A DNA stretch of 64,000 bases from Acidithiobacillus sp. (GCA_028697715.1 JAQVDS010000006.1:1-64000), one strand, 5' to 3'. Shown: positions 1 through 64,000, numbered from the stretch's first letter. The notes: generated by a model not told the origin, from the sequence alone. Numbers and translations are program-made.

Positions 1-299
1 GCACTCTCTGTACCTGACAAAAGTGGTAAACTATGTTCTAATAAAAATATATAGTTATACTATATATTATCAGAAGGCTACCTCCGTGCCGGTTCAAATC
101 AACCGCATTATCTAGTTTATATCAACCTTTATGGTCTATATAAACCACCTTGGACATCAAATTTGGTTCCTCGACATTATGAGTGGGCACGATACGTCAT
201 CCACCAAACGACCGTTTGCTGAACACACCGAGGCCTGCCGCAAGGCCAACGTCTCCTTTCTCACAGTGATGTTCTTGGACAAACTCTAACAACGATGCG
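1..299. other. AT-rich non-homologous left flank ending at a broken gene
   Basis: This stretch is much richer in A and T than the rest of the window, especially 30-170. It ends close to base 299, where the reading frame of a DUF389 gene on the minus strand stops matching its family. The only small plus-strand frame is 179..289 (36 residues, ATG to TAA). It has no clear ribosome site and resembles nothing I recognise. The region looks like the edge of an inserted or rearranged segment, but no transposase is visible. Confidence is moderate that it is foreign and low for any specific identity. Confidence 0.4.
46..68. repeat. Perfect AT-rich inverted repeat
   Basis: Two 10-base arms, AATATATAGT and ACTATATATT, are exact reverse complements separated by TAT. 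It could be an operator, a terminator-like hairpin or part of a mobile-element end. There is no T-run directly after it and no gene close enough to assign it to. Confidence 0.45.
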
Positions 300-486
300 T
301 TGCTGCTACACCCGCCGACACGAAAACCATGAAGGCATAGCTGTAACTCAAGCGGCCGTCATTGGTGGCCTGCTCGATCACCGTTTCATGGTCGGTCTGG
401 CCGACCATGTTCCGCCACCAACGCCGGAAATACACGGGATGCAGCCGTCGCAAAGTGGGGAGATCTTTCCTGGAGAGGGTGCTCAT
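286..486 (-). pseudogene. 5' remnant of a DUF389 membrane protein gene
   Basis: The first 62 or so codons read like the N-terminus of a DUF389 (TIGR00341-type) integral membrane protein. The segment GRLSYSYAFMVFVSAGVAA corresponds to the start of the first membrane helix, which in the family continues with a leucine/proline-rich 'NSPAVIIGAML' stretch. Here the frame instead runs into four unrelated residues and a stop. Family members are normally several hundred residues long, so about 80 percent or more of the gene is missing. The break at about 299 coincides with the change to AT-rich sequence. I infer loss by insertion or rearrangement. The call rests on remembered family sequence, not on an alignment. 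Confidence 0.55.
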
Positions 487-668
487 GGGCTCTGGTCTGG
501 AGAGTCGGGGGAAGGAAAAATCCTAGCATGGGCACTCACCCGAATCACCAGAAAAAACGCGTCAATCTCTCCAACTTGCGGACGCGCTCGGCAACTGCAA
601 AACACCGCGCGGTTGCCGAGCGCAACGGCTCGTTTTCTCGCATCGGCTGGCACACCTTATCTACGCAA

Positions 669-923
669 CTAGTCCCCGTTGAGACTGTGCTTGATTTGCG
701 GTAGTGCCGCCCCGATACCGGCGCCTACAGCGCCACCGACCGCTGCCCCAGCAGCGGGACTACCGGCTACCGCAGCGCCAACCACCGCGCCACCCGCAGC
801 ACCAATGGCGCCACCACTCAAGGCTCGTTGTCCAGTCGGACTCATGTTGGCACAACCACCCAGTGCCAGCGCGCAGACGGCGGCCGTCGCCACAGCTATT
901 TTACGTGTATACAATGCGTTCAT
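669..923 (-). CDS. Glycine-zipper outer-membrane lipoprotein
   Basis: This is an 84-residue protein. A signal peptide with a lipobox ends at LALGGC (Cys24), so it should be lipidated and exported. The rest is an alternating Gly/Ala repeat (about residues 36-72), the glycine-zipper pattern of OmpA/Rick-17kDa-like lipoproteins that pack in or under the outer membrane. The start was chosen because a strong GAGGAGG ribosome site lies 7-8 bases upstream of ATG at 923; the open frame extends further but has no such signal. It is divergent from ybiT with 132 bp between starts. A role in envelope stability is likely from the family, but no specific function can be assigned. Confidence 0.75.
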
Positions 924-1055
924 ACATACACCTCCTCTTGTAAGTTTAGTCAAACTGGGGCTCGTCTGCCTTTCAGGCATGTCAGAGGTCCAGGTTCTCG
1001 CCCTTTCGATGTTATCATCTCGACCTTCGCTCTCCTTACCCCCTTGGAGTCTGCC

Positions 1056-2681
1056 TTGCTCAGCACCCATCAATTGACCATGCAATTTGCTTCCAAACCG
1101 CTCTTTGAGAATGTCAGCGTCGAGTTTGGCGATGGCAACCGCTACGGCCTGATTGGCGCCAATGGCAGCGGCAAGACGACCCTGATGAAAATCCTCGGCG
1201 GCGATCTGGAACCCAGCTCCGGCAACGTCAGCCTCAGCAGTGGCGAGCGCCTCGGCAAATTGCGTCAGGACCAGTTTGCGTTCGAAGATTGCACGGTTCT
1301 GGATACGGTGATGATGGGTCATGCGGAGTTCTGGCGGGTCAAACAGGAACGCGATCGTCTCTACGCCCTGGCGGAGCTGACGGAGGAAGAGGGCATGGCG
1401 ATTGCCCAGATCGAGGGAGAGTATGCGGAACTCGACGGCTATTCTGCTGAGGCACGGGCGGGGGAACTACTGATTGGGGTGGGCATTCCCCTGGAACAAC
1501 ATACAGGATTGATGTCGGCCGTGGCCCCCGGCTGGAAACTGCGGGTACTCCTCGCTCAGGCACTCTTTGCCGACCCGGACATCCTGCTGCTCGACGAGCC
1601 TACCAACAATCTGGATATTCATACGATTCAGTGGCTGGAAGAACTGCTGAGCACCATCAACAGCACCATCATCATCATTTCTCATGACCGCCATTTTCTG
1701 AACAGCGTCTGCACCCACATGGCGGATCTGGACTACGGCGAACTGCGCATCTATCCGGGAAATTACGACGAGTACATGCGTGCCTCAACGCTGGTGCGTG
1801 AACAATTACTGGCCGAAAATGATAAAAAGCGGGAAAAAATAGCAGAGCTACAGACCTTCGTCAGCCGTTTTTCGGCCAATGCCTCAAAGGCCAAACAGGC
1901 GACCTCGCGGGCGCGCCAGCTCGAAAAAATCCAGCTGGAGGAGGTGAAGCCCTCTAGCCGGCAGAATCCTTATCTCGTGTTTCAACAAGAGCGCAAGTTA
2001 TATCGTCACGCCGTGGACGGCAAGGATCTGGGCAAGAGTTTTGGCGAATTGCGCCTGTTCCACAAGTTTCGCCTGCAGATAGAGGCGGGGGAACGGGTGG
2101 CGATCATTGGCGCCAATGGTCTGGGCAAGACCACTCTACTGCGCTGCCTGCTGGGCGAAATCAAGCTGGATACCGGGACCGTCAAATGGGCCGAGAACGC
2201 CAAGATTGGTTATTTTCCCCAGGATTATGCCGCGGAGTTTGCCGAGGAGTGGAGTCTTTTTGCATGGATGAGCCAATGGCGCAGCGAAAAGGACGATGAC
2301 CAGATCATCCGTGGCATATTGGGCCGCCTCCTCTTTGGTCAGGATCAGGTGGACCGACCGGTACAGGTACTTTCCGGCGGCGAAAAGGGGCGCATGCTTT
2401 TTGGCAAACTGACCCTGCAAAGACCCAACGTCCTGATTCTCGATGAACCAACCAATCATCTGGACATGGAGTCCATCGAATCGCTGAACACGGCCCTGGA
2501 AAAATTTGACGGCACCCTGATTTTTGTCAGTCATGATCGGGAATTTGTCTCGTCGCTGGCCACCCGCATCATCGAATTTACCGCCCACGGCATCGAGGAT
2601 TTCAAGGGCAGCTACGAAGACTATCTGCGGAGCCAGCAAACTGCCAAAGTCCCTCCAAAAAAAGTTGGGAAAGGTCGGTGA
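1056..2681 (+). CDS. ybiT: ABC-F family ATPase, YbiT type
   Basis: The 541-residue protein has two ABC ATPase domains and no membrane segment, the hallmark of ABC-F proteins that act on ribosomes. Walker A motifs GANGSGKTT and GANGLGKTT, and two [20 protein letters not shown] Walker B regions, are intact. The N-terminus matches the E. coli YbiT pattern (…TMQFxSKPLFENxSVxF). The chosen start is TTG at 1056, with GGAG 7 bases upstream, giving [11 protein letters not shown], very close to the YbiT start; no upstream in-frame start fits better. E. coli YbiT is about 530 residues. Family members gate translation under energy or antibiotic stress, and the substrate here is unproven. A small membrane-protein gene follows. 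Confidence 0.9.
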
Positions 2682-2713
2682 ACTCTGGCGGGAAATGACA
2701 CTCCATATAGGTG

Positions 2714-2848
2714 ATGCCAAAAGATCCCGCGTATGCCGAGGCACGAGCCCTGCTCAAACTGCTCCTGATCAGCGGTGCCATCACCCTAGCGAGTGCGGCG
2801 GTTATTGTCGTACTCTGGTGGCTGTATGCTGCTGGAGGCCATGGATGA
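2714..2848 (+). CDS. Small single-pass membrane protein
   Basis: This is a 44-residue frame starting at ATG 2714 (a GTG lies directly before it). Residues 12-40 form one hydrophobic helix rich in Leu, Ala, Ile and Val, ending in WWLY. It sits 32 bp after ybiT and its last bases overlap the next reading frame, which argues for a translated gene in the same operon. I do not recognise a family. The ribosome site is weak (TAGG), so the start is uncertain. It might be an inner-membrane partner of its neighbours, but that is only position-based. Confidence 0.5.
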   Translation: MPKDPAYAEARALLKLLLISGAITLASAAVIVVLWWLYAAGGHG

Positions 2849-3230
2849 AGCAATGCTGAAAACTTGCGGAGATGCGCACTACCGGTATCTGGATATGCGC
2901 GAAGCCGAGCCAGGGGATCACTTCTTTCACCTTCGCCATCAACCCTACAGTGATGTGGTGGCGGCAATCGAGGCGGCGGAGGTTCTGAGTGTCGACGACA
3001 AAACCCTGCACTGTCGGCTGCAGGGGCAACGCAAGCCCTGGAAACTACGGCGTCAGGCCGAGCACATCCACTGTTATGTGGATGAAGATCCACTGTTTCA
3101 GCAGTTGTATTACACCTTTACCCGGGCGCAGCGCATTCAGCAGGCCAAGGAATGGGTGCGCCATGCGCCTCCCGAGCGTTTCGATGAAGAGGTGCTGCAG
3201 GCCATCGAGCGCTGGCACAGCACAGGCTGA
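2841..3230 (+). CDS. Conserved-looking hypothetical protein
   Basis: The 129-residue product is acidic and soluble, with no signal peptide or membrane helix. It carries several His, Trp and Tyr residues (for example YRYLDMREAEPGDHFFHLRH near the N-terminus) but no motif I recognise. The start at ATG 2841 overlaps the preceding small membrane-protein gene by 8 bp. ATG 2826, with GGTGG five bases upstream, is an alternative that adds five residues. The codon use looks like the neighbouring genes, supporting a real gene. It ends about 90 bp before the rpmH start, with a promoter in between. Confidence 0.6.
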   Translation: MDEAMLKTCGDAHYRYLDMREAEPGDHFFHLRHQPYSDVVAAIEAAEVLSVDDKTLHCRLQGQRKPWKLRRQAEHIHCYVDEDPLFQQLYYTFTRAQRIQQAKEWVRHAPPERFDEEVLQAIERWHSTG

Positions 3231-3257
3231 GGACCCAGCGCGATCCTCCTCCCCACC

Positions 3258-3286
3258 TTGACTTTGACCTCTCTTCTCCTTATCTT
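3258..3286 (+). promoter_or_regulatory. Candidate sigma-70 promoter for rpmH-rnpA-yidD-yidC
   Basis: TTGACT (-35) and TATCTT (-10) are separated by 17 bp. The -10 lies about 33 bp before the rpmH start. No other promoter is apparent between the upstream hypothetical gene and rpmH. Confidence 0.55.
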
Positions 3287-3319
3287 CTGTGCCCTTATGA
3301 AATTTTAGGGTAGATCATC

Positions 3320-3454
3320 ATGAAGCGCACTTTTCAGCCTAGCGTCGTGCATCGCAAGCGCACTCACGGTTTCCGCGCCCGCATGGCGACCAAGTCTGGC
3401 CGCCTAGTCCTCAAGCGGCGGCGCGCCAAGGGTCGGTACAAGCTCTGTCCCTGA
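3320..3454 (+). CDS. rpmH: 50S ribosomal protein L34
   Basis: The 44-residue protein begins MKRTFQPS and is about one-third Arg/Lys, with the [12 protein letters not shown] core diagnostic of L34. It is a structural protein of the large ribosomal subunit. L34 genes classically sit beside rnpA near the origin, and here rnpA starts 3 bp after the stop. The length matches the family (44-46 residues). A promoter candidate lies directly upstream. In many bacteria rpmH is adjacent to dnaA; here dnaA is about 20 kb away on the same strand. Confidence 0.97.
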
Positions 3455-3457
3455 GGG

Positions 3458-3787
3458 ATGAGCCAACAGTCGTTCACCCGTAACGACCGCCTGCGCACCC
3501 AGGCTGAAATCCGCCTTGCCTTGCGCGAGGGGAGGAAGCGCAGTTTCCCTGAGCTGGTATTCTATCGCCTGGACAACGACCTGGGGCACGCGCGCATTGG
3601 CTTTGCCGTCAGCCGGAAGGTAGGTAAGGCGGTGTACCGCAACCGCCTGAAGCGTCGGCTGCGCGAGGCCTTTCGCCTGAGTGCCGGGCGCTCCCTACCG
3701 TACGATCTCATGGTCGTGGCGCGTCCGGCCGCACGCGATGCGGCCTATGCCGTGCTGCGTGGCCGCCTCGACAGCGTGCTGCGCTGA
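3458..3787 (+). CDS. rnpA: Ribonuclease P protein component
   Basis: This is the 109-residue protein cofactor of RNase P, which matures the 5' ends of tRNA with the RNA subunit. The RNR signature region [14 protein letters not shown] and the N-terminal F-x-R stretch ([10 protein letters not shown]) are present. ATG 3458 is preceded by GAGGG from the rpmH stop region. It lies 3 bp after rpmH, and its TGA overlaps the ATG of yidD by one base, so the genes should be translated together. The RNA subunit gene is not in this window. Confidence 0.95.
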
Positions 3788-4005
3788 TGGCCATGCTACG
3801 TCGCGGCGCTATCGCCCTGATCCATACCTACCAGCTCGTCCTGAGCCCCTTTCTCGGGCAGAATTGCCGCTACCATCCAACCTGCTCGCATTACACCTGT
3901 GAGGCCATTGAACGCTATGGTGTCCTGCGTGGTGCCTGGATGGGTGTCAAACGCATCGCTCGCTGTCATCCTTTTCACCCGGGGGGGTACGACCCCGTCC
4001 CCTGA
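3787..4005 (+). CDS. yidD: Membrane protein insertion efficiency factor YidD
   Basis: This small protein (72 residues) has the conserved [10 protein letters not shown] motif (around residues 27-36) and the C-terminal [13 protein letters not shown] segment of the YidD family. Family members are amphipathic, inner-membrane-associated and assist YidC-dependent insertion. The length is normal for the family. The start overlaps the rnpA stop by one base, and yidC starts 15 bp after its end, the usual gene order. Confidence 0.93.
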
Positions 4006-4019
4006 GTTTTCGGAGCCCC

Positions 4020-5621
4020 ATGGATAGCCAACGTACCATCCTTGCCGTCGTCCTCTCGATCATCGTCCTGGTGCTCTTCGAGTGGCTGGCGCCCCATCCC
4101 AAGCCGAGCCCGAAGGCAACGCCAACTGCGGTCACCCAGTCAGCCACCCAGCCAACGGCGGCGACCCAATCGCCCGCGCCCACAAGCAGCGTACCGGTGG
4201 CGCCCAGCACGGTTGCGGCAGTGACGAGCCATGCGGTGGGCGAGGGACCCAGCGTCAGCTTCCAGACGGATCTCTACACCGGCAAGATCTATCTGCAAGG
4301 CGGTGATATCCAGAATCTCGGCCTGCGCAGATATCCCATCGCCGTGGACGACAAGGCTCCCTATCCCATTCTGGACAGTAGCGCCGCGCGCTTGACGGCA
4401 CAGCAAAGCGGCTTCATTGCTACCGACGGACAGATCCTGCGCGCCAACTTCAGCGCCCCGCAGACGATCAATGACGGCGGGCCCATCACCCTGAGCGGCC
4501 AGGCCGGTCCTCTGAAAATCGAAAAGACCTTTTCGTTTGATCCACATACCTATCTGATCAACGAAGACATCCGCATCACGAATACCGGCAAGGAGCCCTG
4601 GAAAGGCAGCTATTTCGACCAGATTCTGCGCAATGACCGGACCCAGAGCCATTGGTTTATGTCGATCTTTACGGGTTCGGTCCTGATGCATAACGGCAGT
4701 TTGAGTGAGAAGAGCTTTTCCGATCTCCGCGACCATCCCGAGGAGCATGGCGGTCCCGGTTGGGCGGGCATGACGGATCACTATTTCCTGCAAGCGGTAC
4801 TCCCCGAACCCCATGCCAGCGTGCAACTCTATGCGCGCCCGGCGGGCAGCAACTATGTGGCGGGTGTGCAGCAAGCCCTGCCCACCCTGCAACCGGGGCA
4901 GAGCTATACCCTGCGCCAGCAACTGTTCCTGGGCCCGAAGCTGCAGGACCAGCTCGCGGCGCTGGGACGTGGCCTGGAGCAGACGGTCGATTACGGCTGG
5001 TTCTCCATCGTGGCCGAGCCCATGCACGGGGTGCTGACCTGGTTCCATTCCTGGGCCGGCAACTGGGGTCTCGCCATCATCCTTCTGGTCGTGGCGGTAA
5101 AGATCATCTTCTTCTACCCCTCCGCGATCAGTTATCGCTCCATGGCCAACATGCGCAAGCTGCAGCCCAAACTGGAGCAGATCAAGAAGGAGACCAATGG
5201 CGACCGGCAGCAAATGGGCGCCAAGATGATGGAGCTCTACCGCACGGAAAAGGTCAACCCGATGGCGGGCTGTCTGCCCATCGTCATTCAGATGCCCGTC
5301 TTCATTGCCCTCTACTGGGTGCTGGTGGAGAGCGTGTCATTGCGGCAGGCGCCGTTCATTCTCTGGATTCATGATCTGGCACTTCCCGACCCGTACTACA
5401 TTCTGCCCCTGCTCATGGGCATCAGCATGTTCCTGCAGCAGCGCCTGAACCCGGCGCCCATGGACCCCGTGCAGAAAAAGATCATGTCGATCCTGCCCGT
5501 GGCCTTCGCCATCTTTTTCTCCTTCTTCCCTGCAGGTCTGGTGCTGTACTGGCTGACCAACAACGTCTTTGGCATCATTCAGCAGTACCTGATCACCCGC
5601 CACGTCATGAAAGAGAGCTAG
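4020..5621 (+). CDS. yidC: Membrane protein insertase YidC (Oxa1 family)
   Basis: The 533-residue protein inserts and folds inner-membrane proteins, alone or with Sec. An N-terminal anchor (about residues 5-23) is followed by a Pro/Thr/Ala-rich linker and a large periplasmic domain (about 70-335), typical of Gram-negative YidC. The C-terminal part holds the conserved Oxa1 core of membrane helices, including NWGLAIILL and NPMAGCLPIVIQMPVF. Length agrees with E. coli YidC (548). The start ATG 4020 has CGGAG at the right distance. It is followed by mnmE with a 1 bp gap. Confidence 0.97.
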   Translation: MDSQRTILAVVLSIIVLVLFEWLAPHPKPSPKATPTAVTQSATQPTAATQSPAPTSSVPVAPSTVAAVTSHAVGEGPSVSFQTDLYTGKIYLQGGDIQNLGLRRYPIAVDDKAPYPILDSSAARLTAQQSGFIATDGQILRANFSAPQTINDGGPITLSGQAGPLKIEKTFSFDPHTYLINEDIRITNTGKEPWKGSYFDQILRNDRTQSHWFMSIFTGSVLMHNGSLSEKSFSDLRDHPEEHGGPGWAGMTDHYFLQAVLPEPHASVQLYARPAGSNYVAGVQQALPTLQPGQSYTLRQQLFLGPKLQDQLAALGRGLEQTVDYGWFSIVAEPMHGVLTWFHSWAGNWGLAIILLVVAVKIIFFYPSAISYRSMANMRKLQPKLEQIKKETNGDRQQMGAKMMELYRTEKVNPMAGCLPIVIQMPVFIALYWVLVESVSLRQAPFILWIHDLALPDPYYILPLLMGISMFLQQRLNPAPMDPVQKKIMSILPVAFAIFFSFFPAGLVLYWLTNNVFGIIQQYLITRHVMKES

Positions 5622-5622
5622 G

Positions 5623-6990
5623 GTGTTGTCGCGCCAGGGGCGCTACCAGCTGGGCGACAGCATCGTCGCCGTCGCCACCCCCCCCGGAATCGGCGGCGTT
5701 GGTATTCTCCGCCTGTCCGGCCCCGATGCGTTAGAGATTGCCAATGCGCTTTGCGGCCTGCCCCAGGGCAAACAATGGCGGCCACGCCATGCCTACCTGC
5801 GGCAGTTTTTTCTGGCGCCAGGGGAACGCCTCGACCACGGGATTGCGCTGTATTTTCGCGCGCCGCACAGCTATACCGGCGAAGACGTGGTGGAGCTGCA
5901 GGGCCACGGCAGTCCGGTCATCCTCAGCTCGCTCCTCGAATACGCCGTGCGCCTGGGCGCGCGGCCGGCACGTGCCGGCGAGTTCAGCGAGCGCGCGTTT
6001 CTCAATGCTCGTCTGGATCTGGCGCAGGCGGAAGCAGTTGCCGATCTCATCCATGCCCGTAGCCAGTCCCAGGCACGCGCGGCCCTGGCCAGCCTGGAGG
6101 GGCAGTTTTCTGCTGCCATTAGCGGCCTACGCAAGGAGATTCTGCACTCCCTGGCACTCGCCGAAGCCGGACTCGATTTCAGCGAAGAAGACCTGGGAGA
6201 CGAACACCTCCAGACGCTGGTCACGCAACTCCAGCAACTGCAAAGGCAGCTAGCCCGGATTCTGGAGCAGAGTCGCTCCAGCGCGCGGCTGGCGCGCGGG
6301 GCCCGGATTCTTCTGGTCGGCGCCCCCAATGTCGGCAAATCCAGCCTGCTCAATGCCCTGTCGGGTCGTGACAGTGCCATCGTCACCCCGATTCCCGGAA
6401 CCACCCGCGATGTTCTGCGCGAAGAGCTCGAACTCGAGGGACTACCCCTTGAGCTCCTGGACACGGCCGGGTTGCGCGACAGCGCCGACCCGGTGGAACA
6501 GGAAGGCATCCGCCGCAGCCGCGCCCTACTCGAAAGCGCCGAGGAAGTCCTCCTCCTGCTCGATGCCAGTCGTGGCTGCTCGTCAGAAGACGCCAAGCTG
6601 CTGGCGGAGCTCGATCGCCAACGCTGTACAGTGCTGTGGAACAAGATTGATCTCTGTCCGGACTTCGTCGCTCCGGATCTGGGGGTGCCAGGCCTCTGTA
6701 TCTCTGCCTATAGCGGCGCCGGTCTGACAGAATTACGCTCTTATCTGTGCCAACGCCTGGGTGCCAACAACGAGAGCGCCTGGTCGGCGCGCCAGCGCCA
6801 TGTGTTGGCGCTGGAGGAGGCCGCCAAGCATCTTGCCGAGGCAGCACAGTTTCTGGAGCTGGATGCCGGCGAAGAACTCCTGGCGCAAAAGCTGCGGGAA
6901 AGCGCCAACGCCCTCGGCCAAATCACCGGGGTCGTGGATGTAGAGGAAATCCTGGGAGAGATCTTTTCGCGCTTTTGTATCGGCAAGTAG
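5623..6990 (+). CDS. mnmE: tRNA modification GTPase MnmE
   Basis: The 455-residue enzyme works with MnmG to place the carboxymethylaminomethyl group on U34 of certain tRNAs. The N-terminal folate-binding domain starts ATPPGIGGVGILR. The G domain has GAPNVGKS at 233-240, the switch region PGTTRD, DTAG and NKID. The protein ends in FCIGK, the conserved C-terminus with its catalytic Cys. The start is GTG 5623 (TTG 5626 possible). The usual next genes mnmG-rsmG-parA-parB do not follow; a promoter and a soxYZ-like pair do. Confidence 0.96.
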   Translation: MLSRQGRYQLGDSIVAVATPPGIGGVGILRLSGPDALEIANALCGLPQGKQWRPRHAYLRQFFLAPGERLDHGIALYFRAPHSYTGEDVVELQGHGSPVILSSLLEYAVRLGARPARAGEFSERAFLNARLDLAQAEAVADLIHARSQSQARAALASLEGQFSAAISGLRKEILHSLALAEAGLDFSEEDLGDEHLQTLVTQLQQLQRQLARILEQSRSSARLARGARILLVGAPNVGKSSLLNALSGRDSAIVTPIPGTTRDVLREELELEGLPLELLDTAGLRDSADPVEQEGIRRSRALLESAEEVLLLLDASRGCSSEDAKLLAELDRQRCTVLWNKIDLCPDFVAPDLGVPGLCISAYSGAGLTELRSYLCQRLGANNESAWSARQRHVLALEEAAKHLAEAAQFLELDAGEELLAQKLRESANALGQITGVVDVEEILGEIFSRFCIGK

Positions 6991-6997
6991 GGTCTTT

Positions 6998-7026
6998 TTG
7001 TCAGAGATGTCCATCTCGACTATCCT
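6998..7026 (+). promoter_or_regulatory. Candidate promoter of the soxYZ-like pair
   Basis: TTGTCA and TATCCT are separated by 17 bp. They lie between the mnmE stop and the soxY-like start, about 32 bp upstream of its ATG. It suggests that the pair is transcribed separately from mnmE. Confidence 0.5.
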
Positions 7027-7057
7027 GTAGCCTTACACCTACATTGCGGAGCAGAGC

Positions 7058-7555
7058 ATGCATAAAAGGGATTTCCTGCGCCTGAGTGCCCTTGGTACCA
7101 GCCTTGCCTTGGGAGCCTCACTGATCGGCACCCGCATCGCCATGGCGGCAAATGCCGAGGGCTGGCCAGCGCAGTCCTTTGCTGCCAGCAGCGTCGATCA
7201 GGTACTGCAGGATCTATTTCAGATGCGTACACTGACGGAGTCCGATCGTGTACATGTGCTGGTCGCCAAAGAAGTCGATGATGCGCTCAGCGTGCCCGTA
7301 TCCGTGTCCGTGAATCACCCCATGACGGATGACGATTACATTGCGCGAATCTATGTGCTGGTCGATCACAACCCCACACCTTTAGCGAGCATCTTTCACT
7401 GCAGTCCTGCCAATGGCAAGGCGGCATGTTACCAGAGAGTCAAAGTGTTACACGACAGCCCGCTGCGGGTCATCGCACAAAGCAACCGCGGTGATATCTT
7501 TGCAGCCAAACCCGAGTGGGTGCATGTTGTCAAAGGCAAAGGAGCTGCAGAATGA
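7058..7555 (+). CDS. SoxY-like protein without the GGCGG carrier motif
   Basis: The 165-residue protein has a KRDFLRL-type N-terminus followed by a hydrophobic stretch and AMAA, resembling a Tat-type signal as in SoxY. The body fits the SoxY immunoglobulin-like fold (VSVSVNHPMTDDDYIARIYVLVD). Canonical SoxY carries sulfur intermediates on the Cys of a C-terminal GGCGG tail; here the protein ends KGKGAAE. The only mature cysteines are Cys115 and Cys124. It is coupled to a SoxZ-like gene by an ATGA overlap. It may be a non-catalytic or alternative sulfur-binding protein; a thiosulfate-oxidation role is not proven. The absence of the tail is seen directly. Confidence 0.65.
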   Translation: MHKRDFLRLSALGTSLALGASLIGTRIAMAANAEGWPAQSFAASSVDQVLQDLFQMRTLTESDRVHVLVAKEVDDALSVPVSVSVNHPMTDDDYIARIYVLVDHNPTPLASIFHCSPANGKAACYQRVKVLHDSPLRVIAQSNRGDIFAAKPEWVHVVKGKGAAE

Positions 7556-7890
7556 GCGTGCTGGGTACTTTGGGAAGCCGGCTGACACGGCGCCTCGGGG
7601 AGGTGCAGATTGGCCTGCCAGAAAACGCGAAACGAGGAGAGATCATCGAGATCCGGGCGCTGATCCTGCATCCATCGCAAAGCGAGGACAAGACTCTGTT
7701 CATCGAAGAGGTGGCCTTTGCCCTGGATGGCAAGACCTTCTGCCACTTCGATCTTTCCAGTATGAGCAGCGCGAATCCCTATCTTGCCGTTCCCCTGCGA
7801 GCCGAAAAAAGCGGAATGATCTCCGCACACTGGCGCAACAGCCAGGGGCAGGCGGGATCAGGGCAGAAATTCCTGCGCATCGCCGAGTAA
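7552..7890 (+). CDS. soxZ: SoxZ-like thiosulfate oxidation protein
   Basis: This 112-residue protein resembles SoxZ, the partner that dimerises with SoxY in the periplasm. Typical SoxZ features are the opening RGEIIEIRALILHP and the segment GMISAHWRNSQG, matching the family's 'W.D..G' ending. ATG 7552 overlaps the preceding stop (ATGA); the longer open frame upstream is out of context. There is no signal peptide, as expected if it is exported together with its SoxY partner. Other sox genes (soxA, B, X) are not in this window. An inverted repeat follows directly. Confidence 0.75.
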   Translation: MSVLGTLGSRLTRRLGEVQIGLPENAKRGEIIEIRALILHPSQSEDKTLFIEEVAFALDGKTFCHFDLSSMSSANPYLAVPLRAEKSGMISAHWRNSQGQAGSGQKFLRIAE

Positions 7891-7915
7891 GCAAGGGGGG
7901 CAACGCCCCCCTTGC
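7891..7915. terminator. Hairpin between convergent soxZ and hsp20 genes
   Basis: A perfect 11-bp stem (GCAAGGGGGGC with its complement) and a 3-base loop start right after the soxZ stop. There is no T-run on either side, so it is an atypical terminator, but its position between convergent genes suits a bidirectional one. Confidence 0.6.
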
Positions 7916-7938
7916 TCCGCAGCTGACTGAAATGCCGC

Positions 7939-8382
7939 CTATTCGACGGCAATCTTCCGCCGCTTGGCCGACTCCGCCTTGGGCAGGGTCAGCTCCAGCA
8001 CCCCGTCCTTGTAGGCCGCCTTGCTTTGACTGGCGTCGACATCCACCGGTAGCTGGATGGTGCGGGCGAACTCGCCGTAGCGTCGCTCACGGTAAATGTA
8101 CTTGCCCTCTTCCTTGCTGCTGTCCTCTTCCTTGCTCCCACTGATGTATACCTGATTGCCGTGCACCTGGATGTCGAGCTTGTCCTTGTCGACACCGGCA
8201 ATCTCCGCTTTGACGACGATTTCGTTGTCGCGGTCGATAACATCGAGATGTGCAACGTTCGGCCGCGCTGATCCAACGCTGCCCTGCAGGGGCCGGAAAA
8301 AGCCGGGAAGTACGGCATCAAAGAGCTGCTCGACGGGGTCGGCAACACGTACGGATGGGTTACTGATAGCCTTTTCACTCAT
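7939..8382 (-). CDS. Hsp20/alpha-crystallin small heat shock protein
   Basis: The 147-residue chaperone holds unfolded proteins. The alpha-crystallin domain spans about residues 42-140, with NEIVVKAEIAGVDKDKLDI at its start and YKDGVLELTLPK near its end, the conserved A-x-x-x-G-V-L-x-L motif. It ends in RRKIAVE, similar to the C-terminal I-x-I/V anchor. The start at ATG 8382 has AGGAGAG upstream; ATG 8403 is less well placed. A strong sigma-32-type promoter lies 45 bp upstream, so heat induction is likely. Confidence 0.92.
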   Translation of the reverse strand: MSEKAISNPSVRVADPVEQLFDAVLPGFFRPLQGSVGSARPNVAHLDVIDRDNEIVVKAEIAGVDKDKLDIQVHGNQVYISGSKEEDSSKEEGKYIYRERRYGEFARTIQLPVDVDASQSKAAYKDGVLELTLPKAESAKRRKIAVE

Positions 8383-8426
8383 GATGACTCTCCTCTTGAA
8401 CAATGGTCCTCGCTGACCTGCCCCAA

Positions 8427-8454
8427 ATCTGGGGTCGGTTTTGCGCTTTTCAAG
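8427..8454 (-). promoter_or_regulatory. Sigma-32 (heat-shock) promoter of the hsp20 gene
   Basis: Read on the minus strand, CTTGAAA (8454-8448) and CCCCAGAT (8434-8427) are separated by 13 bp. This matches the RpoH consensus CTTGAAA-N(11-16)-CCCCATnT nearly perfectly and points at hsp20. It lies in the gap between lpxL and hsp20. Confidence 0.85.
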
Positions 8455-8460
8455 GGCTTG

Positions 8461-9360
8461 TCAATAGGGGTAATCCCAACCGGGAGCCGGATCCTTATAA
8501 CGGCGGTGCACCCACCAGTACTGTTCTGGCGCCCGACGAATAGCTGCCTCGAGGGCCACATTCATGGTCGCCGCATCGGCCACGTCATTACCGCTGGGGA
8601 ACCCATCCGGCAGGGGCACGATCTCGATCTCGAAACCACGCCCAGCTGGCAAGCGATAGGCGAAGAGTCCAAAGGTAGGACTGCCTCGTCGTTGCGCCAA
8701 ACGTGCCAGCAACGGCGTGGTGCAGGCCGGCCGCGCAAAGAAGGGAGCAAAGACGCCCTCGCGCGGGTCCACATTCTGATCGGGTAGGACGCCCACCACC
8801 TCGCCCCTTTGCAGAGCCTGCAGCAATCCGCGAATACCGCCATTCTTGGCCACCAGCCGAGCACCACTGCGTCCGCGGCCGGCGATCATCTGCGCGTTGA
8901 TGGCGGCATTGCGGGTCGGCATGTAGAGCACCGTCACCGGCCAGCGCTGGCCGATATACTGCACTGCGGCCTCCCAGGCCCCCAAGTGCGCGGTGAAGAG
9001 TACTACCCCTTGCCCCTTCTCCAGGGCAGCATCTACCGCTTCCGCACCGCGCACGGAACGAATCAAGTCCAAGCTTCGCGGTAGAGGCCAAAACCAGAGC
9101 GGCCCCAGTTCCACGAAGGCCTGCCCGAGCTGGCGGAAATGCTGGGCGAGCAGATTCCTCCGCTGCCGATCATCCAGTTCGGGATAGGCAATCTCCAGGT
9201 TCCTGCGCGCCACCCGTCGGCCGCTCGCTACGAGAAGACGCGCTAGGTCTCCCAGGCGATTGCCCGCCCACACCCAAACCGGGCGCGGCGCACGCGCCAA
9301 GAGCCGCAAGAGTCCTCCTACCATGGCGGCGAGCCAGGAGTCGAAGCGCCCGGCCGCCAT
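8461..9360 (-). CDS. Lipid A / lysophospholipid acyltransferase (LpxL/HtrB family)
   Basis: The 299-residue inner-membrane acyltransferase has an N-terminal hydrophobic segment and the catalytic H-x4-D/E motif as TAHLGAWE (about residues 122-129). Family members add secondary acyl chains to Kdo2-lipid A. The motifs YMPTRN and GVLPDQN fit family blocks. Length (about 300) is typical. The start codon overlaps the stop of the mscS gene upstream (TGATG), so the two are probably co-translated. Which acyl chain or position it uses cannot be told from the sequence. Confidence 0.85.
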   Translation of the reverse strand: MAAGRFDSWLAAMVGGLLRLLARAPRPVWVWAGNRLGDLARLLVASGRRVARRNLEIAYPELDDRQRRNLLAQHFRQLGQAFVELGPLWFWPLPRSLDLIRSVRGAEAVDAALEKGQGVVLFTAHLGAWEAAVQYIGQRWPVTVLYMPTRNAAINAQMIAGRGRSGARLVAKNGGIRGLLQALQRGEVVGVLPDQNVDPREGVFAPFFARPACTTPLLARLAQRRGSPTFGLFAYRLPAGRGFEIEIVPLPDGFPSGNDVADAATMNVALEAAIRRAPEQYWWVHRRYKDPAPGWDYPY

Positions 9361-10181
9361 CAGGCGGCACCAAACGCAAGACGCTGGGCGAGTTCAATGC
9401 CCTCGGCATCGAAATGGACCTTGATGGCCTCCAGAAGATCACTGCGCGTGGCACCGTAATCCGTCGCCCGTACCCATGGGCGCAGGTAGAGTTGAACACC
9501 CAGATCGGTGAGATCCTGCACGCCAATCGCCGGCGCAGGTTCGGATAGAATCCGCTCATCGGTCTCGCAGAGTTCTGCTAAAAGCTGCTTGGCGCGCAGC
9601 AGGTCCGCATGCGGAGCGAGAGTAATCAACAGGTCGATACGGCGTTGGCCAAGGACGGAGGTATTAATGAGCACATTACTGAGGATCTTGCTGTTGGGCA
9701 CGAATATTTGGCGATTGTCGAAACTGTTGATGACGCTCTGAAAGAGATGGATGCGCTCGACCGTACCTGAGACACCGGCCACCTCGATGCTGTCGCCCAC
9801 CTGGTAGGGGCGCAAGATCAGCAACAGGACGCCGGCGGCAAAGTCCGCCAAGGACTTCTGCAACGCCAGGCCAATGGCAAGACCAGCGGCGCCAAGCATC
9901 GCCAGGAGCGAAGTGGTCTGCACCCCCAACTGTCCGAGGGCTGCGACCACTACCACGATGTACAGAGCAATTTTGATCAGAGATTCGAGAAAACGCGCCA
10001 CCGTCAGATCGTGATGGACGCGCTCCAACGCACGGGCACTGAGACGTCCTATCCAGCGCGCCAGCCACACGCCGACCAGCAACACCAGCAGCGCCGCAGC
10101 AATGTGCCCAGTCCAGGCCCACAGACGATCGTGGAGCGCTGCCGACCAGGAGGGAAGCCAAGTAATTTGAGAAATGGACAT
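9360..10181 (-). CDS. mscS: Small-conductance mechanosensitive channel (MscS family)
   Basis: This 273-residue channel protein releases solutes under osmotic down-shock. An N-terminal helix (about 18-40) and further membrane segments lead into the pore helix rich in Gly and Ala (TSLLAMLGAAGLAIGLALQ, about 88-106). The conserved MscS beta domain follows with PYQVGDSIEVAGVSGTVERI. The length fits E. coli MscS (286). Its stop overlaps the lpxL-like start. In this strand it is the first gene of the pair; the metal-binding SBP gene upstream is separated by 77 bp with a hairpin. Confidence 0.92.
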   Translation of the reverse strand: MSISQITWLPSWSAALHDRLWAWTGHIAAALLVLLVGVWLARWIGRLSARALERVHHDLTVARFLESLIKIALYIVVVVAALGQLGVQTTSLLAMLGAAGLAIGLALQKSLADFAAGVLLLILRPYQVGDSIEVAGVSGTVERIHLFQSVINSFDNRQIFVPNSKILSNVLINTSVLGQRRIDLLITLAPHADLLRAKQLLAELCETDERILSEPAPAIGVQDLTDLGVQLYLRPWVRATDYGATRSDLLEAIKVHFDAEGIELAQRLAFGAA

Positions 10182-10225
10182 AAAAATGCCCCCGCGGAAT
10201 TCGATCCGAAGAGCCTAGAGGCTGT

Positions 10226-10247
10226 TGGCGCCCCTGGCAAGGCGCCA
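10226..10247 (-). terminator. Possible terminator hairpin after the metal-binding SBP gene
   Basis: TGGCGCC and GGCGCCA form a 7-bp stem with an 8-base loop, 12 bp after the end of the SBP gene. It lacks a T-run, so it may be only a weak or rho-dependent stop signal. Confidence 0.35.
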
Positions 10248-10258
10248 GGAGCGAGATG

Positions 10259-11179
10259 TCAGTGCAATGCCATCGTAGAGGTTCCGTGGACAACCGCCGC
10301 CCGCAGCGCATTCAGCTCGGCCATCATCCAGCGTTGGTAGTCATAGCCCGCGGGCATGGTCTCATAGACTCCCACTACCGGAATCCGGGCCTGTTTCGCC
10401 TTGGCCAGAAACGACTGGGTCAGGCTACTGGTGACCTGCTGATTGTACAGAAACACCTTCACCCGACGTTTGCCCAGCAGCTCGCTCTGCCGGCTCACAT
10501 CCTGGGGCGCTGGGTCGGTGCCATTCATGATCGCCGCCTGCAAGGACCAGGGGGTCTTGATCTCGCAGCCGGCTGCCTCAAGCATATAGTCTGCTACAGG
10601 CTCCGTCACCGCGACGGGGGTTTTTGGATAGTCCTTGCGGAAAGCGGCAAGGCCCTGATACCAGGGCTGCAGGGAGGCATCGAATTTCTTCACCTGCGCG
10701 GCAAAATACGTGCGGTGCTCTGGCAACATGGCGCTGAGGGCATCGGCCACCGCTGCCGCCACCTTGGGCATGGTTTCCGGCTTGTACCATAAGTGCGGGT
10801 TGGGCGTATTCTCCGGCAGACCTAGGAGATCCTGCACCACGATGACCTTCCTTGCCCGGTTCGGATTGGCCACCAGGATCTTCTTCGCCCAGGAGTCGTA
10901 GCCCAACCCGTTGCGGACCACCAATTGCGCCCGCGCTACCTCGCGCGCAATTGCGGGGCTCGCCTGAAAGGTGTGCGGATCGGTATTGGGATTGCTCTCG
11001 ATGGCTTGTACCTGTACGTACGGGCCACCAATTTGGGAGATGACATTGGCATACTCATTTTCCACGCCAACGGCACGAACCGCGTCGGCTGCCTGGGCAG
11101 TGCCAGTAAAGAGGGCACTGCTGGCCAGGACAACGCCAAGGAAACGGCGGGGGGATAAGGCAGAAGGTAGAAGGGACAT
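10259..11179 (-). CDS. Metal ABC transporter substrate-binding protein (ZnuA/TroA family)
   Basis: The 306-residue protein has a signal peptide ending near TAQAAD and the cluster A-I fold pattern of zinc/manganese binding proteins. Candidate metal ligands include His69 (NPNTDPHTF) and His129 (NPHLWY), with the acidic TEPVADY block replacing the more common His in the third position. There is no His-rich loop of the classical ZnuA type. No permease or ATPase gene is adjacent, so it is an orphan here and must use a transporter encoded elsewhere. The upstream neighbours on the same strand are a porin and a small protein gene under a Fur-like box. The metal is not determined. Confidence 0.8.
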   Translation of the reverse strand: MSLLPSALSPRRFLGVVLASSALFTGTAQAADAVRAVGVENEYANVISQIGGPYVQVQAIESNPNTDPHTFQASPAIAREVARAQLVVRNGLGYDSWAKKILVANPNRARKVIVVQDLLGLPENTPNPHLWYKPETMPKVAAAVADALSAMLPEHRTYFAAQVKKFDASLQPWYQGLAAFRKDYPKTPVAVTEPVADYMLEAAGCEIKTPWSLQAAIMNGTDPAPQDVSRQSELLGKRRVKVFLYNQQVTSSLTQSFLAKAKQARIPVVGVYETMPAGYDYQRWMMAELNALRAAVVHGTSTMALH

Positions 11180-11197
11180 TGCGGTATTCTCCGTAAC

Positions 11198-11212
11198 TGC
11201 AACTTGGTTGCA
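11198..11212. promoter_or_regulatory. Palindromic candidate operator upstream of the metal SBP gene
   Basis: The arms TGCAAC and GTTGCA are exact reverse complements around TTG. The site lies 19 bp upstream of the SBP start; a TTGACA hexamer on the minus strand at 11243-11238 is further upstream. It is placed where a repressor could act. The cognate regulator is unknown. Confidence 0.4.
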
Positions 11213-11259
11213 TAATGCTCTCGCGTCATCCTGCTCATGTCAATTTCCGCGCACAATAC

Positions 11260-11283
11260 AAAAAGGCGCGCCCGGGGGCGCGC
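11260..11283 (-). terminator. Rho-independent terminator after the porin/small-protein operon
   Basis: On the minus strand an 8-bp GC stem (GCGCGCCC with GGGCGCGC) is followed by CTTTTTG. It lies about 40 bp after the stop of the small gene and separates this operon from the metal SBP gene. Confidence 0.7.
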
Positions 11284-11323
11284 AATCGGCTACGGTGCTA
11301 CAGGAGAAGATGATGGGATAAAT

Positions 11324-11557
11324 TCAGTGCACAGATTGCAGTGAAGGACTTCCTGTCCCCAGAAAACAGACCTGTTCCACGCGCCCGGCACAGCGGGTCA
11401 GTTTCCAGATTTGCAAGACCCCACGCTGCTGCAACTCGACCAGGGCCTGTCCCAGACGCTCCGGGCAGGCCGGCACAAGATATCGCAGCAGTTGTTCGAG
11501 ACGACAACCCGGATGCTGGGCAACAAAGTGCAAGGCATGATGAGCAATCTCTGTCAT
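11324..11557 (-). CDS. Small winged-helix-like protein, function unknown
   Basis: The 77-residue product has an N-terminal segment with the helix pattern of a small winged-helix domain (…VAQHPGCRLEQLLRYL…LGQALVELQQRGVLQIWKL), reminiscent of FeoC-like proteins but not clearly homologous. A Cys pair is in the second half. Its ATG 11557 overlaps the porin stop (TGATG), and TGGAG lies 8 bases upstream, so it is translationally coupled to the porin. Its place between a Fur-boxed porin gene and a metal-binding protein suggests a metal-responsive role, which is inference only. Confidence 0.55.
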   Translation of the reverse strand: MTEIAHHALHFVAQHPGCRLEQLLRYLVPACPERLGQALVELQQRGVLQIWKLTRCAGRVEQVCFLGTGSPSLQSVH

Positions 11558-12795
11558 CAAAAAAACTCCAGGTGCAAACGCAGCAACCCGACAGTGGCGT
11601 TACGGTACACCCCGTTGGGACGGGTGATGTATTGCAGGTCGGGCTGCAGGCTCAGATAATCATTCAATTTGACGACATAGGTGATTTCGTAACTGGTTTC
11701 GGCGGGATAAATTGCTGCTGGTAGTTCCTCATCTTCATATCCCGCCGCCACCACGCCCGGACGCAGGGCTGCCCGCGCCATGCCAAAGGAGAGGGCATCA
11801 TCCGGCCGAGCCGCAAGAAAATGACTGAGGCGCGCCCCTACACCCAGGTACCAGGGAACCAGATTCTCCTGTCCAAAAGCCTTGCCCCACTGGATAAAGG
11901 GTGCCAGCTCCGCGTCGGCAAGCTGCCAGTGCGCCTCGACGATGCCGTAGATGCCATTCGTCGTCGGACTCAGGTCAAAGTCGGGGGCACGTGGCTGATT
12001 GTAGTGCCAGGCGCCGACTTTAAAGACATACTTGCCATATTCATCCGTATCATCATCCGGGTCTTCGCCCTCCTCCCGCCCCCAGTGCAAGGCCCCCTCC
12101 CAGATCGCCAGATAACCGCGGTCAAAGACACCGCGATACGGATGAATGGCATCTCCCTGAAACACTCCTGCCTTGCTGCTCCAGTTCGACCCATGGGTAT
12201 TGACGATGAAACCTAGGCCGGAATATGGATAGGTGGGCAGCGCCGGTACATTGCCGGACAGGCTGGGATCGAGACCAAATGACCCATTCAAGAGTTGAAG
12301 CGCGTTGCTGGCCACATCGAAATAGAGATTGAAATCGGTGTACCCGATGCGGGTAGCCAGCCAGCCCGTCCATTGCTGCCGGTAGTTGGCCTCGTAGAGC
12401 CGCACTGCAGAAGGTGCATAGATATTGCTCGCGGTCTGCAGATCGCCGCTGTAGGCCGTGTCTTCGGCCGAGCTGTAGATGCCGAACACGGATGTGGTGA
12501 AGAGCCCGCCGCGCCAGGCGCCAGCCTTGCCGCTATCCCATTGCAGCCCCAACTGGCCCGCCGTGGTGTTGGCCGTGCCCTGGCGAATTCCTCCCGCCAG
12601 ATTGGCGAAGAGCTCTGTATCCGCATGCGCCGACCAGGAGAAACCCTGGCCGATGTGCTGGAACTCGGTCAGATAGCGAGGCGCCAGACCATTTTGATTC
12701 GGGATTGGCGATTCGGCCGCAGGCCCGGGCAATCCCGCCGCAACACTTGCGCCACTCCACAGAAGCATCAAAAAAGAAAGGGACTTGCACTTCAT
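11557..12795 (-). CDS. Outer-membrane porin, OprB-like, probably metal-regulated
   Basis: The 412-residue protein has a signal peptide ending near SVAAG, many alternating beta-strand segments with aromatic residues, and a C-terminal Phe (LHLEFF) that is the usual outer-membrane assembly signal. The pattern resembles OprB/carbohydrate-selective porins. The context suggests another cargo: a Fur-like box overlaps its promoter, and a metal ABC binding protein is encoded downstream. Passage of a metal or metal chelate is therefore plausible. No TonB box or plug domain is seen, so it is not a TonB-dependent receptor. Confidence 0.75.
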   Translation of the reverse strand: MKCKSLSFLMLLWSGASVAAGLPGPAAESPIPNQNGLAPRYLTEFQHIGQGFSWSAHADTELFANLAGGIRQGTANTTAGQLGLQWDSGKAGAWRGGLFTTSVFGIYSSAEDTAYSGDLQTASNIYAPSAVRLYEANYRQQWTGWLATRIGYTDFNLYFDVASNALQLLNGSFGLDPSLSGNVPALPTYPYSGLGFIVNTHGSNWSSKAGVFQGDAIHPYRGVFDRGYLAIWEGALHWGREEGEDPDDDTDEYGKYVFKVGAWHYNQPRAPDFDLSPTTNGIYGIVEAHWQLADAELAPFIQWGKAFGQENLVPWYLGVGARLSHFLAARPDDALSFGMARAALRPGVVAAGYEDEELPAAIYPAETSYEITYVVKLNDYLSLQPDLQYITRPNGVYRNATVGLLRLHLEFF

Positions 12796-12825
12796 GATAC
12801 GCTCAGATCAGTTAAAGACGGCGCT

Positions 12826-12871
12826 ACTATGCCGCAACACTATTTGCTAGTCAATAACGATTCTCATTTAC
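12826..12871 (-). promoter_or_regulatory. Promoter with overlapping Fur-like box for the porin operon
   Basis: On the minus strand TTGACT (12854-12849) and CATAGT (12831-12826) are 17 bp apart. A 19-bp site at 12853-12871 matches 13 of 19 positions of the Fur consensus GATAATGATAATCATTATC and overlaps the -35. Binding of Fur, or the related Zur, would block transcription when metal is plentiful. Confidence 0.65.
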
Positions 12872-12979
12872 ATGCCTTGTCATGGCTTGGTTTTTCCCTA
12901 CAGCCGGCACTCTGCGGATACAAGTCGCCAAGCCATGAAACTGCTTTCTTCCCGCAGACTCATCCTCTACACTGAATCC

Positions 12980-13624
12980 ATGCAGAAAAAACGGCTGATT
13001 CTGGGTGGCACCTTTGATCCCATTCATTATGGGCATCTGCGAGCGCTGGAAGAGGTACGCGAGGCGCTGGGCATGGCGGAGGCGACACTGGTTCCTGCCG
13101 GGCATCCGCCGCACCGGCAGAGCCCCTGGGCACCCGCGGAGCACCGTTTGGCGATGACCCGCATTGCCGCGCAGCAGGCCCCAGGCTTGGCGGTTCTGGC
13201 TTACGAAGTCGAAAAAAGCAGTCGTTCCTACACCGTCGACACCCTGCGCCACCTCCGCGCCGACGATTCCGATGGCTTTCTGGCAATGGTGATCGGAATG
13301 GATGCCTTTCTGCGCTTCGATACCTGGAAAGACTGGCAGGAAATCCTCGATCTGACCCATCTGGTAGTCATCGGCCGGCCCGGCTGGCCGATGGCGGAAC
13401 TGCCCGAGGCCTTGCGCCAGGTGCTCTATGAGCGGCGGGTACAGGATCTGACCGCACTGCACCGGCATTCTCGCGGCAAGATCGCCTTTCACACGGTCAC
13501 CGCCCTGGAAATCTCCGCGACCCAGATCCGCAGCCTTCTCGCCGCCGGGCGCAGTGCGCGCTTTCTGTTACCCGACGCGGTCTTGGATTATATTGCCCGG
13601 CAACGGCTTTACCACGAAGCGTAA
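12980..13624 (+). CDS. nadD: Nicotinate-nucleotide adenylyltransferase
   Basis: The 214-residue enzyme joins nicotinate mononucleotide and ATP in NAD synthesis. [12 protein letters not shown] at residues 9-20 holds the nucleotidyltransferase H-x-G-H signature, and the second conserved block appears as EISATQIR. Length agrees with the family (about 210-220). The start was set at ATG 12980 because the family begins just before GGTFDP; the ribosome site is weak. It leads the nadD-rsfS-rlmH cluster, a common arrangement. Confidence 0.95.
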
Positions 13625-13642
13625 CCTGGAGGAACACCCACC

Positions 13643-14002
13643 TTGCCCATCACGCCCGAAATGCTGCGCGATCTGAGTATCGCCGCCCTCGATGAACACA
13701 AGGCCATCGACATCCAAAGCATCGACGTTCGTCAACAAACCGATATCACCGATTACCTGATCATTGCCTCTGGCAACTCTGACCGCCAGCTACGCGCCCT
13801 TGCCGATGCCGTGATCGACAAGGTGCGTGGCGAGGGGGTGCGGCCTCTCGGCAAGGAAGGGGCGTCCGGCAGCGACTGGATGCTGGTGGATCTGGGGGAC
13901 GTCGTGGTCCATCTGATGCGACCGGAAACCCGCGATTTCTATCAGATCGAGCGGCTGTGGGGCGAGCTGCCCAAGGTGCGTAGCCAGGGTAACGAGGGCT
14001 AG
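13643..14002 (+). CDS. rsfS: Ribosomal silencing factor RsfS
   Basis: The 119-residue protein binds L14 and blocks subunit joining when nutrients are scarce. It shows the conserved core KAIDIQSIDVRQQTDITDY, followed by ASGNSDRQLRA and GSDWMLVDLGDVVVHL, which are diagnostic of RsfS/Iojap. The start is TTG at 13643, with TGGAGG 10 bases upstream. It lies 18 bp after nadD and 1 bp before rlmH. Confidence 0.95.
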   Translation: MPITPEMLRDLSIAALDEHKAIDIQSIDVRQQTDITDYLIIASGNSDRQLRALADAVIDKVRGEGVRPLGKEGASGSDWMLVDLGDVVVHLMRPETRDFYQIERLWGELPKVRSQGNEG

Positions 14003-14003
14003 C

Positions 14004-14486
14004 GTGCGCCTGTTGGTCCTCGCGCTAGGGACCCGCATGCCAAACTGGGTGGAAGCAGCGGTGGAGGAATACCGCCGCAGGATCCCTGCCCCGGTGCAAC
14101 TGGAATGGCGCAGCCTACCCTTGGCCCAGCGGGGGCGGCAGAACGACCCGGCACGCTGGCGTCGGGAGGAAGGTGAACGGCTCCTCGCCAGCACCCTCAA
14201 AGACAGTGAGATCGTGGCCTTGGAGGTTACCGGGCGGAGCTTGCGCAGTGAAGAGCTGGCGCAGAAAATAGATACTTGGATCAACGATCATCAGGACGTC
14301 ACCCTGTGGATTGGCGGCCCCGATGGTATCGACCCGGCGTTGCGGCCGCACTGGCGCTGGTCCCTTTCGGCATTGACTCTGGCGCACCCCGTAGTGCGCG
14401 TGGTCCTTGCCGAGCAACTGTATCGTGCCTGGAGTATCCGTGCGGGCCTGCCCTATCATCGTGGCGGAGAGGAGAATGGATGGTGA
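14004..14486 (+). CDS. rlmH: 23S rRNA pseudouridine-1915 N3-methyltransferase
   Basis: RlmH is a SPOUT-class methyltransferase acting on the ribosomal A-site helix 69. The SAM-binding knot is seen as LWIGGPDGIDP (around residues 100-110) and the C-terminal EQLYRAWSIRAGLPYHR matches the family. The protein is 160 residues (E. coli 155). The start is GTG 14004. Its end overlaps the following lipoprotein gene by 7 bp. Confidence 0.95.
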   Translation: MRLLVLALGTRMPNWVEAAVEEYRRRIPAPVQLEWRSLPLAQRGRQNDPARWRREEGERLLASTLKDSEIVALEVTGRSLRSEELAQKIDTWINDHQDVTLWIGGPDGIDPALRPHWRWSLSALTLAHPVVRVVLAEQLYRAWSIRAGLPYHRGGEENGW

Positions 14487-14914
14487 AGTGTTATCAACGA
14501 GTCTTGCCCCGACTGGGGGTAGTCGCAGCCCTGACTTTGGGATTGAGTGCCTGCGCGCAGATGGTCGTACCCACGCCGCAAGAGAGCAGCAGCAATGCCA
14601 TTGCCGTACAAGCGGCGCGCATCCATATCTTTTCGCTGTCCCCACAGGTGCCGGCGCAGCAACTGGAGCCCGCGCGCCAAGCCCTGGCCGCAGCACAGGC
14701 CGCGCAGCAGCGAGGCGATTATCTTTACGCCGATCGCCAAACCGAATTGGCCCGCCTTCGCCTCGATAACATTCAGCAGCGTCTCGATCAGAGCCCGGCG
14801 ACGGAGAGCAACCAGGAGATAAAAGGACAGATTCGCGAGCTACAAGGGAGAATCGCCAGTCTGCAGGAAAAAATTGCCGCTACCCGTCAGCAGCTTCAGG
14901 AGACGAACCCATGA
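14480..14914 (+). CDS. DUF4398-type lipoprotein
   Basis: This 144-residue lipoprotein has a signal peptide with the lipobox GLSAC (Cys25). The mature part is a helical segment of Ala/Gln-rich repeats that looks like DUF4398 and ends in a coiled coil. ATG 14480 has GGAG sequences upstream and overlaps the rlmH end. It is coupled by an ATGA overlap to a coiled-coil/OmpA-like protein gene, a pairing seen for DUF4398 proteins. An envelope-organising role is likely but unproven. Confidence 0.75.
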   Translation: MVKCYQRVLPRLGVVAALTLGLSACAQMVVPTPQESSSNAIAVQAARIHIFSLSPQVPAQQLEPARQALAAAQAAQQRGDYLYADRQTELARLRLDNIQQRLDQSPATESNQEIKGQIRELQGRIASLQEKIAATRQQLQETNP

Positions 14915-15804
14915 TTCGCCGTAGCCTGCTCGCCAGCACCTTACTTCTACTGCCTACCCTAGCCTGGGCCGATGCTACTACCACAGCCGCCCTGCAACGT
15001 GCCTATGGACAGTTCCAAAACCTGCAGAAATCCACACATCTTACCCCGCAGCAATCCGCCAGTCTGCAGCGGGATCTGCAGCAGATGACCGCCGATCAGG
15101 TCAATCCGCCCCTCTTTGCCGTCGACCAGGCCATCTTTGAGGCCCGCCTGCAAGGACTGCGGGAAGCCCAAGCGGCTGCAAACAGTGGCCAGGAGAAGGA
15201 ACGTCTGAGCCGGGAACTGGCCAGCCTCAACCAGAAATATCAGGCCTTGCAGGCAGAATATGCCCAGCTGCGCCAGCAGTTGGCGACGCAGACCATGCAG
15301 GGTGCCCGCAGCGCCCGCCTGAAACAGGAAATCCAGCAGCAAAAGGAAATACTGCAGCAGGAAGAACAGAGTCTGGCGACGATGCAACCGAGTTCTGCGC
15401 CGAGTACGAGTAGCTCGACGAGCGTCAGCCCCACGGTTGCGGCGCCTGCCGCTGCTCCGGCCCCGTTGCAGGCCCTGGCCGCCTACGGTGACCTGCGGCA
15501 GGGAAAATATGGCACCGAACTGGACATGCCCATATCCGCCCTGTTCAGTTCAGACCAGGGGCTGTCCGCCAACGGCAAGCAACGCCTACGTGCTGTCGCT
15601 GGGACGCTGAAAGGGATCTCGGCAGCGCAGATCCTGGTGCGGGTCTCCGGGCAACCGGGAGGCCTCAATCTGGCCACCCAACGCGCCGAGGCCATCCTTC
15701 AGGGGCTGCGCCAGGCCGGGATTCCCGATTCCCGACTGGCCCTGGCCTCGGGTGCCGGGGTGGCCAGCGGCATGGCCCAGATTCTCCTGCCCGGCAGCTC
15801 CTGA
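14911..15804 (+). CDS. Exported coiled-coil protein with OmpA-like C-terminal domain
   Basis: The 297-residue protein has a signal peptide ending at AWAD, a Gln-rich coiled coil (about 25-150), a Ser/Thr/Ala/Pro linker (about 152-185), and a C-terminal domain of about 100 residues with the spacing of an OmpA peptidoglycan-binding domain (…SDQGLSANGKQRLRAVAGTLK…, …NLATQRAEAILQGLRQAGI…). The classical OmpA sequence N-x-x-L-S-x-x-R-A is present only in altered form. It probably ties the lipoprotein upstream to the cell wall. Confidence 0.7.
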   Translation: MIRRSLLASTLLLLPTLAWADATTTAALQRAYGQFQNLQKSTHLTPQQSASLQRDLQQMTADQVNPPLFAVDQAIFEARLQGLREAQAAANSGQEKERLSRELASLNQKYQALQAEYAQLRQQLATQTMQGARSARLKQEIQQQKEILQQEEQSLATMQPSSAPSTSSSTSVSPTVAAPAAAPAPLQALAAYGDLRQGKYGTELDMPISALFSSDQGLSANGKQRLRAVAGTLKGISAAQILVRVSGQPGGLNLATQRAEAILQGLRQAGIPDSRLALASGAGVASGMAQILLPGSS

Positions 15805-15808
15805 GCGC

Positions 15809-16399
15809 ATGCCGCAATTGATCCTCGCGTCGGCTTCGCCGCGTCGACGCGAGCTTCTCGCGCAGTTGGGCTACACGCCTGAACTCCGGCCGACAAGCAT
15901 CGACGAGTCCCGGCGTAACGGCGAGCCGCCGGCGCAGCTCGTTCGACGTCTGGCGCGGGAAAAGGCCCACGCTGCCGTACGCAGCGATGAAAATGCCCTG
16001 GTACTCGGGGCCGACACCTTGGTCTGTCTGAGGGACCAGGTGTTCGGCAAGCCCGCAGATGCTGCCGAAGCGCAACAAAACTATGCGGTCCTCGGCGGGC
16101 GCTGGCATCAGGTGCTTACCGCCGTAGCCATCACCAATGGCCAGCGCGTATGGCAGACCCTGTCGCGCAATGCCGTCTTCCTGCGGCCGATCTCCCCAGC
16201 CGAGGCACGCGCCTACTGGGCCACTGGCGAGCCGCAAGACAAAGCCGGCGGCTATGCCATCCAGGGCCTGGGAGCGGTCTTCGTGCGCGGTCTGCGCGGT
16301 TCCTATTCTGGAGTGATGGGCCTGCCACTGGCGGAAACGGCGGCGCTGCTCAGCCAGCTCGGCCTCCCCCCACCCTACTTGCAGGCACTGCATGAGTGA
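15809..16399 (+). CDS. maf: Maf-type nucleotide pyrophosphatase
   Basis: The 196-residue protein belongs to the Maf/Ham1-like pyrophosphatases that hydrolyse modified or non-canonical nucleoside triphosphates. ASASPRRRELLAQLG near the N-terminus and GADTLV, with the later DKAGGYAIQG block, are family signatures. The start at ATG 15809 lies 4 bp after the previous stop; the longer open frame adds unrelated residues. It overlaps rng by 8 bp, a common gene pair. Confidence 0.93.
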   Translation: MPQLILASASPRRRELLAQLGYTPELRPTSIDESRRNGEPPAQLVRRLAREKAHAAVRSDENALVLGADTLVCLRDQVFGKPADAAEAQQNYAVLGGRWHQVLTAVAITNGQRVWQTLSRNAVFLRPISPAEARAYWATGEPQDKAGGYAIQGLGAVFVRGLRGSYSGVMGLPLAETAALLSQLGLPPPYLQALHE

Positions 16400-17897
16400 A
16401 GAATTACTGATCAACGTCACCCCACAGGAAATTCGTGTTGCCCTGGTCGACAACGGCGTGCTGCAGGAACTGCAGGTAGAACGCAGCGGCCATCGCGGTC
16501 TGGTGGGGAACATCTACAAGGGCATCGTGCGGCGGGTGCTACCCGGCATGCAGGCGGCGTTTATCGATGTCGGACTGGAACGCACCGCCTTTTTACACGC
16601 TGCCGATATCCAGGGAGCAGAAAGCGAGGATGAACTGCAACAGGAAGGTGAGACGGATATCGAAACGCGAAGCATCAATGCCCATGATTTGCGTAGTGTC
16701 TCGACCCTCCTGCATGAGGGGCAGGAAATCCTCGTGCAGGTAATCAAGGATCCCCTCGGCAGCAAGGGTGCGCGTCTATCGACCCGCATAACCCTGCCTG
16801 GGCGCTATCTGGTGTACATGCCCTACTCACCGCGCATTGGCGTCTCCAGCCGCATCGAGTCACCTGAGGAGCGGAGTCGTCTAAAGGAGTTGCTGAAATC
16901 CCTGCTGCCGGAAGAGGAGGCCGGAGGTTTTATCATACGCACCCTCGCCGAGGGCGTGGGTGCCGAAGATTTTGAGAGCGATCTCAAATTCTTGCAGCGA
17001 CTCTGGCAAAACGTCCGCGAGGATCTCGGGCAGAGTCGGGCACCGCAGCTCATTCACGCCGACCTCAACCTCGCCCTGCGCGTCATGCGCGACGTCATGT
17101 CCGACAACATCCAGCGGGTACGCATCGATAGCCGCGAGGCCTATGAAGCGGCGCGGCAATTTTGCCGGGAAGTCATCCCCGAGGTTACCGATCGTATCGA
17201 GCATTACGCTGGCGAGCGGCCCATCTTTGACCTCTATAATGTCGAGGATGAGATCGAACATGCCCTGGAAAGTCGCGTTACCCTGAAGTCCGGTGCCTAT
17301 CTGATCATCGATCAGACCGAGGCACTGACCACCGTCGACGTGAATACCGGCGCTTTTGTCGGTCGGCGTAATCAGGAAGAAACCATTCTCAAGACCAACC
17401 TGGAGGCCGCAGCTGCCATTGCCCGCCAACTGCGGCTGCGCAATATCGGTGGTATGGTGATCATCGATTTCATCGATATGGACAATGAGGAGCACAAGCG
17501 CCGCGTCCATCGTACCCTGGAAAAGGCCCTGCAGGCTGACCGCACGCGCTGCACCATTACCCAGATTTCTGCCCTGGGACTGGTGGAGATGACGCGCAAA
17601 CGCACCCGCGAGAGCCTGCGGCAGATCCTCTGTGAGCCCTGTCCCTACTGCCAGGGACGTGGTTTCCTCAAGACTGCCGAAACGCTCTGCTACGAAATTC
17701 TGCGCGAGATCGTGCGCGAGACCCGTGCCTACCCGGCCGAGCGCTTCATCGTCCTCGCCTCGCCGCAGGTGGTCGATAAACTGCTGGACGAAGAGAGCAC
17801 CAGCCTCGCCGCCCTGGAGGAGTTCATCGGCCGGCCGATCAAGGTCCAGGCCGAGAGTACCTACACCCAGGAACAGTACGACATCGTTTTTCTCTAG
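16392..17897 (+). CDS. rng: Ribonuclease G
   Basis: This 501-residue endoribonuclease matures 16S rRNA and helps degrade mRNA. The S1 domain starts near residue 38 (GNIYKGIVRRVLPGMQAAFIDVG). Acidic catalytic residues lie in TVDVNTGAFVG and IIDFIDMDN, and the zinc-link CPYCQGRG sits near residue 417. No long C-terminal scaffold is present, so it is RNase G rather than RNase E (E. coli Rng 489 residues). The TAG stop overlaps the stop of the convergent comEA-like gene. Confidence 0.95.
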   Translation: MSEELLINVTPQEIRVALVDNGVLQELQVERSGHRGLVGNIYKGIVRRVLPGMQAAFIDVGLERTAFLHAADIQGAESEDELQQEGETDIETRSINAHDLRSVSTLLHEGQEILVQVIKDPLGSKGARLSTRITLPGRYLVYMPYSPRIGVSSRIESPEERSRLKELLKSLLPEEEAGGFIIRTLAEGVGAEDFESDLKFLQRLWQNVREDLGQSRAPQLIHADLNLALRVMRDVMSDNIQRVRIDSREAYEAARQFCREVIPEVTDRIEHYAGERPIFDLYNVEDEIEHALESRVTLKSGAYLIIDQTEALTTVDVNTGAFVGRRNQEETILKTNLEAAAAIARQLRLRNIGGMVIIDFIDMDNEEHKRRVHRTLEKALQADRTRCTITQISALGLVEMTRKRTRESLRQILCEPCPYCQGRGFLKTAETLCYEILREIVRETRAYPAERFIVLASPQVVDKLLDEESTSLAALEEFIGRPIKVQAESTYTQEQYDIVFL

Positions 17898-18166
17898 TTG
17901 CCGACTTGCAAACGGTAACGCAGCCGTAGCGCCAGCTTTTCGCCCAACACTGCCGCAACGCCCATGGGACTGACGAAAGGGCCATGCTCCGCGCGGTACT
18001 GGAGCAGGGCCTCGGCGCGCTTCTTGCCCACGCCCTTGAGGCAGCGGAAGCCATCGAAATCCGCCGTGTTGATATTAATCTGCTCCGGGCAGTCCAGTTT
18101 TTCCCGCGCCTCGGCAGAACCGAGGAAACACAGGCTCAAGATCAGAAAGACGAAGTGCGAGCGCAT
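17894..18166 (-). CDS. Short ComEA-like helix-hairpin-helix protein
   Basis: The 90-residue protein has a signal peptide (MRSHFVFLILSLCFLGSAEA) and one ComEA-type double HhH domain (ININTADFDGFRCLKGVGKKRAEALL). Such proteins bind DNA in the periplasm during natural transformation. Single-domain short forms are common in proteobacteria. ATG 18166 was chosen because it precedes the signal peptide; the longer open frame is within the HIT gene. dprA, another transformation gene, is 43 kb away in the window. Confidence 0.85.
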   Translation of the reverse strand: MRSHFVFLILSLCFLGSAEAREKLDCPEQININTADFDGFRCLKGVGKKRAEALLQYRAEHGPFVSPMGVAAVLGEKLALRLRYRLQVGN

Positions 18167-18173
18167 GCCGAAA

Positions 18174-18563
18174 TCAGAGGGCGGCGCGGATCTTAGCCCC
18201 CATGGCGGCACGCTCTTCCGCGCTGCTCTCGCGCGCGAGGGCAAAGTTGAGATCGCTGATGGCGGTCATCGGGATCAGGTGCACATGCGTATGCGGCACC
18301 TCCAGACCAGCCACCATCACCCCCACGCGCAGACAGCCGGTGGCCTGTTCCAGGGCCGGCACAATCCGTTTGGCAAACGGTAAAAGACCGGCCAGGGTAG
18401 CGTCGTCCAGAGTGAAGATATAGTCGTGCTCGATCTTGGGAATCACCAAGGTATGGCCGGGACGGATCGGACGAATATCGAGAAAGGCCAGGTACTGATC
18501 GTCTTCGAAGATTTTTTCGGCAGGAATTTCGCCACGGATGATCTTGGTAAACAAGGTGGTCAT
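18174..18563 (-). CDS. HIT family nucleotide-binding hydrolase (HinT-like)
   Basis: The 129-residue protein contains the histidine-triad motif HTHVHL at residues 91-96. HIT enzymes hydrolyse nucleoside phosphoramidates or adenylates. The length and N-terminal FTKIIRGEIPA are typical of the bacterial HinT/PKCI group. It lies 9 bp after hemL on the same strand and 7 bp before the comEA-like gene, so it is probably in a hemL-containing operon. Confidence 0.93.
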   Translation of the reverse strand: MTTLFTKIIRGEIPAEKIFEDDQYLAFLDIRPIRPGHTLVIPKIEHDYIFTLDDATLAGLLPFAKRIVPALEQATGCLRVGVMVAGLEVPHTHVHLIPMTAISDLNFALARESSAEERAAMGAKIRAAL

Positions 18564-18572
18564 GGAGGGCTC

Positions 18573-19850
18573 CTATAGTTGCTGCAGCGCCTTGCGTGCG
18601 GCGCTGATGGTGGTGTCGATAATGGCGTCGTCATGCGCGGCGGAGAGGAAACCCGCCTCGTAGGCGCTGGGGGCGAGATAGACGCCCTCAGCCAGGAGGA
18701 AGTGGAAGAAACGCCCATAGCGATCCTGGTCAGCACCCATGACATCCTGGAAAGTCTGCACTGCTCCTTCACTAAAGAACAGTCCCAACATACCTGGCAC
18801 CTGGGTGATGACGAGGGGGACTTCCGCCTCCGCTGCCACGCGCGCCAGACCGCTGCAGAGCTTTTCCGTCTGCTTCGCCAGACGCTGGTGGAAACCTGGC
18901 TCCTGCAGCAGTTGCAGGGTACGCAAGCCGGCCGCCATCGCCAGTGGATTGCCGGCCAAGGTCCCGGCCTGATAGACCGGGCCATTGGGCGCCAGGGTTT
19001 CCATGATCTTGCGACTGCCGCCCACGGCACCTACTGGCAAGCCGCCGCCGATGATCTTGCCCAGGGTAGTGATGTCCGGCCGAATGCCGTAGAGCTCCTG
19101 CGCGCCGCCGGGGGCGACGCGGAAGCCCGTCATTACCTCATCCAGAATCAACAGGCTACCGTGGGTATCGCAGAGACTGCGCAGCCCCTCCAGGAAACCT
19201 GGCAGCGGCGGCACACAGCCCATGTTGCCGGCAATCGGCTCGACGATGATCGTGGCAATCTGGTCCCCCTGCTCGCGCATCACCGCCGCGACGGCATCGA
19301 GGTCGTTGTAGGGCAGGACCAGCGTCGCACGGGTCAACTCTACCGGCACGCCGGCGCTCGACGGTTGCCCCAGGGTGAGGGCCCCGGATCCCGCCTTCAC
19401 CAACAGACTGTCGCTGTGCCCGTGGTAATTGCCCTCGAACTTGATGATCCGTTCCCGTCCGGTATACCCGCGTGCCAGACGAATGGCCGTCATCACCGCC
19501 TCGGTGCCGCTGCAGGTCATGCGCAGCATCTCGATATTGGGCATCAGGTCGCAGACGGTTTCCGCCAGTTCCAGCTCGATCGCCGTCGGTGCCCCGAAAC
19601 TCAGGCCTTTCTGCATCTCCGCCGCCACGGCAGCCAGGATTTCCGGATGCGCATGACCATGGATCATCGGCCCCCAGGAACCGACGTAGTCGATGTAGCG
19701 CCGCCCCTCCACGTCCCAAAGGTAGGCGCCTTCGGCGCGCTCGATGAACAGGGGATCGCCGCCTACGCCACGGAAGGCGCGCACGGGCGAATTGACACCG
19801 CCGGGGATGCGGCGTTGCGAAGCAGAAAAAAGCTCGGCGTTACTGGTCAT
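18573..19850 (-). CDS. hemL: Glutamate-1-semialdehyde 2,1-aminomutase
   Basis: The 425-residue PLP enzyme makes 5-aminolevulinate in the C5 tetrapyrrole pathway. The Schiff-base lysine is Lys265 in [10 protein letters not shown], the same number as in E. coli. GVNSPVRAF near the N-terminus and NYHGHSD (about 141-147) are family blocks. ATG 19850 has AGGAGAC upstream. It overlaps thiE by 11 bp. The C5 route is expected in this group of bacteria. Confidence 0.97.
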
Positions 19851-20493
19851 GATGTCTCCTCGCTTTGCCTGAGAAAAGGCCTTGCAGACGCTGGGTGGCG
19901 GCAGCAACATCGGCTGCCCCAAAGAGGGCAGAGATAACGGCGGCGGCATCGGCACCGGCTGCCGCAACCTCCGCCATAGTATCCTGCGTGATGCCGCCAA
20001 TGGCTACCAGGGGCAGGCCCAGGGGCCTCGCGGCGCGAAATAGAGAAAGATCGGCGCGGCGCGCCTTGGGCTTGGTCGGAGAGGGATACACCGAGCCAAA
20101 GGCGAGATAGTCGGCGCCGGCGGCAGCTAGCCTGCAAGCACGCTCCAGATCGTTGTAACAGGACACGCCAATCAAGACCTCCGGCCCCAGCAAGGCACGC
20201 AAATCGTTTATCCCTGGGTCCTCCTCCCCCACATGGATCGCGCTCGCCCCAATCTTTCGCGTGAGTTCAGGATCGTCATTGATGACCAGCAGTGCATCGT
20301 AGGAGCGACAAAGCGCCAGCAGGGCGGCAGCCTCCTGCCTTCGCCGCCCATCTTCCTGCGTCTTATCCCGATACTGCAGCAGACGTAGTCCGGCACGCAG
20401 AGCGATCTCGGTCGTTCCCAGTAGCGCTTCGCCCTGCAGACGGCCATCGGTAATGCCGTAGAGGCCGCATATCCGCTCCCGTTGCTGCTTCAT
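19840..20493 (-). CDS. thiE: Thiamine phosphate synthase
   Basis: The 217-residue TIM-barrel enzyme joins HMP-PP and the thiazole phosphate to make thiamine phosphate. LQYRDKT, INDD and HVGEED are the usual phosphate- and Mg-binding blocks, with [11 protein letters not shown] and AIGGIT following. The start at ATG 20493 follows the thiD stop (ATGA overlap); its end overlaps hemL by 11 bp. No TPP riboswitch is visible upstream of thiD. The downstream thiazole genes are not in this window. Confidence 0.95.
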
Positions 20494-21275
20494 GGTCGCG
20501 CCGCCCAGCGGTCGGGGAAGAATTGGCCGTGCCCTGCCCGATAGGCCTTTGCGACCGCCGCATGGGTAAAGGCGAGGCTGCTGGCTACGGCGTCGGGTAC
20601 CGACTGCCCGCAGGCCAGGCCCGCAGCGATTGCGGTAGAGAGGGTGCAACCCGTGCCATGATAGCTGCCCGGCAGCCGCGGCTGGGGGTAGCGGCCGGCG
20701 AGCGTGCCGCGCTGATACAGGCGATTGTCGAGCTGCGCAGCGGCACCGTGACCATCGCTGATCAGGAGCCAGTCGCCCGGCCACGCGCGCGCGGCCCCGT
20801 CCGCCGTGTCCGCTCCGGTCAACTGCAGTGCCTCGGGAAGGTTGGGGGTGGCAATCCGCGCCAGGGGCAGGAGTTCTACGCGCAGGAAGTCCAGCAAGGC
20901 AGCATCGGCCAGCTCCTGGCCGCCACCGGCACGCCAGATCGGATCGATCACCAGGGGCAGATCACACCGAACGAGAAGAAAATCGCGCAGCATTTCCGCC
21001 ATAGGTAGTGAGCCAATCAGGCCGATCTTGACCGCGGCAACAGAAAAGTCTGCCAGCAGGGTCTCCAGTTGGGCACGCGTGTCGGCAGCATCCAGGGTCT
21101 GCACCCGCAGCACGCCGCGCGAGTCCTGTACCGTCCAGGCTGTCAGGGCGGTACAGACGTGCACGCCCATGGCAGCCCCCGTCAGAAGGTCTGCCTGCAA
21201 GCCCGCCCCCGAGCTCGGGTCAGCGCCAGCAATACTGAGGACAACAGGGCGAGAGAGAGGGGCTGGACAGGACAT
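20490..21275 (-). CDS. thiD: Hydroxymethylpyrimidine (phosphate) kinase
   Basis: The 261-residue ribokinase-fold enzyme phosphorylates HMP and HMP-P for thiamine synthesis. SIAGADPSSGAGLQADL at residues 14-30 and the ATP-site GTGCTLSTAIAAGLA (about 206-220) are diagnostic. It is coupled to thiE. Its start lies 62 bp from the divergent cytochrome gene. Fusions of ThiD and ThiE exist elsewhere; here they are separate genes. Confidence 0.95.
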   Translation of the reverse strand: MSCPAPLSRPVVLSIAGADPSSGAGLQADLLTGAAMGVHVCTALTAWTVQDSRGVLRVQTLDAADTRAQLETLLADFSVAAVKIGLIGSLPMAEMLRDFLLVRCDLPLVIDPIWRAGGGQELADAALLDFLRVELLPLARIATPNLPEALQLTGADTADGAARAWPGDWLLISDGHGAAAQLDNRLYQRGTLAGRYPQPRLPGSYHGTGCTLSTAIAAGLACGQSVPDAVASSLAFTHAAVAKAYRAGHGQFFPDRWAARP

Positions 21276-21337
21276 GGGCCTCGGCAGGATATTTGCTTGC
21301 CATCGTTGGTGAAAAGCAAAAAAGGGAGGGTTTCACG

Positions 21338-22069
21338 ATGCGGCAATTGCCGGAACTGAGTATAGCAGAAAAATTAGTCCATACCGGCTTCATATTTTTG
21401 GTCGGTTTGGGACTACTGGTAGCAGAGGCCTACGTCTACGTTACGGTAGGTGGCAAGCAGGGACTGACCGTCCAGGCGGTGACACAGCACTATTATGGCA
21501 ACCGCAGCTCTTCGACCATACAGTCGGTTTTACCGCGGATGATGGGCTTTGCCGGGATGCCGGCCAGCGAACAGCCAAAGATGACTGAGGCAATCAATCA
21601 CTGGATTGCCAATGGCGAGAGCCAGCAGGAGTACGTAAGCAGCGTCAAGCCTCTGATCGACGGCAACTGCCTGAAATGCCACAGTGTTGCGATGAGTAAG
21701 GTCCTGCACAACCCACCGCTGGCGAGCTATGACGACGTGAAGAAAGTGGCGCAGGTCGATACCGGCATGAGCATCAATACCATGCTGCTCAACGGCATGA
21801 TCCATCTCACCATGCTGGGAGTGATCTTCTGGATTGCCGGCTGGATCTTCAGCAAGGCCCGTTTTCCGGCAGCACCGAAATACGTTCTAATCATCCTGCC
21901 CTTCATTGCCATGATCGTCGATTTCGCCGGCTGGTTTCTCACCCATCAGAATCCTGCTTTCGTCTGGCTGGTATTGATAGGCGGTGCTCTCTCCTGCCCC
22001 ATCGCACTGCTGGAGATGTTCTTGAGCCTGATCCAGCTCTGGCTGCTCAAGCCCAGACTTGCGACCTAA
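21338..22069 (+). CDS. Membrane-bound c-type cytochrome, family unknown
   Basis: The 243-residue protein has an N-terminal membrane helix (about 15-37), a periplasmic segment with one haem-binding CLKCH motif at 111-115, and three further membrane helices (about 148-172, 182-202, 205-235). The start has GGGAGGG 9 bases upstream. It is monocistronic, with a terminator downstream. A haem c attached to a multi-helix membrane anchor suggests electron transfer at the periplasmic face. I do not recognise the family; the partner oxidase or dehydrogenase is not nearby. Confidence 0.7.
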   Translation: MRQLPELSIAEKLVHTGFIFLVGLGLLVAEAYVYVTVGGKQGLTVQAVTQHYYGNRSSSTIQSVLPRMMGFAGMPASEQPKMTEAINHWIANGESQQEYVSSVKPLIDGNCLKCHSVAMSKVLHNPPLASYDDVKKVAQVDTGMSINTMLLNGMIHLTMLGVIFWIAGWIFSKARFPAAPKYVLIILPFIAMIVDFAGWFLTHQNPAFVWLVLIGGALSCPIALLEMFLSLIQLWLLKPRLAT

Positions 22070-22092
22070 CACACGACGTATCCTTCTTACCC

Positions 22093-22116
22093 CGCCCTCC
22101 TATGTGAGGGCGTTTT
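22093..22116 (+). terminator. Rho-independent terminator after the cytochrome gene
   Basis: CGCCCTC and GAGGGCG form a perfect 7-bp stem with a 6-base loop, followed by TTTTC. Confidence 0.8.
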
Positions 22117-22282
22117 CTTGTGGATAACTTTGTGGATGAAATCTGTATGGAGAGACTGTCAACAATGGTTTTTTGACCGAGCGTCCTCGTGTTACCAGTT
22201 TGTCATAAATATTTCCATATATAACAATGAGATATAAAACATCCCGCAGAAGTGTCTCAAAGAATGTTCCGCAAGCCAGCCA
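22117..22282. other. DnaA box plus AT-rich tract, possible second origin part
   Basis: A perfect DnaA box (TTATCCACA on the minus strand) lies at 22119-22127, and a second one at 22131-22139 has one mismatch (TCATCCACA). An AT-rich stretch at about 22199-22246 resembles a DNA-unwinding element. The region holds no reading frame of note and lies between the cytochrome terminator and the end of the SDR gene, about 1.1 kb upstream of dnaA. Confidence 0.5.
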
Positions 22283-23098
22283 TTATTCCTTTGTGGAAAA
22301 CGAACCCGAACGGCGTGGCTTGGATGCCAGGCGCTGCGGCCACAGCCGCTCGTAGAGGACGCTCGGCATGATCCGTAACAACAGGCTCAGGCAAGCCATC
22401 TGCCAAGGCAACACGACGAAGCGCCGCCGCCGGTCGATACTGCGCCGCATTTTTTGTGCAGCACGTTGTACATTCATGAGCCAGGGCATGGGATAGGGAT
22501 TGTCAGCGGTCATCGGGGTGTCAATGAAGCCCGGCGCGATGCAAGTGACCGAAATCCGCCGCGCGCGCAAATCCAGGCGCAGGCTCTCCAGATAGACCGC
22601 CACCCCGGCCTTGGACGCCGCATACGCGGCAGCACCGGGCAGGCCGCGAAAGCCCGCCACGCTGCCGATGCCCACCACCTGCGCCTGGGCAGGCAGATAC
22701 GGCAAAAAAGCGCTGATACTGTAGTGCATGCCGAGAAGGTTGGTGGTGATGACCTCGGCAAATATCGCGCAATCTTCCGGCAACTCAGAGGAACTCCCCA
22801 CACTGATACCAGCATTGGCGATCAGCAGCGCGACGGGGCCACGCCGCTGCGCAAAATCGCTGGCAATGCGCTGCAAAGCCGCGCCATCGCGCACATCGAC
22901 CGTTGCCAGCTCGACCTCTGCTCCCACCTGGCGCAGCTCGCTGGCAACTTGCGCCAGCGCTGCCTGGCGTCGGCCCAGGAGCAAAAACAGCTGCCCGGGC
23001 TGCGCGTAGCAGCGTGCCAACGCGGCGCCGATGCCACTACCGGCGCCGCTGATGACAATGGCACCCGCGGGGCGTCGAGACGCAGAAAAAGGGTTCAT
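22283..23098 (-). CDS. Short-chain dehydrogenase/reductase
   Basis: The 271-residue protein has the Rossmann motif SGAGSGIG (17-24), the NAG block IANAGIS and the catalytic YAASK (Y-x3-K) with a Ser upstream (GIGSVAG). These define a classical SDR. The C-terminal tail has a basic, partly hydrophobic segment (about 215-265) that could associate with the membrane. Substrate cannot be predicted. It lies between the possible second origin part and dnaA, divergent from dnaA. Confidence 0.88.
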   Translation of the reverse strand: MNPFSASRRPAGAIVISGAGSGIGAALARCYAQPGQLFLLLGRRQAALAQVASELRQVGAEVELATVDVRDGAALQRIASDFAQRRGPVALLIANAGISVGSSSELPEDCAIFAEVITTNLLGMHYSISAFLPYLPAQAQVVGIGSVAGFRGLPGAAAYAASKAGVAVYLESLRLDLRARRISVTCIAPGFIDTPMTADNPYPMPWLMNVQRAAQKMRRSIDRRRRFVVLPWQMACLSLLLRIMPSVLYERLWPQRLASKPRRSGSFSTKE

Positions 23099-23242
23099 GA
23101 AACAATCTCCTAAGTGCGGTCTTCCGGCGCTTCACTGGCAGCCAAAAGGGCCATGGCGTATACTCCGGAGCAAGCAGTGGTGGCTAGCGTAGCGTGCCGA
23201 ACGCTGCAGGGAAACATATTCCGTACCTGTGACAAGGACCCC

Positions 23243-24592
23243 ATGAGTAACGAAACGGCAAGCCAGGATGGTGCAGCGCTATGGAGCGCCCTCAGCGTCC
23301 GCATGGAAATGTTGGTGTCCACCCAGCAGTACAATACTTGGCTGCGGCCTTTGCAGGCCGAATTGCACGCCGAAGAACTGTTGCTCCTGGCACCCAACAG
23401 CTTTGTCCGCGATCGCGTGCAGAACCATTACCGCGAACTGCTGGAAAAAGAGCTGAATGAAATCCTTCCAGGCCTGTGCTTGCGCGTTGCCCTGCAGCAG
23501 GCGCCTGCGCCCATCAGCGACGAAAGGCCGGCAAGCCAGCCGGAGGGTCGCGGACACGCTCATCAGCTCAACAGTCATCATCTCAATAACGGTTTTACCT
23601 TTCAGGCCTATGTCGAGGGTAAGTCGAACCAGCTCGCGGTAGCTGCAGCGCGCCAGGTGGCTGAACATCCGGGAAAATCCTACAATCCGCTGTACATCTA
23701 TGGTGGTGTCGGTCTGGGCAAAACCCACCTGATGCATGCCGTGGGTAACGAAATCCTGCGTGCGAATCCGCAAGCCAAGATCCTGTATATCAGTTCCGAG
23801 GGCTTCATCATGGACATGGTGCGCGCCCTCCAGCACAACAGCACCGCCGAATTCAAGCAGCGCTACCGTAAGCTCGACGCCCTCCTCATCGACGATATCC
23901 AGTTCTTCGCCAACAAGGACCGTACCCAGGAAGAATTTTTCCATACCTTCAATGCCCTCTTCGACGGCGGAAGTCAGATCATCATCACCTGTGATCGTTA
24001 TCCCAAAGAGGTCGAGGGCTTGGAAGAACGTCTGCAATCGCGCTTCGGTTGGGGCCTGACGGTGGCTATCGAACCCCACGATCTGGAAACGCGCATGGCC
24101 ATCGTTTTATGTAAAGCGGAAGAAGCGGGGGTCGAACTGCCCCAGGAAGTAGCTTTTTTCATTGCCGAGAAGATCCGCTCGCACGTGCGGGAGCTGGAAG
24201 GTGCGCTGCGGCGCGTCATCGCCCACGTCAATTTCACCCGCAAGCCGTACAGTGTCGAGACCGCACGGGCGGCATTGCGCGATCTGATCGACGTGCAAAA
24301 ACGCATGATCAGCCTCGACAACATCCAGAAAGTGGTCGCCGAGTATTTTCACATTCGTGGCTCGGAGATGCAGTCGAAGCGGCGTAGCCGCAACATCGCC
24401 CGCCCACGGCAGATCGCCATGGCCCTGACCAAGGAACTCACTTCACACAGCCTGCCGGAGATTGGCGATGCCTTTGGTGGTCGCGACCACACCACGGTCC
24501 TGCATGCCTGTCGGCAGATCGAAAAGCTGCGGCAGAGTGACCCCCAGGTTGCCGAGGACTACAACAACATCCTGCGGGTACTGGGCGGATGA
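23243..24592 (+). CDS. dnaA: Chromosomal replication initiator DnaA
   Basis: The 449-residue AAA+ protein opens the replication origin. Domain I spans about residues 1-85, a linker follows, and the AAA+ domain has Walker A GGVGLGKTH at 154-162 and Walker B in LLIDDIQFF. The DNA-binding domain IV contains GGRDHTTVLHACRQI. ATG 23243 follows AAGGA; the longer upstream frame lacks such a signal. DnaA boxes lie directly downstream of the gene and also about 1.1 kb upstream. Confidence 0.98.
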   Translation: MSNETASQDGAALWSALSVRMEMLVSTQQYNTWLRPLQAELHAEELLLLAPNSFVRDRVQNHYRELLEKELNEILPGLCLRVALQQAPAPISDERPASQPEGRGHAHQLNSHHLNNGFTFQAYVEGKSNQLAVAAARQVAEHPGKSYNPLYIYGGVGLGKTHLMHAVGNEILRANPQAKILYISSEGFIMDMVRALQHNSTAEFKQRYRKLDALLIDDIQFFANKDRTQEEFFHTFNALFDGGSQIIITCDRYPKEVEGLEERLQSRFGWGLTVAIEPHDLETRMAIVLCKAEEAGVELPQEVAFFIAEKIRSHVRELEGALRRVIAHVNFTRKPYSVETARAALRDLIDVQKRMISLDNIQKVVAEYFHIRGSEMQSKRRSRNIARPRQIAMALTKELTSHSLPEIGDAFGGRDHTTVLHACRQIEKLRQSDPQVAEDYNNILRVLGG

Positions 24593-24833
24593 GACGCCGG
24601 AACAAGCTGTGGATAACCCCCGGAACAAGTCCGGTACTGGCTTGGGGATGGAATCTGCACGGAAGATCATCCCCAAGGATACCGGCTTGTCCACAGGCTG
24701 TCAGTCCCTCCTACCCCCCTGCATGGGGCATACTGATCAATAGGGTAAGCTTGTTATCCACAGGCAAATTGCCCCTTAATAATCACTATAAGAAAAAGAA
24801 AGAAAATTTATTATTCTCTTGGGAGACAACCCG
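24593..24833. other. oriC: Replication origin (oriC) between dnaA and dnaN
   Basis: Two perfect DnaA boxes are present: 24608-24616 (minus strand) and 24754-24762 (plus strand). A third, TTGTCCACA at 24687-24695, has one mismatch. An AT-rich tract at about 24768-24820 directly follows the last box and suits a DNA-unwinding element. The dnaA-dnaN gap is the usual origin position in many bacteria. A long inverted repeat occupies the middle. Confidence 0.8.
24622..24692. repeat. Long imperfect inverted repeat inside oriC
   Basis: The core arms CTTGGGGATG (24641-24650) and CATCCCCAAG (24668-24677) are exact complements with a 17-base loop. Pairing continues outward through CCGGTA/TACCGG and ACAAG/CTTGT, with small bulges. 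The right arm runs into the DnaA box at 24687. There is no T-run, so it is not an ordinary terminator for dnaA. Confidence 0.7.
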
Positions 24834-25930
24834 ATGAAGCTTCGTGTGCAGAAAGACGAGATCCTGCCCCTCCTCGCGGCCATGGCCAACATTGCCAATC
24901 GCCGGCCGGTACAACCGATCCTGTCGCATCTGTTACTGCGCAGCACCGGAAGAGGGCTGCAGCTCGTTGCCAGTGACGGGGAAATCCAGCTTCGTGGAGA
25001 ACTGGAACTCAGCGTCGAAGAAGGCGGACAAACTGCCATTCCCGCACGCAAGCTCTACGACATCTGTCGCACCCTGGCGGATGGCAGCGAGATTCTCCTG
25101 CACAAAAACGGGGAGCGTCTAACCGTACGTTCCGGCTCCGCCCGATTTACGCTACCGACCCTGCCTGCGCAGGATTTTCCCATCATGGAAGAGCGCGCCG
25201 CGCGCATCTCCGGTAACTGTGATGGCGAAGATTTCCAACGAGCCCTGGCCGCGGCCTCCACTGCCATGGCACATAACGACACCCGCTATTTCCTCAACGG
25301 CGTTTTTGTCGAGATTGGTGAGCAGAAGATGCGCCTCGTCGCCACCGACGGGCATCGCCTGGCGCGGGTGGAAATTGCTTTCGCCCATAGCTCCGATGCC
25401 GAGCCCTACCACGGCATCCTGCCACGCAAAACGGTGCTGGAACTGTTGCGCATCGTGGGAAGTGGCGATATCGCCTGGAGCTTTGATGAACAAGGTTGCC
25501 GCATGCAACAAGGATCACAAGAATTTGCCAGCCGACTGGTGGATGCCAACTATCCGGACTATCGTCGGGTCATCCCTGTTGGCCAATTCACCCAGTGCAT
25601 CATCGACCGGCCAACGCTGAAAACCGCCCTGCAACAGATCGACGTCATCGCCAGCGACAAGAACCCAGTCTGCACACTGCACTTCCAACCGGAAAACCTC
25701 GTGCTACGCAGCCGCAATGAAGAGCAGGAAGAGGGGGAAATCAGTGTACCGGCAGCACTGCATGGCGATGCCACGGAAATTGCCTTCAATACCCGCTACT
25801 TGCTGGATGCACAAAACATCTTTGCCAGCGACGAATTATTGATCCAGGTTCGGGACAGTGCCAGCAGCGCACTGATCCGCACACAAGAAAGCGATAATCC
25901 CCTGTATATCGTTATGCCCATTCGTCTGTA

Positions 25931-25931
<1 letters not shown>
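24834..25931 (+). CDS. dnaN: DNA polymerase III beta sliding clamp
   Basis: The 365-residue clamp encircles DNA and tethers polymerase III. Three clamp domains of about 120 residues are recognisable, with ISxNxD-like LPTLPAQDFP, TDGHRLAR and the C-terminal VMPIRL, the family's standard ending. ATG 24834 has GGGAGAC upstream; the five-codon longer frame is within the ribosome site. Its stop overlaps the recF start (TAATG). Confidence 0.97.
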
Positions 25932-29373
<3,442 letters not shown>

Positions 29374-29390
29374 GTATAGGGAAGGGCAAA

Positions 29391-32300
29391 ATGGCCGACT
29401 TCGGTCGGCGGGGAAAGCAGGGAGTACCTTTTTTGAAGCTGAATGATTTCGCATTTTCAAACTATCTGCAGGCGGAAACGACCCAACGCTTGGATGCCGC
29501 CTTTCTCGATGCACTGCGGGAACAGGACGCGAATCTGGCCCAACGCCTGCTCGATCATCGCGCCGGACGCGCCGCGCAGGAGGGACAGGAGCGCAGCGAG
29601 TTGTTGCTTGCGCTTGCACCGCACCTGGAGAATTTCCTCGTCGAGTTTTTTGCCATTGCCGATGCGAACCAGGCCCTGCAAGCCAAGATCCGTGATCAGG
29701 AAGTGGTCATGGACTTCAAAAAGCAGTTTGTCCTGCGCCGCGGCCGACGCTTTCGCGGCGAATTCACTGAGAGTTTCAGCGACCTGCAAAGCTGGCTGGA
29801 TCAGCAGATGCATGCCGGCGGTCTGCCCGCCGACGATCGCGAGTGGTCGATTGCTCGCCTAGGGATGGGCTGGTTGGCCGATGAGGCCGCGCACGCCGAG
29901 GCCATCCAGCGCCTTACCCAGTGGTGTGCCCTGGCCCTGAGCGATCCGTCGGCCAAGCTTGCAGTACAAGGATGGTCGAGTTTTCGCCTGCCAGAACGGA
30001 TGGATCATGAGAACTTGGTGCCGCTGGTACATGCCGAGCGGGCCGATCATCCCCTGGCGGCTGACCCGCAAAATTGGCGACGCCGAGATGCCTTCCATCT
30101 CACTGACCAACGCATGGACCTGCGCAGTGTGCAAAGCGAGGTGCATTACTGCCTCTATTGCCACGACCACGACGGCGATTTCTGCTCGCGCGGCTTCCCG
30201 GAGAAAAAGGGCGTACCCGAGTTGGGCTTCAAGGTCGATCCCCTCGGCGTGACCCTGACTGGCTGCCCCCTGGAAGAGAAGATCTCCGAGATGCAGATCC
30301 TGCGGCGGGATGGCTTCAGCATTGCCGCCCTGGCGATGATCATGATCGACAACCCCATGGTACCGGCGACGGGCCACCGCATCTGCAATGATTGTATGAA
30401 GGGCTGCGTCTATCAGAAACAAGACCCGGTCAACATTCCCCAGGTGGAAACGCGCATCCTCACCGACGTGCTGGAACTACCCTTGGGCGTGGAGATCTAT
30501 GACCTGCTGACGCGCTGGAATCCGCTGCGCCAGGAACAATATGTCGCAGCCAAAGACAACGGCCGCAAGGTCCTGGTAGCCGGCATGGGGCCGGCTGGCT
30601 TCACCATGGCCCACCACCTCCTGCAGGCGGGCTGTACCGTGGTCGGGGTCGATGGGCTCAAGATCGAACCCTTGCCCGATGTTTTGCAAACGGCGCCAGT
30701 GCGCGATTGGTCGGCCCTGCAGGAAGACCTTGATGAGCGCATCCTGCTCGGTTTTGGCGGCGTTGCCGAATACGGCATCACCGTGCGCTGGGACAAGAAC
30801 TTTCTCAAGCTGATCTATCTCAGCCTGCTGCGGCGGCCGGGGTTCCAGATCTTTGGCGGCGTGCGCCTCGGCGGCACCCTGCGCCTGGAAGATGCCTGGG
30901 AACTGGGCTTTGATCATGTCTGTTTGGCCACCGGCGCTGGCCTGCCGCGGGTGCTATCCTTGCCCGGTAGTCTGGCGCGCGGCATGCGCCAGGCTAGTGA
31001 TTTCCTCATGGCCCTGCAGCTCACCGGTGCCGGTAAGAAAAGCAGCCTGGCCAATCTGCAGGTGCGGCTGCCCGCCGTGGTCATCGGTGGTGGTCTGACG
31101 GCGGTGGATACCGCCACCGAGGTGCAGGCCTACTATATTCGCCAGGTCGAAAAAATCCTGGCGCGCTACGAGGCGCTTTTGCCCGAGATGGGCGAGGAAA
31201 AGCTGCGGGCAGGATTGTCCGAAGAAGACGCCGGCATCCTCGATGAATTTCTTGCCCACGGTCAGGCAGTACGCGCAGAACGCGAGCGAGCGGCGGCGAG
31301 TGGCGAGGAACCCAATTTCATTCCCTTGCTGCACGCCTGGGGTGGCGTCACCCTGGCCTATCGCAAGGGTATGCTCCAGTCCCCTGCCTATACCCGCAAC
31401 CACGAAGAGCTGATCAAGGCCATGGAAGAGGGGCTTTTCTACCAGGAAGGCGCAGATCCACTACGGGCCGATCTCGATGGCTTTGGGCATGTCGAGGCCA
31501 TGGTTTTCCGCAAGCTGCGCGAAGAGGATGGCCGCTGGGTCGCGACGGGCGAGGAACTCTGCCTGCCCGCCCGCAGTGTCTTCGTGGCCGCCGGAACCGT
31601 GCCGAATACCATCTACGAGCGGGAATATCCGGGTACCCTGCAGCTCGATGGCGATCATTTCCAGCCGCATCTGGCGCACCGGGATCGCAGTGTGCAGGAG
31701 GTGCAGGTAGCGGAGCACTGTAAATCGCCCGAGCCCGGTCCCTTCACTTCCTACCAGGATGGCGTAGGTCATCGGGTGAGCTTCATTGGCGATACCCATC
31801 CGGTTTATCACGGCAGCGTGGTCAAGGCCATCGCCTCTGCCAAGCGGAGTTATCCCGATGTGCTGGCGGCGATGGAAATTCTTCCCCCGGCGCCACGGAA
31901 GGATCTCTCTGCGTTCCAGGAGCGCCTGAAGTCTCGGCTCAGCGCCCGGATTCGTCGTATCGACCGCAGCAACCCGGCGGTCTGCGAGCTCTGGGTCGAG
32001 GCCCCGGCGGCGGCCAGTAATTTTCAGCCGGGGCAGTTCTTCCGGCTGCAGAGCTTCGAGACCAGCAGCCCTGTGGTCGAAGAGACCCGCCTGCAGATCC
32101 CAGTACTGACGGTCAGCGGCGCCGGAGTGGAAGGCGACTTGATCCGGCTGATGGTGCTGCAATGGGGTACGGCGCCGCGCATTGTCGGACGCCTGCAGGA
32201 AGGCGACCCCGTCCTGCTCATGGGCCCGACGGGAGCCCCCACGGACATTCCCCAAGGCAAGACCATCGCCGTGGTCGCCGGGCGCTGGGGGGCAGCGGTG

Positions 32301-32912
32301 ATGCTCGATATTGGCCCCGCCCTGCGCGCCGCCGGTAATCGTGTGCTTTATGTGGCAGCCTTCGCGCAAGCTAGTGAGCTCGACCACCAAGACGAACTGG
32401 AGGCCGCCGCCGACCAGATTCTCTGGTGTACGGCTCGGGGTCCGAAGATTACAGCGCGGCGACCGCAAGACCTCAGTGTCGAGGCGGCGGACATGGTGCA
32501 GTTGTTGCGCGAGTACGCCGTCGGACAATTGCCCGGGCAGGCCGGGAATGGGATCCCTCTGCAGCAGGTGGATCGTCTGATGGTGATGGGCTCCACCGGC
32601 CTGCTCAAGGGCTTCCAGAGCGCCCTGCGCGGCGATCTCGGGTCGTTGTTTCCGGCCCATCTGGAAGCGGTTGCCACCGTGGGCAGCCCCATGCAGTGCA
32701 TGCTCAAGGGTGTCTGCGCCCAGTGCCTGCAATGGCAGGTCGATCCGGAAACCGGCAAACGCACCCAGGCGGTGTTCACCTGTGCCGGTCAGGATCAACC
32801 TCTGGCCTGGGTCGATCTCGACAACCTCACCGCCCGGCAGGGGCAGAACCGTCTGCTCGAACGGCTTTCCAGCCACTGGCTGGACCATGTACTGGCGCGC
32901 GCCGACGCCTGA
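29391..32912 (+). CDS. NfnB-NfnA-like fused FAD/Fe-S oxidoreductase
   Basis: This 1173-residue protein has three parts. Residues about 1-245 are a helical region of unknown type. Residues about 250-850 are a GltD-type flavin/pyridine nucleotide reductase with Cys254, 257, 265, 292, 332, 335 and 339 as candidate [4Fe-4S] ligands and two Rossmann motifs (GMGPAG near 398 and IGGGLT near 562). Residues about 860-1173 resemble PyrK/NfnA, with a [2Fe-2S] site C1103-C1109-C1112-C1131. NfnB and NfnA form an electron-bifurcating NADH-ferredoxin:NADP transhydrogenase; here both halves are on one chain. TTG 29434 is an alternative start. Bifurcation is an inference. Confidence 0.75.
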   Translation: MADFGRRGKQGVPFLKLNDFAFSNYLQAETTQRLDAAFLDALREQDANLAQRLLDHRAGRAAQEGQERSELLLALAPHLENFLVEFFAIADANQALQAKIRDQEVVMDFKKQFVLRRGRRFRGEFTESFSDLQSWLDQQMHAGGLPADDREWSIARLGMGWLADEAAHAEAIQRLTQWCALALSDPSAKLAVQGWSSFRLPERMDHENLVPLVHAERADHPLAADPQNWRRRDAFHLTDQRMDLRSVQSEVHYCLYCHDHDGDFCSRGFPEKKGVPELGFKVDPLGVTLTGCPLEEKISEMQILRRDGFSIAALAMIMIDNPMVPATGHRICNDCMKGCVYQKQDPVNIPQVETRILTDVLELPLGVEIYDLLTRWNPLRQEQYVAAKDNGRKVLVAGMGPAGFTMAHHLLQAGCTVVGVDGLKIEPLPDVLQTAPVRDWSALQEDLDERILLGFGGVAEYGITVRWDKNFLKLIYLSLLRRPGFQIFGGVRLGGTLRLEDAWELGFDHVCLATGAGLPRVLSLPGSLARGMRQASDFLMALQLTGAGKKSSLANLQVRLPAVVIGGGLTAVDTATEVQAYYIRQVEKILARYEALLPEMGEEKLRAGLSEEDAGILDEFLAHGQAVRAERERAAASGEEPNFIPLLHAWGGVTLAYRKGMLQSPAYTRNHEELIKAMEEGLFYQEGADPLRADLDGFGHVEAMVFRKLREEDGRWVATGEELCLPARSVFVAAGTVPNTIYEREYPGTLQLDGDHFQPHLAHRDRSVQEVQVAEHCKSPEPGPFTSYQDGVGHRVSFIGDTHPVYHGSVVKAIASAKRSYPDVLAAMEILPPAPRKDLSAFQERLKSRLSARIRRIDRSNPAVCELWVEAPAAASNFQPGQFFRLQSFETSSPVVEETRLQIPVLTVSGAGVEGDLIRLMVLQWGTAPRIVGRLQEGDPVLLMGPTGAPTDIPQGKTIAVVAGRWGAAVMLDIGPALRAAGNRVLYVAAFAQASELDHQDELEAAADQILWCTARGPKITARRPQDLSVEAADMVQLLREYAVGQLPGQAGNGIPLQQVDRLMVMGSTGLLKGFQSALRGDLGSLFPAHLEAVATVGSPMQCMLKGVCAQCLQWQVDPETGKRTQAVFTCAGQDQPLAWVDLDNLTARQGQNRLLERLSSHWLDHVLARADA
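29394..29409 (+). other. UUCG-tetraloop hairpin just after gyrB
   Basis: GCCGAC and GTCGGC pair around TTCG, a very stable RNA tetraloop. It starts three bases into the ATG that would begin the oxidoreductase gene and is followed, about 20 bases later, by a T6 run. It could act as a terminator or as a control element on the next gene. Confidence 0.5.
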
Positions 32913-32915
32913 GGA

Positions 32916-34247
32916 TCAATCCCGCGCAAACGAGGCGCTGATCTCTTCCAGGGTCAGGCCTCGGGTTTCCGGTACACGGCGCCAGGTGTACCAAGCGGCA
33001 ACGAGGGAGGCCAAGGCATAGAGAAAAAAGGTCTGACCCTCGCCCAACCAGTGCATCAAACTGAGAAATACCCCGGTGACCAGCATATTGCTGAGCCAGT
33101 TGACGATGGTCGCGAGCCCCATGGCCCGCCCGCGCAGGCCAGTCGGGAAGATCTCGCTGATCAGGAGCCAGAACACCGGTCCGATGCCAATGGCAAAGAA
33201 GGCGACATAAGCTGCTACGGCGAAGGCCAGCAGATACAGGAAGGCTCCCTGCGCCTGTGCCAGCATACAAGTGGCAAGGGTCAATAAACTCGCAAACATG
33301 CCAAGAAAGCTGGTTAACAGTAGCGGTCGTCGTCCAACTCGGTCCAGCCAGCGCAGAGCCAGCAGGGTCGCGAAGAAGTTGATGGTGCCGATCCCCACCG
33401 TGGCAATGATCTCCCCGTCGGTCGAGGTAAAGCCAGCGGCATGAAAGATGATGGGTGCGAAGTAGAGCACCACATTGATGCCGGTGATCTGCTGAAAGAT
33501 GGCCAGCACCAAGGCGATCTGCAAGGGCCGTCGTTGTGCCAGGAGTGCCCGCCACGGCAGACTGCGCTGCCCTGGGTTATTGGCGGCCAGTTCCTGCCAT
33601 TGCGCTGCGGCAGGATCGAGGCGTAGGCCTTGCAGGGCCTGTCTCGCCGCCTCGGATCGACCCATTTGCAGCAGCCAGCGCGGACTTTCCGGCAACAACA
33701 GAACGCCGAGCAGCAAAACGATCGCTGGTAGCGCTCCCAGGGCGAACATCCAGCGCCACCCGGCGCTACTGTCGGCAAAAGCCAGACTGATCAGATAGGC
33801 GATGAGGATTCCCACCGTAATGAGCAGCTGGTTGATGGTGACGATGGCGCCACGCTGTCTGGCGGGGGTGATTTCCGCGAGATAGAGGGGTGTGACCGTT
33901 GAGCTGAGTCCGATCCCCAGGCCCAGACAGGCGCGCCCCAGGAAGAGCAGCGGGATGCTGTTGGCGAGGGCCGCCAGCAGAGACCCCACGGCAAAGAGCA
34001 GGGCCGCGAGGGCGATGACCCGTCGTCGCCCAAAGCGATCGGCCAGGACTCCAGCCAGGGCGGCGCCAAGGGCTGCGGCGGCCAGGGCGATGGCGACAAA
34101 CAGGCCGGCACTGCTGGCATCCAGGGAAAAGACATGGCGCAGAAAGAGCAAGGCACCGGCAACGATGGCCGTGCCATAGCCAAAAAGCAGGCCACCTAGC
34201 CCAGCAATTCCAGCAATCAGGGTAAAAGAAGTGCTGCCGCGTTGCAT
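32916..34247 (-). CDS. MFS sugar:proton symporter (sugar porter family)
   Basis: The 443-residue protein has 12 hydrophobic segments and sugar-porter signatures: DRFGRRR after helix 2, PESPRWLL in the central loop, QQITGINVVLYFAP in helix 7 and a PETRG motif after helix 12. Relatives include XylE, GalP and AraE. It ends the sugar operon and converges with the oxidoreductase gene, the stops being only 3 bp apart. The exact sugar is not set by the sequence; a pentose or hexose is likely from the context. Confidence 0.9.
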   Translation of the reverse strand: MQRGSTSFTLIAGIAGLGGLLFGYGTAIVAGALLFLRHVFSLDASSAGLFVAIALAAAALGAALAGVLADRFGRRRVIALAALLFAVGSLLAALANSIPLLFLGRACLGLGIGLSSTVTPLYLAEITPARQRGAIVTINQLLITVGILIAYLISLAFADSSAGWRWMFALGALPAIVLLLGVLLLPESPRWLLQMGRSEAARQALQGLRLDPAAAQWQELAANNPGQRSLPWRALLAQRRPLQIALVLAIFQQITGINVVLYFAPIIFHAAGFTSTDGEIIATVGIGTINFFATLLALRWLDRVGRRPLLLTSFLGMFASLLTLATCMLAQAQGAFLYLLAFAVAAYVAFFAIGIGPVFWLLISEIFPTGLRGRAMGLATIVNWLSNMLVTGVFLSLMHWLGEGQTFFLYALASLVAAWYTWRRVPETRGLTLEEISASFARD

Positions 34248-34271
34248 GGCAATGCCCCATTACGAGGATGG

Positions 34272-35387
34272 TTACGCTAGTCGGGAGCCATTTTCGGGAT
34301 CGAAAAAGACCGCTCGCTCCATATGAAAACTCAGGGTACAGCGGGATCCGATCTGTAAGTAGGTACTCGGATGTACTCGTGCCACCAAGCTGTGGCCATC
34401 CAGGCGGGTAAATACCAGAGTATCGGGGCCGGTGGGCTCAAGCAGCTCCACGTCGAGCTCGATACTGTGTAAGGCTTCGCCCTCGCGCGCACTGCCGGGA
34501 TCGGTGATCTGCTCGGGACGGATTCCCAGCGTAATGCGGCGTCCCAACTGACTGCGTAGGGCCCCCTGCATTTTTGGCGGTATGGGAAGAAGGTTTCCGT
34601 CGCCCTCGGCACCAGCCACTCGCAGGCACAACCCTGATGTCTCCTCGCGCGGAACCACAGGCAGAAAGTTCATGGAAGGGGAGCCCATGAAACCCGCCAC
34701 AAAGCGGTTGGCCGGATCGTTGTAGATACTCTCGGGACTGCCCAGTTGTTGGATGATGCCTTCATTCATCACGGCGATGAGATCGCCCATGGTCATCGCC
34801 TCGATCTGGTCATGGGTGACGTAGACCATGCTGGTTTGCAGCTGCTGGTGCAGGCGCTTGATCTCGCTGCGCATTTCCACCCGCAATTTGGCATCGAGAT
34901 TGGACAGAGGTTCGTCGAAGAGAAAGAGGGTGGGTCGGCGGGCGATGGCGCGGCCGATGGCGACCCGCTGCTGCTGACCCCCGGAAAGCTGGCGGGGTCG
35001 GCGGTCAAGCAGATGTTCGATTTGCAGCATGCGCGCGACATCCATGAGGATCTGCTCCCGCTCTGCCTTGGGTACCTTGCGATTTTCGAGGGCGAAAAGG
35101 ATGTTGTTGCGCACAGTCATCGACGGATAGAGGGCGTAAGACTGAAAGACCATGGCAATGTCCCGATCCTTGGGACTGAGTCCGTTCAGTCGGCGATCGT
35201 TGAGCAGGATGTCTCCCCCACTTTCCTGTTCCAGACCGGCGATGATGTTGAGCAAGGTCGTCTTGCCGCAGCCGGAAGGACCAATCAGCACCAGAAACTG
35301 ATTTTCTCCGGTCTCGATATTGATGCCATGCAGGACTTCATCCTTGCCATAGCTTTTGTGAATGTCCTGCAAAATGAGTTTACCCAT
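34272..35387 (-). CDS. gtsD: Sugar ABC transporter ATPase, MalK/UgpC type
   Basis: The 371-residue ATPase energises the adjacent permeases. It has Walker A GPSGCGKTT (about 36-44), signature LSGGQQQR, Walker B LFLFDEPLSNLD, and a C-terminal MalK-like regulatory OB domain (about 240-371). It lies 24 bp before the MFS gene and 3 bp after the permease gene. Such ATPases may serve several CUT1 transporters. The gtsD symbol rests on synteny with a glucose-type system. Confidence 0.85.
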   Translation of the reverse strand: MGKLILQDIHKSYGKDEVLHGINIETGENQFLVLIGPSGCGKTTLLNIIAGLEQESGGDILLNDRRLNGLSPKDRDIAMVFQSYALYPSMTVRNNILFALENRKVPKAEREQILMDVARMLQIEHLLDRRPRQLSGGQQQRVAIGRAIARRPTLFLFDEPLSNLDAKLRVEMRSEIKRLHQQLQTSMVYVTHDQIEAMTMGDLIAVMNEGIIQQLGSPESIYNDPANRFVAGFMGSPSMNFLPVVPREETSGLCLRVAGAEGDGNLLPIPPKMQGALRSQLGRRITLGIRPEQITDPGSAREGEALHSIELDVELLEPTGPDTLVFTRLDGHSLVARVHPSTYLQIGSRCTLSFHMERAVFFDPENGSRLA

Positions 35388-35390
35388 AGA

Positions 35391-36233
35391 TTATCCTTTT
35401 ACCGCGCCGCCGGTCAGGCCGCGCACGAAATATTTTCCGGCCAATAAATAGACCACCAGAGTGGGTATGGCAGCAATCAGCGCTGCGGCCATATCGACAT
35501 TCCACATATGCACGCTGGTGACGGTATCGACGAGGTCGTTGATGGCAACCGTAACCGGCTGTTGATCGCTGTTGGTAAAGACGACACCAAAGAGGAAGTT
35601 GTTCCAGATCATGGTGAACTGCCAGATTGCCGTCACCATGATGATGGGCGTGCTCAGTGGCAACATGACGCGCCAGAAGATACGGAAAAAGCCAGCTCCA
35701 TCGACCCGCGCGGCACGCACCAGATCGTGCGGAATGCCGACATAATAATTGCGGAAAAAGAGGGTGGTAAAAGCCAAACCATAGATGATATGGACCATGA
35801 CCAAACCGGGGATCAGGGTACCGGCAATATGCAATTTTCCCTGTACCCAGGCCATCGGCAACAAGATGATCTGAAATGGAAATACGGTGCCGAGCAATAG
35901 TAGATAGAAAATGATATTGGCGCCACGAAAACGCCAGTGGGTCAGGATGTACCCGTTGATGGCGCCAATCGCGGTAGAGATGATGACCGCCGGAATCACC
36001 AGCTCAAACGAGTTGATAAAGAACGGATGAATGCCCTGATTGCTGGCGCCGATGGTGGCCCCACTCCAGGCATGTCGCCAGGCGTAGAGGTCAAACTGCC
36101 GGGGCAGAGCTAGGATGCCCTGATTGTAGATTTCCGGCATGGTTTTGAAGGACGTCACCAGCATGATGTAGAGCGGTAATAGAAAAAACAACGCGGCAAG
36201 CGTCAGAAGCAAATAGATCGGCAAACGGCGCAT
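35391..36233 (-). CDS. gtsC: Carbohydrate ABC transporter permease (second, MalG-like)
   Basis: The 280-residue inner-membrane protein has six predicted helices and the EAA loop for ATPase contact in the form VRAARVDGAGFFRIFWRVMLPLS (about 166-188). It pairs with the larger permease upstream, its start codon overlapping that gene's stop by one base. Together they form the channel of a CUT1 sugar importer. Sugar specificity is given by the SBP. Confidence 0.88.
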   Translation of the reverse strand: MRRLPIYLLLTLAALFFLLPLYIMLVTSFKTMPEIYNQGILALPRQFDLYAWRHAWSGATIGASNQGIHPFFINSFELVIPAVIISTAIGAINGYILTHWRFRGANIIFYLLLLGTVFPFQIILLPMAWVQGKLHIAGTLIPGLVMVHIIYGLAFTTLFFRNYYVGIPHDLVRAARVDGAGFFRIFWRVMLPLSTPIIMVTAIWQFTMIWNNFLFGVVFTNSDQQPVTVAINDLVDTVTSVHMWNVDMAAALIAAIPTLVVYLLAGKYFVRGLTGGAVKG

Positions 36234-37123
36234 CAGACTTTCCTCCGTGCATCGAGGATCACAAAGGGAACCACCACCACCATCATGATGGCCAGCATGA
36301 TCAAGGCGCTGGCTGCCCCCACCCCCATCTCGCCGCGCTCAAAGGAAAAAACATACATGAAGATCGTCGGAACGTTGGTGCTGTAGCCAGGGCCGCCGCC
36401 GGTGAGCGCAATGATCAGACCGAAGGCCTTGATGGCCAGTCCCGCGCTGAGGATAAACGCCACAAAAAATGTCGGCGCCAGATTGGGGAGAATCACTCGT
36501 CGATAAATGCGCAGAGTCCCAGCACCGTCGATGCGTGCCGCCTTGACGATATCGGGACTGATGCCGCGCAGGCCGGCCAAAAAGATCGCCATCATGAAGC
36601 CGGAAGTCTGCCAGACGGCGGCGATGACCACGGTGTAGATGGCGAAGTTTGGATCATCGATCCAGGCGAACTGGAAATGGGTGAAGCCCAGGGAGCGAAC
36701 GATCGCCTGGACGCCAAAATTGGGGTCGAGCAGCCAGCGCCAGGCGACCCCGGTCACCACGGCGGAGATGGCCATGGGGTAGAGAAAGACCACCTGAAAT
36801 AGGCGCTCCCCACGGATCCGCTGGTCGAGAAGAATGGCGAGCAGGAGACCGATAGCCATGGATATGGCCACATACAGCCCGCCGAAGATTCCCAGGTTGC
36901 TCAGGGAACGCCACCAGCGGCTGCTGCCGAAGAGGTCGTGATAATTGGCAAGACCAATGAAGTGGTTGCTGGGTAGAATCGTGGATCGCGTCAAAGATAG
37001 CCACACGGTCCAGAGAATGAAGGCGTAGATGAAAAAAATGGCTGCCAGTACGGTAGGCGACAGCATCAGACCCGCTATGACTTGGTCCTTGCCACCGACA
37101 CGCTGCATCAATGAATGCGCCAT
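36233..37123 (-). CDS. gtsB: Carbohydrate ABC transporter permease (first, MalF-like)
   Basis: The 296-residue permease has six helices and the EAA-loop sequence IVKAARIDGAGTLRIYRRVILPNL. The start is ATG 37123, which has GGGGAGG upstream; the open frame is longer by ten codons but lacks that signal. It follows the SBP gene after 72 bp that contain a strong hairpin, a usual way of lowering expression of permease relative to SBP. Confidence 0.88.
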   Translation of the reverse strand: MAHSLMQRVGGKDQVIAGLMLSPTVLAAIFFIYAFILWTVWLSLTRSTILPSNHFIGLANYHDLFGSSRWWRSLSNLGIFGGLYVAISMAIGLLLAILLDQRIRGERLFQVVFLYPMAISAVVTGVAWRWLLDPNFGVQAIVRSLGFTHFQFAWIDDPNFAIYTVVIAAVWQTSGFMMAIFLAGLRGISPDIVKAARIDGAGTLRIYRRVILPNLAPTFFVAFILSAGLAIKAFGLIIALTGGGPGYSTNVPTIFMYVFSFERGEMGVGAASALIMLAIMMVVVVPFVILDARRKV

Positions 37124-37148
37124 GAACCTCCCCTTTTTGTGATGGAAC

Positions 37149-37177
37149 GGCATCCCGCCGCGGCTGGGCGGGATGCC
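37149..37177 (-). other. Intercistronic hairpin between SBP and permease genes
   Basis: Two perfect 11-base arms (GGCATCCCGCC with its complement) enclose a 7-base loop, 18 bp after the SBP stop and about 25 bp before the permease start. No T-run follows. Such hairpins commonly stabilise the upstream mRNA part in ABC operons. Confidence 0.7.
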
Positions 37178-37195
37178 TGCGCTCTACTGCATTTC

Positions 37196-38476
37196 CTAGT
37201 CCTGGCTCTTGGCTACCTCTACGCGCTTTGTCATTGCTGCTGCGGCCGCCTGGGGGCTCTCGTTGGAAGTATAGAACTGATCGAGAGAGTCGATGAAGGC
37301 GCCAGTTGGCGGACCATAGGTCGACATGTTCTGCGAGAAGCTTGGCACCAGATTATGCTCCTTGCTGGCGGTGAGAAACTGCGCGCGCGACTTCAACTGG
37401 CAGGGGTTATAGCCCGTCAGCGACACATTCATCAAATCGGGGATCGAGCCCTTGTATTTGTTGAAGAGCAGCTGGAACTTGGGGCTGGTCATGGTCTCCG
37501 CCAGTTTGATCGTCGCCTCGCGTCCAGCGGCACTATGCTGGCGGAAAAAGATAAAGCTATCGACATTGTAGATGAAATCATTAGCAGTACCGGGGAAGGC
37601 GACACAGCCAACCTTGGGGCCACCCGGAGTCACCCCCAGAAATTCGAACTGACCATTGGCCCAATCGCCCATGATCTGGAACGCCGCCTGACCATGGGCG
37701 ACCAGGCCGGTATCGTAGTTCCAGGTGCGTCCCGCCAGCGACTTCGGAGTGTATTTCTCGATCTGGCGCAGACGCTCCAGGGCCTTGACCATGGTCGGGC
37801 TGTTGATGGCCTTGGCATCGAGCTTGACGAAGACGTCGCGATACCACTCCGGTCCCCCGGTTTCCAGAGCAATAGGATCAAATTCCGTGGCAATCATCCA
37901 GCCATTGCCCCCGCCGGCCATTGGTATCATCCCCTTGGCCTGTACCTTGGCGAGGTCGGCAATCAGCTCATCCCAGTCCTTGGGTGGCGTCTTGATGCCG
38001 GCCTTGGCAAGCACCGCGCGGTTGTACCAGAGCCAGTTCAGACGATGCAGATCCATTGGCGCCGCGACATAATTCCCCTTGTATTTCATGTAATTGTCGA
38101 TTTCTGTCGGAATATTCTTATCCCAATCGCCCGCCTTGGCGGCGGCATCGACATTGGCCAGCAGCCCCGTATGCCCCCACTGCTGGATCTCTACCCCCTT
38201 GATTTGCGCCGCCCCGGGCGTCTCGCCTTCCATCAGACGGGTTTTCAGGATGGTACGCGCCTGCGCGCCACCACCACCGGCGATTGCATCGTTTTTGATG
38301 TTCACCCCCTGGGCCTTCATCATCTGCACCAGCACATTCATTGCCTTGGCTTCCGAGCCGGCAGTCCACCAGTTGATGACGCTCAGGGAAGTCTGGTCGG
38401 CCAGGGCGGGTTCGGCAGCCAGCGCGGCAAAGCCCAGAATGGCGAGGGCAAGAGCCCGTTTTGCAGGTTGTTTCAT
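37196..38476 (-). CDS. gtsA: Glucose/mannose-type sugar ABC substrate-binding protein
   Basis: The 426-residue periplasmic protein has a signal peptide ending at ALADQ and begins SLSVINWWTAGSEAKAMNVL. The blocks AIAGGGGAQARTILKTRLMEG and AAQIKGVEIQQW closely resemble Pseudomonas glucose-binding GtsA, as does MKYKGNYVAAPMDLHRLNW. It is the first gene of the CUT1 set and follows the porin by 24 bp. Glucose or a related hexose is the likely ligand, but binding-site residues were not compared in detail. Confidence 0.85.
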   Translation of the reverse strand: MKQPAKRALALAILGFAALAAEPALADQTSLSVINWWTAGSEAKAMNVLVQMMKAQGVNIKNDAIAGGGGAQARTILKTRLMEGETPGAAQIKGVEIQQWGHTGLLANVDAAAKAGDWDKNIPTEIDNYMKYKGNYVAAPMDLHRLNWLWYNRAVLAKAGIKTPPKDWDELIADLAKVQAKGMIPMAGGGNGWMIATEFDPIALETGGPEWYRDVFVKLDAKAINSPTMVKALERLRQIEKYTPKSLAGRTWNYDTGLVAHGQAAFQIMGDWANGQFEFLGVTPGGPKVGCVAFPGTANDFIYNVDSFIFFRQHSAAGREATIKLAETMTSPKFQLLFNKYKGSIPDLMNVSLTGYNPCQLKSRAQFLTASKEHNLVPSFSQNMSTYGPPTGAFIDSLDQFYTSNESPQAAAAAMTKRVEVAKSQD

Positions 38477-38499
38477 GATCGTGTTCTCCTCTGTTCGTC

Positions 38500-40008
38500 T
38501 TAGAAGTGATATTTCAGATAAAAACGGTTACTGAAATAGGGATTGTGATACTGCGGATAGTTGGCCTGGTTCTGGGCGACAGAGATGTCGGTATAATCGG
38601 CCACCGTCAGGCCCTGCAGCAAACTCGACAAGTTGTAAGAGAAGCCCACGTCCATGGACCATAGCTTCTGGTTGGGAACCGCCTCGCCAGTGGGGAAGCC
38701 ATACGCGCCGTTGTAAGAATAGGCGCTGCCGCCGTAGCCATAGCGCGCCACGTAGCGGATGAAGCTGGCGTTGACCAGCAGCTTGTGCTGCAAAAAGCCA
38801 AAATTGCTGGCAATGCCATAGGCATATCCGGGGCCAAAATCGGAGATGCCGGTCTGCATGGTAGTGGTGTATTCCGTCCCGCTCAGGTCATTGTAGGGAT
38901 GGATCAGGCCGCCATGGCGGAAGGAGTTGTAATTGATGGGACTGTAATTGCCCACCAGCGCTACCGTGTCATGTTCAGTACCAAATTCCACGCCGAGTCG
39001 GACGCCATAGATGCGCGCGTCGACGGAATTAGCATTGAGAGCATGGAGAAAATTGGTACCGGCGCCGGAATTGCCCTCGGCTATCATCTGGAAACCGGCC
39101 AGAAGCGCCAGATTCTGCTCAATGGGAGCGGAAAAATTCGCCTGTCCGTAAAACATGTTGGCAAAGCCGTAGAAATTATAGTCCCATAGCTGGACGGCGA
39201 TATGATTGCCTAGGAAAGGCGTTTGGTAGCGCAGGCCGACGGTATAGAAGCCATTGGTATGGGCATCGGTGTAGCGGTTGCCCGTGGTGAATGTCGAACT
39301 AAACCGACTGGCGTAACTAAACTCCCGGGCAAACATCACACTGACGGTGGCGGGCGAGCCACTCAAGGTCAATGGCCCATTGCCGGCCCAATTAGCATCC
39401 TGCGGATGTCCAAGCACGTCCCAGACCGCTGCGACGCCGGTAAAGGCGCGCGGGTTGAAGGTGTAATAGTCCATGTTGGCATAGGGGGTGTTGATGAACT
39501 CCCGTCCGCCACGGATCACCACCGATCCGTAATGGTACTGCAGGTAGCCGAGGCGCAGGATGGCGATGCCATGGCTGGGGTAGGGGCCGGTAAGCTCCGG
39601 ATCTTCATGCTGATAAAAGTCGGTCCAGGTGGCAAAATCGCCGCCCACGCCCAAACTCAAGCCAACATAGGACGGGCTATGCAGGTACAGATGGCCACCC
39701 AAAGCCATGGAATGGGTATCCTGCGTGGAATGTGCATGGTTGAGGTAGCTGAAATTGATCAGGCCCAGCATGGCCGATATCTTGGTACCACCGAGATCGC
39801 TTTCCAGGACCTTGTTGCTGGGAATCAGCGAGTGGCTGTCATCGGCTGCGTAGGCGGGCAGGGCAAAGCCGGCCAGCAGCAAGCTGGCGGCCAGCGTCGT
39901 ACTGGCGAGAGCGGCGCGCTGCCGTAGTCTGAGTGTGCATGGTTTTTTGTTTTCATGGTGTACTCCTCCGTCGTTTTGCGCGAGGGGATTCCCCTCCTGT
40001 GCAGCCAT
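38500..40008 (-). CDS. Outer-membrane porin with an apparent frameshift at its start
   Basis: The 502-residue frame encodes a beta-barrel protein with alternating strands and a C-terminal Phe (FYLKYHF). A good signal peptide lies inside it (RAALASTTLAASLLLAGFALPAYA). The best start signal, GGAGGAG six bases before ATG at 39956, is in another frame: it reads MKTKNHAHSDYG and stops after 40 codons or so. One extra A in the run at 39943-39948 would give MKTKKPCTLRLRQRAAL, a normal signal peptide. In-frame ATG 40008, with AAGGAG and a TGATG overlap with rbsC, is the only alternative. So this is either a long coupled start, a phase-variable tract or a sequence error. Confidence 0.7.
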   Translation of the reverse strand: MAAQEGNPLAQNDGGVHHENKKPCTLRLRQRAALASTTLAASLLLAGFALPAYAADDSHSLIPSNKVLESDLGGTKISAMLGLINFSYLNHAHSTQDTHSMALGGHLYLHSPSYVGLSLGVGGDFATWTDFYQHEDPELTGPYPSHGIAILRLGYLQYHYGSVVIRGGREFINTPYANMDYYTFNPRAFTGVAAVWDVLGHPQDANWAGNGPLTLSGSPATVSVMFAREFSYASRFSSTFTTGNRYTDAHTNGFYTVGLRYQTPFLGNHIAVQLWDYNFYGFANMFYGQANFSAPIEQNLALLAGFQMIAEGNSGAGTNFLHALNANSVDARIYGVRLGVEFGTEHDTVALVGNYSPINYNSFRHGGLIHPYNDLSGTEYTTTMQTGISDFGPGYAYGIASNFGFLQHKLLVNASFIRYVARYGYGGSAYSYNGAYGFPTGEAVPNQKLWSMDVGFSYNLSSLLQGLTVADYTDISVAQNQANYPQYHNPYFSNRFYLKYHF

Positions 40009-40964
40009 CAGTTGCTGCTCCTTTTTCTCAGGTGGCCCGTCATGACCGCCAGAAGAATGACGACGCCCTCCACCAGTTGCGTGTAAAAGGGCGAGATATT
40101 GAGAAGCACCAGGCCGTCGAGGATGGTGCTCAAAATCAGGGCGCCAAGTACGGCGCCCCAGACCGAACCGCGGCCACCGAAGAGCGATACGCCGCCAATG
40201 ACCACCGCGGCGATCGCCGGTAACTCTTGCCCGCGTCCGGCGTTGGGATCGGCGGTAGCCAGTTGCGCGGCCAGAATCACCCCGGCGATGCCCGCCGAGA
40301 GCCCAGAGAAGGCATAGGCGAAGCTGCGCAGACGACGCACGCGGATGCCGGCGCGGTAGGCAGCGACACGGTTGCCACCAATGGCGTAGAGGTGCATGCC
40401 GGATGCGGTGAGACCCAGCCATAGCGCCACCACAACCACGATGAACGCGGCAATCCAGATTTGCGTTGGTACCCCGAGTAGATGGCCCTCGCCCAGGGCA
40501 TTGAAGCCGTTGGCGTTGATGTTCATCGGCTCGCCATCGGTGATGATCAGGGTCAGGCTGGAGAAGATCGACAAGCCGGCCAGGGTGGTAATGAAATCTG
40601 TCACCCGCAGGTAGTTGATAATGACCCCCTGCAGGGTGCCGGCAAGCATCGCGGCGAGCAGCGCAAGAAGGGTGGCAATGGGCCAGGGGAATCCGTCCAG
40701 CATCATGGTGGCAGCAATGGCACCGGTAAATCCAGCAATGGCGCCGACCGCCAGGTCGATGCCAGCCACCAGCATGACGACCAGTTCACAGAGGGCCAGG
40801 AGCACCAAGGGTGCGGCATCAATCAGGATGCTGAAGGCGTTGGCCGTAGATACGAAGTGCGGTGCCACGAAGGCGAGAAATACCACCAGGAGCACAAAGG
40901 CGATCAGCACGCCCTGGTCAACGATGGCCTGCAGAATGGGATGATGGCGCAGTTCGTTAGGCAT
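40008..40964 (-). CDS. rbsC: Ribose-type ABC transporter permease
   Basis: The 318-residue protein has 8-10 helices and the conserved CUT2 permease stretches LVMLVAGIDLAVGAIAGFTGAI and ATADPNAGRGQELPAIAAVVIGG. It is the channel of a pentose-type importer. It overlaps the upstream ATPase gene by 8 bp and the porin frame by one base. The sugar could be ribose, xylose or another pentose; adjacent ribokinase favours ribose. Confidence 0.9.
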   Translation of the reverse strand: MPNELRHHPILQAIVDQGVLIAFVLLVVFLAFVAPHFVSTANAFSILIDAAPLVLLALCELVVMLVAGIDLAVGAIAGFTGAIAATMMLDGFPWPIATLLALLAAMLAGTLQGVIINYLRVTDFITTLAGLSIFSSLTLIITDGEPMNINANGFNALGEGHLLGVPTQIWIAAFIVVVVALWLGLTASGMHLYAIGGNRVAAYRAGIRVRRLRSFAYAFSGLSAGIAGVILAAQLATADPNAGRGQELPAIAAVVIGGVSLFGGRGSVWGAVLGALILSTILDGLVLLNISPFYTQLVEGVVILLAVMTGHLRKRSSN

Positions 40965-41715
40965 CAGATTCTCTCCCGACGAGCATGGCGCGCACGACGC
41001 GCTCCTCCGTCAATTCCCCGGTTTTGCCCTCCAAGGCCTTTTCGCCACGAGTCAGCACGACGATGCGCGTCGCCACCTGCCAAACGTCGGGCATGGTATG
41101 GGTTACCAGAATGACCGCTACTCCAGAACGCGCAAGATTTTGAATGAGTTTTAGAATGGCTTCGTGCTCGCCAACGCCGATAGCGGCCGTGGGTTCATCC
41201 ATGATGACCAGGCGTGCCTGCCAGTATGCAGCGCGGGCGATGGCGACCGCTTGCCGTTGCCCGCCGGACAGTTCCCCCACCACCTGGCGCAGCGGCAACT
41301 CGATGGCAAGACGCTCCAGCGCGCTTGCCGCCTCCCGTCGCATTTCGCGCCGCGCAAGGACTGGCAGAAATCCCAGCACGCGCGACTTGCGCTCGCGTCC
41401 CAGAAAGATGTTGGTCGCGACATCAAGATTCTCGGCAACCGCCAGGTCCTGGTAGATCGTTTCGATCCCCAGGTCGTGGGCAAGGCGGGGATCGAAGAGC
41501 GAGACTTTGCTGCCGGCCAGGAACATTTCCCCACTGCTGGGGGCATGCGCTCCGGCAATGATCTTGACCAGGGTGGATTTACCGGCGCCGTTGTCGCCCA
41601 GCAGGGCGAGAACCTCTCCGGAACTGATCTGCAGGTCGATACCGCGCAGTGCATGGACGGCACCAAAGCGCTTGCCGATGTTTCTCAGTTCCAGGAGAGG
41701 AGCCTTCTCTGGCAT
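40957..41715 (-). CDS. Ribose-type ABC transporter ATPase, single-domain
   Basis: The 252-residue protein has one ABC domain with Walker A GDNGAGKST, signature LSGGQRQ and Walker B LVIMDEPTAA. Classical RbsA has two such domains in about 500 residues; this short form resembles FrcA-type ATPases that act as a dimer. It lies 10 bp after the SBP gene and overlaps rbsC by 8 bp. Because the first ATPase motif is complete, it is probably functional rather than truncated. Confidence 0.88.
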   Translation of the reverse strand: MPEKAPLLELRNIGKRFGAVHALRGIDLQISSGEVLALLGDNGAGKSTLVKIIAGAHAPSSGEMFLAGSKVSLFDPRLAHDLGIETIYQDLAVAENLDVATNIFLGRERKSRVLGFLPVLARREMRREAASALERLAIELPLRQVVGELSGGQRQAVAIARAAYWQARLVIMDEPTAAIGVGEHEAILKLIQNLARSGVAVILVTHTMPDVWQVATRIVVLTRGEKALEGKTGELTEERVVRAMLVGRESDA

Positions 41716-41725
41716 GGCTGCGTGC

Positions 41726-42634
41726 TCAGGGGCGTTGGCCGGGGGCGTAATCCATGTGTAACGGAACCGGCACGAATACGGTACCGGTGTTCAGGTAGTT
41801 GTATCCGGCCTCGACCCCGAGTGCCCCCATGACGGCAGGTTGCTGCGCGACACTGAGCGCAATCTTCCCTTCTTTGACCAGTTGGGTTTCCCCTGCGCTA
41901 CCGCTACCAATCATGGCGATAGTGAGGTTTTTGAGGCGGCCGGCTGCTTCGGCGGCGCGTACGGCGCCAATGGCCATTTGTCCATTTTCCGCATAGACCG
42001 CATCTAGATTCGGGTGGGCGATCAAGACTTCGCGCATCACCGTCAAGCCTCCGCGGCGGCTGAAATGGCCAGACTGTCGGGCGACCACGTGAATATCGGG
42101 GTAGTGCCGGAGAACGGAATCACAGCCAGCGCTGCGCTCATTGGTAGCTGAGGCGCCGGAAATGCCCAGCAACATGAACAGATTTCCCTTGCCATGCAGG
42201 TGATTGGCGAGAAATTGACAGGCTTGAGCGCCGGCTTGGGTATTATCTGAGGCAAAGTAGGCGATGGCATGGCCGCCATCTGCCTTGCGATCAATAAACA
42301 CCACCGGGATGTGCGCGGCATTGGCCTTTTCCACTGCGGGAATGAGCGCCTTGGCGTCGGTGGGATTGATCAGCAGCAGATTGACTCTGCGGGCGATGAG
42401 GGTATCTACCTGATTGGATTGGGTAGCCGAGTCATTGTTGCCGTTCTCGACCAAGAGCTGCACCCCCAGTTTTTTCGCCTCACTTTCGGCGCCACTCTTG
42501 ATGGTGGCGAAATAGGGGGTCATGGCCGAGAGCAGCAGACCGAAGGTGTACTGCGGAGCAGCGGTAGCGCTGCCAAGCAAAGCGAGACTGCCGAGAGCGG
42601 CAAGAATTAGGGTGGCGGGTTTTTTGGCTTTCAT
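41726..42634 (-). CDS. rbsB: Ribose-type periplasmic binding protein
   Basis: The 302-residue protein has a signal peptide ending at ATAAPQ and the periplasmic-binding type I fold: TFGLLLSAMTPYFATIKSGAESEAK at the N-terminus, VNLLLINPTDAKALIPAVEKAN and VVFIDRKA in the middle. These match RbsB. It overlaps the ribokinase stop by 4 bp (ATGA). It delivers the sugar to RbsC. Confidence 0.9.
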   Translation of the reverse strand: MKAKKPATLILAALGSLALLGSATAAPQYTFGLLLSAMTPYFATIKSGAESEAKKLGVQLLVENGNNDSATQSNQVDTLIARRVNLLLINPTDAKALIPAVEKANAAHIPVVFIDRKADGGHAIAYFASDNTQAGAQACQFLANHLHGKGNLFMLLGISGASATNERSAGCDSVLRHYPDIHVVARQSGHFSRRGGLTVMREVLIAHPNLDAVYAENGQMAIGAVRAAEAAGRLKNLTIAMIGSGSAGETQLVKEGKIALSVAQQPAVMGALGVEAGYNYLNTGTVFVPVPLHMDYAPGQRP

Positions 42635-43566
42635 GATCGATCCTCCGTGCGCGGGCTGTGAGAAGCAAGAAACTGCTCGATGTCTGTTTTTCGTGGCAAC
42701 GCGTCCTGTGCGCCGATGACGGTTGCCGTGAGGGCAGCGGCGGCGTTCGCCCGCTGAGCGCTGGCAGACAGGGGTGCCCCGGCTGCCAGGCTGGCAAGCA
42801 GAACACCAGCAAAGGCGTCGCCGCAGCCTGTGCTGTCGGTTACCGCTACCGGGTAGGCGGGCAGGCGTGCAGCCTCCCTGCCGCTGGCCCAGACCAGTCC
42901 GTGTTCGCCGAGGGTAATGACCGCGCCCATGCGTGCGTGCGCCAGTGCTCTGGCGGCATCCAAGGCGCTGCCTGAGTCAAGCGCCTGGCCCAAAATCTGC
43001 GTTGCCTCCTGGGCGTTGACGACGAGCAAATCGGTCAAAGACAAGAGTTCTGCGGAAAGATCCTGTACTGGCGACGCATTGAGAACGAAGGGGATTCCCT
43101 TGGCCCGGCAGATCTGTGCGGCATGCAGGACCAATTCCGGGTCAATCTCGAGCTGCGCCAGCACGAAGGCTGTGTCGCGCAGCTGCGTTTCGAGGTCGTG
43201 GGGGAGACGGTCGCGGTTGGCACCCGGGTAGATGGTGATGCGGTTCTCACCGGAATCTTCCAGCAGGATACAGGCGGAGCCAGTGGGTAGCGGGCTGCGT
43301 TGAACGCCGCACAGGTCGATTCCCTCGGCCGCCAAGGCTTGGTACAGGAGCTCCCCCGCCTCGTCTTGGCCGAGCTGAGCGATGAGCCGGACCTCCGCTC
43401 CTGCACGCCGCGCGGCCACTGCTTGATTTGCGCCCTTACCGCCATGATGCCGGCTGAAATTGCGAGCAATTCGGGTTTCCCCTGATTCCGGTACACGGTC
43501 GAGCTGAAAAAGCAGGTCGATGTTGCAACTACCGATGACGGTCAACATTTTGGCTCTGCTGATCAT
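42631..43566 (-). CDS. rbsK: Ribokinase
   Basis: The 311-residue PfkB-family kinase phosphorylates ribose to ribose 5-phosphate. GGKGANQAVAA (about residues 42-52) and the catalytic DSTGCGDAFAG (about 248-258, usually DTTGAGD) are present. The start could also be ATG 43548, six codons downstream; neither has a strong ribosome site. It is the first gene of the ten-gene sugar operon. Its upstream region carries an inverted repeat. Confidence 0.9.
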   Translation of the reverse strand: MISRAKMLTVIGSCNIDLLFQLDRVPESGETRIARNFSRHHGGKGANQAVAARRAGAEVRLIAQLGQDEAGELLYQALAAEGIDLCGVQRSPLPTGSACILLEDSGENRITIYPGANRDRLPHDLETQLRDTAFVLAQLEIDPELVLHAAQICRAKGIPFVLNASPVQDLSAELLSLTDLLVVNAQEATQILGQALDSGSALDAARALAHARMGAVITLGEHGLVWASGREAARLPAYPVAVTDSTGCGDAFAGVLLASLAAGAPLSASAQRANAAAALTATVIGAQDALPRKTDIEQFLASHSPRTEDRS

Positions 43567-43627
43567 AGGGTAAAAAACCCCCGACGGATTGATTTGTCCG
43601 CATTATCATCTGCCCGTTCGTATCCTA

Positions 43628-43645
43628 TTGTCACATTTTTGACAA
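43628..43645. promoter_or_regulatory. Candidate operator upstream of the sugar operon
   Basis: TTGTCA and TGACAA are exact complements spaced by six bases, about 62 bp upstream of the rbsK start. The surrounding AT-rich gap (43567-43754) is the only sizeable upstream region of the operon. No regulator gene is near. Confidence 0.45.
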
Positions 43646-43754
43646 GTAGTTTAGGTATAGGACACAGCGAGATGTTGCGCAAGAAAAACATTTATAGAAA
43701 TAATTGATGATTTAATCTTAAAAATATATTATTATATTGTAATTCTTCTTAGCT

Positions 43755-45230
43755 TCAGAAAATTTTTTGATAGATCTCCCGGGCAAAGCTGCTGGCCTGT
43801 GGGGCGCCAGGGAGCAACTGGAAGCGCTGTGCTTCTGGCTCTGCGCTGGCGCGCAAAAATAGAATCTTCTCTCCTTCTTTATCAAAAAGATTTTTGGCAA
43901 AGCTATAGAGATGGGTAACAAAGATTATGCGGACGCCGGCGTCGCGCAGGGCCAAAGTGATCTGCCTCGCAATCTCAGATCCCTCCTGCTCATTGGTGGC
44001 GGCAAAGGATTCGTTGAAAAGTACTAGACTTCTGGCCCGGAGCTCGGGTACGATGTCCTGCATCCGTTGCAGTTCTTCGGCAAATTTTCCGTGCTGCAGC
44101 TTGGCGTCCTCCTCCTGCTGAAAATGACTGAAGATCCCCTGACACAGGCTGGTGTGCATAGTTTTCGCAAAACTGTAGAGCCCACTTTCTGCCCAAAGCT
44201 GAGAGATACCGATGGCGCGCAGCAAGGTCGATTTACCGCCGCGATTGGCACCGGTGATGATAATCAGCGGGGTATGGCGGGCATCAATATCGTTGGTCAC
44301 CGTGCTTTCCCCGCGTAGGGGCAAAAGCGGCGAATAGAGTCCTGTAGCGCCCAGTAGCCCGCCTCCTTCCTGTACTTCCGGCAGACAACAAGACAACCCT
44401 TGTTGGTGAAGTTTCTGCTGTAGCGTGATGGCGGCAAGATAGAAATGCAGCTCGTCGCGGAGCAGGCGAAAAAACTGCAGTACCCGTGCGACTGCATCAT
44501 CGAGAACCTGCGCCGTTTGGGTCAGGAGCTGTTCTCGCAGTTTACCGAGCGCTGTCTGACCCGCCTCATCGCGATCAGCAATGCTGAAGCCCGCGTCCTC
44601 GTGCTGGGCGCGCCAGAGTTTTCCCAACCAGCCCTGGTTGCCAATGCCACCGTGTAAGGCCTCCGGGACACAGCGCCCTGCGGCGTCCGCCCCTGCGGCA
44701 CTGCGCACGCCTTCGTCCAGTTGCAGCGCGGCCAGCGCTTCCTGCGCTGCTTGCAGAAAGCCCTCGTCAATCTCCTGCTGCAAGCGGGAGAAAAGCTTGC
44801 GCAGGGCGTCCGAATGGAAGGTTTCTTCTTTGCTGCCCAGGTCACGCAAGGCCTGCAGTTGGCGCAGCAATTCCTGCATGAGCACGGTATTGGCGCGCAG
44901 TCGGCGGCTGGGAGATTTGCTGAAGAGCAGAAACTGATGACTCTGTCCGGGTAAGTCCAGACTGTTCTGGGCGATGGCGAAGATGGCTTCGGCGCGTTCC
45001 GGCTGCGCGCTCAAGTCGGTCAAGGCCTCTTGGCGGTAGCGTAACGTTGCCGCATCGCGACAGCGCCAGCGGAGAATTACCCGCTCTACGATCTCCCGGC
45101 GTTCGTCATCGTCCTCGGCCATGGCAGTAAACAGGGGCGCAAGTCCCAGATCCTCGACCAGATGCTGTTCCTGCGCGCTGGCAGGAAACGCAGCAAGGCT
45201 TTTTTCCGGATCAAGAAGATGGGGAAGCAT
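43755..45230 (-). CDS. MutS-like ATPase, second of a tandem pair
   Basis: The 491-residue protein matches MutS domains III and V: a helical lever region (about 30-320) followed by the ATPase. Walker A is GANRGGKST (327-335), and Walker B ends LFNES (403-408), so the usual D-E pair is N-E. ATNEQEG and the late THLYSF (439-444) fit the MutS signature and H motif. The mismatch-binding domain I with its F-x-E motif is missing, so classic mismatch recognition is unlikely. ATG 45230 overlaps the first gene by 20 bp. Pairing suggests a heterodimer, which is inferred. Confidence 0.8.
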   Translation of the reverse strand: MLPHLLDPEKSLAAFPASAQEQHLVEDLGLAPLFTAMAEDDDERREIVERVILRWRCRDAATLRYRQEALTDLSAQPERAEAIFAIAQNSLDLPGQSHQFLLFSKSPSRRLRANTVLMQELLRQLQALRDLGSKEETFHSDALRKLFSRLQQEIDEGFLQAAQEALAALQLDEGVRSAAGADAAGRCVPEALHGGIGNQGWLGKLWRAQHEDAGFSIADRDEAGQTALGKLREQLLTQTAQVLDDAVARVLQFFRLLRDELHFYLAAITLQQKLHQQGLSCCLPEVQEGGGLLGATGLYSPLLPLRGESTVTNDIDARHTPLIIITGANRGGKSTLLRAIGISQLWAESGLYSFAKTMHTSLCQGIFSHFQQEEDAKLQHGKFAEELQRMQDIVPELRARSLVLFNESFAATNEQEGSEIARQITLALRDAGVRIIFVTHLYSFAKNLFDKEGEKILFLRASAEPEAQRFQLLPGAPQASSFAREIYQKIF

Positions 45231-46833
45231 GAGCAATCCTCGCCAGGAGTTGAGGGTAGTCCAGACCATATTTTCTGGCCAGAGAGAGGGCATGGGCCAG
45301 ACCATCGGCAGGTTTGCGTAAGAGGCGAAACGTGCGCTTGTCCTCCTCCTTGCTGTCGACCATGCTCAGAATGCTGACGACATCGGCACCGCAGCGACTG
45401 AGCTCATCGAGAAAACTGACCCAGAGTACCAGCGGGTCGAGATGCCGCAGGCGCTTCAGCAATTCCTGGCTGAGAAAGCGGGCATCGTCGAGGGTGGTGG
45501 AGTGAAACAGCTCATTGAGGACGAAGATACTGCGTGGTGTTGCTCGCTCCAGATCATGGCGTAGACGAAGCAGGTCTGCCTCGAGCTTGCTGCGCTCGCT
45601 TTCGGCGTCTTCGCGGCGTTCAAAATGGGTATAAATAGCGTCGCAAACGAAGAGTTGGGCCTGCTGCGCGGGCACTGGCAGACCGATACCAGCGAGGTAA
45701 TGTAGTTGCCCGAAGCAACGGGCATAGGTCGTTTTGCCGCCCTGATTGGGGCCGCTGACCAACAAAATGCGCTCGCTCCCGTGCAGGTCGATATCGTTCA
45801 GCACGGGATTCTCCTGCTGTTCCTGGCGTAGGCGCGCAGCCAGTGCCAGATCGTAAGCCCCATCGGCATGGGTGTGTTTTTCCTCCTCACAGAGCTCGGG
45901 GACGCAGCTTGGCAGGCCCGTCGCCTCCAAGGGGCTGAGAAACTCCAGAAAGGCGAGATAGAACTGTAGTTCCCGCTCCCAATGCAGAAGTGGGACAAAG
46001 ACAAAGGGATAGCGAGCTATTCGCAGGGCGGGGACGGTATCGGTTGCGGCTTGTGGGTTCGGTTGCGCCCAGCGCTGGTAAAAAGCGGCGAGACGGGCAA
46101 ATAATTCGGGAAACAGTTCGGCAATGGCGTCGAGGACTCGTGCCTGTACCGGATCGAGGTCCATCTGTCCGATCTCTTGCTCCTCCCGCGCGTTTTCCTC
46201 GCCTGACGGTGCAGCCAGAAAGCGAGAAAAAGTATGGGCAATTTCTTCGTCTACATTGCGTTGCAAACATTCGCGCCAGAGGCTCACATGACTTCCGGAG
46301 ATTTGCAGGTCGTAGCGCATGGTATCCAACTCTTGGCGCAATTCCCTTGCGGTATTGTGCATCTCCTGCCGCTGTGGTGCCTGTAACTCGTGGATCAAAC
46401 CCTCCAGAACGGTGCATAGGGCGCGCGATCGTGGCTTGGCGGCGGTCAGCGCGTCGGCCAGAGAGGAAAAAATCGTTTGGTAGCTACCAATCGCATCCAG
46501 AAAAACCCGTTGTCGTTGGCGATCATGGTAGAGTTTTTGCGCTCGCCCAAGCTGGCGGCGCAGGGTCTGCATCCGTTGGGTGAAGATGGTCCAGGCGCTG
46601 CGTATCGATGGCTGTAACAGATCGCGCAGAATGGCCTGGCGATGGCGAATAACCATCGATTTTCCGGGAAAGGCGTGATACCAATCAGCCAGCGCAAAAT
46701 CCGGTACCGGCGCGCAGACGGCAGCAAAGATCTCTTGCAAATGGAGATCATCGAAAACTGCCGCTTCCGGTGCTAGGTTCTGCTTCGCTTCTCCCTCGGG
46801 CCAAAGCAGACTTATTGCCGATGTCATTGCCAT
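45211..46833 (-). CDS. MutS-like ATPase, first of a tandem pair
   Basis: The 540-residue protein has helical clamp/lever domains (about 60-330) and a C-terminal MutS ATPase: GPNQGGKT at 361-368, Walker B as IFVLNE at 436-441, and HSTTLDDA after it. As in its partner, the acidic pair is N-E, and no mismatch-recognition domain is present. The start is ATG 46833 (46827 also possible). Its promoter region is shared with divergent glpD. The two proteins differ clearly in length and sequence, so this is not a recent duplication. Confidence 0.8.
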   Translation of the reverse strand: MAMTSAISLLWPEGEAKQNLAPEAAVFDDLHLQEIFAAVCAPVPDFALADWYHAFPGKSMVIRHRQAILRDLLQPSIRSAWTIFTQRMQTLRRQLGRAQKLYHDRQRQRVFLDAIGSYQTIFSSLADALTAAKPRSRALCTVLEGLIHELQAPQRQEMHNTARELRQELDTMRYDLQISGSHVSLWRECLQRNVDEEIAHTFSRFLAAPSGEENAREEQEIGQMDLDPVQARVLDAIAELFPELFARLAAFYQRWAQPNPQAATDTVPALRIARYPFVFVPLLHWERELQFYLAFLEFLSPLEATGLPSCVPELCEEEKHTHADGAYDLALAARLRQEQQENPVLNDIDLHGSERILLVSGPNQGGKTTYARCFGQLHYLAGIGLPVPAQQAQLFVCDAIYTHFERREDAESERSKLEADLLRLRHDLERATPRSIFVLNELFHSTTLDDARFLSQELLKRLRHLDPLVLWVSFLDELSRCGADVVSILSMVDSKEEDKRTFRLLRKPADGLAHALSLARKYGLDYPQLLARIAHASPSS

Positions 46834-46891
46834 ACCACCAAGCGCTCCTGCGAAATTCCTTATCAGTATAGGACAATGAAGGCTAATCGCG

Positions 46892-46919
46892 CTTATCAGA
46901 ATATATAAATAAGTTACAA
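46892..46919 (-). promoter_or_regulatory. Candidate promoter for the MutS-like pair
   Basis: On the minus strand TTGTAA (46919-46914) and GATAAG (46897-46892) are 16 bp apart. The surrounding gap (46834-47007) is AT-rich and serves both divergent operons. CTTATCAG occurs twice, at 46859 and 46892. Confidence 0.4.
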
Positions 46920-47007
46920 ATATATGCGAAGTTTTTTGTTCTATACTACAAACACTCGTCGTAATGATAGGACGCTTCCGTAGAAAAAATGAAAACCAGG
47001 GGTCGAT

Positions 47008-48510
47008 ATGAACGACATAAAAGATATTCTGGTCATCGGTGGCGGTATCAATGGCGTGGGTATAGCCCGCGATGCTGCTGGTAGGGGACTTACCGTTACC
47101 TTGATCGAGCGGGATGACCTGGCTGCCCATACTTCTTCCGCCAGTACCAAACTCATTCACGGCGGATTACGCTACCTCGAATACTACGAATTTCGCCTGG
47201 TGCGCGAGGCGCTGATGGAACGGGAACGCCTTCTGCATATCGCCCCGCACATCATCTGGCCATTGACCTTTATTCTGCCCGAAGGGCCGGAGAGCCGCGC
47301 TTGGTGGAAGTTGCGCGCTGGTCTCTGGCTTTATGACCATCTGGCACCACGCCAAAGCCTGCCGGCATCGCGAGCGCTGCGTTTTGCCCGACATCCGGCG
47401 GGAGGGATTCTGGCGGACGATATACGGCGCGGCTTCAGCTATTCCGATTGTTGGGTCGAAGACAGTCGCCTGGTGGTGCTGAACGCTATCGATGCCCGGG
47501 AGCGCGGCGCGGAGATTCGTCTGCACACGTCGCTGAGCAAGGCAGCCGCCGTGGATGGAGTCTGGTATGCGGAAATCGAGACGGCCAGCGGCCAGCGGGA
47601 AACGCTGCGTGCGCGCAGTCTGGTCAATGCCGCCGGCCCCTGGGTGGGAGAGATCCTGGGTACGGCTCTGGGTCTGCACACCCATAAAAGCGTGCGCAAG
47701 GTGAAGGGCAGCCACATCATCGTCCCTCGCCTTTATGACGAGGACTTTGCCTTCATCCTGCAGAATCCCGACGGGCGGATCATTTTCGTCATTCCCTACG
47801 AGGGCAGCTTCAGCCTCATCGGCACCACCGACATCCCCTACGACGGAGATCCCGCGCAGGTGCAGATCAGTCCCGAGGAGACCGCCTACCTCTGCAGCAG
47901 TGCTTCCCATTATCTGCGAAAAACCATCGTTCCCGCAGACGTGGTGCGCAGTTATTCCGGTGTGCGCCCTCTGTATGACGATCATGCCGCCAATGCTTCG
48001 GCAGTGACCCGGGATTATGTCCTCGATCTCGAAAAAGGACCCGGCGCGCCGGTACTCTCGGTTTTTGGTGGCAAGATCACCACCTATCGGCGTTTGGCCG
48101 AACATGCCCTGCAACTCCTGGAGCCGGCGCTGGGTAAGGCCACTGGTCAATCCTGGACTGCCACGGCGCCGCTCCCCGGCGGGGATCTCCCGGGTGCTGA
48201 CTTCGAGCGTTTCCTGCATCAGCTGCTGAGTCAATATGCCGAGTTTCCGGCCACCTTGCTGCGTCGCTACGCCCGTGCCTATGGGACCCGCGCGGAACAG
48301 ATCCTGGCAGGCCACCAGCGACCGGAGGAGCTGGGCGAGGATTTGGGCGGAGGGCTGTACGAGGCGGAAGTACAGTATCTCGTCGCGCACGAATGGGCGA
48401 ACACCCCCGAGGACATCCTTTGGCGACGCTCCAAGCTTTCCCTGCACGTACCCTCAGGGACCGAGCAACGGCTGAGCCAATATCTGGCGAATACCCTCAG
48501 CAAGCGCTGA
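47008..48510 (+). CDS. glpD: Aerobic glycerol-3-phosphate dehydrogenase
   Basis: The 500-residue FAD enzyme at the inner membrane oxidises glycerol 3-phosphate to dihydroxyacetone phosphate and reduces quinone. The FAD motif [17 protein letters not shown] begins at residue 11, and [16 protein letters not shown] and the [14 protein letters not shown] block are typical of GlpD. The protein matches the aerobic, single-subunit type (E. coli 501). It is the first gene of the glycerol locus. Confidence 0.96.
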
Positions 48511-48533
48511 GCAAGGAGAGAGGAGAATACAAA

Positions 48534-50039
48534 ATGTCCAATTACGTCGGAGCCATCGATCAGGGGACCACCAGTACCCGCTTCATCATTTTTGACCACG
48601 CCGGCAAGATCATTTCCCAGGCGCAAAAGGAACACCGGCAGATCTACCCGCAACCGGGCTGGGTAGAACATGATCCCCTGGAAATCCTCAACAACAGCAA
48701 CGAAGTCGTGGGGGCCGCCCTGGCCCGTGCCAACCTCAGCGGTACGGATCTGCGTGCCGTGGGGATCACCAACCAGCGCGAAACGACCGTATTGTGGGAC
48801 CGTCACAGTGCTGAGCCGCTGGCTCCCGCCATCGTCTGGATGGACACCCGCACCGATCAGTTGATGCGTCGCTTTCTACAGAAGCGGGAACAGTCCTGGT
48901 TTCGCGAGAAGACCGGGTTACCTCTGACCACTTATTTTTCCGCGCTCAAGTTGCTCTGGCTGCTGGAGAATGTCCCCGGGGCACGGCGTAAGGCCGAGCA
49001 GGGTGACGCCCTGTTTGGCAATATCAACACTTGGTTGGCCTGGAACCTGACCGGAGGCAAAGATGGCGGTTTGCATATCACCGACGTCAGCAATGCCAGC
49101 CGCACCCTGCTCATGGACCTGCAGCGCTGCAGCTGGGATGAAGAGCTTCTCGCAGAGTTTGGTATACCCGCCGCTTGCCTGCCGCAGATTGTTTCCTCGG
49201 GAGAGGTCTATGGGGAGATTCGCAGTGCGCCGCTGCGCGGGACAGTTTTGGCAGGGATGCTTGGGGATCAGCAAGCGGCCCTGGTCGGGCAGACCTGCTT
49301 TGCGCCCGGCGAGGCAAAAAATACCTACGGCACCGGTTGCTTTCTGCTGATGAACACGGGTACGGAAGCGGTCCATTCCAAGGCTGGTTTGTTGAGTACG
49401 GTGGCCTACCGCTTTGGCGACGAGCCGACCCACTACGCCCTCGAAGGTTCCATTGCCATTGCGGGAGCCCTGGTGCAATGGTTGCGCGACAACCTGCACT
49501 TTTTTGATCTGGCAGAGCAGATCGAGGCGTTGGCGCGTAGTGTGCCTGACAACGGCGATGTCTACATCGTTCCTGCCTTTGCGGGACTGTATGCGCCGTA
49601 CTGGCGGGAAGATGCCCGTGGAGTGATCGCCGGTCTGACTCGCTTTGCCACCAAGGCCCATGTGGCGCGGGCTGCTCTGGAAGCGACGGCCTATCAGGTG
49701 CGCGACGTGGTCGAGGCGATGGAGCTGGACAGTGGCATTCGGCTACGTGCCCTGCGCAGCGATGGCGGTATGGTCGTAAACGAGCTGCTGATGCAGTTCC
49801 AGGCTGATATGCTCGCCGTGCCGGTGCAGCGCCCGCGTATCGTCGAAACCACTGCCCTGGGATCTGCCTATGCCGCCGGACTGGCTACCGGCCTGTGGCA
49901 AAGCACGGAGGATCTACGCGCCAACTGGGGCGTTGATCATGTCTGGAATCCGCAGATGGAAGACAGCGACCGGGCTCGCCTGTATCACTCCTGGAAGAAG
50001 GCGGTCGAACGTTCCTTTGCTTGGGTGGAGGGCAACTAA
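48534..50039 (+). CDS. glpK: Glycerol kinase
   Basis: The 501-residue FGGY kinase phosphorylates glycerol. [15 protein letters not shown] at the start and GWVEHDP are kinase signatures; WMDTRTDQL and [16 protein letters not shown] fit GlpK. The start ATG 48534 has GAGAGGAGA upstream; longer frames are unsupported. E. coli GlpK is 502 residues. It lies 23 bp after glpD and 1 bp before the aquaporin gene. Confidence 0.97.
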
Positions 50040-50040
50040 G

Positions 50041-51015
50041 ATGGTCACGAATGCAGGCGTGAAGAGCGGTTGGCGGGCGCGCTCCATTTGGGCGGAGATG
50101 ATTGCCGAGTTTTTGGGTTGTTTTGTGTTGCTGGCCTTTGGTGCCGGTTGTGTCGCGGTAGCGGTGGTCGGTCTGACCGAATCGCATCGTACCCTGGTCA
50201 TTTTCCAGGGGGCAGGGGGCTGGCTCCTGATCACCTGGGGTTGGGCCATGGCGGTGGCCATGGCGGTCTATGTCGCGGGGGGTGTTTCCGGGGCGCATAT
50301 CAACCCGGCGGTGACTTTGGCCTTTGCCCTGCGCGGCAATTTTCCCTGGCGCAAGGTCGTACCGTACTGGATTGCCCAGGTGGTCGGTTGTTTTGCAGGT
50401 GCGGCCATTGTTTATTACGACTATTTTCTCGCCATCGACAAGTGGAATCTCGCCCATGGGATCATCTCCCGGGCGGCACCTGGCGGGCTGACCACCTTCA
50501 GCATCTTCGCCACTTTTCCGGCCGCGTATTACGGTAATCAGATGGGCCTCGCCCTGTTGGATCAGGTGGTGGCAACCTTCTTTCTGCTGCTCTTTGTTCT
50601 CGCCATCATCGACAACATGAATGTCGGACCCGGCGCCAACCTGGCCCCATTGATTATCGGCTTTGCAGTAGCGGCCATCGGCATGTCCTTTGGCGTAGGT
50701 ACCGGCTACGCCATCAACCCTGCCCGTGACTTTGGCCCCCGCTTTTTTTGTTGGTTGCAGGGATGGGGCGCCAATGCTTTTCCCGGTCCCCATGGCTATT
50801 GGTGGGTACCCATTGTCGGCCCCCTCATCGGCGCGGCGATTGCCGTCTATGTTTATGAATGGATGATCAGCCGCACCCTCCGCGCCCGGGCCAAGCTCCT
50901 GCAGGAAAAACAGCCGCGTGTCGAACAAAAAGGTCTCGGTTTCAAGCTGGAAAAGTTGCAAAAAGCGCTGGATGAGGTGCGTTCGCAAATCGAAGCAGAG
51001 GAGGCAAAACAATGA
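50041..51015 (+). CDS. glpF: Aquaglyceroporin (glycerol facilitator)
   Basis: The 324-residue MIP channel has six hydrophobic helices and two NPA boxes: HINPAVTL (about 89-96) and [12 protein letters not shown] (about 222-233). The Asp after the second NPA and the Arg are features of glycerol-permeable members. The C-terminal 45-residue tail is charged and may form a coiled coil, longer than in E. coli GlpF (281). It sits between glpK and dhaK and overlaps dhaK by 4 bp. Confidence 0.93.
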
Positions 51016-52013
51016 AGGCATTGATCAATGATCCAGAAGCCGTGGTCAGCGAATCCCTTGCCGGGATGGCCCTCGCCCATGGGGATCTGCTGCAGGTACA
51101 CACGGACCCCAGTTATGTCCTGCGCCAGGATGCGCCGATCTCCGGCAAGGTGGCGATCGTCTCCGGTGGTGGTTCGGGCCACGAGCCCATGCATGCCGGC
51201 TTCGTTGGCCTGGGAATGCTGGACGCTGCCTGTCCAGGGGCAGTGTTTACCAGCCCTACCCCGGACCAGATCGTGGCCGCGTCCCTTGCCGCCCATGGCG
51301 GCGCCGGGGTGCTGCATCTGGTCAAGAATTATACGGGCGATGTACTGAACTTTCAGATGGCGGCGGAGATCCTGCAGGACCAGGGCGTTGCAGTGGAGCA
51401 GGTGCTGATCGATGATGACGTCGCTGTCCAGGATTCGCTCTACACCGCCGGACGGCGGGGCGTAGGGGCAACGGTCCTGGCGGAAAAGATCTGTGGCGCG
51501 GCCGCGGCCGAAGGAATGGCGCTCGCTGATCTGGCAGCGCTCGGTAAACGGATAAATGGGCAGGCGCGCTCCATGGGCTTGGCCTTGGGCCCTTGCCATA
51601 ATCCCAGTACGGGCCAGGAGGGCTTTCAACTCGGCGAGCAGGAGATCGAGTTTGGCGTGGGTATCCATGGAGAACCCGGTCGGGAGCGGCTGGCCATGGC
51701 CCCTGCCGATACCTTGACCCACATGTTGATGGAGCCGATCTTGAATGACCTACCATTCCATCCGGGCGATCCGGTGTTGCTATTTGTTGATGCTCTGGGG
51801 GCAATCCCCTTGCTTGAGCTCTATATCGTCTATCGTGCCGCTGAGGTAGTGGCGCGGGAGTATGGGCTGCACGTTCAGCGACGCCTGGTGGGGCCGTACA
51901 TGACCAGTCTCGACATGGCTGGGGTCGCTATCACCGTCCTGCGACTGGAAGCGGATCTGCAGCGCTGGTGGGATGCTCCGGTCTGTACGGTCGCGCTGCG
52001 CTGGGGGCTCTGA
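51012..52013 (+). CDS. dhaK: Dihydroxyacetone kinase, substrate-binding subunit DhaK
   Basis: The 333-residue subunit binds dihydroxyacetone covalently through His219 (GVGIHGEPG), with His57 (SGGGSGHEP) as the acid/base neighbour. The phosphoryl group comes from DhaL-bound nucleotide charged by DhaM. Length agrees with PTS-type DhaK (about 330-356). It overlaps glpF by ATGA; dhaL follows after 10 bp. Confidence 0.95.
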   Translation: MKALINDPEAVVSESLAGMALAHGDLLQVHTDPSYVLRQDAPISGKVAIVSGGGSGHEPMHAGFVGLGMLDAACPGAVFTSPTPDQIVAASLAAHGGAGVLHLVKNYTGDVLNFQMAAEILQDQGVAVEQVLIDDDVAVQDSLYTAGRRGVGATVLAEKICGAAAAEGMALADLAALGKRINGQARSMGLALGPCHNPSTGQEGFQLGEQEIEFGVGIHGEPGRERLAMAPADTLTHMLMEPILNDLPFHPGDPVLLFVDALGAIPLLELYIVYRAAEVVAREYGLHVQRRLVGPYMTSLDMAGVAITVLRLEADLQRWWDAPVCTVALRWGL

Positions 52014-52023
52014 GGAGATCAGC

Positions 52024-52629
52024 ATGAATTATGACACGGAGACCTTGATAGCCTGGCTGCGCTGCATACAGGAACGCTTGGCGCAGGAACGAGCTGAGCT
52101 CGACCACCTCGATGCAGAGATCGGTGATGGTGACCATGGCAGTAATCTTTCTCGGGGGTTCGCCAAGGTAGCAGAAAAATTAGGGGGGAGGGTTTCAGAA
52201 AGTCCCGGAGCGCTACTGAAGGAGGTGGCGATGACGCTGATCAGCACGGTGGGCGGCGCCTCCGGGCCACTCTATGGTACCTTCTTCCTAGAGACCGCCA
52301 AGGCCATGGGAGCGTCCGCTACGTTCAGTGCTGCGGAGCTCGGTCGTTGCCTGAAAAGCGGGGTGGCGGGCATACAGCGCTTGGGCAAGGCGAGCGCCGG
52401 TGATAAGACCATGCTCGATGCCCTGATTCCTGCCGTAGATGTGCTGGCATCCCAGGGGGACGTCGCAGCAGCCGCCCAGTCCGCGCAAGACGGCCTAGCT
52501 GCAACCACTCCTTTGCAGGCGCGTAAGGGTCGCGCCAGTTATCTGGGCGTGCGCTCCGTCGGCCATGCCGACCCGGGTGCCGCCTCCGCCGCCCTGCTTT
52601 TCGCCTGTCTGGCGCAGAGGGATATATGA
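52024..52629 (+). CDS. dhaL: Dihydroxyacetone kinase, nucleotide subunit DhaL
   Basis: The 201-residue subunit carries ADP as a permanent cofactor that is phosphorylated by DhaM. DAEIGDGDHGSNLSRGF at about 29-45 is the Mg-ADP site, and the second half has GDKTMLDAL and GRASYLGVRSVGHADPGAAS. It starts at ATG 52024 with TGAGGAG upstream. It overlaps dhaM by 4 bp. Confidence 0.95.
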   Translation: MNYDTETLIAWLRCIQERLAQERAELDHLDAEIGDGDHGSNLSRGFAKVAEKLGGRVSESPGALLKEVAMTLISTVGGASGPLYGTFFLETAKAMGASATFSAAELGRCLKSGVAGIQRLGKASAGDKTMLDALIPAVDVLASQGDVAAAAQSAQDGLAATTPLQARKGRASYLGVRSVGHADPGAASAALLFACLAQRDI

Positions 52630-54929
52630 GCAAAGTAGTGTCCACCCCGGTCGCATTGTTGCTTGTCTCGCACAGTCGCGCCCTTGCCGAGGCGACGGAG
52701 GCACTGCTTCGGCAGGTCGTCGGAGATTCGGTACGGATTGCCGTTGCCGCTGGTGCCGGGGAGGCAGGAGGCGAGCTCGGTACCGATGCGACGCGCATAG
52801 CTGCCTCGCTGTCCCAATTGGCCCCCCAGTCCGTGCTCGTACTCATGGACCTGGGGAGTGCCGTGCTGAGTGCACAGATGGCCCTGGAGTTTCTCCCGCA
52901 AGAAGATCGGCAGCGCGTCGCGCTTTGCCCAGCCCCCTTTGTGGAAGGGGCGATGGCAGGCGCTTTGGCAGCCCAGGCCGGCCTCAGTCTCCCGGAAGTG
53001 GCACGGGAGGCCCAGAACGCGTTACGCGGTAAGCAGAGCGATTTGCCGGGAGCGGATAGTGGCGCGCTGCGGGAATCAGCGATGCGTGTCCACGCCGGTA
53101 TGGAACGGCGCTGTTACGAGCTGTCCGACCCAGCAGGTTTGCATCTTCGGCCGGCGGCTGAATTGGTACGAGTAGCCGGGGAGGCGGGCATGGATTTCTG
53201 GATCGGGCGTTCTGCGGTTGACTCTCCCTTGGTGGCTGGAAAAAGCCTCAGCGGGCTGCTGGCCCTGGAATTACGGCAGGGCGAGGCCTTTTGTGTCTAC
53301 AGTAACGAGCCCCTTGCTTCTGACCTGCTAACGCGGCTGGATAGCCTCTTTGGGAGCTCCGCGGAGGCGCTCCCGGAAGGGCGACCGCAGGGAGCCGTTC
53401 CCGGTTTCGCCCTGGGCTTGGTCGCCGATGCGCGACTCCGACTGGAGGAGTTGCTCCCCACCGCAGAGGCCGCTATCCCTGACGGAGTAGAGCGTCTCCG
53501 GCGAGCGATCGCCGTTGTTGGTAGTCGTGAGCACGAAGAAGGCATCCTCGACGCGCAGCGTGCCCTGCTTGTGGACCCGCGTCTGCAGGAAAAGGTCGAT
53601 GCTGAGTTCCGGCGGGGGCAGGGGCCGGCGCATGCCTGGGTGACTGCGGTGGAGGGACTCGCCCAAGAAATCGAGCGATTGCATGAGCCGTTGTTACGGG
53701 CGCGAGCAGCCGATTGGCGCGATCTGGGACGCCAGGTACTGGAAGCACTTTTGGGAGACCAGGAAGGACGGACGTTTGCGGAAGCGAGGCCAAGCATTCT
53801 CCTCGTTGATGACTTGTTGCCATCCATGGCCGCTACCATGGATCCTGCGCAAGTACTGGGTGTGATTGATCGCCATGGCGCTCCCAACAGCCACGCCGCG
53901 ATTCTCCTGCGTGGCGCTGGTATTCCCTATGTGATCAATGTGCGTGCTCCTGAGCTTCGCGCGGGCATAGAGGTGGCGATGGATGGCGCTACCGGGGAAG
54001 TCATCGTTGCGCCCCAGAAAGCGCAGGTTGAGGCCATCCGAGCACGCTACGCGACGGCCGAACCCCTGACATTGCCGGATGGATTTGCAGGTGATTTGGC
54101 TCTCGCTGATGGCAGCCATGTCGAGTTCTGGGCCAATGTGGCCAGCCCCGCCGAGGCGCAGGAAGCACGGCGCTTGGGAGCACGCGGGATTGGCTTGTTG
54201 CGCACGGAGTTTCTGTACCTGGACCGTTGGCAAAGTCCCAACGAAGAAGAACAGATGCAGCATGTGCAGAAAATACTCGCGCCCATGGCGGGGCGGCGCA
54301 GCGTCGTGCGTCTCTTGGATGCCGGTGCTGATAAGCCACTGCCCTTCCTCAACCTGCCCAGGGAAGAGAACCCGGCACTGGGACTGCGGGGTATCCGCGC
54401 CCTGCTGGCTTGCCCCGAATTTTTGCAGGTCCATTTACGCGCGATCTTGCGTGCCGGTCACGGGCAGGACATCGCCCTCATGGCCCCTATGGTCAGCCAA
54501 GCGCAGGAGATCATCGAACTGCGTAGGGTACTGGCATCCTGTCATTCTGCCCTTCTCGAACAGCACATCGATCATGCCTGGCCGGTAGCACTGGGGATCA
54601 TGGCTGAAGTGCCCGCGATGTTGTTGGAGTCGGGCAGCTTCCGAGGGCTGGTGGATTTTGTTTCGGTGGGCACCAACGATCTCACGCAGTATGTGTTTGC
54701 CGCGGACCGTGGCGATGAGCGGCTGCAGAATCTGGGCGGGGCCGGCTCGCCAGCGGTGCTAGGTCTGATCCAGGGCTTGCTGCAGGGACTGGACGTGCCG
54801 GTCTCGGTCTGTGGGGAAGCTGCGGGTTCCCCGCAGCTCGCCCTGGCCTTGGTGGGGCATGGCATTCGCCGCCTGTCGATGAGTCCCCGCAGTTTTGCCA
54901 GTGTTTGGCAGGCATTGCGAGTCGCGTAG
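52626..54929 (+). CDS. dhaM: DhaM phosphotransferase with full-length Enzyme I domain
   Basis: The 767-residue protein joins three PTS modules: EIIA-DhaM (about 1-130, His16 in LVSHS), HPr (about 155-245, His173 in GLHLRP) and Enzyme I (about 255-767, His423 in NSHAA). The EI C-terminal PEP site is present (RTEFLYLDR, IMAEVPAML, SVGTNDLTQY, SVCGEAAGS). E. coli DhaM is about 470 residues and has only a truncated EI, so it needs external EI and HPr. This protein should be able to take phosphate from PEP alone. No other PTS gene is seen in the window. Confidence 0.93.
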   Translation: MSKVVSTPVALLLVSHSRALAEATEALLRQVVGDSVRIAVAAGAGEAGGELGTDATRIAASLSQLAPQSVLVLMDLGSAVLSAQMALEFLPQEDRQRVALCPAPFVEGAMAGALAAQAGLSLPEVAREAQNALRGKQSDLPGADSGALRESAMRVHAGMERRCYELSDPAGLHLRPAAELVRVAGEAGMDFWIGRSAVDSPLVAGKSLSGLLALELRQGEAFCVYSNEPLASDLLTRLDSLFGSSAEALPEGRPQGAVPGFALGLVADARLRLEELLPTAEAAIPDGVERLRRAIAVVGSREHEEGILDAQRALLVDPRLQEKVDAEFRRGQGPAHAWVTAVEGLAQEIERLHEPLLRARAADWRDLGRQVLEALLGDQEGRTFAEARPSILLVDDLLPSMAATMDPAQVLGVIDRHGAPNSHAAILLRGAGIPYVINVRAPELRAGIEVAMDGATGEVIVAPQKAQVEAIRARYATAEPLTLPDGFAGDLALADGSHVEFWANVASPAEAQEARRLGARGIGLLRTEFLYLDRWQSPNEEEQMQHVQKILAPMAGRRSVVRLLDAGADKPLPFLNLPREENPALGLRGIRALLACPEFLQVHLRAILRAGHGQDIALMAPMVSQAQEIIELRRVLASCHSALLEQHIDHAWPVALGIMAEVPAMLLESGSFRGLVDFVSVGTNDLTQYVFAADRGDERLQNLGGAGSPAVLGLIQGLLQGLDVPVSVCGEAAGSPQLALALVGHGIRRLSMSPRSFASVWQALRVA

Positions 54930-54956
54930 GCATATTGAGGGGCAGTGCCGTTGGAC

Positions 54957-56069
54957 CTAGCTATGATCGTTGTTTTCGCGCTGAAAGAGCCAGCCGCGGC
55001 GGCGGAAATACCAGATCATGAGCAAGGCGACGAGCCACATGAAACCCACAACGATCTCGTAGCCGTAGCGATAATGCAGTAGGGGGATGCCGTCGATATT
55101 CATCCCGTAGATACCGGTGACGAAGGTGAGCGGAATGAAAATGGTGGAGATGATGGTCAGCACGCGCATGATATCGCTCAAGCGATTGTTCACCATCGAC
55201 AAGTAGATATCCATCAGACCGCTGACCACGTCGCGTTCGCTGTTCAGCAGGCTCATGAGCTGAATGGTATGGTCGTAGAGGTCGTTCAAAAAGGGACGTA
55301 GGCCGTCGGGTAGCAGGCGGTGCTCGCCGATGCTGTGGTTCAGCCGCGAGACCATTTCCTGCATGGGCCAGAGGACATGATTGAACAGGATCAGCTCCCT
55401 TTTGCTCTGCTGTATCTCAGCAAGTTGGGCTTTGTGAGTGCGTTGCAGGAGTTTTTCCTCCAGCCGTTCCACCTCATCGGTGAAGCCTTGTAACGCTGGA
55501 AAGGCCTGATCCACCACCAGATCCAGTAAGGCATAGACGAGGTATTCCGGACCGCTGCGGCGAAGCCGTGACTGGTCATTCTGTATGCGGTCCAGTAGTA
55601 CCGCGGTCAGCTCCTGGCGCCCTGCAGACACGCTGATCACCAAGCCTTCGTGTAGAATGATGTGGAAGGGGGTGACCTGGAACTCGTGACCATGCCGCGA
55701 TATCTGCTGGCATTGCAGGTGGACGTAGTTCTCGAAGGGCTCGAGTTTCGCCTGTTGCTGTGCGCTTTGAATGTCTTCCAGGGTCAGGGGATGGATTTCG
55801 AAACGCGTGCCCAATTCCTCTAGTTGCGCCCGGTCTGGCATACCATGAAAGTGCAGCCAGATTACTCCGCGATGTGCCTCGGTGCTGGCAGCGGCGCTGG
55901 CAATGCTTACGTCCTTGTCCTGGGAGTAGTTTTGCGGACTGTAGACAACCAGACGAAGTTCGGCCGGGACGGAGTCCGGTTTGTCCAGTAAGGTTCCTGG
56001 CGGGAGTCCGCTGCGCTGCACTTGTCCGGTAACTTTGGTTTCACGTGAAACGCGCTGACATCTGGCCAT
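54957..56069 (-). CDS. corA: CorA-family magnesium/cobalt transporter
   Basis: The 370-residue protein has a cytoplasmic alpha/beta domain and two C-terminal membrane helices. The signature YGMN is at 321-324, at the end of the first helix, just before IDGIP. A long charged helix (about 190-300) matches the CorA stalk. It may carry Mg2+, Co2+ or Ni2+. The N-terminal 40 residues are longer than average and contain a parS-like site in the DNA. It follows the min operon after 11 bp. Confidence 0.93.
   Translation of the reverse strand: MARCQRVSRETKVTGQVQRSGLPPGTLLDKPDSVPAELRLVVYSPQNYSQDKDVSIASAAASTEAHRGVIWLHFHGMPDRAQLEELGTRFEIHPLTLEDIQSAQQQAKLEPFENYVHLQCQQISRHGHEFQVTPFHIILHEGLVISVSAGRQELTAVLLDRIQNDQSRLRRSGPEYLVYALLDLVVDQAFPALQGFTDEVERLEEKLLQRTHKAQLAEIQQSKRELILFNHVLWPMQEMVSRLNHSIGEHRLLPDGLRPFLNDLYDHTIQLMSLLNSERDVVSGLMDIYLSMVNNRLSDIMRVLTIISTIFIPLTFVTGIYGMNIDGIPLLHYRYGYEIVVGFMWLVALLMIWYFRRRGWLFQRENNDHS
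56038..56051. other. parS-like ParB-binding site within the 5' end of corA
   Basis: GTTTCACGTGAAAC is a perfect 14-bp palindrome. With flanks it matches 14 of 16 positions of the parS consensus TGTTTCACGTGAAACA. It lies 30 bp after the minE stop on the other side of the min operon from the second copy. Confidence 0.75.
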
Positions 56070-56080
56070 CTGCTCCCTCG

Positions 56081-56341
56081 TTAGCCTGGCGAATGTTGCT
56101 CCGGAAAGAGAATATTGAGCTCCAGCACCTCAAAGTCACCGCGGCGCTCCATGTGCACGGAAATCTGGTCCTTCTCGACTGGCATGTATTTACTGATGAC
56201 CGTCAGTAACTCTTCCTGCAGTGCGGGGAGAAAGTCTGGTGTATCGGCACTGCGCTCATGCGCGAGGATCAGCTTTAGGCGATCTTTGGCGACGCTGGCC
56301 GTCTTTTTTCGCGATCCGAGAAAGTAATCGAGAAAAGACAT
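56081..56341 (-). CDS. minE: Cell division topological factor MinE
   Basis: The 86-residue protein stimulates MinD ATPase and drives pole-to-pole movement so that FtsZ assembles at mid-cell. The start is ATG 56341, giving MSFLDYFLGSRKKTA, the standard MinE N-terminus; the longer frame is inside minD. Its middle part has RLKLILAHERS, the MinD-binding segment. It overlaps nothing and follows minD by 1 bp. Confidence 0.95.
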   Translation of the reverse strand: MSFLDYFLGSRKKTASVAKDRLKLILAHERSADTPDFLPALQEELLTVISKYMPVEKDQISVHMERRGDFEVLELNILFPEQHSPG

Positions 56342-56342
56342 G

Positions 56343-57152
56343 TCAGCCTCCAAAGAGTCGCTTGAAGAAACCGGTTTTTTCAGGTTGTACAAAACGCAGT
56401 GGTCGCTCTTCGCCTAAAAACCTGGCCACGACGTCTTTATAGGCGAGGGCGACGTCGGTGCCCTGCATATGGATCGCCGGAATGCCCTGATTGGACGCCT
56501 GCAGAATGACCTCGGATTCCGGAATCACGCCGAGCAGCGGAATGCGTAGCAGCTCCTGCACATCGTCGAGGGAGAGCATTTCGCCACCTTGGACGCGCTT
56601 CGGTGCATAGCGGGTAAGCAGGAGATGTTCGCGAATGGGTTCGGCGCCTTCCTCGGCGCGCTTGGAACGGGCGGCGAGAATGCCCAGGATGCGGTCGGAG
56701 TCGCGGACCGAGGAAACCTCGGGGTTCGTGACAACAATCGCGGCATCGGCGTGGTACAGCGCCCGCAAGGCGCCGCTCTCGATGCCGGCGGGCGAGTCAC
56801 AAACAATGTAATCGAACTGTGTCTGCAGCTCCTCCATGACGCGAGCCACACCATCTGTCGTCAGGGCATCTTTGTCGCGGGTTTGCGAGGTCGGCAGGAT
56901 GTAGAGATTTTCCAGCATCTTGTCGCGGATCAGCGCTTGCTGCAGGCGTGCCTCTCCATGAATGACGTTGATGAAATCGTAGACCACCCGACGCTCACAA
57001 CCCATGACCAGATCGAGGTTGCGCAGGCCTACGTCAAAATCGATGACGACAGTGCGATACCCGCGCTGGGCAAGGCCGCTGGCGAAGGCTGCGCTGGTAG
57101 TGGTTTTGCCCACTCCTCCTTTACCGGAGGTGACGACGACAGTTTGGGCCAC
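56343..57152 (-). CDS. minD: Septum site-determining ATPase MinD
   Basis: The 269-residue ParA-like ATPase recruits MinC to the membrane. It has the deviant Walker A GKGGVGKTT at residues 10-18 (two lysines) and the C-terminal membrane-targeting helix (FVQPEKTGFFKRLFGG). Length matches E. coli MinD (270). It lies 16 bp after minC. Confidence 0.97.
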   Translation of the reverse strand: MAQTVVVTSGKGGVGKTTTSAAFASGLAQRGYRTVVIDFDVGLRNLDLVMGCERRVVYDFINVIHGEARLQQALIRDKMLENLYILPTSQTRDKDALTTDGVARVMEELQTQFDYIVCDSPAGIESGALRALYHADAAIVVTNPEVSSVRDSDRILGILAARSKRAEEGAEPIREHLLLTRYAPKRVQGGEMLSLDDVQELLRIPLLGVIPESEVILQASNQGIPAIHMQGTDVALAYKDVVARFLGEERPLRFVQPEKTGFFKRLFGG

Positions 57153-57168
57153 GAGTTTCTCTCCTGTA

Positions 57169-57852
57169 TTAATTCTCCAACGCGATTATATGCAGGTGTT
57201 CACCATCGAGGGAAACCTGTGCAGCTTTGCCCCAAAGGGGGTGCTCCGCGTCAAGGGTCATGTAGACGCCGGCAATGGCTACCAGCTCTGCCTCCAGACG
57301 TTGACAGAAAATGCGTGCTGATTCGTCTCCCTGAACGCCCGCCAAGGCCCGTCCGCGCAAGGGGCCATAGACGTGGACATGTCCGTCGGCCAGGACTTCG
57401 GCGCCAGCGTTGACGGCGCCCAGACAGACCAGATCGCCACCTCGCGCGTACTGGCGCTGACCTGAGCGCAGGGGCTGGCTGAACACGCTGCCTGCAGCGG
57501 TATTCGACGCCGGCGGCGCGCTGGCGGCCTTGGCGTCGCTGCCGCGCAGGTGGGGTAGCCCGAGAGCAGCCGCGGCTTCCGCTTGTTCGTCGCTGACATT
57601 ACGCACCCCGATGGGAAAACAGCCGGCTTCGCGGAGAATCGTCAGCCATTCGCTGAAGGGCAGGGAAAGTGATGGATCGATGTCGGTCAGGTCCAGGATG
57701 ATCGCTGCCCCCTGTACCAGACGCAACGCCGGTCCCTGGGCCGCAAGTTCCGCCTGCAAGGTCTTGGCAGAAGCGTGCGTCAGACGCAAGATGCTGAGGG
57801 TGAATACCCCGCCACTAAGGCGCAGGGTCGATTTCGTCGGGGTGGCATTCAT
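57169..57852 (-). CDS. minC: Septum site-determining inhibitor MinC
   Basis: The 227-residue protein blocks FtsZ assembly away from mid-cell. An N-terminal FtsZ-binding domain (about 1-105) and a C-terminal beta-helix domain (about 120-227) with [31 protein letters not shown] are present. The gene begins one base inside a parS-like site. MinC-MinD-MinE order on the minus strand is standard. Confidence 0.95.
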
Positions 57853-57867
57853 GTTTCACGTGAAACC
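57852..57867. other. parS-like ParB-binding site between fdxA and minC
   Basis: TGTTTCACGTGAAACC matches 15 of 16 positions of the parS consensus. It lies in the 23-bp gap upstream of minC and overlaps the first base of its start codon. A second copy lies 1.8 kb away, so ParB binding would cover the min genes. Confidence 0.85.
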
Positions 57868-57875
57868 CGTCAGGA

Positions 57876-58202
57876 CTAATCGCGTCGCAGCAGTGGCAGC
57901 TTGTCTTTTTTTCCATTGAACTCCTCTGCCTGGGGCAGGGCCGCCTTCTTGCGCAAGATAACGGGCCAGTGGCGGGTGAGTTCTGCATTCAGGGCGGTGA
58001 AATGTTTCTGATCGTCAGGCACTTCGTCTTCGGCATAGATCGCATCGGCCGGACACTCGGGAACACAGGCAGCACAGTCGATACACTCGACCGGATCGAT
58101 GACCAGAAAGTTTGGCCCCTCGTGAAAGCATTCGACAGGGCAGACTTCGGCACAATCGGTATATTTGCATTCGATACAATTTTCGGTGACAACGTAGGTC
58201 AT
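57876..58202 (-). CDS. fdxA: 7Fe ferredoxin FdxA
   Basis: The 108-residue ferredoxin carries one [3Fe-4S] and one [4Fe-4S] cluster. N-terminal cysteines at 9, 12, 17, 21 and 25 and a second group at 40, 43, 46 and 50 ([11 protein letters not shown]) follow the FdxA pattern, with the C-terminal extension of the family ([13 protein letters not shown]). It lies between topA and minC in the same direction. Its partner enzyme is not indicated. Confidence 0.93.
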
Positions 58203-58205
58203 GCT

Positions 58206-60659
58206 TCAAACCTTGGCAGGGCTGGATTTTTTTCGGGTACTTTTGGCGCTGGCGGACTTCTTGCTGCTACTTGTCTTTTTTGCAGTAGCCGGGCTTCGAC
58301 GCGCAGCCTTTTTTGGCTTGCCGTCTGCTGCTTCCTCCTCTGCTTTGGGCTCCGGAGCTACGTAGTCGCGCAACAATTCTTCGATTTCGACGGGCGCTGC
58401 CGCTTCTGGAAAATGGAAGGCGCAGTCTGCCTGAGGACAGACTAACTCCTCACCGCGACGCTTGGTACTCTTTTTATAGAGCACCGGCCAAGCGCAGCGT
58501 GGGCAGGCGCGGGCGACGGGCTCTCCCCAAACGGCATATTTGCATTTGGGGTAGGTGTTGCAGGAGTAGAAGGTCTTGCCGTAACGACTGCGCTTCTCCA
58601 CCAGCTCGCCGCTGCCACAGGCTGGGCAGGTGACGCCAGTGGATTTGGGTGTGCTTAGGCTCTCCAGATATTTGCAGCTCGGGTAACCACTGCAGGAAAT
58701 GAAGCGCCCGTAGCGCCCCTGGCGATAGACCAAGGCCTTGCCGCAGTCGGGACAGTCGCGCCCGACGGGTTCTGGTGCCTCACGCGGGCCATCGATGGGG
58801 CGGGCGTAATTGCAGTCGGGATAGCCACTACAAGAGATGAAGCGCCCGTAGCGCCCCAGCTTGAGGCGCAACGGTTTACCACACTCGGGGCAGTTTTCGT
58901 CGATCGCCTCGCTGGTTGCCTCGGAGCGACTGATATTGGCTTTGTCTTCTAGACGCTGATGAAAAGGCTTCCAGAAGTCCCTCAATACCGGCTGCCAGTC
59001 CTTCTCGCCGCGGGAGATGGCATCGAGCTGGTCCTCGAGCTCGGCGGTGAAGCCATAGTCGACATATTGGTCAAAATGCTGTACCAGGAACTGGTTGACA
59101 ACCTCCCCTAAGTCGGTGGGGTGAAAACGCCGCTGTTCCACAGCAACATATTCCCGGTTCTGCAGGGTCTGAATGATGCTCGCGTAGGTGGACGGTCGAC
59201 CAATTCCATGCGCCTCCAGGGTCTTGACCAGGGTTGCGTCGCTGTAGCGCGGGGGCGGCTCGGTGAAATGCTGTTCGGCTTCGATCCCATGAAAAGTGGG
59301 TTGATCGCCATTTTGCAGGGCAGGCAGGAGGCGTTGCTCGTCGTCTTCGTCCTGCTCGTCCTTGCCTTCCTGATAGACCACGAGAAAACCGGGAAAGGTG
59401 ACCGTCGAACCATTGGCGCGTAGTTGCCAGTGACTGCCCGCAGCGAAATCGACGGCTACCAGGTCTAGCTGCGCTGCGGCCATCTGACAGGCGACAGCAC
59501 GTTTCCAGATCAGGTCGTAAAGGCGCCATTGGTCCTTGTCGAGGCGGCCCTGCAGACTGTCGGGGTGACGGCGGATGTCGGTGGGGCGGATCGCCTCGTG
59601 GGCTTCTTGGGCATTCTTGGCCTTGGTCTTGAAACGGCGCGCCTCTTTGGGGAGATATTCGCCGCCAAAGTGTTGTTGCACGAAGTCGCGCATAGCGGCA
59701 ATGGCATCTTCCGAGAGATTCACCGCATCGGTACGCATGTAGGTGATCAAACCAACGGTCTCGTTACCGATACTGATGCCTTCGTAGAGTTGTTGGGCAA
59801 CGCGCATGGTACGGCTGGCGTTGAAGCCGAGTTTGCGCGAAGCCTCCTGCTGCAAGGTCGAGGTAGTAAACGGTGCGGCCGGTTGCCGCTGGCGCTGCTT
59901 GCGCTCGACCTTGATCACCTGGAGCGGCTGGCGCTCGAGGTTGGCAAGGATCTCACTGCGTATCGCCTCGGCAGCCGCCGCATCGGGAATGTCGAATTGC
60001 TCGAGCTTTTTCTCCTGCCACTGGCTGAGGCGTGCGGAAAAACGCTTTTCCTCCTGCTCCAGCTCTGCGCTCAGGGTCCAATATTCGCGCGCAACGAAGG
60101 CGCGGATTTCGGCTTCACGCTCGCAGATCATGCGTAGGGCTGCGCTCTGCACGCGACCGGCGGAAAGACCGGGGCGTACCTTGCGCCAGAGCAGCGGCGA
60201 GAGATTGAAACCGACGAGATAATCCAGCGCGCGGCGCGCTTGCTGGGCATTGACCAGATCCATGGCAATCGCGCGCGGATGCGCCACGGCGTCCTGTACT
60301 GCGCGCGGGGTGATTTCGTGGAAGACCACCCGCTGTACCGGTTTGCCGTCGAGCAACTTCTTGTCGCGCAGCAGCTCTACCAGGTGCCAGGAGATCGCCT
60401 CGCCCTCGCGATCCGGATCGGTGGCGAGCCAGAGACTATCGGCCTTGCGCAATGCGCTAGCAATGGCATCGACATGTTTGCCGTTGCGTGCGATTTCGGC
60501 ATAGCGCATGGCAAAATCGTGTTCGGTATCGACGGCCCCTTCCTTCGGCAGCAGATCGCGCACATGGCCGTAGGAGGCAAGCACCGTAAAGTCGCCGCCC
60601 AGATACTTCTGGATGGTTTTCGCCTTCGCTGGCGACTCGACAATTAGCAAGTGGGTCAT
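58206..60659 (-). CDS. topA: DNA topoisomerase I
   Basis: The 817-residue type IA enzyme relaxes negative supercoils. The Toprim domain starts MTHLLIVESPAKAKTI, and the active-site tyrosine is in GLITYMRTD (roughly residue 310). Four zinc ribbons of the C-x2-C…C type follow from about residue 585 (CPECGKPL, CPDCGKAL, CPACGSGE, CPRCAWPV). The tail is Lys/Ser/Ala-rich. It starts 4 bp after smg and ends 3 bp before fdxA. Confidence 0.97.
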   Translation of the reverse strand: MTHLLIVESPAKAKTIQKYLGGDFTVLASYGHVRDLLPKEGAVDTEHDFAMRYAEIARNGKHVDAIASALRKADSLWLATDPDREGEAISWHLVELLRDKKLLDGKPVQRVVFHEITPRAVQDAVAHPRAIAMDLVNAQQARRALDYLVGFNLSPLLWRKVRPGLSAGRVQSAALRMICEREAEIRAFVAREYWTLSAELEQEEKRFSARLSQWQEKKLEQFDIPDAAAAEAIRSEILANLERQPLQVIKVERKQRQRQPAAPFTTSTLQQEASRKLGFNASRTMRVAQQLYEGISIGNETVGLITYMRTDAVNLSEDAIAAMRDFVQQHFGGEYLPKEARRFKTKAKNAQEAHEAIRPTDIRRHPDSLQGRLDKDQWRLYDLIWKRAVACQMAAAQLDLVAVDFAAGSHWQLRANGSTVTFPGFLVVYQEGKDEQDEDDEQRLLPALQNGDQPTFHGIEAEQHFTEPPPRYSDATLVKTLEAHGIGRPSTYASIIQTLQNREYVAVEQRRFHPTDLGEVVNQFLVQHFDQYVDYGFTAELEDQLDAISRGEKDWQPVLRDFWKPFHQRLEDKANISRSEATSEAIDENCPECGKPLRLKLGRYGRFISCSGYPDCNYARPIDGPREAPEPVGRDCPDCGKALVYRQGRYGRFISCSGYPSCKYLESLSTPKSTGVTCPACGSGELVEKRSRYGKTFYSCNTYPKCKYAVWGEPVARACPRCAWPVLYKKSTKRRGEELVCPQADCAFHFPEAAAPVEIEELLRDYVAPEPKAEEEAADGKPKKAARRSPATAKKTSSSKKSASAKSTRKKSSPAKV

Positions 60660-60662
60660 GCG

Positions 60663-61103
60663 TCAGTGCAAGATGCGACGGCCATCGGGGCTGAGAAGTT
60701 GGTCCATCCAGTAGCCGTCGGGGCCGTCCTCGTTGACCATCACCAGAAAGGCGACCCAGTCGAGGGTCTCCAGGTCGGTCTCTTCCAGTTCCAGGGCCAG
60801 AAGACGGTCGATAATGCGCTCCCGGATACTGCTGTTGATGACGCCCAGGTGTTCCCATTCCGCCAGCTGCCCCCGCGTTGCCACGGATAACTGCAGATTT
60901 TCCCAGGGTTGATAGCTGCGGATGGCAGAGCGGCTGTTTTCGGGGCTGTGGTCTTCGTCGAAGCCGTCCATCCAGTCGAGGGCACGTTGAATTCCCTCTT
61001 CCGGGTACCCTGCGGCGAGCAATTGCTCCTCGATCTCGCTGTTTTCCTCGTCGTCGTCGAGGTGGTCGAGTAGGTAACTGATGATGTCGATGACGTCTTC
61101 CAT
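60663..61103 (-). CDS. smg: Smg family protein (DUF494)
   Basis: The 146-residue acidic protein matches the Smg family, found next to dprA and topA in many proteobacteria. The N-terminal DVIDIISYLLDHL and EQLLAAGYPEEGIQRALDWM stretches are characteristic. No catalytic motif is visible and the function of the family is unknown. It lies 9 bp after dprA on the minus strand. Confidence 0.92.
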   Translation of the reverse strand: MEDVIDIISYLLDHLDDDEENSEIEEQLLAAGYPEEGIQRALDWMDGFDEDHSPENSRSAIRSYQPWENLQLSVATRGQLAEWEHLGVINSSIRERIIDRLLALELEETDLETLDWVAFLVMVNEDGPDGYWMDQLLSPDGRRILH

Positions 61104-61112
61104 GGCAGACCC

Positions 61113-62186
61113 CTAGTTGGTATTGGGAAGGCGACAGAAACGCCCCCCAGGGCAGGAGGCGATATATCCTTGGATTTCCATGTGCAAGAGGATGGACGAA
61201 AGCGCCGGGAGCGTCAATCCGCAGCGGCTGGCAATTTCCTCGCTGCTCAGGGTTTCCTGTCCCAGTGCCGCCCATACCTGACGTTCCGTTTCGTCCTCCG
61301 GCTGGCGCAGTTCCCGTATCTCAGCACCCTGGCTGGCAGCAAAGAGAGGTCCCAGCTCTTCGAGAATGTCCTGTGCTGTCTCAACCAGCTTGGCGCCGTC
61401 CCGAATCAGACGATGGGGGCCGCGGGCCAGAGGGCTGTGGATCGAGCCAGGGATGGCAAAGACCTCACGGCCCTGTTCCATGGCCAGACGGGCGGTGATC
61501 AGGGAGCCGCTGTTTTCTGCTGCCTCGACCACCAAAGTTCCCAGGCAAAGCCCGCTGATCAGCCGATTACGGCGCGGAAAGAGGCCACGATGGACGCGGG
61601 TGCCGGGTGGCTGTTCGCTGATGATGAGGCCCGTCGCCAGCATGGCGCGGGCGAGGTCCAGATTTTCGCGCGGATAGATCAGATCGGTGCCGGTGCCCAG
61701 TACTCCGATGGTACCCGAATGCAGAGCACCCTGGTGCGCGGCGGCGTCGATGCCGATGGCCAGGCCACTGACAATCACCAGTCCGTTCTTGCCCAGCTCC
61801 TCGGCAAAGGCACGGGCTGTGGCATTCCCCACCGGCGTCGGGTTGCGGCTGCCGACAATGGCGAAAAGTGGGTCGCGCAGCCGGGCGCGCTGACCGCGCA
61901 GAAACAGGGCCATGGGCGGATTGGCAATTTCCCGCAGCAAGGGGGGATAATCGTCATCGAACCAGGTACAGAGATCCTGCTCGGCGTTTGCCAACCATTG
62001 GCGATCGGCATCCGTCAGGCAGTCTTCCGGGTCCCGGCGCAGCCACTCCTGACTGACGGCAGGGAGATCGGGATGGCGTACGCCAAAACAGGCCTCCGCA
62101 GACTCCTGTTGTTCCAGTAAGAGGCGCTGCCGTCGTGGGCCGAGGCCGGGGCAGCGCAGGAGGGCAAGCCAAGCGGATTGTTTCAA
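61113..62186 (-). CDS. dprA: DNA-processing protein DprA
   Basis: The 357-residue Rossmann-fold protein loads RecA on incoming single-stranded DNA during natural transformation. FAIVGSRNPTPVGNATARAFAEEL and GLAIGIDAAAHQGAL are the conserved DprA blocks, and the C-terminal region has a winged-helix (SSEEIASRCGLTLPAL). An N-terminal SAM-like segment is present. It overlaps the LysM gene by 4 bp. Confidence 0.95.
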   Translation of the reverse strand: MKQSAWLALLRCPGLGPRRQRLLLEQQESAEACFGVRHPDLPAVSQEWLRRDPEDCLTDADRQWLANAEQDLCTWFDDDYPPLLREIANPPMALFLRGQRARLRDPLFAIVGSRNPTPVGNATARAFAEELGKNGLVIVSGLAIGIDAAAHQGALHSGTIGVLGTGTDLIYPRENLDLARAMLATGLIISEQPPGTRVHRGLFPRRNRLISGLCLGTLVVEAAENSGSLITARLAMEQGREVFAIPGSIHSPLARGPHRLIRDGAKLVETAQDILEELGPLFAASQGAEIRELRQPEDETERQVWAALGQETLSSEEIASRCGLTLPALSSILLHMEIQGYIASCPGGRFCRLPNTN

Positions 62187-63238
62187 GGAGTGAGTTGGGC
62201 CTCTTGCTGCAGTTTTGCCGGTCCGGCAACCGGGTAATAAACATTGGCGCCCAAGGGAATGCCGCGCGTTGCCGAGGTGATGACGGCATAAGAAACCTGG
62301 GGAAAGACGCGGAAAATCATCAGGGTACCAATTTTTTCCGGAGGTAGGGGGAAATCCTTGCCGGTGACAGCATTCTTGCCCATCCGTGCCGAGTCGTCGA
62401 TCTCCATGACGTTGCCTGGCTTCAGCTCGGCATTTGCGCCCTGATCGAGGATGACCACCTGCCCTACCGTGAGTTCTTCGGCGTTGTTGGTTTTGGCGAT
62501 GATTTGTGCCGCGACGGCCCGCTTGGGCGCGCTCGGGAAATAGTGTGGCGCCGGTCTCGGGGTGATCGGCACCAGACGGTCGCCCAGATCGATTTCCCGC
62601 CGCGCTGAGAGAATACGAATTTCTGCCTCGCTACCGTTGTTGTGCACTAGCTCTGCGGTGCCCAGATTGATCACGCTATAGCCCAGCGGCTTGGGATCGG
62701 CCAGACGATGCAGCTCAGTACCCAGACGCACGATACTGTAGCGGGTTCCCACTGCAGCCTGGTCGAGGCCGCTGACGAAGACCTTGTCCCCGGCGGTATA
62801 GGCGGGACGCTCATGCAGTGCTGCAGCGAGATAGGGCAGTTTGTCGTACTCCTGCTTGTTGGCGACGATGGCCGGGCTGTACAGAAAGGGCATGATGATA
62901 CCCGTATGGTAACTGGGAATGGCCGCTACCTGCAGTTGGGGTTGCAGGGGAATGACCTCGACGGCAGGTTCGCCATTGGGCATCCGGTACAGGACGATGC
63001 GATCGCCGGGGTAGATCAGATTGGGATTGCGGATCTGTGGGTTGGCGTGCCAGATCTTCCGCCATTCCCAGGGATTTTTGAGGAAATGGGCGGCGATGCC
63101 CCATAGGGTATCACCGGGTTGTACGACATAACTGCCCAACTGCTGGCTGACAGCTGCTGGCTCGGCGAGTGCCAGGCCAGGGGCAAGAGGGCCCAGCAGG
63201 GCGCAGGCAATAGCCAGGGGTACAACACGTTTCCGCAT
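62183..63238 (-). CDS. Exported LysM domain protein
   Basis: The 351-residue protein has a signal peptide ending at GLALAEP and one LysM domain (about residues 34-85, [25 protein letters not shown]), which binds peptidoglycan. The rest is a beta-rich domain, with no catalytic residues recognised; such proteins occur upstream of dprA in many proteobacteria. It is divergent from def. Confidence 0.88.
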
Positions 63239-63313
63239 GATCTCTTCTCCTTGGGACTTCCGCGCCCCATAGTATTAGTCCAAGATATCAATTTTTGCGA
63301 GAACGGACCGGTT

Positions 63314-63817
63314 ATGGCGCTTTTGAAAATTGTCGAATATCCCGATACCCGCCTCAAAGGCCTGGCTCAGCCGGTGGCACGAATCGATCGGGAAATCCGT
63401 CAATTGGCGGATGATATGGCGGAAACCATGTACGATGCCCCGGGCATCGGCCTTGCGGCACCACAGGTGGCGGCCGCGCAGCGATTGATCGTTGTCGATG
63501 TCTCCGATGGACGCAACGAGCTGCTGACCCTCATCAACCCCGAAATCATCGAGAAATCCGGCGAGGAGGAGATGAAGGAGGGATGTCTATCCGTTCCTGG
63601 GGTTCTCGAGACCGTGCGCCGCGCTGATCGGGTCAAGGTGCGCGCTCAGGACGTCAGTGGCAAGACTCTAGAGCTGGAAGCCGACGGCCTGCTGGCAGTC
63701 TGTCTGCAGCATGAAATCGACCACCTCAATGGCGTGCTCTTTGTCGATCATCTTTCCCGCCTGAAACAGAATCTGATTCGCCGCAAGGCAGAAAAGCGGA
63801 TGCGCCAGCATGGCTGA
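63314..63817 (+). CDS. def: Peptide deformylase
   Basis: The 167-residue metalloenzyme removes the formyl group from new proteins. Its three motifs are GIGLAAPQ (44-51), EGCLS (89-93, Cys91 metal ligand) and HEIDHLNG (133-140). The start is ATG 63314; the long upstream frame is the shadow of the LysM gene. It overlaps fmt by 8 bp, the usual pair. Confidence 0.97.
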
Positions 63818-64000
63818 GGACCGGCGCATCGTCTTTGCCGGAACGCCGGAATTCGCGCAGATCGTGCTCGCTCAGCTGTTGGCACGTCAGGACAATGTCG
63901 TCGGCGTTCTGACCCAGCCGGATCGTCCTGCGGGGCGCGGGCGCAAGCTCCAGGCGAGTCCGGTCAAGACCCTGGCGATGCAGGCGGGGCTGCCGATATT
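63810..64000 (+). CDS. fmt: Methionyl-tRNA formyltransferase (5' part, cut by window end)
   Basis: The first 63 codons read [20 protein letters not shown], with the conserved FAGTPEF block and later [12 protein letters not shown] and SPVK, matching Fmt. The enzyme formylates initiator Met-tRNA. It overlaps def by 8 bp. The gene is intact as far as it can be seen; the rest lies beyond base 64000. Confidence 0.95.

Follow-up and report, generated by a model that had tools for sequence, protein, structure and literature searches.

Results

A pair of overlapping genes between ribose and glycerol loci

The window, a 64,000-nucleotide stretch of Acidithiobacillus DNA, carries two adjacent and overlapping genes, which we call A (the first gene) and B (the second gene; Table 1). 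The lengths of the two open reading frames and the size of their overlap were as given in the preliminary description. Downstream of the pair lie a ribokinase gene and a ribose-type ABC transporter, and upstream, in divergent orientation, glpD, glpK, a gene for a MIP channel and dhaK-dhaL-dhaM. Next to the permease of the ribose-type ABC transporter, 38500-40422 (minus strand) encodes a protein with no Pfam or NCBIfam match that is well conserved in the compared Acidithiobacillus genomes (conserved part about 484 residues). Downstream of dhaK and dhaL, at 52626-54929 (plus strand), a DhaM domain is fused to a PTS enzyme I-like protein.

Table 1 Features of the A-B locus, in window coordinates
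Feature	Position	Strand	Length, content or basis
Gene A (first gene)	45211..46833	-	540 aa, MutS-core ATPase
Gene B (second gene)	43755..45230	-	491 aa, MutS-core ATPase
Overlap of A and B, 20 nt	45211..45230	-	From sequence
A Walker A GPNQGGKTT, residues 361-369	45727..45753	-	Motif alignment
A signature-motif Lys416	45586..45588	-	Invariant in A
A Walker B Asn440-Glu441 (VLNEL)	45511..45516	-	Motif alignment
A Phe474, invariant, at the switch-His position	45412..45414	-	Motif alignment
B Walker A GANRGGKST, residues 327-335	44226..44252	-	Motif alignment
B signature-motif Lys382	44085..44087	-	Invariant in B
B Walker B Asn406-Glu407 (LFNES)	44010..44015	-	Motif alignment
B switch His440, retained, invariant in B	43911..43913	-	Motif alignment
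Intergenic region between A and divergent glpD	46834..47007	.	Fluoride riboswitch absent even at E ≤ 10

The length of A given in Table 1 follows from a start at ATG 46833; the alternative ATG 46827 would give 538 residues. Since a relative (G002) has ATA at the codon matching the former and only ATG 46827 is common to both, A may in truth start at ATG 46827 and be 538 residues long. The dN/dS values of A and B across three species (0.16-0.27) indicated purifying selection on both, which makes it very probable that both are functional genes. The window's genome belongs to an Acidithiobacillus close to strain YTS05, with 94% identity in B.

Domain content, ATP-site motifs and fold models

The two proteins had been described as diverged MutS-like ATPases without mismatch recognition, and domain searches bore this out. 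The Pfam model of MutS domain V (MutS_V) matched B (1.7e-16) and A (5.4e-15), and no model of MutS domains I, II, III or IV matched either protein at E ≤ 10, including that of the mismatch-binding domain I (PF01624), the hallmark of MutS1.

The replacement of D-E by N-E in the Walker B motif was likewise found in both proteins. The Asn is present in every copy of A and B with a readable motif, whereas Walker B reads Asp-Glu in MutS1, MutS2 and KamC, as it does (DE) in the genome's own MutS2 and in its 513-residue paralogue. A second change, which the preliminary description does not mention, affects the signature motif, STF or SSF having become GK[LF] or SKL in A and B; where these have Lys, MutS1, MutS2 and most KamC proteins carry Thr or Ser. 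Because the Walker B Asn and the signature Lys are common to both clades, they would most simply be older than the split between A and B. The switch His is found in MutS1, MutS2, KamC and B and is gone in A only, where Phe474 stands in its place; judged by this motif, the pair is asymmetric.

In P-loop ATPases, Mg2+ is held in part by the Walker B Asp, and the residues of the signature motif extend to the nucleotide of the partner. The changes at these two places suggest that the ATP sites of A-B rely less on Mg2+, a putative property that could be sensible in a cell containing Mg-fluoride complexes. We take D693 of E. coli MutS to be its Walker B Asp. The Asp-to-Asn change of A and B corresponds to the laboratory mutant E. 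coli MutS D693N (PDB 3k0s).

AlphaFold single-chain models of A and B (mean pLDDT 83.8 and 82.5, respectively) matched MutS-family cores from the lever to the ATPase. The model of A aligned with MSH2 (8rz8_A) over 437 residues (Z 30.3, rmsd 5.5) and that of B with 8omo_A over 375 residues (Z 30.4, rmsd 4.1). The top ranks in the fold library were MutS-family chains, a result that is uninformative on function. At the lever tip, the site of the clamp domain in MutS, both models have a beta-hairpin followed by a low-confidence loop, and the net charge near this tip gave no consistent sign of a basic DNA-binding patch.

A and B lie apart from MutS1, MutS2 and KamC

Whether the proteins fall into an established subfamily was assessed with a tree whose references were MutS1, MutS2 and KamC. 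A and B formed two separate well-supported clades, split together from the three references by a 100/100 branch, so that neither protein belongs to any of the three. A literature search on other MutS subfamilies (e.g. MutS3-MutS8) yielded no match to A-B.

With MutS1 and the MSH2-MSH6-type heterodimers, A and B share the MutS core fold, and the asymmetric pairing of two homologous subunits that we propose for A-B would have a parallel in MSH2-MSH6. They differ by the missing mismatch-binding domain and by the altered Walker B and signature motifs: in place of the Asp-Glu and STF of MutS1, both subunits have N-E and K. MutS1 itself (PF01624) was not found in the assembly of the window's genome (G000), and close relatives have one. 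The orthologous region breaks off where a contig ends (C56:1) and shows a rearrangement on C20 (compare L085, G007), so the absence may reflect a gap in the assembly and not a loss.

MutS2 resembles A and B in consisting of a lever and an ATPase core without domain I, and the model of A aligned with 7vuk_B over 357 residues (Z 26.7, rmsd 3.6). Yet the scores against the MutS2 equivalog model were 69 and 55 bits versus a cut-off of 400, and A and B have Asn for Asp in Walker B, the signature Lys and a clade of their own. Pfam found no SMR match in either protein, and both stop after the ATPase. These observations bear on the idea that A-B, like B. subtilis MutS2, rescues ribosomes, in this case when translation has stalled because fluoride inhibits GTPases. 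MutS2 is reported to split stalled ribosomes by means of its ATPase and to be recruited to collisions by its SMR and KOW regions (PMC10897456). The model of A did align with a chain of the MutS2-disome complex (7qv3_v; Z 27.0, rmsd 5.2, 421 residues), but A and B possess neither of these recruiting regions and stand apart from MutS2 in the tree, and we consider such a role quite improbable.

The best NCBIfam name for B was KamC, the ATPase of the lysine 5,6-aminomutase reactivase (NF052383), which is of similar length. This identity was rejected: the scores of 74 (B) and 46 bits fell short of the cut-off of 300, and KamC retains DE, a TTH switch and mostly STF, the Bacillota KamC with their classical motifs clustering with MutS2. 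The genome also encodes a single MutS2-like protein of 513-518 residues without an SMR region (G000:C5:87397-87948; L001, L081). This protein, present in most of the family, has classical DE and TH motifs and groups with MutS2.

The pair is rare, patchily distributed and conserved in its organization

We used a profile of B for a pattern scan that covered 84,980 species genomes and also searched plasmids and sampled genomes. The pair turned up in Acidithiobacillus and other Gammaproteobacteria, in Burkholderiaceae, Actinomycetota and Bacillota, and also in Spirochaetota, Campylobacterota, Chloroflexota, Verrucomicrobiota and Eremiobacterota. It is rare, occurring in 2 of 398 genomes in a phylum sample and 2 of 369 in a class sample (the window's own genome included each time), and when 5,426 complete E. 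coli genomes were searched with a Klebsiella copy at near-identity, a single one had it, carried by a plasmid. Wherever both genes were present, A preceded B, and in nearly all loci outside Acidithiobacillus the two overlap by 4 nt.

The preliminary description named lack of conservation of the pair as grounds for refutation, and the survey shows the pair to be conserved. The heterodimer suggested there gains from these data: gene order and overlap hold from phylum to phylum, A and B are distinct clades, and the loss of the switch His from A alone lends indirect support, so that we regard the association of the two proteins in a heterodimer as likely. In Paraburkholderia DHOC27, a B gene (L035:7929-9452) has no A directly upstream, and the contig of an actinobacterial metagenome-assembled genome (MAG; L043) carries two A-B pairs.

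Within Acidithiobacillus, the distribution is patchy and the pair is missing from most relatives. One genome (G003) has only a C-terminal remnant of B (L024, about 8880-8990) and another (G023) a frameshift in B (L021:8845-10349); some Acidithiobacillus can therefore do without the pair. Both genomes have kept crcB, which we counted against a role in fluoride resistance.

Fluoride riboswitches accompany the pair in relatives

Loci were fetched by protein similarity alone, blind to context, and Rfam scans for the fluoride riboswitch (RF01734) were run on the 25 loci outside Acidithiobacillus that hold A (375 kb). The riboswitch was present in 22 of the 25, counting L044, whose best score of 33.0 narrowly misses the cut-off of 34. 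Since L054/L078 and L039/L041 are near-duplicates, there are somewhat fewer independent loci than these counts suggest. Altogether 51 copies were found, where about 0.1 would be expected from the background of about 30 copies in 40 relatives' genomes (roughly 100 Mb). No other Rfam family exceeded its own gathering score in these loci.

In 13 loci, a riboswitch in the same orientation as A ends 9-336 nt upstream of it. Elsewhere, other genes intervene: an enolase gene in L048 (riboswitch, then enolase-A-B) and antiporter and universal stress protein (USP) genes on enterobacterial plasmids (riboswitch, then antiporter-USP-A-B). Every riboswitch found in G381, G540, Tetragenococcus and an Anaerolineales MAG sits in the locus of the pair. 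The annotated neighbours in relatives comprise crcB, enolase (eno), pyrophosphatase (ppa) and phosphoglycerate mutase (gpm), as well as CLC-type channels, DUF190, universal stress proteins and cation antiporters. A plasmid island of Klebsiella and Enterobacter that carries A-B also contains ppaC, uspA, eno, gpmA and crcB, and G540 has this enterobacterial island on its chromosome with 96-97% identity. The Verrucomicrobiota pairs (L031, L034, L036) had no detectable fluoride riboswitch and no known fluoride gene nearby, and searches for other structured RNAs near riboswitch-less loci gave sub-threshold matches only.

Although the Verrucomicrobiota loci speak against it, we regard a role of the family in fluoride stress as highly likely. 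The earlier view that the genomic position gives no clue to function therefore stands for the window's own genome but not for the family. Two functions that it had raised fared poorly. No recurrent recombination partner occurred in the annotated neighbourhoods. As for defence, the recurrent neighbours are fluoride genes. An anti-phage complex would be in keeping with the patchy distribution and carriage on plasmids, but the PADLOC matches were weak and confined to the P-loop (the best, to mad8, at 7.1e-6) and the annotated neighbours are genes of ion and metabolic stress, so that this role appears extremely improbable.

The connection of this riboswitch with mutS has been known since 2010, when 'DNA repair (mutS)' genes were reported to carry the crcB motif in their 5' UTRs and damage to DNA was suggested as the stress (PMC2864571); a later paper cites the identification of the motif's ligand as fluoride (PMC5533749). 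On that suggestion, and given the MutS core fold with its lever arms in the models, A-B might act in DNA repair or against recombination, as a MutS clamp on lesions or branched DNA arising indirectly under fluoride stress. Against this reading, Pfam gave no match to a mismatch-binding or clamp-domain model, the annotated neighbourhoods hold no MutL or nuclease partner, and the other genes of the module are exporters and replacements for fluoride-sensitive enzymes (PMC5533749). We judge it unlikely. The pair is probably part of fluoride survival, and not a repair or anti-virus system.

The Acidithiobacillus pair has no adjoining riboswitch

The search of the surroundings of the window pair for a fluoride riboswitch, carried to E 10, returned only a chance match to a human lncRNA, and no fluoride genes were found near the pair, which counts against a fluoride role; the other Acidithiobacillus copies likewise have no riboswitch next to them. 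For this copy, the link to fluoride is thus one of homology and not of shared regulation. The genome has its own crcB and fluoride riboswitch on another contig; within Acidithiobacillaceae, the presence of riboswitch and crcB does not separate pair-bearing from pair-less genomes. This only fluoride riboswitch of the genome heads an operon of NuoH-like and Mrp-antiporter-like genes (G000:C66:155347-163169; L080), and crcB lies about 7.5 kb downstream of it on the same contig.

In the tree, the Acidithiobacillus copies of A formed a clade with that of G381 (100/99), as did those of B (99/90), and these clades are nested among otherwise mostly riboswitch-bearing copies. In G381, the order is riboswitch-A-B, and behind the pair a second riboswitch leads into an operon of NuoH/antiporter-like type; the riboswitch-headed operon of the window's genome is of the same kind. 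The simplest reading of these relationships is that the Acidithiobacillus pair was inherited or acquired from a fluoride module and then parted from the switch.

The pair may instead have been recruited to a role in ribose or glycerol metabolism, its link to fluoride being gone. The missing riboswitch would fit, and so would the conserved position of most Acidithiobacillus copies, which in two genera lie between the ribokinase/ribose ABC operon and glpD. But the pair of an A. ferrivorans MAG lies in another neighbourhood, the flanking operons remain in G003 where the pair is lost, and the motifs are the same as in fluoride-linked copies; we find this recruitment improbable. For the window copy, we lean towards a continued service against fluoride. 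Fluoride accumulates as a weak acid at low pH (PMC11139923), and the pair would therefore be useful in an acidophile.

Discussion

The riboswitch-associated mutS genes reported in 2010 resemble the relatives' loci described here, in which a MutS-family gene stands directly behind the riboswitch, and the window pair is homologous to these riboswitch-linked copies and nested among them. That paper names 'DNA repair (mutS)' only, whereas we find an A-B pair with altered ATP-site motifs, the window copy of which has no adjoining riboswitch; the genes of 2010 are presumably A-B genes. We found no functional study of crcB-motif mutS genes in the literature searched; searches on fluoride riboswitch and MutS, with most subscription papers outside their scope, returned nothing after 2010, and MutS goes unmentioned in a review from 2024 on fluoride resistance in microbes (PMC11139923). 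As far as these searches show, what is new is the occurrence of the A-B architecture in many phyla, the ATP-site changes common to both subunits, the asymmetry of the pair and the switch-less lineage.

An experimentally tested relative of the plasmid island is the six-gene fluoride operon of Enterobacter cloacae FRM (PMC5533749). Five of its genes are found in the island carrying A-B, and its orf5249 might be, as a guess, the island's P-type ATPase. A-B is not among the six tested genes and sits in a convergent operon that has a riboswitch of its own.

On balance, and with restrained confidence, we take A and B to be partner subunits of a single MutS-core ATPase that serves in the response to fluoride stress, where they would work as an asymmetric heterodimeric clamp. 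Elsewhere, the pair would form an accessory module that is mobile and either under the control of fluoride riboswitches or adjacent to them; from such a module the Acidithiobacillus copy would descend, having become separated from the switch. The clamp would have two composite ATP sites, possibly modified for weakened Mg2+ coordination: both subunits lack the Mg2+-coordinating Walker B Asp and carry the invariant signature Lys, with a switch His in B alone. It may spend ATP on remodelling or releasing a macromolecular target jammed under fluoride stress, a putative client, rather than on mismatch repair. We consider such a putative remodelling activity rather more probable than DNA repair.

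A more specific version, which we hold to be rather unlikely, is that A-B is a fluoride reactivase. Its sites would have been rebuilt (Asp to Asn, Ser/Thr to Lys) for weak Mg2+ coordination and so evade inhibition by Mg-fluoride, and ATP would power the separation of enzymes or nucleoprotein complexes that Mg-fluoride has trapped in transition-state-like states. If true, this would add a repair step for fluoride damage to export and enzyme replacement.

The riboswitch-linked 'mutS' genes thus appear to represent a paired, mismatch-blind subfamily with shared ATP-site changes, and a puzzling annotation as 'DNA mismatch repair protein' turns into a testable idea, that of a fluoride-adapted ATPase. 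Conjugative plasmids of enterobacteria carry the pair as well; there it is often still annotated MutS and can therefore mislead surveys of mismatch repair; in E. coli, RefSeq annotates the riboswitch-associated gene as 'MutS-related protein'.
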